Of a stretch of 35,085 nt of DNA, positions 1 through 35,085 are shown piece by piece (the stretch's first letter is position 1; every line of letters starts with the position of its first letter). This DNA is from Bacilli bacterium (GTDB taxonomy: Bacteria; Bacillota_I; Bacilli_A; RFN20; CAG-826). The notes beneath the pieces are model-generated. The model made no database searches, had not been told where the DNA came from, and saw only the letters and a program-made list of their open reading frames with translations. The stretch lies in assembly GCA_017940265.1 (NCBI GenBank), contig JAGAYY010000009.1, forward strand, positions 1 to 35,085, read 5' to 3'. The translations under genes were made by a program, and so were the position numbers.

Positions 1-9
1 GTATTCCAT

Positions 10-1338
10 ATGGAACCAATTAAAAAAACTTATTTAGAAAAAGAATTAAAGAACTACAAAGGTGACGAAAAGAACACAATCATTCGTCATGCTTTAGTGA
101 AGAATTCTTTATTAACTGTGGCTTCTAGCCAAGACGAAATCAAAGAAATGGATTTCAACTTTGATATAAATATCAAAACATTACCCGCTGCTAATCAAAA
201 GGCTTCTGGTAGATGCTGGTTATTCGCCGCTACTAACGTCTGTAGAGAAGTCATTGCTAAGAAACTTAACTTAGCTAACTTCGAATTATCTCAAAGCTAT
301 TTAGCGTTCTATGACCGCTTAGAAAAATCCAACTACTTATTAGAAGCTGTTATCGAACTCATCGATAAAGAATATGATGATAGAACCTTAGCGTTCCTTC
401 TCCAAAATGGTGTTGGTGATGGTGGTCAATGGGATATGTTTGTCTCATTAGCCAATAAATATGGCTTATGCCCAAAGAACGTTTATCCTGAAACAAATAC
501 AAGTAGCGCTACTCGTGAAACCGCACAATTAATTAACTTCACTATTAGAAAATTCGCTAGTGACGCTAAAGCGTTATATCAAGCAAAAGGTTTAGAAGCC
601 GTTAGAAAAGAAAAAGAAGAAGTCTTAAATAAGATCTATTTCTTACTCGTTAATGCGTATGGCTTACCACCAGAAAAATTCGATTTCGAATATACCGATA
701 AAGATGGTAATTACCATCTTGAAAAAGGTTTTGATGCCTTATCATTCAAAGAAAAATATCTTGGTGATTCATTAAATGACTATGTCTCATTAATTAATGC
801 TCCAACAAAAGACAAAGCCTTCGGTAAAACATATACCGTGCAATATTTAGGCAATGTCGTCGGTGGTAAACAAGTTACACACTTAAATGTCACCATGGAC
901 AGAATGAAAGAACTCATCTTAAAACAATTAAGAGATGATAGAATCGTCTGGTTTGGTAGTGATGTTGGCTTCTATGGAGATAGAGAAGAAGGTGTCTGGG
1001 ATGACACAAGATTTGACCTCAACACACCTTTCGGTTTAGACCTTAAGATGAACAAAGGTGAATCCTTAGATTATCATGCTTCTCAAATGAACCACGCGAT
1101 GTGTATCACAGGTGTTTCCTTCAAAGAAGGAATTCCAAGCAAATGGAAGATTGAAAACTCCTGGGGCAAAGACCGCGCTAAAGATGGTTACTACATCATG
1201 TCCAAGAGCTGGTTTGATCAATTTGTCTATCAAGCAGTCGTGGATAAGAAATACTTAAACGAAGAAGAATTAAAAGCCTTACAAGGTGAACCAGTGGTCT
1301 TAAAACCATGGGATCCAATGGGCTCACTCGCGGACTAA
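10..1338 (+). CDS. pepC: Aminopeptidase C (bleomycin hydrolase family, peptidase C1B)
   Basis: Cytoplasmic cysteine aminopeptidase that trims N-terminal residues from peptides. At 442 aa it has the usual family length. The catalytic Cys69 lies in SGRCWLFA, preceded by the oxyanion Gln63. The catalytic His362 is in NHAMCITGV and Asn383 is in ENSWG, so all papain-type active-site residues are present. The ATG at position 10 gives a plausible N-terminus, but only nine bases precede it and the frame stays open to the window edge, so the true start could lie upstream. A HAD phosphatase follows after 4 nt, probably in the same transcript. Identification is secure from the motifs; the start is less certain. 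Confidence 0.95.
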   Translation: MEPIKKTYLEKELKNYKGDEKNTIIRHALVKNSLLTVASSQDEIKEMDFNFDINIKTLPAANQKASGRCWLFAATNVCREVIAKKLNLANFELSQSYLAFYDRLEKSNYLLEAVIELIDKEYDDRTLAFLLQNGVGDGGQWDMFVSLANKYGLCPKNVYPETNTSSATRETAQLINFTIRKFASDAKALYQAKGLEAVRKEKEEVLNKIYFLLVNAYGLPPEKFDFEYTDKDGNYHLEKGFDALSFKEKYLGDSLNDYVSLINAPTKDKAFGKTYTVQYLGNVVGGKQVTHLNVTMDRMKELILKQLRDDRIVWFGSDVGFYGDREEGVWDDTRFDLNTPFGLDLKMNKGESLDYHASQMNHAMCITGVSFKEGIPSKWKIENSWGKDRAKDGYYIMSKSWFDQFVYQAVVDKKYLNEEELKALQGEPVVLKPWDPMGSLAD

Positions 1339-1342
1339 CTTA

Positions 1343-1972
1343 ATGCAAAAATTTCAACTCTATCTTTTCGATTTTGATGGAACGTTATTTGATACCCTTC
1401 CATCCTCAAAATACGTCTTCAAGAAGGCCTATGAAAACATGGGCTATCAAGTGAATGAAGATGATATTTTAGGTTTTACTCGTGAACCAATACCTGATAG
1501 TTATAAACGTTTAGGTTTTCCTCAGGAAAGATATCACGATTTTATCGAAGATATTAATAAATACGTTAACTCAATAGAAAGTGTTAATCTCACTGATATC
1601 TATGATGATACTTACGATACCATCATTGATTTAAGAATGAGCGAAGCGGACTTAGGCATTGTGACTAGTAATCACGCTACTCATGTAAGAGATGTTCTTA
1701 AGAAGTTTGACATGCAAAAAGACTTCTTTAAAGAAATAGTGGGTAACAAAGAAGCACCTATTCCAAAACCAAATCCAGGTCCAATCTTAAAAGCCTTAGA
1801 AATGTTTAATTATCAAGGTGATAAGAAAGACGTTTGCTACGTTGGTGACTCAATTAATGATTGTATCGCCGCCACAAAAGCGGGTATTACCCCCATCCTT
1901 TTAGATAGGGACAATGAATACCCAAATGCGGAATATTTAAGAATTCGCTCACTAAAAGAGCTTCTTGCCTAA
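1343..1972 (+). CDS. HAD-superfamily hydrolase, phosphoglycolate-phosphatase-like
   Basis: Probable small-molecule phosphatase of the haloacid dehalogenase superfamily. Motif I is DFDGTLFDT (nucleophile Asp10, acid/base Asp12), motif II is TSNHA near residue 108, motif III is the Lys of PKPNPG, and motif IV is VGDSINDC. An insert of about 60 residues between motif I and the core is a type I cap, as in Gph/PpaX/PgmB-like enzymes. The substrate cannot be assigned from sequence. The ATG lies 4 nt after the pepC stop with no SD in front, so translation is probably coupled to pepC. Confidence 0.85.
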   Translation: MQKFQLYLFDFDGTLFDTLPSSKYVFKKAYENMGYQVNEDDILGFTREPIPDSYKRLGFPQERYHDFIEDINKYVNSIESVNLTDIYDDTYDTIIDLRMSEADLGIVTSNHATHVRDVLKKFDMQKDFFKEIVGNKEAPIPKPNPGPILKALEMFNYQGDKKDVCYVGDSINDCIAATKAGITPILLDRDNEYPNAEYLRIRSLKELLA

Positions 1973-1985
1973 ATAATACTTTTAA

Positions 1986-2007
1986 TAGTATTAGAATCAC
2001 GTATAAT
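1986..2007 (+). promoter_or_regulatory. Possible promoter upstream of the LRR membrane protein gene
   Basis: A consensus -10 box TATAAT (2002-2007) lies in the 60-nt gap before the next gene. The -35 region is poor (a TTTTAA-like stretch about 16 nt upstream). An AGGA-type SD follows at about 2022, 7 nt before the ATG at 2033. Confidence 0.4.
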
Positions 2008-2032
2008 TGTATTAACCGGTCAGGAAAAATTT

Positions 2033-3133
2033 ATGGCGAGAAATAATAGAAAAAGAGGAGTAAAAACATACCGTCCACATGGTGCGGCAACAATTTTTTA
2101 TGCCTTATTTGGTTTAGTGACAATCGCCTGTTTAGCAGCTTTTGCGATTTTACCAACTCTTTCTTTTACTAAAAATGGTGATACCACTCCATTTGTCGGC
2201 TATGAATATGTTGGTTTTACTGTTAGAAAATATTTCTCAACAGCTTTAGCCTCATTCATGCCAAAATATGATACATTTACACAATATTTTGGTAGTACTG
2301 CGCCAACCAATGACTTATTAAAAATGATTTTTGGCTTCCATGAATATATTGAATTAGCCTTTGGTGCAATATTCGGACTAGTTGGTATCTTCGCTTTAGT
2401 GGAAGTTCTTCTCGTCTTAGCGATGTTATTATTCGGTAAGAGTAACCATCCAGGTGGTATTAAAATATTCGCTTGGCTAATGTTCTGGTTCTTTGCCGTT
2501 TTCCTTGGCTTAACATTTATGTATTTGTTCTTCTATCAACAAATCATCGCGGAAGTCCAGGCTAATGCCGGTACAAGCGACAACGTCGCTTTATCATTCG
2601 ACTTTAGATGCTTATTACCATTAGGGGCGATGTTTATTGTAAACATCATCTTAAGTATCATCTGGCGTAAAGGCTTTAAAAACCGTGTCCCATTAGCCCG
2701 TAAGAAAAGAGATAGTGATTATGAAGAAGATGATAGACCTGAAATCGTCCCATTCGCTCATACAGAGCCAATGCCAAATCAAAGTCAACCACAGCAAAAC
2801 AACAATAATGGTGGTTCGGTAATCACCATTGGTGATAGAGCATATACAAAAAATACAGAAATCACAACAGCGGACATTCCTGAAGGCATCTCGCAATTAG
2901 GTAGTTCCGCTTTTGCTAACTGCGTCAATTTATCCGTTGTTACTTTGCCAAGTTCTTTACAAGAAATCGGTTTTAACTGTTTCTTTAATACCCCAAAACT
3001 TCAAACCATTTCCTTTAATGGCACTGTTGAAAGATGGAAATGTATTAAAAGAGGCAGTAACTGGCTTGCCAAAAGTGGTACACGTACTGTGCAGTGTAAT
3101 AACGGCAAGATTAACGTTAATCCTAATCACTAA
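2033..3133 (+). CDS. Membrane protein with four predicted helices and a C-terminal BspA-type leucine-rich-repeat domain
   Basis: 366 aa, not assignable to a characterised family. A basic N-terminus (RNNRKRG) is followed by hydrophobic segments at roughly residues 19-45, 108-134, 144-170 and 194-212. A basic/acidic linker (KKRDSDYEEDDRPE) and an Asn/Gln-rich stretch then lead to a short LRR_5/BspA-like segment at about 280-345, recognisable by the repeated pattern 'IPEGISQLGSSAFANCVNLS' / 'LPSSLQEIGFNCFFNTPKLQ'. With four helices the LRR tail would be on the same side as the N-terminus, probably the cytoplasm, which is unusual because BspA-type repeats are mostly extracellular. The next gene encodes a LicD-type surface-modification protein, so an envelope role is possible but unproven. 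Confidence 0.75.
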   Translation: MARNNRKRGVKTYRPHGAATIFYALFGLVTIACLAAFAILPTLSFTKNGDTTPFVGYEYVGFTVRKYFSTALASFMPKYDTFTQYFGSTAPTNDLLKMIFGFHEYIELAFGAIFGLVGIFALVEVLLVLAMLLFGKSNHPGGIKIFAWLMFWFFAVFLGLTFMYLFFYQQIIAEVQANAGTSDNVALSFDFRCLLPLGAMFIVNIILSIIWRKGFKNRVPLARKKRDSDYEEDDRPEIVPFAHTEPMPNQSQPQQNNNNGGSVITIGDRAYTKNTEITTADIPEGISQLGSSAFANCVNLSVVTLPSSLQEIGFNCFFNTPKLQTISFNGTVERWKCIKRGSNWLAKSGTRTVQCNNGKINVNPNH

Positions 3134-3144
3134 TTAACCTTTAC

Positions 3145-4020
3145 ATGAAAAACGAATACGTTATTGATGAAAATAAATATCTTTTAGGGCGCGATAAGAA
3201 TGGAACTATCCATTATATAAGCGAGATTCAAGAAGTCGTTCTTCCAATTATATTGGAAATCGACCGTATTTGTCGTAAGAATAACATCCCTTATGCTTTA
3301 GCCTTTGGAAGCGCTCTAGGATTATATAACTATCAAGGTTTTATCCCTTGGGATGATGACGCTGATATCGTTTTTAACTATGAAGATTTAGACCGTCTTA
3401 TTGAGGCTTTTAAAAAAGACTTAAAACCAGAATTTGTCTTTGATGCTTACGAAGTAGATAAAAGATACAACATCCTTCAACCCACAATTAAAGTAAAGAA
3501 TAAATATGGTCCCACCATGGTGGACGTTAACTATAAACGATTAAAAGATAGAATCCATTCTTCTGATGGTTTCTTCGTGGATATGGTGGCCCTAACGGGT
3601 ATGGAATCTGCGAAAGCACACCGTAAACTACTCAATAAAAGTAGAAGAAGAATGATTTCTTATTTTATGCAAGATACAATCTTTAATCACGATCCACTTG
3701 TTTTAAAAGCCAAAATGAAAGAAGACGAAAAGAAATACGCTATCCTTTATAAAGATGCTCCTTATGTCTGCCAGACCGCATTGCTCCCATTTCCTCTTCA
3801 AAAGAAGAACTTATTTCCTCGAGAAATGCTTTATCCATTCAAAGAATATGATTTCGCCGGTCATAATTTTTATTCATTTAATGATGTTGAAGGATCTTGT
3901 CGCATCTTCTTTGGCGAAGATTCTTTGAAAAAATATGATGGAGAAAAGTGGATTGACCCATTCCCTAAAAAGAAAAGAAAAGTGGCGCATATTAAATCTT
4001 TTAACTTTGACAATAATTAA
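3145..4020 (+). CDS. LicD family protein (phosphocholine/phospho-substituent transferase-like)
   Basis: 291 aa. The LicD nucleotidyltransferase signature is clear: ALAFGSALGLYNYQGFIPWD followed by DDADIVF, with the metal-binding acidic cluster at about residues 69-74. LicD proteins transfer phosphocholine or related groups to surface glycans or teichoic acids; the substrate here is not predictable. The C-terminal part (REMLYPFKEYDFAG and the GEKWIDPFPKKK end) fits the family's C-terminal extension. The start at 3145 lies 11 nt after the previous stop with no SD. The gene is probably co-transcribed with the LRR membrane protein. Confidence 0.85.
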   Translation: MKNEYVIDENKYLLGRDKNGTIHYISEIQEVVLPIILEIDRICRKNNIPYALAFGSALGLYNYQGFIPWDDDADIVFNYEDLDRLIEAFKKDLKPEFVFDAYEVDKRYNILQPTIKVKNKYGPTMVDVNYKRLKDRIHSSDGFFVDMVALTGMESAKAHRKLLNKSRRRMISYFMQDTIFNHDPLVLKAKMKEDEKKYAILYKDAPYVCQTALLPFPLQKKNLFPREMLYPFKEYDFAGHNFYSFNDVEGSCRIFFGEDSLKKYDGEKWIDPFPKKKRKVAHIKSFNFDNN

Positions 4021-4028
4021 AAAATGTA

Positions 4029-4052
4029 AGAAATAGTCAAGATATTATTTCT
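4029..4052 (+). other. Weak hairpin with downstream T-rich tract, possible terminator after licD
   Basis: AGAAATA (4029-4035) and TATTTCT (4046-4052) form a 7-bp AT-rich stem, followed a few bases later by a T-rich run. It lies between licD and an accessory gene. The stem is weak, so this is a candidate only. Confidence 0.3.
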
Positions 4053-4096
4053 ATTTACTTCTTTTTTTGTTATTGTTTTGATATGGAGGTTTTATT

Positions 4097-5470
4097 ATGA
4101 ACATTAAAAAAATTATTACTGGAATTCTTGCCGTAGTTTCTTCAATAGCGACATGCTTACATTTCCAGCCTATGGTTTCTGCACAAAATAGATTAAACAA
4201 AGATATCAATTCAATTATTCTAAACAATGTTAGAGATTTTACAAAAAACATTTGTGAAGGGATTCCTGATGATTTGACAGAGAGAATTCATGGTTCTGGA
4301 GGTTCGAATCATGAAATTGATATTTCAGGTTTTTCCGCAGATGGCTTTTCTCTTTCTGAAAAAGACATTGAGTATTATCTCCCTACAGATTCGTTTGGGA
4401 TAAACACTGAAATAGATTATACGGATGTAATCAGGGGGCTTTTTAAATCTTTAAAAGAAGACGAAAAAAGGACTCTTTTCAGATTGTCTTTGGAAGAATC
4501 TGATGATATCAGCGAAAAGAAGTTTTTTGAAGTACTCAAAAGAGAAGATATCACAAAAGACAATTTAGAAGAGAAATTGGCTGAAATAGGGGAAGACATT
4601 TTTACAAATGGCAATCCCAAGAGGGGTATATCTGGTGATACTATGGTTCTTGTCCAGGGCTCATGGATGACCATAACAGCCATCGCTGCGATTATCTCCA
4701 CTAAACTAGGAAGCCTATTTTCAATTATTGCGGGGGCCATTAAAGCTTTTATTGCAGCTCTAACTATACCGTGGGTTGGATGGACACTAGCGGCTCTTGT
4801 CTTGACTGGAATAATTGTTGCGATTGTTATTAACTGGTCAACAATTTGTTCCGCCCTTTCATACATAACTGCTTGGTTTGATGGCGTTTCTGGAGGAAAA
4901 TTCACTTCCAGCATTAATAGAATAATTAGTCAGGCGCAAGCCAAGGCGATTTCTCAAGCTGAAGAAGACGCTTACAATAGAACAAAAACACAAGCTGAAA
5001 TGGGCAATTGGACGAAAGATAGATTAAAAAGATTAATCAAAAATAGTATCCATGCCGGCTATTATTCCATTACTCTAGAAGAACTGTTGAGGATGGATAA
5101 ATATGTTTATTTAGGAAAATACATAAATGGCGTAGGTCAGCACATTCTTATCGCAAAGGCTAATGATGGTATTTATTATGAAACTTCTTCAGCCGTATCT
5201 AATGAAATCCTAAATACACTGCGTGGAAATTATTGGGTATTAAATTTGTATTTCTTGAATCTTTGCATCGCATCTGGGAAACAATTTAGATTATGCTCAG
5301 CTCCAAATAGTTATTATATTCAAGGAAATCCCGGATATTTTGTTAATGTTTCATATGGTTCAAGCCCATCTTATTATGCTCGAGAATTAAAGTATATTCA
5401 CGAAAACCCATTTGTGAGATACAATTGGTACAGCAATATTCCAATTGTAGAGACTTATAAATCAATATGA
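4097..5470 (+). CDS. Unrecognised secreted or membrane protein with a signal peptide and a large hydrophobic central domain
   Basis: 457 aa; I do not recognise the family. The N-terminus looks like a signal peptide (KK start, hydrophobic core, VSA|QN cleavage-like site after residue 29). Residues 30-185 are hydrophilic and acidic. Residues about 189-262 are a long hydrophobic, Gly/Ala/Ile-rich stretch, enough for two to three membrane passes or a pore-like hairpin. The C-terminal ~195 residues are soluble and aromatic-rich (Tyr, Trp). A strong SD (GGAGG) sits 7-8 nt before the ATG. Codon use looks more mixed than the flanking genes (TTG, AGG, GGG are common), suggesting acquisition. The layout resembles exported hydrophobic toxin or bacteriocin-like proteins, but this is only a resemblance. 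The gene ends on UGA and overlaps the next one by 4 nt. Confidence 0.7.
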   Translation: MNIKKIITGILAVVSSIATCLHFQPMVSAQNRLNKDINSIILNNVRDFTKNICEGIPDDLTERIHGSGGSNHEIDISGFSADGFSLSEKDIEYYLPTDSFGINTEIDYTDVIRGLFKSLKEDEKRTLFRLSLEESDDISEKKFFEVLKREDITKDNLEEKLAEIGEDIFTNGNPKRGISGDTMVLVQGSWMTITAIAAIISTKLGSLFSIIAGAIKAFIAALTIPWVGWTLAALVLTGIIVAIVINWSTICSALSYITAWFDGVSGGKFTSSINRIISQAQAKAISQAEEDAYNRTKTQAEMGNWTKDRLKRLIKNSIHAGYYSITLEELLRMDKYVYLGKYINGVGQHILIAKANDGIYYETSSAVSNEILNTLRGNYWVLNLYFLNLCIASGKQFRLCSAPNSYYIQGNPGYFVNVSYGSSPSYYARELKYIHENPFVRYNWYSNIPIVETYKSI

Positions 5471-6270
5471 AGAGAATTTTAAATAAACTATTTTATGAGG
5501 CGGGTAGTTCTTGTGGAATAAATGACAGCTTTTTCAAAAAAAACGATAACTTTTTGAAGAAAGCAAATTTCTCAATTCCTCAGTTTATAGATAAATATAA
5601 CGACCATATCTGTGAGGAGTTAATTATTATCAATAAGAAACTCGATGAAATGAGTTCAGATTTGCAGCAAGCTGAAGGTGACATTATTGATGCTTGGATG
5701 CCATTTAGGTTTAATTACGTTTTGTCACTAGTATATCAACCAAGTAAAGCCAATTTAGAACAAATCATCGATGCTTTTGGAAAGCTTTTAACTAAGTATA
5801 ACTATCTTCATTTTGTATTTACTCATATACCAGTAGATGGTCCATATGCGAACTCTATTCAGCGCTACATAATTTGTGATACAAAATTATCTAATGTAAA
5901 AATGTATTACAAAAACGAAACGCCATATGTTCCTGGATATATTTGTGGCTCAACAACAAGATTTACCGGCTTAATCGTTTATTTACACGAGCAAGGCTAC
6001 AAAGAATTGTTTAATAGAATGGTGGAAATTGTTAGCCAAATGATTAAGATGATTGGTTCTAAAATGGTGTTTGTTATTATAAGTCTTTTAAATTTCTTAA
6101 AGCACATCGAATCACCATTATTCAAAGACGTTTTCGACAGTTATTTATTCGTGAAGAGATATGATTTTATCAATTGGAAAGATTCCTTGAAATATTTGTG
6201 TGAATTTGAAAGAAATTTACTCAAAGATGATGTTAAAGATTTAACAATCGAAAAAGCTTTAAAAATTTAA
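5467..6270 (+). CDS. Unrecognised soluble protein coupled to the preceding secreted/membrane protein
   Basis: 267 aa, family not recognised. The ATGA overlap with the preceding gene implies translational coupling and a shared role. There is no signal peptide; the protein looks largely helical with Lys/Glu-rich segments, and one moderately hydrophobic stretch (MVFVIISLLNFL, about residues 199-210) may be buried core. As the cytoplasmic partner of an exported protein it could be an immunity, chaperone or regulatory factor, but nothing in the sequence proves this. The base composition resembles its partner rather than the neighbouring housekeeping genes. Confidence 0.65.
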   Translation: MKRILNKLFYEAGSSCGINDSFFKKNDNFLKKANFSIPQFIDKYNDHICEELIIINKKLDEMSSDLQQAEGDIIDAWMPFRFNYVLSLVYQPSKANLEQIIDAFGKLLTKYNYLHFVFTHIPVDGPYANSIQRYIICDTKLSNVKMYYKNETPYVPGYICGSTTRFTGLIVYLHEQGYKELFNRMVEIVSQMIKMIGSKMVFVIISLLNFLKHIESPLFKDVFDSYLFVKRYDFINWKDSLKYLCEFERNLLKDDVKDLTIEKALKI

Positions 6271-6296
6271 CTATATTAGCCGTAATTAAAAAACTA

Positions 6297-6324
6297 TTTA
6301 CATACGCGCATTTTCACGTATAAT
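6297..6324 (+). promoter_or_regulatory. Promoter of the rimP-nusA-infB operon
   Basis: TTTACA (6297-6302) and TATAAT (6319-6324) with a 16-nt spacer make a near-consensus sigma-A promoter. The predicted start near 6331 gives a leader of about 75 nt before rimP. Confidence 0.8.
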
Positions 6325-6331
6325 AAGAATG

Positions 6332-6398
6332 CTATTTAGCGAAAGCTAGGTAGTAAATACTCTGAATAAGAGTGGCCAAACAGCCACTCTTTGTTTTT
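6332..6398 (+). promoter_or_regulatory. rimP leader: GNRA hairpin plus mutually exclusive antiterminator and terminator (attenuator)
   Basis: Three elements are visible. (1) A 9-bp hairpin closed by a GAAA tetraloop at 6332-6353. (2) An alternative hairpin ACTCT (6359-6363) / AGAGT (6369-6373). (3) A strong intrinsic terminator AAGAGTGGC (6368-6376) / GCCACTCTT (6383-6391) followed by TTGTTTTT. Elements 2 and 3 share bases 6369-6373 and cannot form together, the classic arrangement for transcription attenuation. The terminator lies just before rimP, so it would control the whole operon. Since the operon encodes NusA, which stimulates intrinsic termination, autoregulation is an attractive inference. 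Confidence 0.7.
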
Positions 6399-6405
6399 GA
6401 AGGAT

Positions 6406-6852
6406 ATGGTACTAAACGAATTAAAGAAACTCATCGAAGCAAAATTAAACACCCTTGGTTATGACCTAGTGGAATTTAATTTTGGTAACGACACATTAAC
6501 CATTGTCGTTGATAAGGAAAGCGAAATCGATATGAATATGATTGTCGAAGTCACTAATGAATTAAACGCTTATCTTGATGAACTTAATCCATTTGAAAAA
6601 CCATATACTTTAGATCTTTCTTCCTTAGGTGCAGAAAAACCATTAAAAGTGGAAAGACTTAATGCTTATGTTGGTAAATACGTAAACGTGCACTTAACTA
6701 ATCCTATTAAAGGTGAAAACATCTATGAAGGTGATTTAAAGGAAGTGGATGATGATAGAATCATCATTACCTACCGTCAAAAGACCAGAAGTATTGATTT
6801 AGAGATATTGAAGAGCAATATCTATAAAATACGTTTAGCGATTAAATTTTAA
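6406..6852 (+). CDS. rimP: Ribosome maturation factor RimP
   Basis: 148 aa from the ATG at 6406. RimP assists 30S subunit maturation. The sequence fits the family: an N-terminal domain starting NELKKLIEAKLNTLGYDLVE, the loop PYTLDLSSLGAEKPLK corresponding to the conserved 'leevSSPGldRpL' motif (with SSLGAEKPL), and a C-terminal Sm-like domain containing DDDRIIITYRQ. The position directly before nusA is the standard location. An in-frame TTG lies further upstream at 6391, but it is inside the attenuator T-tract. The ATG is preceded by GAAGGA only 1-2 nt away, an unusually tight SD, so the initiation site deserves caution. Confidence 0.9.
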   Translation: MVLNELKKLIEAKLNTLGYDLVEFNFGNDTLTIVVDKESEIDMNMIVEVTNELNAYLDELNPFEKPYTLDLSSLGAEKPLKVERLNAYVGKYVNVHLTNPIKGENIYEGDLKEVDDDRIIITYRQKTRSIDLEILKSNIYKIRLAIKF

Positions 6853-6864
6853 GGAGTAAAAATT

Positions 6865-8571
6865 ATGGCTATGAACGCAGTAGAATTCATTGCGGCTTTA
6901 GAAGAAATTGAAGCTAGCAAGGGAATTAGCAAAGACACGATTCTTGACATGCTCAAAGAATCACTTATCAAAGCTTATCGCAAACAACTCGGTGGTGACG
7001 ACGCAGACGTCCGTGTCAATATTGACCCAGAAAAAGGCATTATCGACATGTGTCAAGTTAAAGCGGTCGTTGACGAAGTTGAAGACGATTTCTTACAAAT
7101 CAGTGTGCAAGACGCAAATGACGCCGACAAATCTAAAAAGTATAAAGCCGGTGATGAATTTGTCATTCCTGCAACTATTGATGAATTAAAGAAAGCGACA
7201 GCGATGAGTGTTAAGAGTATGCTTAAACAAAAATTCGCCGAAGCAGAAAAGAGCATTCTTTACGAAACATTTAAAGACAAAATCGGTACCATCATCACCG
7301 GTAAGGTTGAAAAGGTTGATGATCGTGGTATCAGTGTCAACATTGTCAAAACATCCGTTTTCTTACCAAAGAAAGAATTAATCGGTGATGAAAAATTCAT
7401 CGTTGGTGAAACAATTAAGATCTACGTCGATGACGTCGCTAGTGGCACAAAAGGTGCACATATTGTTGTTTCCCGTAGTAAAGAAGGTTTCTTAAGATGC
7501 ATCTTAGCGGAAGAAATCAGTGAAATCTACGATGGTACAGTCCAAATCAAAGCCATCGCTCGTGAAGCTGGTGAAAGAAGCAAAGTTGCCGTTTATAGCA
7601 AAGACCCAACCATCGACCCAGCTGGTGCCTGTATTGGTAGCAATGGTGCGAGAATCCAAAAGGTCGTCAGCCAATTAGGTAATGGTGGCATAAATAAAGA
7701 AAAGATTGATATTATCGGATACTCCGATAACACTGCTTTATTCATTATGGAAGCTTTAAAGCCTGCTCGTGTTGTGGGTGCTATTGTTAATGAAGAAGAA
7801 AAGAGTGCAATCGCCATTGTTAATGATGATTCCTTCTCATTAGCTATTGGTCGTCGTGGCGTTAACGTCCGTTTAGCCGTTAAATTAACTGGTTATAACA
7901 TCGATGTTAAGACAGAAACCATGGCCGCTGAAGAAGGTCTTGAATACATCTCTCTTGAAGAAGCTACAGCCGAAGAAAATGCTAAGAAAGCTGAACAAAT
8001 CTTACTCAAGAAAGCCAATGAAGAAAACGCTGCTCAACCAAGTGTTTTACGTGGCTTACCAGAAGGCTATGTCGCTCCACAAGACCGTGTTTATGAAGAA
8101 GAAGCTACCGCTGATGATAACGCTGAATTAACTGAAGCTTTAGAAAACGAAGCTGAAAAGAAAGAAGCCGTTATTGAAGCTGCTCCAGTTATTGAAACAC
8201 CAGTGGAAGAACCTGTCAAAGAAGAAGAACCAGCCCCAGCCCCAGCGCCAGTCAAAGAAGAAGTCAAGGAAGAACACAAAGAGGTTAAAACAACAACTTC
8301 TATTGAAGACCTTGAAAAATCTCTTGCAGACGAAAGCGCTCGTAAAGCAAATAAAGGTGCTAAGAAGTCCTTCAAGAAGAATAACAAGAAAGCCGAAGAA
8401 GAAACTGAAGAAGAAAATAAACCAGTTATTTCTACCGGTGAAAGAATGTCTATTTATACCGAAGAAGAACTTCGTGAAATGGAAGAAGAAGAAAAATACG
8501 AAGACGAAGTGGAAGATGATGATATCGACTACGATGAATTCGATGAATACTACGATGACGATGGTAGATAA
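6865..8571 (+). CDS. nusA: Transcription termination/antitermination factor NusA with long acidic C-terminal extension
   Basis: 568 aa; binds RNA polymerase and modulates pausing, termination and antitermination. The N-terminal RNAP-binding domain is about residues 1-130, the S1 domain begins at GTIITGKVEKVDDRG (141), KH1 contains DPAGACIGSNGARI (251-264) and KH2 contains SLAIGRRGVNVRL (325-337). After about residue 355 the protein carries roughly 210 extra residues: an Ala/Glu/Pro-rich segment, a Lys-rich patch (KKSFKKNNKK) and a strongly acidic tail ending in DDDIDYDEFDEYYDDD. Firmicute NusA usually ends after KH2 at about 350-400 aa. The SD AGGAG lies about 8 nt before the ATG. It overlaps ylxR by one base. 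Confidence 0.96.
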   Translation: MAMNAVEFIAALEEIEASKGISKDTILDMLKESLIKAYRKQLGGDDADVRVNIDPEKGIIDMCQVKAVVDEVEDDFLQISVQDANDADKSKKYKAGDEFVIPATIDELKKATAMSVKSMLKQKFAEAEKSILYETFKDKIGTIITGKVEKVDDRGISVNIVKTSVFLPKKELIGDEKFIVGETIKIYVDDVASGTKGAHIVVSRSKEGFLRCILAEEISEIYDGTVQIKAIAREAGERSKVAVYSKDPTIDPAGACIGSNGARIQKVVSQLGNGGINKEKIDIIGYSDNTALFIMEALKPARVVGAIVNEEEKSAIAIVNDDSFSLAIGRRGVNVRLAVKLTGYNIDVKTETMAAEEGLEYISLEEATAEENAKKAEQILLKKANEENAAQPSVLRGLPEGYVAPQDRVYEEEATADDNAELTEALENEAEKKEAVIEAAPVIETPVEEPVKEEEPAPAPAPVKEEVKEEHKEVKTTTSIEDLEKSLADESARKANKGAKKSFKKNNKKAEEETEEENKPVISTGERMSIYTEEELREMEEEEKYEDEVEDDDIDYDEFDEYYDDDGR

Positions 8572-8822
8572 TGAACAAAGTAATTACTAGAACTTGCATC
8601 GTTACTAGAAAAGCTTTACCTAGAGAAGAGATGTTTAGAGTAGTTAAGACTCCTAATCACGAAATAAAGGTCGATTCCACTTATAAAGCACAAGGTCGTG
8701 GCTGCTATATTAGTAAAGATAAGGATGTAATCCTTCTTGCTAAGAAAAAGGCCTTGATCGAAAAACATTTAAAAGTCAGTGATTGTAAGACAATCTATGA
8801 CGAATTATTAAAGCAATTTTAA
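8571..8822 (+). CDS. ylxR: YlxR family (DUF448) RNA-binding protein
   Basis: 83 aa; small basic protein of the YlxR family, found between nusA and infB in many bacteria and proposed to bind RNA. Diagnostic segments are RTCIVTRKALPREEMFRVV at the N-terminus and AQGRGCYISKDKD in the middle, with the conserved GRG turn. The start codon overlaps the nusA stop (TAATG), so it is translationally coupled. The ylxQ (L7Ae-like) gene that often follows in Bacillus is absent; infB starts 18 nt downstream. Confidence 0.92.
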   Translation: MNKVITRTCIVTRKALPREEMFRVVKTPNHEIKVDSTYKAQGRGCYISKDKDVILLAKKKALIEKHLKVSDCKTIYDELLKQF

Positions 8823-8840
8823 AGAAAGAAGGTGTTGTTG

Positions 8841-10679
8841 ATGGCAAAGAATAACAAAAATAATTTCTCCGCTCGTGAGACTAACGTTTCAACAAAAGTT
8901 AAAACCGATCGTAGCAAATCAAAAGTTAATGGTGGTGTCTTCGTTTACACAGGTGCTATCAGTGCGGGTGAACTCGCAAAAACCATTAATGTCCCAATTG
9001 GTGATGTAATTAAATTTCTCTTCATGCAAGGCAAGATGGTCACCATCAACACAATTCTTGATGATGAACTAATTGGGCTAGTCTGTTTAGAGTTTGGCTA
9101 TGACTTCCAAAAGAAAGTTATTGTCGCTGCTGAACACTTCGAAGACGTCGAAATTAACGACGACCCAAGTAAGTTAAAACCAAGACCTCCAGTTGTGACC
9201 ATTATGGGTCACGTTGACCATGGTAAAACAACCTTAATTGACGCGATTAGAAACTCTAATCTTGTCGAAGGTGAATTCGGTGGTATCTCTCAAGAAATTG
9301 GTGCTTACCAAAAAGAAATCAATGGTCAAAAAATTACATTCATCGACACTCCAGGACACGAAGCTTTCACTGCGATGAGAGCCAGAGGTGCTGGTGTCAC
9401 TGATATCGTTGTTTTAGTGGTTGCCGCTGATGATGGTGTTATGCCTCAAACAATTGAAGCGATTGACCACGCTAAAGCAGCGGGTGTTCCAATTATCGTC
9501 GCCATTAACAAAATGGATAAGCCAGGTGCTGATCCAGAAAGAGTTAAAAACGAACTTATCGCTCATGATGTCATCTGCGAAGAGTTCGGTGGTGATGTTA
9601 TCGCAGTTGAGATCTCCGCTAAAAAGAAACAAAATATCGATGGCTTATTAGAAAGCATCTTATTAGTCGCGGAAATGAAGGAATTAAAAGCTAATCCAGA
9701 TCGTTACGCGATGGGCACAGTCTTAGAAGCTAAACTCGATAAAAACGAAGGTCCTAAAGCTACGCTTTTAGTGCAAAATGGTTCCCTTAGAGAAGGAGAC
9801 TACCTTGTCGTTGGTACAACGTACGGTAAAGCCAGAAGAATGACTAATGAATTTAGAAAAGTTCTTCAAGTCGCTACCCCAAGTACACCTGTATCCATTA
9901 TTGGTTTAAGCGAAGTCCCATTAGCCGGCGACCGTTTCATGGCGTTCTCTGAAGAAAGTGAAGCTAGAAGTATTGCCACAAAACGTAAACTCTTAAAAGA
10001 AGCTAGTGAAAGAAATAAAACAAGTGCTGCCTCTTTAGACGATTTATTCAATCTTGCTAAAGAAGGTGAAGTCCAAAACCTTAACGTCATCGTTAAAGCT
10101 GACTCAACCGGTAGTGCGGAAGCTGTTAAAGCATCTTTAGAAAAACTCACTAACGATCAAGTTAAGATTAATGTTGTAAGAGCCAGTAGTGGCGCTATCA
10201 CTGAAAGTGATGTCCTTCTAGCGGGTGCCTCTCATGCCATTATTTATGGCTTTAACGTGAGACCTGATGCTAAAACAAGAGCCAAAGCTCAAGAAGAAAA
10301 AGTTGAAATTAGATTACACCGTATCATCTATGCCTTAATTGAAGAAATTCAAGCGGCGATGAAAGGTATGTTAGCCCCAACCATGGTGGAAAAAGTCTTA
10401 GGACAAGCCGAAATCAGAAAACTCTTTAAAGTATCTAAACTTGGTACTATCGCGGGTTGTATGGTTGTTGATGGTGTTATTAAAGCCACTGGTGGTGTCC
10501 GTATTATGAGAGATGGTGTTGTCATCTACGAAGGTAAGCTTGCCTCATTACAAAGAGAAAAAGATCTCGTTAAAGAAGTCAAAAACGGCTATGAATGTGG
10601 TATGCTCATTGAAAATTTCAATGACATTAAAGAGGGCGACATCATTGAATCTTACGAAATGGTGGAACAAAGAGATTAA
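8841..10679 (+). CDS. infB: Translation initiation factor IF-2
   Basis: 612 aa; GTPase that delivers initiator tRNA to the 30S subunit. A short Lys/Asn-rich N-terminus (residues 1-30) leads to a single IF2_N-like domain (about 33-84). The G domain has G1 GHVDHGKT at 123-130, G3 DTPGHEAF and G4 NKMD, followed by domains II, III and the fMet-tRNA-binding C2 domain ending in [14 protein letters not shown]. The N-terminal region is short compared with Bacillus IF-2. Three in-frame GTG/TTG codons precede the ATG at 8841, but the AAGG SD at 8829-8832 is correctly spaced (8 nt) for this ATG, so I chose it. Confidence 0.97.
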
Positions 10680-10681
10680 TT

Positions 10682-11020
10682 ATGGCCAATAAAGAAGAAA
10701 GAATTGCCGGTATTATTAGAAAAAGCATTTCTGAAATCATCACCATCGAATTAAAAAATCCACATCTTGGATTTGTCACTATTCCAGAAGTGAAAGTTAG
10801 TAAAGATTTCTCTTATGCTAAAGTCTACGTTTCCTTCATGTTTGAAAACGAAATCGAAGAAGGCATGAAAGTCTTAGAAAAGAGCAAGGGCTTCATTAGA
10901 AGTGGCCTTGCCAAAAGACTTGATACAAGACGTTGTCCTGAACTCGTCTTCATCCTCGATGAAAGTTTTAAAAAAGAAGCGCGAATTACCGAGCTCCTAA
11001 ATAAAGATAAAGAGAAGTAA
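10682..11020 (+). CDS. rbfA: Ribosome-binding factor A
   Basis: 112 aa; KH-like 30S maturation factor acting on 16S rRNA 5' end processing. Family features are the start KEERIAGIIRKSISEIITIE, the segment VTIPEVKVSKDFSYAKVYVS, and the C-terminal RRCPELVFILDESFKKEARI. It begins 2 nt after the infB stop without a clear SD, so it is probably coupled. The ylxP gene found between infB and rbfA in Bacillus is missing. A terminator hairpin overlaps the end of the gene. Confidence 0.95.
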   Translation: MANKEERIAGIIRKSISEIITIELKNPHLGFVTIPEVKVSKDFSYAKVYVSFMFENEIEEGMKVLEKSKGFIRSGLAKRLDTRRCPELVFILDESFKKEARITELLNKDKEK

Positions 11021-11035
11021 AAGCTTCTCTTTTTT
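11009..11035. terminator. Bidirectional terminator between convergent rbfA and the TtcA-GNAT gene
   Basis: AAAGAGAAG (11009-11017) and CTTCTCTTT (11024-11032) form a 9-bp stem with a 6-nt loop, followed by a T tract on the plus strand and a looser T-rich tract on the minus strand. It lies at the convergent 3' ends, overlapping the rbfA stop codon. Confidence 0.85.
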
Positions 11036-12224
11036 ATACTTTCTTGACCATTTTAATATGTTTGATATTGGCCTCATAGAATGTCTCACCTTCAGGAATG
11101 AAGCCCATACTTTTATAGTAATCAAATAGTTGATATTGAGCGTTAAAGTAAATAGTACAAGGGTTATATTCTTCTTCAATTATTTTAACTAAATAAAGGA
11201 AGGCATCTTTACCATAGCCATGACCGCGATATTCTTTAAGAACTGCGAATCTTTCAAGTTTAAAAGTTCTATCACCCATACTGCGGTAGCGAATAGTGCC
11301 CACTGGTATTTCCTTATAATAAATTAAGAAGTGTTTAGCCTCGTTTTCTTCACTAGGCACGACTTCAATATCATAAGGACAGTTTTGTTCCCCAACAAAA
11401 ACGATATTTCTAATATTTAAGACATTCATCATATCCATCGGAGTGGTGACTGGTTTTAAAGTTAAACCATCTTGATTCACTTGATAGTAAATTTCTTTAC
11501 CCCAGATATCTTCTTTTTCATAGTTAGATAACATAGTTAGCAAGTTATCTTTGGCCACTGGCCACTTCTTATAAAGATCTTTTAAGAGGTTTTTCATATC
11601 CTCTCTTCTAGTGTGCATATTGGCTGGACAACCTGACGCTAAAACAGGAAGATTTTCCTCTTTTACTAGTTTAATAATGTCACTCTCTCTCACATGAATA
11701 AGTGGTCTAATAAAAGTGATATCCGCGCGTTCTAAATGCATTTTTGGGGCAAAAGAAGCGACACGTCCACCAAATAAGGTGTTCATCATATATGTTTCAA
11801 TCGCATCATCCGCATGATGAGCAAAACTCACTTTATTAAATCCAAGTTCTTTAGCGACCTTATTCATCGAGGCTTTTTTCATCCTTGAACAGATAGAACA
11901 AGGAAGGTGTTCTTTATCTTTTTGTTGGATTTGTAATATGCGATACACTTCAGTATTGTCCACAACCATAAGTTTAAGACCTAAAGATTCACAGAATTTA
12001 TTCATTTCATATGGATTAAAGCCAGGGAAACCTAAATCTAACATCACTGGTTGAATGACAAAGTCAGTATGAGAAAACTTTTGATATAAACTTAATGCAT
12101 ATGTTAAAGCCACACTGTCTTTACCACCAGAAAGACCAATCATGATTTTATCCCCATGATTGATGAGATTATACATTTGGTCCGCTTTACGGATACAGGC
12201 CAAGACAGTCCTAATTGCTTTCAT
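11034..12224 (-). CDS. TtcA-like tRNA thiolation enzyme (PP-loop ATPase) fused to a GNAT acetyltransferase
   Basis: 396 aa in two domains. Residues 1 to ~255 match the TtcA/TilS PP-loop family: SGGKDS at 32-37, the CxxC pair Cys109/Cys112 in CSICSRMKK, HHADDAIET at 136-144 and a further Cys199 in SGCP, the pattern of iron-sulfur-dependent tRNA 2-thiocytidine synthases. Residues ~265-396 form a GNAT domain: FKLERFAVLKEYRGHGYG (321-338) contains the acetyl-CoA-binding RxxGxG motif, and YKSMGF is the typical beta6 region. The fusion is unusual; possible roles are acetylation of a tRNA base or independent activity. The gene lies opposite to the surrounding operon. A TATAAT on the minus strand (12239-12234) sits only 9 nt before its ATG. 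Confidence 0.88.
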   Translation of the reverse strand: MKAIRTVLACIRKADQMYNLINHGDKIMIGLSGGKDSVALTYALSLYQKFSHTDFVIQPVMLDLGFPGFNPYEMNKFCESLGLKLMVVDNTEVYRILQIQQKDKEHLPCSICSRMKKASMNKVAKELGFNKVSFAHHADDAIETYMMNTLFGGRVASFAPKMHLERADITFIRPLIHVRESDIIKLVKEENLPVLASGCPANMHTRREDMKNLLKDLYKKWPVAKDNLLTMLSNYEKEDIWGKEIYYQVNQDGLTLKPVTTPMDMMNVLNIRNIVFVGEQNCPYDIEVVPSEENEAKHFLIYYKEIPVGTIRYRSMGDRTFKLERFAVLKEYRGHGYGKDAFLYLVKIIEEEYNPCTIYFNAQYQLFDYYKSMGFIPEGETFYEANIKHIKMVKKV

Positions 12225-12226
12225 AA

Positions 12227-12248
12227 CGAAATAATTATATTATTTTCG
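12227..12248. repeat. Imperfect palindrome between divergent TtcA-GNAT and truB genes
   Basis: CGAAATAAT and ATTATTTTCG face each other around a 3-nt centre, with one extra base in the right arm. It overlaps the minus-strand -10 box and lies in the 39-nt divergent intergenic gap, so it could be an operator. AT-richness makes chance similarity possible. Confidence 0.35.
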
Positions 12249-12263
12249 TGTGAGTTATAAAAG

Positions 12264-13139
12264 ATGAAAGATGGATTCTTATTAATCGATAAAGAAAGCG
12301 ACTATACTTCTAGGGATGTTTGCAATATCATCGCTAAGATTTTCGATGCGAAAAAAGTGGGCCACGCTGGGACGCTTGATCCATTTGCAACTGGTTTATT
12401 AATCGTGGCCTTAAATAACGCTACTAAAACACTCTCTTATATCGAAGGTCAATATAAGACTTACGAAGCCACTTTATTACTTGGCACTAAAACCAGTAGT
12501 GGTGACCTCACTGGTGAAATAATTGAGACTCAAGAAGTGGGAAATATTACTAAAGAAGATGTTTTAAACATCTTTTCTTCACTAATTGGTGAGTCAGAAC
12601 AAACAGTTCCTAAGACTTCCGCTGTCCATGTAAACGGCCGTAAATTATATCATTACGCTCACCTTAATCAAGAAGTGGAATTACCAAAAAGAACCATCGA
12701 TATTAAAGAGTTAGAATTATTAGAATTTAACCTTCCAGTTATTAGGTTTAAAACCACAGTTTCTAAGGGTACATATATTAGAACTCTAGGGGAAACAATC
12801 GCTGAAAAACTAGGGACAGTGGGACACCTCACTTCTTTAAGAAGAACTAAGATATTAGATTTAGAAGTTAGCAGAGCTAAAACTATCAAAGAATTAACTC
12901 CTGAATGCTTAATTCAAACTAGTGATATTATGCAAAAATTCATCCCACTTATGTACTTACCAAATGAAGTTGAATTAAAGAAAGCTAGACATGGTGGAAA
13001 GCTCTCGCTTAAATTGTTCCCAGAAACAATGGACTTATTCTGTGTCATTGATGATAAAAAAACCGCTATCGCTATTTATAAATATAGCGAATTAGGGTAT
13101 TATGAATGTGTACGAGGCATAAATCGTGAAGATAATTGA
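12264..13139 (+). CDS. truB: tRNA pseudouridine-55 synthase
   Basis: 291 aa; converts U55 of the tRNA T-loop to pseudouridine. The catalytic Asp39 is in GHAGTLDPFATGLL, and other family blocks are DGFLLIDKESDYTSRDV at the start, VPKTSAVHVNGRKLYHYA and SKGTYIRTLGETIAEKLG. The N-terminus aligns with the family at this ATG; no SD is evident. The gene ends on UGA and overlaps ribF by 14 nt, indicating co-translation. Confidence 0.96.
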   Translation: MKDGFLLIDKESDYTSRDVCNIIAKIFDAKKVGHAGTLDPFATGLLIVALNNATKTLSYIEGQYKTYEATLLLGTKTSSGDLTGEIIETQEVGNITKEDVLNIFSSLIGESEQTVPKTSAVHVNGRKLYHYAHLNQEVELPKRTIDIKELELLEFNLPVIRFKTTVSKGTYIRTLGETIAEKLGTVGHLTSLRRTKILDLEVSRAKTIKELTPECLIQTSDIMQKFIPLMYLPNEVELKKARHGGKLSLKLFPETMDLFCVIDDKKTAIAIYKYSELGYYECVRGINREDN

Positions 13140-14022
13140 GTTTGATATCAGTAATACTCCACCAAATGATAAAGACCTAGTTTTATGCTTAGGTTTCTAT
13201 GATGGTTTACATTTAGGTCATCAAGATCTTATCAAAAAAGCTTTAGCGACGGGTCTACCAGTTGGTGTCATGACTTTTGATATTGCCCCAAGAGTGCTTC
13301 TTGGTAAAAAAGAAAATTACTGTATCACGTCCACCTTTGATAAAGCGGACTTCCTTGAAGATATGGGCGTTAAATTCCTTTATCTCATGCACTTTGATAA
13401 TGAAACATTAAAGGTCACTAAAGATGAATTTATCACTAGAGTCTTAAAGGTTCTTAATCCAAAGAAAATCTATGTTGGTGATGACTATAGATTTGGTACT
13501 GGTGGAGAAGGTAACGCTGAATATTTAAAGCGTTTCTTTGATGTGGAAATCGTCCCATTAATGCGTATAAATGATATTAAAGTATCTTCAAAGAAGATAA
13601 GAGAATACATTGAAGCGGGACAAATGGAAAAAGCTTCCTATTTATTAGGTAGAGATTATCGTATCAGTGGCACAGTTGTAGAAGGTCAAGGTAATGGCCA
13701 TAAAATTGACTTCCCAACTGCGAATTTAGACTTATATTACCCATATGTTTTCCCTAAACAAGGTGTCTACATGGGTTATGCCTATTTCCTAAATCGCAAA
13801 AGAAAAGCGATTATCGCTGTGGGCACTCATCCCACAATTAATCAACTCTTAAAACCAATCATCGAAGTGCACATAATTGACTTCGACGAAGTCCTTTATG
13901 GTAGAGAGCTTTATGTTGATTTTGTTTCCTATATGAGACCAATTGAACAGTTCGCCTCCATGGATGAGCTAAGAGAACAATTAATAAAAGACGAAGAAAA
14001 AGCAAAAAACACTTTGCAATAG
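13126..14022 (+). CDS. ribF: Bifunctional riboflavin kinase / FAD synthetase
   Basis: 298 aa; makes FMN and FAD from riboflavin. The N-terminal adenylyltransferase domain has CLGFYDGLHLGHQDLI (HxGH motif), and KVSSKKIREYIEAGQ carries the ISSTxIR-like motif. The C-terminal kinase domain has RISGTVVEGQGNGHKIDFPT followed by AN, including the PTAN motif. The start is a GTG at 13126 inside the end of truB, supported by a GAGG SD 9 nt upstream. The order truB-ribF-rpsO is conserved in Firmicutes. Confidence 0.95.
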   Translation: MKIIEFDISNTPPNDKDLVLCLGFYDGLHLGHQDLIKKALATGLPVGVMTFDIAPRVLLGKKENYCITSTFDKADFLEDMGVKFLYLMHFDNETLKVTKDEFITRVLKVLNPKKIYVGDDYRFGTGGEGNAEYLKRFFDVEIVPLMRINDIKVSSKKIREYIEAGQMEKASYLLGRDYRISGTVVEGQGNGHKIDFPTANLDLYYPYVFPKQGVYMGYAYFLNRKRKAIIAVGTHPTINQLLKPIIEVHIIDFDEVLYGRELYVDFVSYMRPIEQFASMDELREQLIKDEEKAKNTLQ

Positions 14023-14041
14023 TGTAAAAAGAATATAAAAT
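14014..14041 (+). promoter_or_regulatory. Promoter of rpsO
   Basis: TTGCAA (14014-14019) and TAAAAT (14036-14041) are separated by 16 nt, overlapping the 3' end of ribF. The predicted start near 14048 gives an 80-nt leader before rpsO. Confidence 0.65.
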
Positions 14042-14047
14042 ATTCAT

Positions 14048-14127
14048 TGCGACTTTTCCCTAGGATAAACGAGTCCCTAACGTTATTCCCGGAGATAAGT
14101 TAAGAAAAGAATTAGGAGGGTATTTCA
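14048..14127 (+). promoter_or_regulatory. Structured rpsO 5' leader, candidate S15 autoregulatory element
   Basis: An 80-nt leader that is long for this compact genome. A hairpin TAAC-G-TTAT / ATAA-GTTA with the loop TCCCGGAG is visible at about 14078-14102. A GACT...AGTC pairing upstream encloses a CCTAGG palindrome, and short CCC-rich segments could pair with the SD (AGGAGGG, 14114-14120). S15 represses its own mRNA through structured leaders in several bacteria; assignment here is inference. Confidence 0.4.
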
Positions 14128-14397
14128 ATGGCGTTAACCAAAGAAAGAAAAGCCGAGCTCGTTAAAAAGTTTGGTAAAAACGAAAAAGACACTGGTTCTG
14201 TCCAAGTTCAAGTTGCCTTATTAACCGAACAAATCCAAGCTTTAACCGCTCACCTAAAGAAGAATCACAAAGATGCCGCTAGCAAACGTGGCTTAATGAT
14301 TCTTGTCGGTCAAAGACGTAGCTTATTAGACTACTTAGTCAGAACCGATCGTGAAGCTTATCTTAAATTAATCGTTGAATTAGGTTTAAGAAAATAG
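14128..14397 (+). CDS. rpsO: 30S ribosomal protein S15
   Basis: 89 aa, the standard length. Binds the 16S rRNA three-way junction and bridge B4 of the ribosome. Characteristic segments are ELVKKFGKNEKDTGSVQVQV, ALLTEQIQALTAHLKKNHKD and RGLMILVGQRRSLLDYL. The SD AGGAGGG lies 7 nt before the ATG. It has its own promoter and terminator, so it can be expressed apart from the upstream operon. In many Firmicutes pnp follows directly; here a 0.9-kb island separates them. Confidence 0.98.
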   Translation: MALTKERKAELVKKFGKNEKDTGSVQVQVALLTEQIQALTAHLKKNHKDAASKRGLMILVGQRRSLLDYLVRTDREAYLKLIVELGLRK

Positions 14398-14419
14398 TTA
14401 TTCACAACTAGGAAAGAAG

Positions 14420-14441
14420 ACCGCTGAAAGGCGGTTTTTTT
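14420..14441 (+). terminator. Intrinsic terminator of rpsO
   Basis: ACCGC (14420-14424) and GCGGT (14431-14435) enclose TGAAAG and are followed by a run of seven T. It marks the end of the translation operon and the left edge of the small-gene island. Confidence 0.85.
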
Positions 14442-14466
14442 CTTTACTAAAAAATATGATTAGTGC

Positions 14467-14495
14467 TTAATAATTTGTATAAATTATGATATAAA
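14467..14495 (+). promoter_or_regulatory. Promoter of small-peptide locus A
   Basis: TTAATA (14467-14472), a 17-nt spacer and TATAAA (14490-14495). The predicted start at about 14502 coincides with the first base of the 32-nt block that is identical in locus B, which supports the placement. Confidence 0.6.
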
Positions 14496-14501
14496 AAATA
14501 T

Positions 14502-14561
14502 GACAAAGAAAAGTCATTAAAACTCGGAACGGACCTCGTAAATCTGAGCACAGAAACGAGG
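14502..14561 (+). promoter_or_regulatory. Locus A mRNA leader with SD-sequestering hairpin
   Basis: The first 32 nt (14502-14533) are identical to 14931-14962 of locus B. They are followed by the anti-SD arm CCTCGT (14534-14539), which pairs with ACGAGG (14556-14561), the SD region. The stem continues inside as TCTG-AGCA-CAGA. The leader segment 14527-14541 is also complementary to the mRNA 3' end (14693-14709: TTACGAGG, a GC bulge, TCCGTTC), so SD occlusion and 5'-3' pairing are mutually exclusive. Confidence 0.7.
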
Positions 14562-14570
14562 TGATGTCCA

Positions 14571-14660
14571 ATGAAAGACTTTTTCAAAGAGACCCTGTTT
14601 CTTTTGAAAATTGCCTTGATTTGTCTCTTCTTATCTTTACTAGCATTGCTTGTAAAATAA
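14571..14660 (+). CDS. 29-aa hydrophobic peptide, putative type I toxin (locus A)
   Basis: A 29-codon ORF starting MKDFFKETL and ending ALLVK, with one predicted membrane helix flanked by charged residues. It aligns without gaps to the 29-aa peptide of locus B and shares the core KxALICL, Leu-rich C-terminal half and final Lys. The SD (GAGGTG) lies about 6-8 nt upstream of the ATG but inside a hairpin. Conserved length and frame in two diverged copies, together with a convergent antisense promoter, support a real gene of the type I toxin kind (compare TisB, ZorO, Fst, TxpA in organisation, not in sequence). Toxicity is inferred, not shown. I do not recognise a named family. Confidence 0.75.
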   Translation: MKDFFKETLFLLKIALICLFLSLLALLVK

Positions 14661-14712
14661 AAGAGCCTCAATAGCTACCTAACCACAAGTGCTTACGAGG
14701 GCTCCGTTCTTC
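14652..14712 (-). ncRNA. Predicted antisense RNA opposing the 3' end of locus A
   Basis: Predicted to start near 14712 from the minus-strand promoter and end in the T-rich tract after the GAGCC/GGCTC hairpin, giving about 60 nt. It covers the 3' end of the peptide mRNA. Its 5' part reads GAACGGAGCCCTCGTAAG, essentially the same as the peptide mRNA's own leader (GAACGGACCTCGTAA), so it carries an anti-SD sequence and can bind the mRNA 3' end and possibly the SD. Confidence 0.65.
14663..14704. terminator. Bidirectional terminator-like hairpin of locus A
   Basis: GAGCC (14663-14667) and GGCTC (14700-14704), extended by TC/GA across a one-base bulge. On the minus strand it is followed by TTTTATTTT, a convincing terminator for the antisense RNA. 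On the plus strand it is followed by a weaker CGTTCTTCTGGTTT. The equivalent hairpin exists in locus B. Confidence 0.65.
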
Positions 14713-14718
14713 TGGTTT

Positions 14719-14746
14719 ATTATATCACAATATCTTCTTATGTAAA
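14719..14746 (-). promoter_or_regulatory. Antisense promoter of locus A
   Basis: On the minus strand, TTTACA (14746-14741), a 16-nt spacer and TATAAT (14724-14719). Near-consensus, with the -10 preceded by GTGA; locus B has the same boxes and spacing. Transcription runs toward the peptide gene. Confidence 0.8.
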
Positions 14747-14760
14747 TATAGTTGCAACAT

Positions 14761-14780
14761 GCCATAATCTATGGCTTTTC
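14761..14780 (+). terminator. Small hairpin with T tract downstream of locus A
   Basis: GCCAT (14761-14765) and ATGGC (14771-14775) followed by TTTTC. Weak, but locus B has a stronger hairpin/T-tract at the equivalent place beyond its antisense promoter, so it may stop read-through from the peptide transcript. Confidence 0.35.
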
Positions 14781-14801
14781 TGAAAAATAGTTATAGTCAA
14801 A

Positions 14802-14870
14802 CATCCCATATTTATATTTATCTATTAATAGATGAGTATATGTATACAAGCAAATATAAATATAGGGATG
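14802..14870. repeat. Long inverted repeat between the two small-peptide loci
   Basis: CATCCCATATTTATATTT (14802-14819) and AAATATAAATATAGGGATG (14852-14870) form an 18-bp stem with one bulged base. The 32-nt loop contains a perfect 12-bp palindrome TCTATTAATAGA (14821-14832). No ORF or promoter explains it. It could be a degenerate mobile-element end, a recombination or protein-binding site, or an untranslated structured RNA. Confidence 0.6.
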
Positions 14871-14894
14871 GTGGATAATGCCACAAAATAATCT

Positions 14895-14923
14895 TTGATT
14901 ATATCTAGATAAATCGTTAATAT
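14895..14923 (+). promoter_or_regulatory. Promoter of small-peptide locus B
   Basis: TTGATT (14895-14900), a 17-nt spacer and TAATAT (14918-14923). The predicted start at about 14931 is again the first base of the shared 32-nt block. Confidence 0.55.
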
Positions 14924-14930
14924 ATAACTC

Positions 14931-15010
14931 GACAAAGAAAAGTCATTAAAACTCGGAACGGAATACCTCCTAGACTATAAGGCTCACAAATGAAACTTAT
15001 AGAAAGGAGG
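14931..15010 (+). promoter_or_regulatory. Locus B mRNA leader with SD-sequestering hairpin
   Basis: The 32-nt block 14931-14962 is identical to that of locus A; beyond it the sequence differs but keeps the architecture. CCTCCT (14966-14971) pairs with the SD AGGAGG (15005-15010), and CTATAAG (14975-14981) pairs with CTTATAG (14996-15002), giving 13 bp around a short internal loop. GAACGGA (14956-14962) and CCTCCTA (14966-14972) are also complementary to the mRNA 3' end (15144-15150 and 15152-15158). Confidence 0.75.
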
Positions 15011-15017
15011 AAAGCAC

Positions 15018-15107
15018 ATGAAAGAAAATCTTACTGAAGTATTAAAGCTTCTTAAGATGGCCTTGATATGTCTCTTGCTTGGTTTGTTAATACACCTACT
15101 AAAATAA
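15018..15107 (+). CDS. 29-aa hydrophobic peptide, putative type I toxin (locus B)
   Basis: A 29-codon ORF starting MKENLTEVLKLL and ending LIHLLK, predicted to form one amphipathic to transmembrane helix. It has the same length as the locus A peptide and matches it at Met1, Lys2, Glu7, Leu9, Leu11-Leu12-Lys13, Ala15-Leu-Ile-Cys-Leu19 and the terminal Lys. A strong SD (AGGAGG, 15005-15010) sits 7 nt before the ATG but is buried in the leader hairpin. A paralog of locus A, probably from an old tandem duplication. Toxicity is inferred from organisation only. Confidence 0.78.
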   Translation: MKENLTEVLKLLKMALICLLLGLLIHLLK

Positions 15108-15162
15108 AAAGAGCCCTAGACTAATCCGCCAAGATAGTTTGTTTAGGAGGCTCCGTTCTTAT
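15100..15162 (-). ncRNA. Predicted antisense RNA opposing the 3' end of locus B
   Basis: Predicted start near 15162, end in the TTTTTATTTT tract after the GAGCC/GGCTC hairpin, about 60 nt. Its 5' part (AGAACGGAGCCTCCTAAAC) repeats the anti-SD segment of the locus B leader, with the bases specific to locus B. It is fully complementary to the 3' end of the peptide mRNA. Confidence 0.65.
15111..15153. terminator. Bidirectional terminator-like hairpin of locus B
   Basis: GAGCC (15111-15115) with GGCTC (15149-15153), extended inside by CTAGAC/GTTTAG (one G-T pair). A T-rich tract follows on the minus strand. It is the positional equivalent of 14663-14704, with a different inner sequence but kept pairing. 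Confidence 0.7.
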
Positions 15163-15168
15163 GGCTAC

Positions 15169-15196
15169 ATTATATCACGCTATTAGTCTGTGTAAA
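15169..15196 (-). promoter_or_regulatory. Antisense promoter of locus B
   Basis: Minus strand TTTACA (15196-15191), a 16-nt spacer and GTGATATAAT ending with TATAAT (15174-15169). The boxes and spacing are identical to locus A although the spacer sequence has diverged, which suggests selection on the promoter. Confidence 0.8.
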
Positions 15197-15206
15197 TATT
15201 GTTTTC

Positions 15207-15236
15207 AAAAGCTAAAAGCACAGCTTTTTTATTTTT
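15207..15236 (+). terminator. Intrinsic terminator downstream of locus B
   Basis: AAAAGCT (15207-15213) and AGCTTTT (15222-15228) with an 8-nt loop, followed by TTATTTTT. It separates the small-peptide island from the pnp promoter. Confidence 0.65.
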
Positions 15237-15260
15237 GTGACATTTTTTAACATTAAATGT

Positions 15261-15288
15261 TTAACAAAGTTAATGACTCTAGTATAAT
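15261..15288 (+). promoter_or_regulatory. Promoter of pnp with an overlapping palindrome
   Basis: TTAACA (15261-15266), a 16-nt spacer and TATAAT (15283-15288). An inverted repeat TTAACATT / AATGTTTAA (15247-15264, one base offset) overlaps the -35 box and could be an operator. Confidence 0.75.
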
Positions 15289-15322
15289 GACTAAGGTTAA
15301 ATTTTAAAAAAGAGGTAAAAAG

Positions 15323-17533
15323 ATGAAAAGAGTATTCGAATTAGAATTCGAAGGAAAGAAGTTCGTTGTCGAAGCTGGCGAAATCGCTAAACAAGCTGAT
15401 GGCGCTGTCTTAGTTAGATTAAACGAAACAGTTGTTCTTTCCACAGCGTGTTGCTCAGATGAACCTAAAGAAGGTGATTTCTTCCCATTAACAGTTGGTT
15501 ATGAAGAAAAGCAATACGCAGTTGGCAAAATTCCTGGCTCATTCTTAAGAAGAGAAGGCCGTGCAGGGGAACATGCCACCTTAACCGCGAGACTCATTGA
15601 CCGTCCAATTAGACCAATGTTCTCCGAAGGCTTCCGTAACGAAGTCCAAATCGTCAACACAGTGATGTCTGTTGACCAAGACTGCACACCAGAAATGACC
15701 GCTATGTTAGGTTCTAGCTTAGCATTAGGCATTTCCGACATTCCATTTGATGGCCCAATCGCTGGTGTCTATGTTGGTAGAGTGAATGGTAAATTCATTA
15801 TTAACCCAACCGTGGCAGAAAAAGAACAAAGCGATATCAACTTAGCCGTTGCTGGTACTGAAGAAGCAATCAACATGGTTGAAGCTGGTGCGGACCAAGT
15901 GAGCGAAGAAGATATGCTCGACGCCTTAATGTTTGGTCACGAAGCTATCAAAAAACTCTGCCAATGGCAAAAAGAAATTATTAAAGAAATTGGTAAACCA
16001 AAAAGAGAAATTGAATTATATCAATGTGATCCAGAAATCGAAAAAGATGTCACAGATCGCGCTGAACAACGTTTAAAGAAAGCCATTTCTATCTTCGATA
16101 AGTTAGAAAGACAAGACGCTATCGACGCTATCGAAAACGAAATCTTAGACGATTACGATACACGTAAATATGAAGATGAAAAGACACATCAAAAAGTCAT
16201 GCACATGGTTAATGAAACCTTAGAAGGTCTCGTTGCTAAAGAAGTGCGTAGATTAATCACTGATGAAAAGATTAGACCAGATGGTCGTAAAGTTGATGAA
16301 ATTCGTCCATTAGACGCCCAAGTCGACTTATTACCAAGAACTCATGGCTCTGCCATGTTCACTCGTGGTCAAACCCAAGTCATCTCTATCACAACATTAG
16401 GTGCTAAGAGCGATGCCCAAATCATCGATAACTTAACCGAAGAAGATACCAGACACTGGATGCATCACTATAACTTCCCACCATATTCTGTTGGTGAAGT
16501 TGGTAGAATGGGTTCCCCAGGTAGAAGAGAAATCGGTCACGGTGCTTTAGGTGAAAGAGCGCTCTCCTATGTCATTCCAAGTGAAGAAGAATTCCCATAT
16601 ACAATTAGAACAGTCGCTGAAGTCGTGGAATCTAACGGTTCCTCCTCACAAGCCAGTATCTGCGCTTCCTGTATGTCCTTAATGGCCGCTGGTGTCCCAA
16701 TCAAAGCTATGGTTAGTGGTATTGCAATGGGCTTAATCAGTAGTGGCCCATTAGATGGCAAACACCCATATACAATTCTCACCGATATTCAAGGTTTAGA
16801 AGACCACTTCGGTGATATGGACTTCAAAGTCGCTGGTACAGAAAAAGGTATTACCGCCTTACAAATGGATATTAAGATTAAGGGTGTGACCCGTGAAGTC
16901 TTAAAAGAAGCTTTAGCCCAAGCTCATGTCGCTAGAGCGCAAATCCGTGAAGTTATGGCTAAAGCCATCGCTGAACCAAGACCAGATGTCGGTAAATACG
17001 CTCCTAAGATGGATACATTCTTCATTGATCCAGATAGAATCAGAGAAGTTATTGGTACTGGTGGTAAAGTCATTAACGAAATCATCGCTCAATGTGATAA
17101 CGTTAAGATTGATATCGAAGATAATGGTCAAGTCACCATTTACCATATGGATAGAGAAACCATCAATAAGGCTAAAGGTATGATTCAAGACATCATCCGT
17201 GAAGCTAAAGTTGGTGAAGTCTTCGAAGGTGAAGTCAACCGTGTCGAAGACTATGGTGCATTTGTCCACTTATTCGGCAATGTTGATGGCTTATGCCATG
17301 TCAGCCAATTAGGTTATGGCTATATCGATAGAGCCCAAGATGTTGTCAAATTAGGTGACAAACTCAAAGTTAGAGTCATCGAAATCGATGAAAAGGGCAA
17401 AGTGAAAGTCTCTCATAAAGAATTCGCTGAAAAGCCAGAAGGCTATGACGAAGAAAAAGAAAGAGCCTCACGTCCTGAACACATTCATCGTCCAGACAAG
17501 TCCTTCAAAGGCCCAAAGAAATTCAAAAAGTAA
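15323..17533 (+). CDS. pnp: Polyribonucleotide nucleotidyltransferase (PNPase)
   Basis: 736 aa; phosphorolytic 3'-5' exoribonuclease of the RNA degradation machinery. Two RNase PH domains flank a helical linker. The second carries [15 protein letters not shown] and the catalytic acidic cluster [19 protein letters not shown] domain ([15 protein letters not shown], about residues 570-584) and an S1 domain ([20 protein letters not shown], about 632-651) complete the protein, which ends in a Lys-rich tail. The ATG at 15323 is supported by the SD GAGGT. It has its own promoter and terminator, unlike the usual direct rpsO-pnp linkage. Confidence 0.98.
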
Positions 17534-17551
17534 TTGAATCAAAAACAAAAT

Positions 17552-17577
17552 AGACCATCCTCGAGATGGTCTTTTTT
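17552..17577 (+). terminator. Intrinsic terminator of pnp
   Basis: AGACCATC (17552-17559) and GATGGTCT (17565-17572) form an 8-bp stem with a 5-nt loop, followed by a T run. Confidence 0.9.
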
Positions 17578-17588
17578 CTATATAATCA

Positions 17589-17617
17589 TTGAAATTTTAC
17601 TTCTTTATTCATAAAAT
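17589..17617 (+). promoter_or_regulatory. Promoter of the FAD-oxidoreductase operon
   Basis: TTGAAA (17589-17594), a 17-nt spacer and TAAAAT (17612-17617). The predicted start near 17624 excludes the in-frame ATG at 17621 and places a 19-nt leader before the ATG at 17643, which decides the start of the first gene. Confidence 0.75.
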
Positions 17618-17642
17618 GAATATGATAAGTGAATTTATTAAT

Positions 17643-19085
17643 ATGAAACAAATACATGATGTTTTAATTATTGGTGCGGGTGTAACCGGCACAATGATTG
17701 CTAGAGAATTAAGCAAATATAAACTAGATACCGTTATTATTGATAAAAGTAATGACGCTGGCAATATGACAAGTTCCGCAAATAGCGCAATCATCCACAG
17801 TGGTTATGATCCAGAACCAGGCACAAATAAAGCCAAATTTAACGTCTTAGGCAATAAGATGTACCCACAAATTGTAAAAGACTTAGATGTCGAATACATT
17901 CCATGTGGTTCTTTAACTGTGGCCTTAGAAGAAGAACAATTAGAAACACTTAAAATGCTTCAAGAACGTTCTAAAATTAATGGTCTTCCTGTTGAACTTC
18001 TTGATAAAGAAGAAGTCTTAAAACTAGAACCAAATATCAACCCAGAAGTTAAAGGTGCTTTATATGCGCCTACTGCGGGAGTTATTGACCCATTTAACTT
18101 AGTGGTCCACGCCATGGAAAACGCGATTGATAATGGTGTAACATTCCTAAGAAATCACGAAGTTAAAGATATCAAAAAAGAAAACGACTACTTTGTAGTC
18201 AACACTAATAAAGAAGATTTATACGCGCGTATAGTGATTAATGCCGCTGGGGTAAAAGCGGATAAGATTGCTTCTATGATTGAAGAAATCGACTGGGCCA
18301 TTACACCAAGAAAAGGCGAATATTATTTATTAGACCACTATAAGGCAGGCTTAGTTAATAGAACAATATTCCCATTACCTAGTAAGAAAGGTAAAGGCAT
18401 CTTAGTTTCTATTACCTCATCTGGTAACTACATTGTTGGTCCAAGTAGTGAATTAGCAGATCCTGATGATTTATCTACTGACGCAATAACATTAGCGAAT
18501 ATCAAAGCTTCAGCCTCCTTAATGGTGCCTTCTATTCCATTTAAAGAAACAATTAGAGTCTTCTCTGGTTTAAGAGCGACTTGTACTCGTCACGATTTCA
18601 TCGTGGAACCTGCGAAAAGCGAAAGAAATTTCATTAATGTCGCTGGTATTGAATCCCCAGGATTTGTGAGTGCTCCTGCCATTGCGGAATATGTCGTTAA
18701 TGAATTAATTAAACCAGTGATGAAGTTAGAAAATAATCCTTCATTTAATCCAAAAGTTAAACCATATCACCGTATGCATTATTTAAGTGAAGAAGCACAA
18801 ATCCAAACTATTAAAGAAAATAGTGATTTTGGTGAAATTATTTGTAACTGCGAACATATCTCCTTAGGAGAAATTAAAGAAGCCTTGTCTAGAAGCTGTC
18901 CTCCAGTTTCTATTAAAGGTGTCAAAAGAAGAACAAGAGCAGGATTTGGCAAATGCCAAGGTGGTTTCTGCCAACCTAAGATTCTTTTATTGCTCGCTAA
19001 ACACTATGGTGTTTCTCCAACAGAAATACCATTAAATGAAGATGGTAGTTATATCATTGATCACTTAATCAAGGAGGCTAAATAA
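17643..19085 (+). CDS. GlpA-like FAD-dependent glycerol-3-phosphate dehydrogenase with C-terminal BFD-type [2Fe-2S] domain
   Basis: 480 aa. The N-terminal dinucleotide-binding motif is IIGAGVTGTMIAREL, followed by the DAO-fold substrate domain (NSAIIHSGYDPEPGTNKAKF and GIESPGFVSAPAIA). The C-terminus carries a BFD-like four-cysteine domain (CNCEHISLGEIKEAL ... GKCQGGFCQPK). This is the domain order of anaerobic glycerol-3-phosphate dehydrogenase subunit A and related clostridial/Thermotoga proteins. With the two genes downstream it forms a known three-gene set (oxidoreductase, NAD/FAD oxidoreductase, DUF1667) that probably passes electrons from glycerol-3-phosphate or a related hydroxyacid to NAD or another carrier. 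The start is fixed by the promoter and by the MKQIHDVLIIGAG alignment. Confidence 0.88.
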   Translation: MKQIHDVLIIGAGVTGTMIARELSKYKLDTVIIDKSNDAGNMTSSANSAIIHSGYDPEPGTNKAKFNVLGNKMYPQIVKDLDVEYIPCGSLTVALEEEQLETLKMLQERSKINGLPVELLDKEEVLKLEPNINPEVKGALYAPTAGVIDPFNLVVHAMENAIDNGVTFLRNHEVKDIKKENDYFVVNTNKEDLYARIVINAAGVKADKIASMIEEIDWAITPRKGEYYLLDHYKAGLVNRTIFPLPSKKGKGILVSITSSGNYIVGPSSELADPDDLSTDAITLANIKASASLMVPSIPFKETIRVFSGLRATCTRHDFIVEPAKSERNFINVAGIESPGFVSAPAIAEYVVNELIKPVMKLENNPSFNPKVKPYHRMHYLSEEAQIQTIKENSDFGEIICNCEHISLGEIKEALSRSCPPVSIKGVKRRTRAGFGKCQGGFCQPKILLLLAKHYGVSPTEIPLNEDGSYIIDHLIKEAK

Positions 19086-19087
19086 AT

Positions 19088-20338
19088 ATGAGACAAATTG
19101 ATTTAGTGGTAATTGGCAGTGGCGCCGCTGGTATGGCCGCCGCCATTGAAGCCAAAAAGAATGGTGTTAATGATTTATTAATCTTAGAAAAAGATGAAAA
19201 GCTAGGTGGTATCCTTAACCAATGTATTCACAATGGTTTTGGTTTAACCGAATTTAAAGAAGAATTAACTGGTCCTGAATATTTACAAAGATTCGTTGAT
19301 GAAGTTAAACGTTTAGAAATTCCATATAAATTAAACGCTCAAGTCATCGATTTAACAAAAGATAAAGTCATTACTTATTCTTCTAAAGAAGATGGTTTAG
19401 TTAAACTTCAAGCTAAAGCCATTATTATGGCCACAGGTTGCTATGAAAGAAATGCTGGTGCAATTATGCTTCCAGGTGATAGATGTAGTGGCGTTATTAC
19501 CGCTGGTACAGCCCAACGTTATTTAAATATCAACGGCTTAATGGTTGGTAAACGCGTTGTCATCCTTGGTAGTGGTGATATTGGCTTAATTATGGCTAGA
19601 AGATTAACACTTGAAGGCGCGAAAGTCTTGTGCGTTAGTGAAATCATGCCATATAGTGCGGGTCTTAATCGTAATATCCAACAATGTTTAATCGACTATG
19701 ATATTCCTTTATATCTATCTAGAACAGTAAGTAAAGTTATTGGTAAAGATAGACTAGAAAAGGTCATTTTAAGCGCAGTGGATGAAAACCTACAAATCAT
19801 TCCAAATACCGAAATGGAATTTGAATGTGATACACTCATCCTTTCTGTTGGTTTAATCCCATATGTTTCGTTACTTAACTATATTGATTGTCCAATAAGT
19901 TCCACGAAAGGAGCAGTTGTTAATCAATATATGGAAACAATGATTCCTGGTATATTTACCGCAGGTAACTGTTTACACGTCCATGACGTTGTCGACTTCG
20001 TTAGTCAAGAAGCTCGACTTGCGGGTCGTTCAGCCGCTTTATATTTAAGAAATGAAATCGATAATAACGAAAAGAAAATTGCCATCAAACCTGGACAAAA
20101 TATATCCTACGTTTTACCACAATTTGTTTTAGAAAATAGTGTGGATGATATCACTTTTAAATTCAGAGTGAGAAAACCACTTAAAGATCAAGTAGTGATG
20201 ATTAGAAGTGGTGAAACAGTTTTAGGTAAAGTTGTTAAACCGGCTTTAATCCCATCAGAAATGGTAATGGTTAGTTTAAGCAAAGATAAATTACAAGAAG
20301 TGAAAGATGAAATCGTCATCTCCGTGGAGGACCGCTAA
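19088..20338 (+). CDS. NAD(P)/FAD-dependent oxidoreductase (pyridine nucleotide-disulfide type), partner of GlpA-like protein
   Basis: 416 aa. The FAD-binding motif is VVIGSGAAGMAAAIEA at residues 6-21, and GGILNQCIHNGFG carries a conserved Cys. A second dinucleotide motif (VVILGSGDIGLIMARRL) binds NAD(P)H, and the C-terminal FAD segment contains GIFTAGNCLHVHD. The SD AGGAGG lies in the end of the preceding gene. The tight spacing on both sides (2 nt and 0 nt) points to a heteromeric complex with the neighbours. The physiological electron acceptor is not evident from the sequence. Confidence 0.88.
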   Translation: MRQIDLVVIGSGAAGMAAAIEAKKNGVNDLLILEKDEKLGGILNQCIHNGFGLTEFKEELTGPEYLQRFVDEVKRLEIPYKLNAQVIDLTKDKVITYSSKEDGLVKLQAKAIIMATGCYERNAGAIMLPGDRCSGVITAGTAQRYLNINGLMVGKRVVILGSGDIGLIMARRLTLEGAKVLCVSEIMPYSAGLNRNIQQCLIDYDIPLYLSRTVSKVIGKDRLEKVILSAVDENLQIIPNTEMEFECDTLILSVGLIPYVSLLNYIDCPISSTKGAVVNQYMETMIPGIFTAGNCLHVHDVVDFVSQEARLAGRSAALYLRNEIDNNEKKIAIKPGQNISYVLPQFVLENSVDDITFKFRVRKPLKDQVVMIRSGETVLGKVVKPALIPSEMVMVSLSKDKLQEVKDEIVISVEDR

Positions 20339-20680
20339 ATGAAAGAATTAACATGTATCGTTTGTCCTAGAGGCTGTCGTTTACACGTCGATGATGACAT
20401 GAACGTCACGGGTAATTTCTGCCCACGTGGTGCACAATACGCCATCAGCGAACTCACTCATCCTGTGCGTACTATCACATCTTCCATCAAAGTCACCAAT
20501 CGTGATTACACTTTAGTGTCCGTTAAAACCACAAATCCAGTCCCTAAAGATAAAATCTTTGCGGTCATGGAAGAGATTGATAAATTAAGTGTTGAAGCAC
20601 CAACAAGAATAGGTGACATCGTTAAAAAGAACATCCTTGGTCTTGATAGTGATATCGTTATCACTAAAAATATCGACTAA
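20339..20680 (+). CDS. DUF1667 domain protein, cysteine-rich electron-transfer-like subunit
   Basis: 113 aa. Four conserved cysteines (Cys6, Cys9, Cys13, Cys28) in CIVCPRGC and NFCPRG form a likely iron-sulfur or zinc site, and a short C-terminal domain follows. DUF1667 proteins are encoded next to GlpA-like and NAD/FAD oxidoreductases in many anaerobes and are presumed to be the third subunit. It begins immediately after the preceding stop with SD GGAGG 8 nt upstream. Confidence 0.85.
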   Translation: MKELTCIVCPRGCRLHVDDDMNVTGNFCPRGAQYAISELTHPVRTITSSIKVTNRDYTLVSVKTTNPVPKDKIFAVMEEIDKLSVEAPTRIGDIVKKNILGLDSDIVITKNID

Positions 20681-20696
20681 TTAAATAGCCTAGTTA

Positions 20697-20715
20697 TTTG
20701 CTAAAAGTTAGCAAA
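20697..20715 (+). repeat. Perfect 8-bp inverted repeat after the DUF1667 gene
   Basis: TTTGCTAA (20697-20704), AAG, TTAGCAAA (20708-20715). The T tract that follows is poor (GTAATCATTTTG), so it could be a weak terminator for the oxidoreductase operon or a protein-binding site before rnj. Confidence 0.5.
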
Positions 20716-20756
20716 GTAATCATTTTGTAAACCGCTTATATCTTTTAATATTAAAA

Positions 20757-20781
20757 ACTTAAAGGTATAATATCTTTAAGT
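20757..20781. promoter_or_regulatory. RNase J promoter -10 box centred in a 25-bp palindromic operator-like site
   Basis: ACTTAAAG (20757-20764) and CTTTAAGT (20774-20781) are perfect inverted repeats, and the TATAAT (20766-20771) sits in the 9-nt centre. The -35 region (a TTTTAA-like stretch about 17 nt upstream) is weak. A repressor bound here would block the promoter. Confidence 0.6.
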
Positions 20782-20809
20782 TGAAACATACTAATGAAAG
20801 GAGAACGCT

Positions 20810-22498
20810 GTGGAAGACATTATTAAGGTGTCCGCTTTAGGCGGGCTAGATGAAAATGGCCGTGACTGTTATGTGATTGAAATCAATAATGATATCTTTG
20901 TTATTGATGCTGGTTTAGCCTTACCTGATAAAACCATTCCTGGTGTCGACTACCTTTTAGCAAACGCTCAATATCTTATTAATAATAAGGATAGGGTAAA
21001 AGCGTATATTATGACTCATGCTCATGATGAAAACATGGGTGCTTTAAAATATTTCTATGATGATGCTCCAGCGCCAATTATTTGTACACGCTTTACCAAA
21101 CACGTTATTGAGACTCAATTCAATTTCAATACATTAAGAATTCCATTAGAATTCAAAGTCATCCCACCAACAAGTGCTTTAGAGATCGCTGGTAGAAAAT
21201 TTCATTTTTTCCAAACTTCTCATAACGCTGCTTATTCCTTTGGTGTGGCAATCGAAACTAGTAAAGGCAATATAGTTTATACAAGTGACTTTATTGTCGA
21301 CTATTCGGTTAAAATCCCAGCCTATATCTTTGATATGAAGGCTTTAAGTGTCCTCAGTGAAAGACCAACATTCTTATTAATGAGTGAAAGTAAAGGCGCT
21401 AACCACGAAGGTTATTGCTCCCCACATCACCGTGTCACACCTTTAATTGAAAAGTACTTCAGTAACGCCAATAAAAGAATCTTTATTGACTGCTTCTGGC
21501 AGAACTTCTTCCGTATTAGTGAAATTATTGACTTATGTATTGAAAATAATAAGAAGATTTTCTTCTATAACGATTTCACCAGAACCATCATGAAGATGCT
21601 TATGGAATTCAATCCATCTCGTATCCCAGTGGATATGATCGTGGGTAAAGAAGACTTATTAAGAGTAAGAGAACAAGAGCTCGTCATATTAATGCTTGGT
21701 AAGGGCGAAGAACTCTACCAAGAACTCATCAGAGTAGTGGACGGCACTAACGAAGATAAACGTGTACGTTTAACAAAGCGCGATATCTTCATCAATGCCG
21801 GCTTACCGACACCAACATTAGAAACTATTGCGACACGTAGTATTGATTACCTCTATCGTACCGGTGCAGAGGTCGTATGGATTAAAAAGAACCAAATCAC
21901 CGCTATGCACCCAAGACAAGATGACTTAAAATTCTTCTTATCTGTTTTAAAACCAAGATACTATTTACCAGTCCGTGGTAACTTCATTAACTTAATGGCT
22001 AACGCTAAGTTAGCGTTATCTATGGGTATTGGCTTAAATCACACGAATGTGTTTATCTTAGATAATGGCATGCAACTTTGCTTTAATGAATTAGGTAGAC
22101 CATCAATCTTACCTAATAATCCTGCTATCATGCCAACTCACCCAATCTTAGTTGATGGTAGTGGCGTTTCTACTAATGTCGCGGAAAATATCGTTAACGA
22201 CCGTCGTCAATTATCTGTTGATGGCGTGGTCGTGATTGCCGTCACCGTTTCTATTGAAGAAAAACGTATTATCGCTGGTCCAGACTGTCAGATGAGAGGA
22301 TTTGTCTACGTTAAAGAAGCTGAACCTCTTCTTAAATCAGTGGCCAATATCTTCGTTGATGAAGTGACAACCGCTTTATCGGTTAATAACACCAATTTCG
22401 AAGAAATTAAGGCTAATGCGCAAGAAAGAATACGTCGCTTCATTAAACGTGAAAACGGCCGTGAGCCAATGATCATTCCAATCATTGTTACCCGCTAA
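20810..22498 (+). CDS. rnjB: RNase J family protein with degenerate active site (RNase J2-like)
   Basis: 562 aa; metallo-beta-lactamase/beta-CASP ribonuclease family. The canonical HxHxDH motif reads HAHDEN at residues 70-75, so the Asp and last His are replaced by Glu and Asn. His138 (TSHNAAYSFG) and Asp160 (YTSDF) remain. In the beta-CASP C-motif His367 (AMHPRQDD) remains, but the late metal-ligand His is Arg389 (PVRGNF instead of PIHGEY). This pattern suggests a weakly active or structural paralog, like B. subtilis RNase J2, and an active RNase J1 is expected elsewhere. Lying directly upstream of ftsK matches the location of rnjB in Bacillus. The start is a GTG with SD AGGAG 7 nt upstream. 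Confidence 0.85.
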   Translation: MEDIIKVSALGGLDENGRDCYVIEINNDIFVIDAGLALPDKTIPGVDYLLANAQYLINNKDRVKAYIMTHAHDENMGALKYFYDDAPAPIICTRFTKHVIETQFNFNTLRIPLEFKVIPPTSALEIAGRKFHFFQTSHNAAYSFGVAIETSKGNIVYTSDFIVDYSVKIPAYIFDMKALSVLSERPTFLLMSESKGANHEGYCSPHHRVTPLIEKYFSNANKRIFIDCFWQNFFRISEIIDLCIENNKKIFFYNDFTRTIMKMLMEFNPSRIPVDMIVGKEDLLRVREQELVILMLGKGEELYQELIRVVDGTNEDKRVRLTKRDIFINAGLPTPTLETIATRSIDYLYRTGAEVVWIKKNQITAMHPRQDDLKFFLSVLKPRYYLPVRGNFINLMANAKLALSMGIGLNHTNVFILDNGMQLCFNELGRPSILPNNPAIMPTHPILVDGSGVSTNVAENIVNDRRQLSVDGVVVIAVTVSIEEKRIIAGPDCQMRGFVYVKEAEPLLKSVANIFVDEVTTALSVNNTNFEEIKANAQERIRRFIKRENGREPMIIPIIVTR

Positions 22499-22500
22499 GA

Positions 22501-22526
22501 AAAAGCACTGAAAAAAGTGCTTTTTA
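22501..22526 (+). terminator. Intrinsic terminator of rnjB
   Basis: AAAAAGCACT and AGTGCTTTTT form a 10-bp stem around a 5-6-nt loop, ending in T-rich sequence. Coordinates may be off by one base. Confidence 0.88.
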
Positions 22527-22540
22527 TTTTACAAAAGTCA

Positions 22541-22570
22541 TTGTCTTATGCGCACGTAGGCACTTATAAT
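22541..22570 (+). promoter_or_regulatory. Promoter of ftsK, probably producing a leaderless mRNA
   Basis: TTGTCT (about 22541-22546), an 18-nt spacer and TATAAT (22565-22570). Only six bases separate the -10 box from the ATG at 22577, so the predicted transcription start is at or next to the start codon. Confidence 0.65.
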
Positions 22571-22576
22571 ATTAAT

Positions 22577-25210
22577 ATGGCAAATAAAAAACCTTTCGTG
22601 GCGAATAAGAATCATTTTTATATCTTCGTTGGCATAGCCATGTGTCTCATAACTGTCATCTTGTGCCTTAATACAGGTCCAGTTGCCCGCTATGCCGCAT
22701 TTCCATTTGTCTATGCTTTCGGCGCTCTTTCTTATGCCTTATTTATCGCTGTTGCAGCGCTAGGTTTAAGATTTATCTTTGCTAAGAAATTTATCAAGAT
22801 CAAATTCAATATTTATTTCTTCGCCTCATTAATCCTTATCATTGCTGGATTTATGTTCTATGCGCATTTCCAATCAATGGCCACTCTTAATGAAGGCGAA
22901 TATTTAGCTTTATCCACAAACGCTGAACTAAAGACTTATGACTTTAGAGAATGGTATAGTTCTTATTTTGATAATCGCTATTTCGACTTCATGCAATATC
23001 CAATCTTGGGATTATTCTCCTTCCCTTATGCCTCCGGCATTGTTGGCTATTTCCTAGTTGCTTTATTTAATAATTTATTTAATAGATCTTTCGGCGCTTT
23101 AATCGTCGCTATTATCTTAGCGGTTGTGGCCATCTTACTTTACTTCTTACCATTTATCCTTCGTGCTATTGGTAGAGAAAAAGAACCAAAAGCTGCAGTG
23201 GTTAAAGAGGAACAAGAAGAAACCATTTCTGATATCTCTATGAACAAAAAGGCTCCTCAAAAGGTCAGAAATATTGATGTTATCAAGGAAGCAAGTCAAA
23301 TTGATCCAGATACATACGAAAGTGAAATTACTGGCACTCCAAGAAGAAGCGCAGCGATTTCCTCACCAACATTTATCCAACAAGATAGTGGCGCTAATAA
23401 CTTTGGTATCAACGAAAATGGCACTTTTGCGCCAGCTCGCTTTAGAATTGATAACGGCCAACACAATATCCAACAAGAAGAAATCATTCCTGAAACTCAA
23501 CCAGTCGAGCAACCACAAGAGCCTACTAAGAGTGAACAAATGCAACTCGACTTTAACGCTGTTCCTGAAGTTAATGAAGAATTAGTGCAAGCAAAACCTG
23601 TTTTTGAAGCTCCACAAGTGGCTCAACCAGCAGTCGCTTCTGCTCCAGCAGTTCAATCAATGCCTGAAGTTAAACCAATTGAACAACCAAAACCAAGAGA
23701 AAGAGTGAAATGGATTCAACCAAGTACTGAAGTACTTAATACATATGAAACTAGTGAACAACAAGCTTTAAATGAACGTGTCGCTAGTGAAAGAAAAGAA
23801 GTTATCGACCAAACCATTCAAAACTTTGGTGTTGGCGCTCACGTTGAAGACTTTACTATCGGTCCAAGCGTTACACGCTTTAATATTGCCTATGACCGTA
23901 ACGTCTCCGCCCGTAGTGTGAATAACTTAGTGCAAGATATCCAAATCCGTTTAGGTGGTGTTAGCGCTAGATTTGAATCTATCGTTGAAGGTCAATCTTC
24001 ATCTGGCTTAGAAATTCCTAACGCTTCTGTTACGACAGTTTCATTTAAAGATGTCTATAGTGACTTACCTGATGTTAAGAAACATCCATTAGCCGTGGCT
24101 TTTGGTAAAAATATTAAAGGTGAAACAATATTTGCTGACTTTGATGAATTCCCACACATCTTAATTGCTGGTACCACAGGTAGTGGTAAATCCATCTTTG
24201 TTAACTCCATCATTGTCACTTTAATCATGCGTAATTCACCAGATGATTTAAAACTCGTTTTAGTGGATCCAAAGAAAGTTGAAATGTCTCGTTATAAAGA
24301 TATGCCTCACTTACTCTGCCCAATCATCACTGATCCAAATGATGCGAAGACATTAATCGATAGATTATGTAAAGAAATGGAAGAAAGATATGCCTTATTC
24401 TCTGATAATGGCTCCACCAACATTAAAGAATTTAATGAAGATGCTCCAGGACTCGGTTTAGAAAGACTTCCATATATTGTTGTCGTATTAGATGAATACG
24501 CTGATATTGTTGACCAATGTAAAGAAATCTCAATGCCAGTTGTTTCTCTTGCGCAAAAAGCTAGAGCCTGTGGTATTCACTTATTAATTTCCACTCAACG
24601 TCCATCCACTAACGTTGTTACTGGTGTTATTAAAGCTAATTTACCAACTCACGTTGCTTTAATGACTGCAAGTAGTGTTGACTCCATCACCATTATTGGT
24701 GAAGGTGGTGCGGAAAAGCTTATCGGTAAAGGCGATATGCTTGTCCAATCTCCTCTTGTCAGCCGTGTTGGTGTTGTGCGTTTACAAGGTTGCTTTATCC
24801 ATCGTACAGAGATTTCTCGTGTCGTTGGTTATTTAAAAGAACACTATGAAACGCATTATGATGAGAAATTCCTTAACTTAGAAGAAGAGGCCACTCAAGC
24901 GGCCAATGATTATATGCAAACCCCAGAATTTAAGGAACATGGTAATACTGAAGAAGAACGTTACCAATCCATTAAAGAATGGGTCATGAGCCAAGAATTC
25001 ATGTCTATTTCACGTATTCAACGTGAATGTGGTGTTGGTTTTAACCGTGCTGGTAGATTCTTCCTTCGTTTACAAAGCGAAGGGGTCGTTGGTAACGAAA
25101 CCGAAGGTAACAAAGGCTGCAGAGTCTTAGTGCAAGATAAATTTGGCTCCTCTAATGAAGAAAGTGTCGCCACTAGTGACGAACAAACTTATTTCAGGAG
25201 TGATGACTAA
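22577..25210 (+). CDS. ftsK: DNA translocase FtsK/SpoIIIE
   Basis: 877 aa; septum-located double-stranded DNA pump that clears chromosomes at division. The N-terminal ~210 residues contain four to five hydrophobic membrane segments. A Gln/Pro/Glu-rich linker (about 215-390) leads to the alpha-beta motor with Walker A GTTGSGKS (about 531) and Walker B VVVLDEYAD (about 635). The C-terminal gamma winged-helix domain is seen in SIKEWVMSQEFMSISRIQRE and GFNRAGRFF. A longer in-frame reading exists from 22517, but that lies in the rnjB terminator and upstream of the promoter, so the ATG at 22577 is chosen. No SD is present. Confidence 0.96.
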   Translation: MANKKPFVANKNHFYIFVGIAMCLITVILCLNTGPVARYAAFPFVYAFGALSYALFIAVAALGLRFIFAKKFIKIKFNIYFFASLILIIAGFMFYAHFQSMATLNEGEYLALSTNAELKTYDFREWYSSYFDNRYFDFMQYPILGLFSFPYASGIVGYFLVALFNNLFNRSFGALIVAIILAVVAILLYFLPFILRAIGREKEPKAAVVKEEQEETISDISMNKKAPQKVRNIDVIKEASQIDPDTYESEITGTPRRSAAISSPTFIQQDSGANNFGINENGTFAPARFRIDNGQHNIQQEEIIPETQPVEQPQEPTKSEQMQLDFNAVPEVNEELVQAKPVFEAPQVAQPAVASAPAVQSMPEVKPIEQPKPRERVKWIQPSTEVLNTYETSEQQALNERVASERKEVIDQTIQNFGVGAHVEDFTIGPSVTRFNIAYDRNVSARSVNNLVQDIQIRLGGVSARFESIVEGQSSSGLEIPNASVTTVSFKDVYSDLPDVKKHPLAVAFGKNIKGETIFADFDEFPHILIAGTTGSGKSIFVNSIIVTLIMRNSPDDLKLVLVDPKKVEMSRYKDMPHLLCPIITDPNDAKTLIDRLCKEMEERYALFSDNGSTNIKEFNEDAPGLGLERLPYIVVVLDEYADIVDQCKEISMPVVSLAQKARACGIHLLISTQRPSTNVVTGVIKANLPTHVALMTASSVDSITIIGEGGAEKLIGKGDMLVQSPLVSRVGVVRLQGCFIHRTEISRVVGYLKEHYETHYDEKFLNLEEEATQAANDYMQTPEFKEHGNTEEERYQSIKEWVMSQEFMSISRIQRECGVGFNRAGRFFLRLQSEGVVGNETEGNKGCRVLVQDKFGSSNEESVATSDEQTYFRSDD

Positions 25211-27339
25211 TGGTTAGTTATTTAAAGGCTAAGTTATTCTCCTGGAGAAGGATTAATGTCGTTTTATTCACCGACATTCCTCGTCCTGAAAAGCTCAAAG
25301 TCTCTTTATACAAAGAAGACCAACTAATTAAAAAAGAAACCGCTCATTTTACTTCCATAAATAACATCTATATCTTTGATATCAATCTCGATAAAGATTA
25401 CGAATTAGGCAAAAACTATCGTTTACTTGTTGGTGATTTACAGTGCACAAGCATTGATGTTAATGATGCGATTTATTTTAAAGATTTCGATGAGCGCTTT
25501 TTTTATGAAAAAGAAGACTTAGGTAGTAACTACACTAAAGAAGCCACTGAATTTGTGATATGGGCCCCTTTAGCAAGTGAAGTTAAAGTCAAATTGATCT
25601 CCCCTAAAGATGAAATTATCATCCGTGAAATGGTAAGAGAAGATAAAGGTATCTACCGCCTCAAAATAAACGAAGATTTATTAAACTACAAATACCGCTA
25701 TATCATCAATAACTCTGGTGTGGTCACCGAAGCTAAAGACTTATATGGTAAGGAAGTCAGTTTAAATAGTGAATATTCTGTGGTTATTGATACTGAGTCC
25801 TTACTCAAAATTAAGAATGTGAAACCAGAAACTACAATCAATAATTATGTTGATGCCGTTATCTATGAAACTCATATTCGTGACCTAAATGAAGGCAATT
25901 ACAATAACACCGTTAATAAAGGTAAATTCGCCGGTTTTATGGAAACTAACCGCCAAACAGTAGGGGGTAATCCCGCTGGTTTAGATTACATTAAATATCT
26001 TGGTTTTACCCATGTCCAAATCCAACCAGTTTTAGATTTTGATTCCAAAGATGATATTAAGATTAGTGACTGGTATAACTGGGGCTATGATACATTATCA
26101 TTTTTTGCTCTTGAAGGTAGCTACGCTCTTCATCCAGAAGTGCCTGCTTCTCGTATTTTAGAATTCAAAGAATTAGTTAATAAATATCACGAAAATGACT
26201 TAAGAATTATTATGGATGTGGTTTATAACCACATTTATGAATATGAAAACAGTGACTTTGAAAAGACCGTTCCACATTATTATTTTAGACGTAGAAGAAA
26301 CCATTATCTTTCTAATGCCTCAGGATGTGGCAATGACTTTGCTAGCGAAAGAAAGATGGCTAGTAAAATCATCGTCGATAGTGTGAAATATCTTTTCAAA
26401 TACTTCGATATTGATGGCTTAAGATTTGATCTGATGGGCTTACTTGATATAGCCACAGTTAGGGCTTGTTATAAAGAAGCTAGAAAGATTAAGGCTGACG
26501 CTATCTTATATGGTGAAGGCTGGGACATGGGTGAAGAATTACCTAGTGAAGAAAAGGCTAGTAAAAACAATGCCGCATTACTTAAAGAATTCGGTTTCTT
26601 TAATGATTCGTACCGTGACATTGTTAAAGGTCCTTCCTCTTCCTTTAATCTTCATGAAAAAGGCTATATCTGTGGTAACACTGACTATGTATTTGGCCTA
26701 GATTATGCCTTCCATGCATCCGTATTACCTTTATCCTACCAACCAATGTTTAATACCGCTAATCAAAGCATCAATTATCTTGAATGTCACGATAATAGTA
26801 CGCTTTTTGATAAATTGCTCGTTTCTAACGCGTTTGAAGAAGAAAAAGTGCTCTTAGATAGAGTGAATCTCGCTAATCACATTTTACTTCTTTCGTTCGG
26901 TGTTCCTTTAGTACACGCTGGTCAAGAGATTGGTCAGAGCAAAGATGGACTAGACAACACCTACAAGACGATAGGCGTCAACAACCTTAACTATCGTCTC
27001 ATTGATGAACGTTTTGACATGGTCAATCGTTTCCGTCTTTTCAATATCCTGCGGAAGAAACTTGCTTACACACATCTTTTCAAACCAGAAGAGATTAAGA
27101 ATGTTTTCGAAATCTCTCGCTGGGATAATGGTGTTTATCTATTGAGTGCAAAGAATAAGAACATCATTAATAATGAAAAGGAATTTGTCATTCTTATTAA
27201 TCCAAAAGCCGAAAAGATTCCAGTGGAGTTAGATAATTACTACACTGAATTTAACGGGGTGGATGATAATAGGGCGACAACTGTAAAAAATAGTCTTCTT
27301 CCTGGGTGTTCAGTAAAGATGTTATTTCTTAAGAAATAA
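25210..27339 (+). CDS. pulA: Type I pullulanase (glycoside hydrolase family 13)
   Basis: 709 aa; cleaves alpha-1,6 branches of pullulan, starch or glycogen. There is no signal peptide, so it acts in the cytoplasm, probably on glycogen-like polymers or imported dextrins. A CBM48-like domain (EFVIWAPLASEVKVKL, about 115-130) precedes the GH13 barrel. The pullulanase signature YNWGYD, region I DVVYNH, region II GLRFDLMGLLD (nucleophile Asp), region III YGEGWDMG (Glu) and region IV ECHDN (Asp) are all intact. The ATG overlaps the ftsK stop by one base (TAATG), with an AGGAG SD inside ftsK, so it is co-translated with ftsK. Confidence 0.94.
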   Translation: MVSYLKAKLFSWRRINVVLFTDIPRPEKLKVSLYKEDQLIKKETAHFTSINNIYIFDINLDKDYELGKNYRLLVGDLQCTSIDVNDAIYFKDFDERFFYEKEDLGSNYTKEATEFVIWAPLASEVKVKLISPKDEIIIREMVREDKGIYRLKINEDLLNYKYRYIINNSGVVTEAKDLYGKEVSLNSEYSVVIDTESLLKIKNVKPETTINNYVDAVIYETHIRDLNEGNYNNTVNKGKFAGFMETNRQTVGGNPAGLDYIKYLGFTHVQIQPVLDFDSKDDIKISDWYNWGYDTLSFFALEGSYALHPEVPASRILEFKELVNKYHENDLRIIMDVVYNHIYEYENSDFEKTVPHYYFRRRRNHYLSNASGCGNDFASERKMASKIIVDSVKYLFKYFDIDGLRFDLMGLLDIATVRACYKEARKIKADAILYGEGWDMGEELPSEEKASKNNAALLKEFGFFNDSYRDIVKGPSSSFNLHEKGYICGNTDYVFGLDYAFHASVLPLSYQPMFNTANQSINYLECHDNSTLFDKLLVSNAFEEEKVLLDRVNLANHILLLSFGVPLVHAGQEIGQSKDGLDNTYKTIGVNNLNYRLIDERFDMVNRFRLFNILRKKLAYTHLFKPEEIKNVFEISRWDNGVYLLSAKNKNIINNEKEFVILINPKAEKIPVELDNYYTEFNGVDDNRATTVKNSLLPGCSVKMLFLKK

Positions 27340-27359
27340 CTAGCCAAGGAGAGAGGAAT

Positions 27360-27644
27360 ATGATTTCCACCATTACGTTGTTGGGTCAAGCTAGCGACGC
27401 TATAGCAGACCATCCTATGTTCCGTTACATCGATATCGAGTCACGTGAACCTTTTGAAGAAAATTCATTCTTCAGCAAAATCCCGGTTATGTACTGGGAT
27501 AGATCAAGCTCTAATCCATTACTACGTATCCCAAATGGACATTTTGTGGTAATATTTGGTAGATTAGAGTCTCATCCAACATTGGGACTTTATGTCCTTG
27601 CGGAACAAATCCGCCATTTCAGTTCTAACTTAAAGACAAAGTAA
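27360..27644 (+). CDS. Small protein, possibly OB-fold/SSB-like
   Basis: 94 aa. The segment GHFVVIFGRLESHPTLGLYV, followed by LAEQIRHF, resembles the strand pattern of single-stranded DNA-binding (OB-fold) proteins, where a 'GRL' strand is followed by 'LYVxAEQI'. The N-terminal half (SREPFEENSFFSKIPVMYWD) would fit the preceding strands. No catalytic motif is visible. A good SD (AAGGAGAGAGG) precedes the ATG. The gene lies 4 nt before plsC. The assignment is tentative and the protein is not from the canonical ssb locus. Confidence 0.5.
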   Translation: MISTITLLGQASDAIADHPMFRYIDIESREPFEENSFFSKIPVMYWDRSSSNPLLRIPNGHFVVIFGRLESHPTLGLYVLAEQIRHFSSNLKTK

Positions 27645-27648
27645 AACT

Positions 27649-28437
27649 ATGTTCCATTATTCAAGAGCCGTTTTAAGAGTTGGTCCTCGCCTATTAGGCG
27701 CGTGTCTTTTTACTTTCAGTAGATGGAATAAACACTTAGACAAAGTGCCATTCGCCATTAGAAACGCTAAATTTAGAAAGCTTTCTAAGCAAATCGCTGA
27801 TGCTTTACATGTTGATTTGAATATTTTTGGCTTAGAGAATATTCCAACTGAAGGAAACTTCTTCCTAGTTTCTAATCACATGTCCGCTTTTGATCCAGTG
27901 CCATTTTTAATTGCGATTGAAAAACCAACCACATTCGTGGGCAAGATGGAACTCGAAAAAGTGCCACTTTTAAAAGGTGCCTTAAAATCTTTAGATGTGA
28001 AGAGCATGAATAGAGATGATTTAAGACAATCACTAAAAGTGATGTTAGAAGTTGAAGCTGACTTAAAGAAACAAGAAAGAAACTGGATGATATTCCCAGA
28101 AGGCACAAGAATTCGTGACCAAATGTTACCAGTGGCCGCGTTCCATCCTGGAACATTTAGACCAGCCCAAAAAGCTAAGGTTACAATTTTACCAGCCGCC
28201 ACATATGGCACCTTCCGTGTCTTAAAGATGCATCCACAGTTTAAAAGATATCCTGTTTCAGTATCATTCTTGAAACCAATCACTCCAGAAGAATACGCTG
28301 GACTTAATACATCCGATTTAGCGGAAATCACGCGCAATATGGTGCAAAAAGAAATTACTTATCACTTAAGACCTCTTGATCACAAGATCATGAGCGAGAA
28401 TAAAGAAAAAGCGTATAAATTCAACGCCATTCTCTAG
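27649..28437 (+). CDS. plsC: 1-acyl-sn-glycerol-3-phosphate acyltransferase
   Basis: 262 aa; transfers an acyl chain to lysophosphatidic acid to make phosphatidic acid at the inner face of the membrane. The acyltransferase HX4D motif is NHMSAFDP (His77, Asp82), and the substrate-binding motifs are FVGKMEL (about 96-102) and FPEGTR (149-154). The N-terminus is weakly hydrophobic (LLGACLFTF), consistent with peripheral membrane association. No SD precedes the ATG, 4 nt after the previous stop. It ends convergently with the methyltransferase gene; the two stop codons share the palindrome CTAG. Confidence 0.93.
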   Translation: MFHYSRAVLRVGPRLLGACLFTFSRWNKHLDKVPFAIRNAKFRKLSKQIADALHVDLNIFGLENIPTEGNFFLVSNHMSAFDPVPFLIAIEKPTTFVGKMELEKVPLLKGALKSLDVKSMNRDDLRQSLKVMLEVEADLKKQERNWMIFPEGTRIRDQMLPVAAFHPGTFRPAQKAKVTILPAATYGTFRVLKMHPQFKRYPVSVSFLKPITPEEYAGLNTSDLAEITRNMVQKEITYHLRPLDHKIMSENKEKAYKFNAIL

Positions 28438-29717
28438 AATATTAATTTCTTTCTTAAACCTTTCGGTAAACGGTTCTTAATAATGCGACCATCGCTTTTA
28501 GCGATATCGACATTGATACCTTTGTATTTTAAAAGACAATAGCCCTTGCTAGTGTTTTTATTGACGCCTTCACCAAGGAAATACCTTGCGGTTTCATTTT
28601 CGTCAATTTCGAAGGCGCTTTTAAACGACTCCACAAAATGTGAGTAGTGGTAATCAAATCTGATATCACCTTTATCGATTTGACCAACCTTAACGCCGTA
28701 ACGGATGACATTAAGATATTTAACGTTAAATTCTTTGCTCATCAAATAGAGATAGTCACCATATTTCTGATAGTGGCTATAACCATTCGCTGGTATATCA
28801 TAAGATAACTTGTTTTTATTATCTTTAGAAACACTAGGTCTTAAGATGCCTGGTTTTTTAATTAAACAGATGTAGTGGCCTTCACCTGGAAATAGACTTG
28901 GTAATAAGTGAACGCCATATGGTTTAGCCTTACTAACACAATATAAAGGATTATCTTCGATAGGTTTAATCTCTGCATCGGTGTTATTTAGTAAATAGTC
29001 AATGACTTCTTCATCTTCTTCATAAGAGAATGAGCAAGTGGAATAGACCATTTCGCCACCTTCTTTGAGCATCGCATACGCTATTAAGATGAGTGACTTT
29101 TGAATTTCTGCGTATTTTTCTACCTTCGCAATTGACCAATCTTCTTGCATCTCATCCATCTTTCTAAACATGCCACTTCCTGAGCAAGGAGCGTCTAAAA
29201 TAATCTTATCGAATGTATTCAAATAGTGTTGATAAATGCTAGAAAAATCATTGTTAACTATTAGAAGATTGCCTCTTCCCATTCTTTCAGCATTTTCACT
29301 AATCGCGAACGCTCTATTTTTAGCGATATCGTTAGAAACAATAAGCCCTTTATTATGCATGAGAAGAGATGCTTGCATACTCTTGCCGCCTGGTGCGGCG
29401 CATAAGTCTAAAACGACATCGTTTTCATTTGGGTTAAGTAAATATGCTGGTAGCATCGCACTTGGTTCTTGTAAGTAGAAACAGCCAAGTTCGTGATAAA
29501 CACTCTTGCCTAATTCAAGTTCATTTTTATCGTATAAAAAGGCATTAGGAATAATTGGATGTCTCACTAAGTTAGGATAGATATTAAGAAGAGTGTTAAC
29601 ACTCATCTTTTCTTCGTTTAAAAGTAGAGCGTGCTTACTTTCTTCCTTTAAAGATTTAGCAAGCTTATCGATTTCTTCATCGTTTAGATATGTCTTTAAA
29701 TGATTTAAAAATTCCAC
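28434..29717 (-). CDS. RsmF/RsmB-type rRNA (cytosine-C5)-methyltransferase with C-terminal PUA-like domain
   Basis: 427 aa. S-adenosylmethionine-dependent m5C methyltransferase of the NOL1/NOP2/Sun family. The SAM loop is CAAPGGKS (106-113), motif IV DAPCSGSGM holds the resolving Cys178, and motif VI YSTCSFSYEEDEEVI holds the catalytic Cys228. The C-terminal ~130 residues (GDIRFDYHYSHFVESF to LPKGLRKKL) match the RsmF-type PUA-like extension found in Firmicutes. The start is a GTG at 29717; no clear SD is seen. The exact target (16S C1407 in E. coli RsmF) is not certain. Confidence 0.9.
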   Translation of the reverse strand: MEFLNHLKTYLNDEEIDKLAKSLKEESKHALLLNEEKMSVNTLLNIYPNLVRHPIIPNAFLYDKNELELGKSVYHELGCFYLQEPSAMLPAYLLNPNENDVVLDLCAAPGGKSMQASLLMHNKGLIVSNDIAKNRAFAISENAERMGRGNLLIVNNDFSSIYQHYLNTFDKIILDAPCSGSGMFRKMDEMQEDWSIAKVEKYAEIQKSLILIAYAMLKEGGEMVYSTCSFSYEEDEEVIDYLLNNTDAEIKPIEDNPLYCVSKAKPYGVHLLPSLFPGEGHYICLIKKPGILRPSVSKDNKNKLSYDIPANGYSHYQKYGDYLYLMSKEFNVKYLNVIRYGVKVGQIDKGDIRFDYHYSHFVESFKSAFEIDENETARYFLGEGVNKNTSKGYCLLKYKGINVDIAKSDGRIIKNRLPKGLRKKLIF

Positions 29718-29766
29718 GAGATTATCTTACCCCATATAAACTATCGTTAGTAATGCAAACAAAGTC

Positions 29767-29795
29767 TTGAATTAACTAACATGAAACGTTATTAT
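29767..29795 (+). promoter_or_regulatory. Promoter of the deoA/pdp-dtd-mnmA unit
   Basis: TTGAAT (29767-29772), a 17-nt spacer and TATTAT (29790-29795), leading to a leader of about 38 nt with a good SD before the ATG at 29840. Confidence 0.65.
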
Positions 29796-29839
29796 AAAAA
29801 ATCCTTTTTTATGGTAAACTAAATAGTGAGGTATTGCTT

Positions 29840-31147
29840 ATGAGAATGGTAGATTTAATCATTAAGAAGCGTGAAGGTCATGCTTTAACTCGTGAAGAGA
29901 TTGCTTTCTGGATTGACGGTTATGTCAATGGTGTCATTCCTGATTACCAAGTCAGTGCGATGAATATGGCGATTCTTTTCAAAGGAATGACTGAAGAAGA
30001 AGTCATTAACTTAACTGATTTGATGGAACACTCCGGTGAGACATTAGATTTATCTAATCTCAGAGGTGTTAAAGTTGATAAACATAGTACTGGTGGTGTT
30101 GGCGATAAGACATCTTTGGTCCTTGGACCAATGGTAGCCGCTTGTGGTGCGACATTCGCTAAATTAAGTGGTCGTGGTTTAGGCCATACTGGTGGTACTT
30201 TAGATAAATTAGAATCTATCCCAGGATTAACAATCCAAATTAATGGTGATCGTTTCATTAACCAAGTCAATAAAATTGGTATCGCTATTGCGGGTCAAAC
30301 ACAATCCTTAGTTCCTGCAGATAAGAAGATGTACGCTCTTAGAGATGTTACTGGTACAGTTGAATCCATTCCATTAATTGCCGCTTCTGTTATGTCTAAG
30401 AAATTAGCCGCTGGTACAGACGCAATTCTATTAGATGTCACTTTAGGCAATGGTGCCTTTATGAAAGATATTAACCAAGCCAGAATCTTAGCGAAATTAA
30501 TGGTGAAGATTGGTAATGGTTTGAAACGTGATACACGTGCTGTTTTAAGTAATATGGATGAACCTTTAGGTTTAGCGGTTGGTAATGCTTTAGAGGTTAA
30601 AGAAGCTATTGCTGCTTTACACGGTGAAGGTCCAGAAGATTTAATGGAACTTTGCTATATTGGTGGTGCTATCATGCTCGAACAAGCGCATATCTGCAAA
30701 GACTATAATCACGGCCGTAAAATGCTTGAAGAATGCATTAAAGATGGTTCCGCTTTCAATAAGTTCTTAGAAATGGTTGAGGCTCAAGGTGGCGATGTCA
30801 GCTACATCTTACATCCAGAGAAGTTTGCCGTGGCTAAGAACGTCGTTCCTATCTACGCTAAAGAAGAAGGCTATGTTAAGTCCATCAATGCTTTAGAAAT
30901 CGGTTTATCTTCCATGACCTTAGGTGGTGGTAGAGAAACATTAGATGATGTCATTGATATGGCTGCTGGTATTATGCTCAATAAGAAAGTTGGCGATTAC
31001 GTTAAAGAAGGCGAAGTCTTATGCTACTTACATTCTAATAAGAATGTTACTTTAATTAATCGTGTCGCTAAGAACGTCGCAGATTCATTCAAAATCAGCA
31101 AAGAGTTCGTTGAAAAACCAAAGGTTGTCTTAGAAGTTATTCAATAA
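29840..31147 (+). CDS. pdp: Pyrimidine-nucleoside phosphorylase
   Basis: 435 aa; phosphorolysis of uridine, thymidine and deoxyuridine in nucleoside salvage. The family signature KHSTGGVGDKTSLVLGPMVA and SGRGLGHTGGTLDKLESIPG is intact, and the C-terminal alpha/beta domain (GLSSMTLGGGRETLDDVIDM) is complete. The N-terminus MRMVDLIIKKREGHALTREE fits the family. The ATG at 29840 is preceded by the SD GAGGT, so an alternative TTG two codons upstream is rejected. It could be named deoA if thymidine-specific; sequence alone does not settle the specificity. Confidence 0.93.
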   Translation: MRMVDLIIKKREGHALTREEIAFWIDGYVNGVIPDYQVSAMNMAILFKGMTEEEVINLTDLMEHSGETLDLSNLRGVKVDKHSTGGVGDKTSLVLGPMVAACGATFAKLSGRGLGHTGGTLDKLESIPGLTIQINGDRFINQVNKIGIAIAGQTQSLVPADKKMYALRDVTGTVESIPLIAASVMSKKLAAGTDAILLDVTLGNGAFMKDINQARILAKLMVKIGNGLKRDTRAVLSNMDEPLGLAVGNALEVKEAIAALHGEGPEDLMELCYIGGAIMLEQAHICKDYNHGRKMLEECIKDGSAFNKFLEMVEAQGGDVSYILHPEKFAVAKNVVPIYAKEEGYVKSINALEIGLSSMTLGGGRETLDDVIDMAAGIMLNKKVGDYVKEGEVLCYLHSNKNVTLINRVAKNVADSFKISKEFVEKPKVVLEVIQ

Positions 31148-31148
31148 T

Positions 31149-31601
31149 ATGAGAGTTGTTTTAACCACCGTATTAAATGCATCAGTCACAATTGATAATA
31201 AGGTCTATTCCCAAATCGACCGTGGCTTTTGCTTACTCGTTGGTTTTACTCATAGTGATGATCAAAAACTCGTTGAAAAGATGATTGATAAGATTCTTTC
31301 CTTACGTGTTTTCGCCGATGAAAGAGGCTTAACGAACTTATCAATTTATGACGTTAAAGGACAGATTATGTCTGTCAGTCAATTCACTTTATATGCGGAT
31401 ACATCAGGTGGAAGAAGACCATCCTTTGTGAATGCGATGAAACCTGATCAAGCTAGAGAATTATATGCTTATTTCAATCAGCAACTTGAAAATAAGTTTG
31501 GTCCAATTGCCACAGGTGTTTTTGGTGCTGATATGAAAGTAAGTAGTATAAATGATGGGCCATTTACAGTTCTATTAGACAGCGAGGAATTATTTAAATA
31601 A
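31149..31601 (+). CDS. dtd: D-aminoacyl-tRNA deacylase
   Basis: 150 aa; hydrolyses D-amino acids (and glycine mischarged on tRNA-Ala) from tRNA. Family motifs are MSVSQFTLYADTSGGRRPSF (SQxT motif) and the C-terminal NDGPFTVLLDS (the GP-cis-Pro region). It starts 1 nt after the preceding stop with no SD, so it is coupled. Dtd guards against mischarged tRNA-Ala, and alaS lies two genes downstream. Confidence 0.95.
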   Translation: MRVVLTTVLNASVTIDNKVYSQIDRGFCLLVGFTHSDDQKLVEKMIDKILSLRVFADERGLTNLSIYDVKGQIMSVSQFTLYADTSGGRRPSFVNAMKPDQARELYAYFNQQLENKFGPIATGVFGADMKVSSINDGPFTVLLDSEELFK

Positions 31602-31602
31602 T

Positions 31603-32715
31603 ATGAAAGTGTTATTAGGTCTTTCTGGTGGTGTTGATAGTGCGGTCTCCGCTTATCTTCTTTTAAAAGCGGGTCATGAAGTAACTGGTTGCTTTATGCG
31701 TAACTGGGACGCGCTCGCTAATGGGGACTATTTAGGCAATCCCACAATTAATAACGACCAATGCCCACAAGAAAAAGACTATGATGATGCGCAAAAAGTC
31801 GCGGATAAACTTGGTATCAAATTATTAAGAATTGATTATATCAAAGAGTACTGGGATAACGTTTTCACTTACTTAATTAAAGAATATGAATGTGGTAGAA
31901 CTCCTAACCCAGATATTTTCTGTAATAAGTATATTAAGTTTGGACCATTTCTAAAATACGCTAAAGAACATGGCTATGACGCTATTGCGATGGGCCATTA
32001 CGCCAAGCGTATTGATAAAGATGGCGTGGCTTATCTTCTTAAGAGTTTTGATAAAAACAAAGATCAAACATATTTCTTAAGTCAAATTAGCCAAGAACAA
32101 TTATCATTCTGCTTATTTCCATTAGGGGATATTGATAAACCAGAAGTGAGAAGAATCGCTCATGAACTTGATTTAGAATCAGTGATGGATAAAAAAGATA
32201 GCACTGGTATCTGCTTTATTGGTGAAAGAAATTTCAAAGACTTCTTAAAGAACTACATCCCCGCTCAACGTGGAGATATTATCGATATCGAAGGAAACCG
32301 TAAAGTCGGTGAACATGAAGGGGCGATGTATTACACAATCGGTCAAAGAAAAGGCTTAGGTATCGGTGGCATTCACGGAGAAGAAGCCAAAGGCTGGTTT
32401 GTTGTCGATAAAGATGTTAAAAAGAATATCTTATATGTCGCTAGTGGTGATGAAAGCAGTTACTTATACTCTAAAGGCTGCACAGTCACTAACTTAAACT
32501 GGATTAGTAAAAAACCAGAAGTTAATCAAAGATTAAACGCTAAGTTTAGATATAGACAAGCGGATAATCCAATCATCATTAAAGAAATAAATGATGAACA
32601 AATTACGTTAGAATTTGTCGAGCCAATCAAAGCGGTCACTCCAGGCCAAGCCGCTGTTATTTATGACGGGGATATCTGCCTTGGTGGTGGTCTAATTGAT
32701 AAAGTTATCAAATAA
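31603..32715 (+). CDS. mnmA: tRNA-specific 2-thiouridylase MnmA
   Basis: 370 aa; thiolates U34 of tRNA-Lys, tRNA-Glu and tRNA-Gln. The PP-loop is GLSGGVDSAVSAYLL (residues 6-20). Cys107 in NPDIFCNKYIKFG and Cys204 in DSTGICFIGERNF are the two catalytic cysteines. The C-terminal beta-barrel ends with TPGQAAVIYDGDICLGGG. It begins 1 nt after dtd. No strong terminator follows; the alaS T-box begins about 40 nt downstream. Confidence 0.96.
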   Translation: MKVLLGLSGGVDSAVSAYLLLKAGHEVTGCFMRNWDALANGDYLGNPTINNDQCPQEKDYDDAQKVADKLGIKLLRIDYIKEYWDNVFTYLIKEYECGRTPNPDIFCNKYIKFGPFLKYAKEHGYDAIAMGHYAKRIDKDGVAYLLKSFDKNKDQTYFLSQISQEQLSFCLFPLGDIDKPEVRRIAHELDLESVMDKKDSTGICFIGERNFKDFLKNYIPAQRGDIIDIEGNRKVGEHEGAMYYTIGQRKGLGIGGIHGEEAKGWFVVDKDVKKNILYVASGDESSYLYSKGCTVTNLNWISKKPEVNQRLNAKFRYRQADNPIIIKEINDEQITLEFVEPIKAVTPGQAAVIYDGDICLGGGLIDKVIK

Positions 32716-32754
32716 TAATAGTTTTTATCATTTTTTAATGATATATTATTGTCG

Positions 32755-32965
32755 CAAAGCAGGAAGCTCATATAGCTATTGACCTTTTAGCGAGTGCCGG
32801 TTGGTGAAAAGGGCATAAGGAAAATACTATAAAGCCACTTCCGAAGTTTCGGGTAATGCCGACGTCAGAATAACGATTTATTCTTAAATAAGTGCTCCCA
32901 TAATCATGGAAGAATAAGGATGGTACCGCGGAGAAATCCGTTCCTTAAAGAGGTACTTTTTATTT
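32755..32965 (+). promoter_or_regulatory. T-box riboswitch (alanine) controlling alaS
   Basis: Stem I closes with GGAAG (32762-32766) and CTTCC (32838-32842), and an inner helix TATAG/CTATA. In the internal loop between them the 3' side reads AAGCCA, giving specifier GCC (32834-32836), an alanine codon. The T-box motif AAGGATGGTACCGCG (32916-32930) has the UGGU bulge, which pairs with the ACCA end of tRNA-Ala. The antiterminator uses AAGGA with TCCTT (32942-32946), and the competing terminator uses GTACC (32923-32927) with GGTAC (32952-32956) before a T-rich tract. Uncharged tRNA-Ala would permit transcription of alaS. Confidence 0.92.
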
Positions 32966-32981
32966 ATTTGGAGGTAATTCT

Positions 32982-35085
32982 ATGAAGTACATGAAAAGTA
33001 AAGACATTCGTAGAATGTGGTTAGACTTCTTTGAAAGCAAAGGTCACCATGTTGAACCAGGTTCTTCTTTAATCCCAAAGAACGACCCAACATTACTATG
33101 GATCAACGCTGGTGTGGCCGCTTTAAAGAAATACTTTGATGGTAGTGAAATCCCACCAAGCAGAAGAATCACAAACGCGCAAAAATGTATTAGAACTAAC
33201 GATATTGAAAACGTTGGTGATGCCACTCACTTAACATTCTTTGAAATGTTAGGTAACTTCTCCATCGGTGACTACTTCAGAAAAGAAGTCATCCCATGGG
33301 CATGGGAAATGTTAACAAGTGAAAAATGGTTCAATTTTCCAAAGGAAAGATTATATGTCACCTATCACCCAGATGATTTAGAAACAAAGAAATGCTGGAT
33401 GGATGCTGGTGTTCCTGAAGACCATCTAATTACTAAAGAAGATAACTTCTGGGAAATCGGTGAAGGTCCATGTGGCCCTGATACTGAAATCCATTTCGAT
33501 AGAGGTGAAAAGTTTGACCCTGAAGGTGTTGGTTTAAAACTTTTAATTGAAGATTTACCAAACTTTAGATTCGTGGAAATTTGGAATATCGTCTTCTCCC
33601 AATTCAATAGTGAAGCTGGTAAAAAGAGAAGCGAATATAAAGAATTACCAAGTAAAAACATCGATACTGGTGCGGGTTTAGAAAGATTTGTGACCGTTAT
33701 CCAAGGTAAAGATACCTGCTATGAAACAGATTTATTCTGGCCAATGATTGAAAAAACTGAACAAATCTGTGGCAAGAAATATAACGATAATCCAAGACCC
33801 TTTAGAGTTATCGCTGACCACATTAGAACAATTACTTTCGCTTTAGCGGATGGTGAATCTTTCTCTAATGAAGGTAGAGGCTACGTTTTACGTAGACTTC
33901 TTAGAAGAGCGGTGCGATATGGCAAACTCTTAGGTATGGAAAAACCATTCTTATATGAACTTGTCGATGTCGTTGCTAATAACATGGAAGACTATTATCC
34001 ATATTTACAAGGTAAGAAAGAATTCGTCGCTAAAATCGTAAAAGCGGAAGAAGAAAAATTCATTAAGACTTTAACAAATGGCGAAGCTCTTTTAATGAAA
34101 TTAATTAATGATAATAAAGCTGTCTCAGGTGCGGATGTCTTCAAACTCTATGATACATTTGGTTTCCCAAAAGAACTCACATTAGAAATTTGTGAAGAAC
34201 AAGGTATTAAAGTTAACGTTGAACAATTTGAAAAGCTCATGAAAGAGCAAAGAGAAAGAGCGAGATCTGCGCGTGGTGACCAACAATCTATGAATAAGCA
34301 AGCTATTGACTTAATGAAATGTACAGTGGCTTCTAAATTCAATTATGGTAGTGAACCTATTAAAGCTAAAGTTGTGGCCTGTTTCAAAGACGGCAATAAA
34401 GTTGACTCTTTTGATGACGAAGGTGAATTAATGCTTGATGTCACTAATTTCTACGCTGAAAGCGGTGGTCAAGTCGCTGATACTGGTGTCATGGAAAATG
34501 AAAATGTTTCTATGAAAGTCACTAATGTCATTAAAGCTCCTAATAAACAACACTTACATTCCGTTAAAGTGATGTTTGGCGAAGTTAAAGTTGGGGATGA
34601 AATAACCGCGAAGATTGATGAAAATAGAAGAGCCTTAATTGCTAGAAACCATTCTTCAGTTCACTTATTACAACAAGCTTTAACTGAAGTTTTAGGTGAT
34701 CATATCGCTCAACATGGTAGTTATGTTAACGATGAATATTCTCACTTTGACTTCAACCATTTTGCAAAAATGACTCCAGAACAAATCGCGGAAGTGGAAA
34801 GAAAAGTCAATCAATATATCGCTCAAGCGATTAAAGAAGAAACGTTTGTTTTACCAATCGAAGAAGCGAAAAAGATGGGCGCTAAAGCGTTATTCGATGA
34901 TAAATATGGTGATACTGTCAGAGTTGTCACCTTTGGTGATGTCTCTAAAGAATTCTGTGGTGGTACACACGTCACTAACACAAGCGATATCGGTGTCTTT
35001 GTTATTGAATATGAAGAATCTGTCGCCGCAGGTATTAGAAGAATTCAAGCTAGAACATCATTCGGTGCTTATGAACTATTAAAGA
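32982..35085 (+). CDS. alaS: Alanine-tRNA ligase, 3' end truncated by the window
   Basis: 701 codons visible of an expected ~870-880; the frame is open to the window end. The class II catalytic domain begins MKYMKSKDIRRMWLDFFESK, with ADHIRTITFALADGESFSNEGRGYVLRRLL marking the tRNA-recognition part (quoted in two blocks: DHIRTITFALADG, then EGRGYVLRRLLRRAVRYG). The editing domain has ARNHSSVHLLQQAL (HxxxH) and the Cys/His ligands of EFCGGTHVTNTSD. The SD GGAGG (32970-32974) lies 7 nt before the ATG. It is regulated by the upstream T-box. The C-terminal C-Ala domain lies beyond the window. Confidence 0.97.
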   Translation, partial: MKYMKSKDIRRMWLDFFESKGHHVEPGSSLIPKNDPTLLWINAGVAALKKYFDGSEIPPSRRITNAQKCIRTNDIENVGDATHLTFFEMLGNFSIGDYFRKEVIPWAWEMLTSEKWFNFPKERLYVTYHPDDLETKKCWMDAGVPEDHLITKEDNFWEIGEGPCGPDTEIHFDRGEKFDPEGVGLKLLIEDLPNFRFVEIWNIVFSQFNSEAGKKRSEYKELPSKNIDTGAGLERFVTVIQGKDTCYETDLFWPMIEKTEQICGKKYNDNPRPFRVIADHIRTITFALADGESFSNEGRGYVLRRLLRRAVRYGKLLGMEKPFLYELVDVVANNMEDYYPYLQGKKEFVAKIVKAEEEKFIKTLTNGEALLMKLINDNKAVSGADVFKLYDTFGFPKELTLEICEEQGIKVNVEQFEKLMKEQRERARSARGDQQSMNKQAIDLMKCTVASKFNYGSEPIKAKVVACFKDGNKVDSFDDEGELMLDVTNFYAESGGQVADTGVMENENVSMKVTNVIKAPNKQHLHSVKVMFGEVKVGDEITAKIDENRRALIARNHSSVHLLQQALTEVLGDHIAQHGSYVNDEYSHFDFNHFAKMTPEQIAEVERKVNQYIAQAIKEETFVLPIEEAKKMGAKALFDDKYGDTVRVVTFGDVSKEFCGGTHVTNTSDIGVFVIEYEESVAAGIRRIQARTSFGAYELLK

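What the first reader, a model, noticed from the sequence alone, without database searches (positions are those of the whole stretch)
14467..15196. Tandem pair of previously unrecognised type I toxin-antitoxin-like modules between rpsO and pnp
Two ~280-nt units each have a forward promoter, an SD-occluding leader, a 29-codon hydrophobic peptide gene (core KxALICL) and a convergent near-consensus antisense promoter whose RNA overlaps the mRNA 3' end at a bidirectional terminator. No annotated gene would be called here. The organisation is that of type I toxin-antitoxin systems (such as txpA/RatA, bsrG/SR4 or the Fst par locus), but the peptides do not match a family I recognise.
Basis: partly seen in the sequence, partly recalled or inferred. 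Interest (0 to 1): 0.92.

Follow-up and report, generated by a model that had tools for sequence, protein, structure and literature searches.

The report
Two par-like type I toxin–antitoxin units
Between two core genes of an uncultured gut bacterium lie two copies of a tiny module, a short membrane-peptide gene faced by an antisense RNA, that recurs in dozens of related genomes and looks like an undescribed family of self-poisoning gene and RNA antidote, although nobody has yet shown that the peptide is toxic.

Summary
Two homologous units (14502-14725, 14931-15175) lie between rpsO and pnp. Each has a 5' hairpin, a leader that hides the Shine-Dalgarno (SD), a 29-aa hydrophobic ORF and a convergent antisense RNA of about 55-58 nt. 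They measure about 225-245 nt, not 280, and the shared terminator is strong only for the antisense RNA. I collected 68 non-identical units by their leader (98 leader matches in a wider pass). The peptide is under purifying selection (dN/dS 0.27, against 0.83 and 1.95 in the other frames). The antisense -10 is exact TATAAT in 76 of 83 anchored units (2.8 expected). Leader, SD, 3' tail and antisense RNA pair better with their own partners than with swapped ones. The organisation matches the Enterococcus par locus, but 0 of 77 peptides has the Fst PXXXG motif, and no profile library gave a significant match. Matches I accept lie in one family of uncultured gut Bacilli, up to eight per genome, in arrays and recurrent chromosomal gaps. 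Best reading: a new peptide family in a par-like type I toxin-antitoxin system, with an added leader-to-tail pairing inside the mRNA. Toxicity and transcription are untested.

The parts
14467..14495 (+). unit 1 forward promoter candidate: TTAATA (14467-14472), 17 nt, TATAAA (14490-14495)
   Evidence: read by eye; not in the scan; forward -10 only moderately enriched across units (46 of 88 against 31 in shuffles)
14502..14570 (+). unit 1 mRNA leader: 5' hairpin GAC-AAAGAAAA-GTC (14502-14515), conserved AAAACTCGGAACGGA, anti-SD CCTCGT (14534-14539), SD side ACGAGG (14556-14561)
   Evidence: pairing counted on 41 leaders
14571..14660 (+). unit 1 peptide gene, MKDFFKETLFLLKIALICLFLSLLALLVK (putative toxin)
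   Evidence: family under purifying selection
14658..14712 (-). unit 1 antisense RNA (putative antitoxin), about 55 nt, from -10 plus 7 to the U-tract; ends inferred
   Evidence: no transcript data
14695..14709 (+). unit 1 mRNA 3' tail ACGAGGGCTCCGTTC, complementary to the leader and to the 5' end of the antisense RNA
14719..14746 (-). unit 1 antisense promoter TTTACA-16-TATAAT
   Evidence: conserved -10
14931..15017 (+). unit 2 mRNA leader: 5' hairpin (14931-14944), anti-SD CCTCCT (14966-14971), SD side AGGAGG (15005-15010)
15018..15107 (+). unit 2 peptide gene, MKENLTEVLKLLKMALICLLLGLLIHLLK (putative toxin)
15105..15162 (-). unit 2 antisense RNA (putative antitoxin), about 58 nt, ends inferred
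   Evidence: no transcript data
15145..15158 (+). unit 2 mRNA 3' tail AGGAGGCTCCGTTC, complementary to the leader
15169..15196 (-). unit 2 antisense promoter TTTACA-16-TATAAT
   Evidence: conserved -10
15207..15236 (+). A+T-rich terminator-like hairpin AAAAGCT..AGCTTTTTTATTTTT separating unit 2 from pnp
   Evidence: read by eye; not reported by the scan
15261..15288 (+). separate pnp promoter TTAACA-16-TATAAT

Best explanation
Each unit is a chromosomal type I toxin-antitoxin module that works like the Enterococcus par locus (RNA I/RNA II). The + strand mRNA encodes a 25-29 aa membrane peptide that is probably toxic when made in excess. The mRNA starts in a small hairpin that should slow its decay and hides its SD by pairing it with an upstream anti-SD. 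A strong convergent promoter makes an antisense RNA of 52-66 nt that ends at the peptide's stop codon; it is fully complementary to the mRNA 3' end and carries a second anti-SD that can pair with the mRNA's SD. While the antisense RNA is made, the peptide is not; if its synthesis drops, the longer-lived mRNA is translated. In addition the mRNA leader is a sense copy of the antisense RNA's 5' end, so it can pair with the mRNA's own 3' tail (5'-3' closure). Shown: conservation, coding selection, own-partner complementarity, antisense -10. Inferred: transcripts and their ends, differential stability, repression, toxicity.
For: Coding: 30 disjoint pairs, substitutions by codon position 159/93/237, dN/dS 0.27 in frame against 0.83 and 1.95 in the other frames. 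Distinct peptides: 77, all 25-29 aa, all with a hydropathy window of at least 2.3 (76 without the out-of-frame reading of L070). Antisense -10 exact in 76 of 83 anchored units, 81 of 88 without the anchor. Own pairing beats swapped partners (41 representatives under 80% identity): leader with SD z -6.7, antisense 5' end with SD z -4.2, leader with 3' tail z -13.1; ORF controls +2.2 and -0.5. Two leader helices: 95.6% of cells paired, covariation score 0.359 against 0.158 shuffled, 0 of 500 as high. Leader-tail pairing in 55-58 of 58 units at each of 7 columns, with compensatory types. Eight units of G162, none among those 58, all have complementary leader and tail (7 of 7 positions in seven units, one G-U among them; 6 of 7 in one) and TATAAT on the minus strand (read by eye). 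SD hidden, 0.035 unpaired. Peptide gene deleted or stopped while the antisense -10 is kept at three sites (G008 rpsO-pnp; G002:C20 and G007:C27). par features from PMC7472228 (passages).
Against: No transcript or toxicity data. The forward promoter is only weakly conserved. The mRNA 3' end is undefined and the shared terminator is weak in the sense direction. The swap test shows preference, not specificity: the own partner ranked 8th, 11th, 2nd and 10th of 41 at the median for the four pairings; on all 58 units the controls were +2.9 and -1.6 (p 0.05). In one search the two measures least prone to relatedness do not exceed shuffles (pairs with a change on both sides 4 against 3.3, 159 of 500 as high; further pair types 13 against 12.4, 234 of 500). 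Next to CCTC/GAGG only two of four positions show an excess. Units that keep the peptide but lack the usual antisense promoter: G008:C40 and G157:C34 (near contig ends), G213 (L079, contig edge) and G000:C59, which may have a substitute TAAAAT (read by eye). In the window pair the unit 2 antisense RNA pairs equally well with both SDs (-11.0 and -10.9), and in arrays the own SD is not always preferred. Leader columns define the collection.
Confidence: 0.77

Rival explanations
1. A small non-toxic membrane peptide (for example a regulator or sensor) whose synthesis is held in check by an antisense RNA; antisense control without poison.
For: Toxicity is untested; the peptide is conserved and the neighbours I read are chromosomal housekeeping genes; unit 1 DNA has no match among plasmid or phage records.
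Against: Tandem multiplication, gain and loss at one site, and loss of the peptide with retention of the antisense -10 fit an addiction module better than a housekeeping regulator.
Confidence: 0.15
2. A divergent true member of the Fst/Ldr toxin family.
For: Same organisation: convergent promoters, hairpin over the SD, 5' hairpin, direct repeats, hydrophobic peptide of about 30 aa with charged N-terminus.
Against: PXXXG/C motif present in 0 of 77 peptides; at most one acidic residue in the last seven, so no charged acidic tail (76 peptides); no Pfam toxin family matched.
Confidence: 0.04
3. A miniature mobile repeat (MITE-like) whose ends are the inverted repeat GAACGGA..TCCGTTC, with no function of its own.
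For: Multi-copy, intergenic, inverted repeat between leader and tail, copies at different sites.
Against: Purifying selection on the ORF; in the leader-tail columns departures run to G-U (10 cells) rather than A-C (2 cells); head-to-tail arrays; no viral-contig match of the leader pattern.
Confidence: 0.02
4. A cis-regulatory leader of the downstream gene (pnp here, rny elsewhere).
For: In several genomes of the genus units sit between rpsO and pnp or between recA and rny, upstream of RNA-decay genes and in the same orientation.
Against: Here a terminator-like hairpin and a separate 11/12 pnp promoter lie between unit 2 and pnp; seven relatives have rpsO and pnp near each other without any unit (L098, L102, L105, L110, L111, L112, L114); units also have many other neighbours.
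Confidence: 0.02

Closest known systems
par locus of Enterococcus faecalis plasmid pAD1 (fst, RNA I/RNA II) and chromosomal par-like loci
   Same: Convergent promoters, antisense RNA overlapping the mRNA 3' end at a terminator, direct repeat linking SD region and antisense 5' end, hairpin hiding the SD, hairpin at the mRNA 5' end, hydrophobic peptide of about 30 aa (par features from PMC7472228, passages).
   Different: Peptide without PXXXG and without acidic tail; terminator strong on one side only; the leader is also a sense copy of the antisense 5' end and is complementary to the mRNA 3' tail; found in tandem arrays on chromosomes of one uncultured family.
aapA/IsoA (Helicobacter) and hok/Sok: type I systems with 5'-3' long-distance mRNA pairing
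   Same: The two ends of the toxin mRNA are complementary and the SD is also hidden by an upstream anti-SD hairpin (PMC6733600, passages).
   Different: In aapA the 3' tail is an anti-SD that closes the SD. Here the tail resembles the SD and pairs with the leader's anti-SD, so by predicted thermodynamics it would open the SD.
txpA/RatA, bsrG/SR4, yonT/SR6 (Bacillus subtilis)
   Same: 3'-overlapping antisense RNA and hydrophobic peptide (txpA and bsrG recalled; yonT/SR6 from an abstract in the listing).
   Different: Different, longer peptides and longer antisense RNAs (yonT 58 aa, SR6 100 nt; others recalled); no leader-antisense identity that I recall.

Membership tests
[quoted passage not shown]
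   dN/dS 0.27 in frame; 77 of 77 distinct peptides are 25-29 aa with a 15-aa hydropathy window of at least 1.6
Type I toxin-antitoxin system | antisense RNA complementary to the toxin mRNA | tested here: inconclusive
   promoter -10, U-tract and complementarity conserved; no transcript data
Type I toxin-antitoxin system | peptide toxic to its host when over-expressed, relieved by the RNA | not testable with these tools
   needs induced expression
Fst/par (RNA I/RNA II) | convergent promoters | tested here: inconclusive
   antisense -10 exact in 76 of 83 anchored units, but forward -10 of at least 5/6 in only 46 of 88 against 31 expected
Fst/par (RNA I/RNA II) | bidirectional intrinsic terminator | tested here: inconclusive
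   good U-tract only for the antisense RNA (sequence)
Fst/par (RNA I/RNA II) | direct repeats making the antisense 5' end complementary to the toxin initiation region | tested here: met
   antisense with SD z -4.2; 33 of 43 units at the first variable position against 17.6 shuffled, 30 against 20.7 at the second, no excess at the third and fourth; 15 of 58 units skipped
Fst/par (RNA I/RNA II) | intramolecular hairpins at the mRNA 5' end and over the SD | tested here: met
   helix 1 and helix 2, 100% and 93.7% of cells paired
Fst/Ldr toxin family | PXXXG(C) motif in the transmembrane helix | tested here: not met
   0 of 77 distinct peptides
Fst/Ldr toxin family | profile match | tested here: not met
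   4 peptides in PHROGs, NCBIfam, PADLOC and Pfam, 24 in Pfam, E up to 10: no toxin family; best non-toxin E 0.02
aapA/IsoA-like long-distance interaction | 3' tail sequesters the SD in full-length mRNA | tested here: not met
   in predicted folds the tail pairs with the leader; SD more open with the own tail, 0.158 against 0.032 with the tail blocked (58 units)

The most novel reading that the evidence does not exclude
The mRNA carries its own mimic of both partners: the leader is a sense copy of the antitoxin's 5' end (an internal anti-SD) and the 3' tail is a copy of the SD side. The tail is then a translation activator that pulls the leader's anti-SD off the SD, and the antisense RNA silences the toxin from the 3' end by capturing this activator, so the freed leader closes the SD. 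That is the reverse of the hok/aapA logic, in which the tail closes and 3' trimming opens.
Probability: 0.3. Interest if true: 0.75.

Novelty: new variant of a known kind. Interest (0 to 1): 0.56.

Why it matters
It would add a toxin peptide family, and possibly a new control logic, to type I systems in a group of uncultured gut Bacilli whose genes this short are easily overlooked. Because single genomes hold up to eight diverged copies, the family is a natural experiment on how antisense RNAs keep sister toxins apart, and the paired sequence changes make the RNA contacts directly testable.

Tried and rejected
Rejected: Rfam membership (none at gathering, on 14400-15300, nothing near a gathering score). 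Membership in Fst by motif or profile. Viral, phage or plasmid origin: no match of the leader pattern in viral contigs, of unit 1 DNA in plasmid and phage records, or of the unit 1 peptide in plasmids; unit 2 and the relatives were not searched there. Homologues outside the family: a peptide profile gave 6 of 296 class genomes at E below 1e-6, all in family f1, plus 3 fragments near 0.004 in other families, about what chance gives. The leader model gave weak hits elsewhere: those of G604 and G077, and that of G232 within f1, lie inside coding sequence and I read them as chance; the f23 hits are kept as a curiosity (noticed list). Solved structures: two designed proteins at E 7 and 8 only. Structure prediction was not run, because the peptide is below the 30-residue limit. 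Literature searches; no paper held contains the four peptide strings searched. The T1TAdb paper is not held, so overlap with that database could not be checked.

Dropped rows; 5 of 68 units without an ORF (L019 second copy, L022, L050, L052, L070). on: 58 units with ORF, tail and an antisense -10 pattern, after removing duplicates, so an antisense -10 is a condition of entry; of 98, 7 short ones, L161, L163 and L052 were left out (88 remain); 5 without the anchor were not in the 83, and the anchor search stops at the first site with a good -10, a mild bias; 15 of 58 skipped for lack of exact CCTC/GAGG. One search classed L139 and L189 as broken through an error of my ORF finder; reading the frames shows both intact. 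L070 looks frame-shifted and lacks the antisense -10; it counts for neither side. L139 was dropped from the peptide counts.

Full report
What is there. The rpsO-pnp gap of the window (14398-15322) lies in a core chromosomal stretch (nusA, infB, rbfA, truB, ribF, rpsO, pnp, RNase J, ftsK by Pfam). It holds two homologous units. Each begins with GACAAAGAAAAGTCATTAAAACTCGGAACGGA, has an SD and a 29-codon ORF, and ends in a region that on the minus strand reads as a promoter (TTTACA-16-TATAAT), a short RNA and a hairpin with a U-tract. The same genome has a third copy on contig C59.

Relatives. Unit 1 DNA (14495-14667) matched 23 of 95 genomes, own included, at E up to 0.001; the weakest of these (such as G087, G040, G042) are not accepted as units. 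A degenerate leader pattern matched 43 stretches in named genome contigs, with titles of Bacilli, Bacillales or Erysipelotrichaceae bacteria, several naming goat, yak, sheep, buffalo or deer stomach samples, and none in viral contigs. A covariance model of the leader (R1, 41 sequences) matched 56 of 279 genomes of the order: 13 of the 16 genomes of the own genus (G000 included) and otherwise the own family, except G077. I read G077 and G232 as chance, since both hits lie inside coding sequence. In wider samples the model matched 12 of 395 class genomes and 10 of 392 phylum genomes, eight of each in the own family, the same genomes in both. Copy number reaches 8 in G162, all eight read, and one array has six units (G155).

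Coding. Sixty distinct peptides came from 63 ORF-bearing units in the first collection and 77 in the wider one, all 25-29 aa. In 30 disjoint equal-length pairs dN/dS is 0.27 in frame, 0.83 and 1.95 in the shifted frames, where 254 and 78 stop codons occur against none in frame; a first estimate on 23 pairs was 0.23. None has the PXXXG/C motif.

RNA. In 41 representative leaders the middle pair of the 5' hairpin is A-U in 24, U-A in 16 and G-C in 1, while its other two pairs never vary; the SD hairpin pairs in 93.7% of cells. A further array unit has GAG..CTC. The covariation score and percentage paired exceed all 500 shuffles, but the counts of changed pairs and of pair types do not. At the first variable position next to CCTC/GAGG, leader-SD pairs in 43 of 43 units (19.7 by shuffling), leader-tail in 34 (18.1) and antisense-SD in 33 (17.6); the second position gives 35 (29.4), 33 (24.0) and 30 (20.7); the third and fourth give no clear excess. 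In the seven columns GAACGGA the leader pairs with the tail in 55 to 58 of 58 units, with compensatory types. The eight G162 units were outside that count and repeat it with other letters (such as GAATCGA with TCGATTC, GAATAGAG with CTCTATTC; read by eye). The predicted antisense RNA is 52-66 nt in 57 of 58 units and 80 nt in one. A fourth helix (b/b'), between the terminator loop and the sequence just upstream of the antisense start, also prefers its own partner (z -7.6; longest stem 5.66 against 4.83 shuffled, maximum 5.21), though the longest stem is not in the same register in every unit. Its outer part lies in the antisense promoter region, so I infer that the mRNA runs past the antisense start.

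How the SD behaves. In predicted folds it is hidden in mRNA ending at the stop codon (0.035 unpaired), more open with the own tail (0.158), closed again if the tail is blocked as by bound antisense RNA (0.032), and 0.060 with other units' tails; 54 of 58 units show full above blocked, 48 of 58 full above swapped. These are thermodynamic predictions without pseudoknots, and in full-length mRNA the SD still pairs with the leader (0.39) or ORF (0.28) much of the time. They are the basis of the novel case, not proof.

Turnover. In the genus, units recur in the same gaps: between recA and rny in 6 genomes (G002, G004, G006, G007, G009, G013), with recA alone in reach in a seventh (G014), and near the class II aldolase gene in 8 (RecA, RNase Y and aldolase were each tested by Pfam on one protein, the rest by short N-terminal or internal strings). 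Between rpsO and pnp they occur in G000, G002, G007 and G013. G007 has a different subtype at the place of unit 2. In G008 both peptide genes are gone at this site but an antisense unit with its -10 remains, and G002:C20 and G007:C27 have a broken peptide gene and an intact antisense -10. Against this, G008:C40 and G157:C34 keep the peptide without the antisense part, G213 does so at a contig edge, and G000:C59 has lost the usual antisense -10. Three sites against four do not by themselves establish an asymmetry; contig ends cloud three of the four.

Comparison. The par locus has convergent promoters, a bidirectional terminator, direct repeats and the two leader hairpins, and the Fst toxin needs PXXXG (PMC7472228, passages). 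The repeats and hairpins are met, the forward promoter and the symmetric terminator are doubtful, the peptide motif is absent: it works like par but is not filed as Fst. In aapA the tail hides the SD (PMC6733600, passages); here the tail is SD-like. Type I systems are already known in Firmicutes and Tenericutes (PMC12390103, passages), so the kind is not new; the peptide family and leader design are, as far as the searches show.

Verdict.

Noticed in passing
window 14803-14872: A+T-rich palindromic element (CCCATATTTATATTT..AAATATAAATATAGGGATGG) between the two units; similar elements precede the unit in G007 and G002 after rpsO, followed by a palindrome like AATAATCTTTGATTATT that contains a -35-like TTGATT.
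   Followed up: partly
L161:1501 on, L163:1501 on, L201 (family f23, same class): Leader look-alike GACAAAACAAAGTC-TTTAAAACTC followed by a 27-aa ORF (MKFLYxLFKTMADxLIICNVN.. in L161 and L163) and a strong terminator, without a clear antisense promoter by eye. May be a distant relative or a separate 5' element.
   Followed up: partly
L006, L062, L068, L070, L075, L080, L088, L091, L093, L159: A gene starting MSKETIG.. or similar (helix-turn-helix by Pfam for the L080 copy) repeatedly begins about 15-35 nt beyond the approximate end of the unit.
   Followed up: partly
recA-rny and rpsO-pnp gaps of the genus (L019, L020, L022, L041, L043, L050; L100, L101, L106, L107): Units recur just upstream of genes for RNA-decay enzymes (RNase Y, PNPase); possibly chance, possibly meaningful for antisense RNA turnover.
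   Followed up: no
L156 (G008:C40), L172 (G157:C34): Two units from different genera have the antisense part replaced by a partly shared sequence that runs towards the contig end, perhaps the front of an rRNA operon (a guess).
   Followed up: no
L099 (G008 rpsO-pnp): Both peptide genes missing, consistent with deletion between copies of TTCTTTACTA and of AAAAGAGCC, leaving an orphan antisense unit with its -10.
   Followed up: partly
L165-L169 (G162): Eight diverged units, most with a one-base longer hairpin loop and several peptides without the CL core, suggesting that the family is wider than my patterns.
   Followed up: partly
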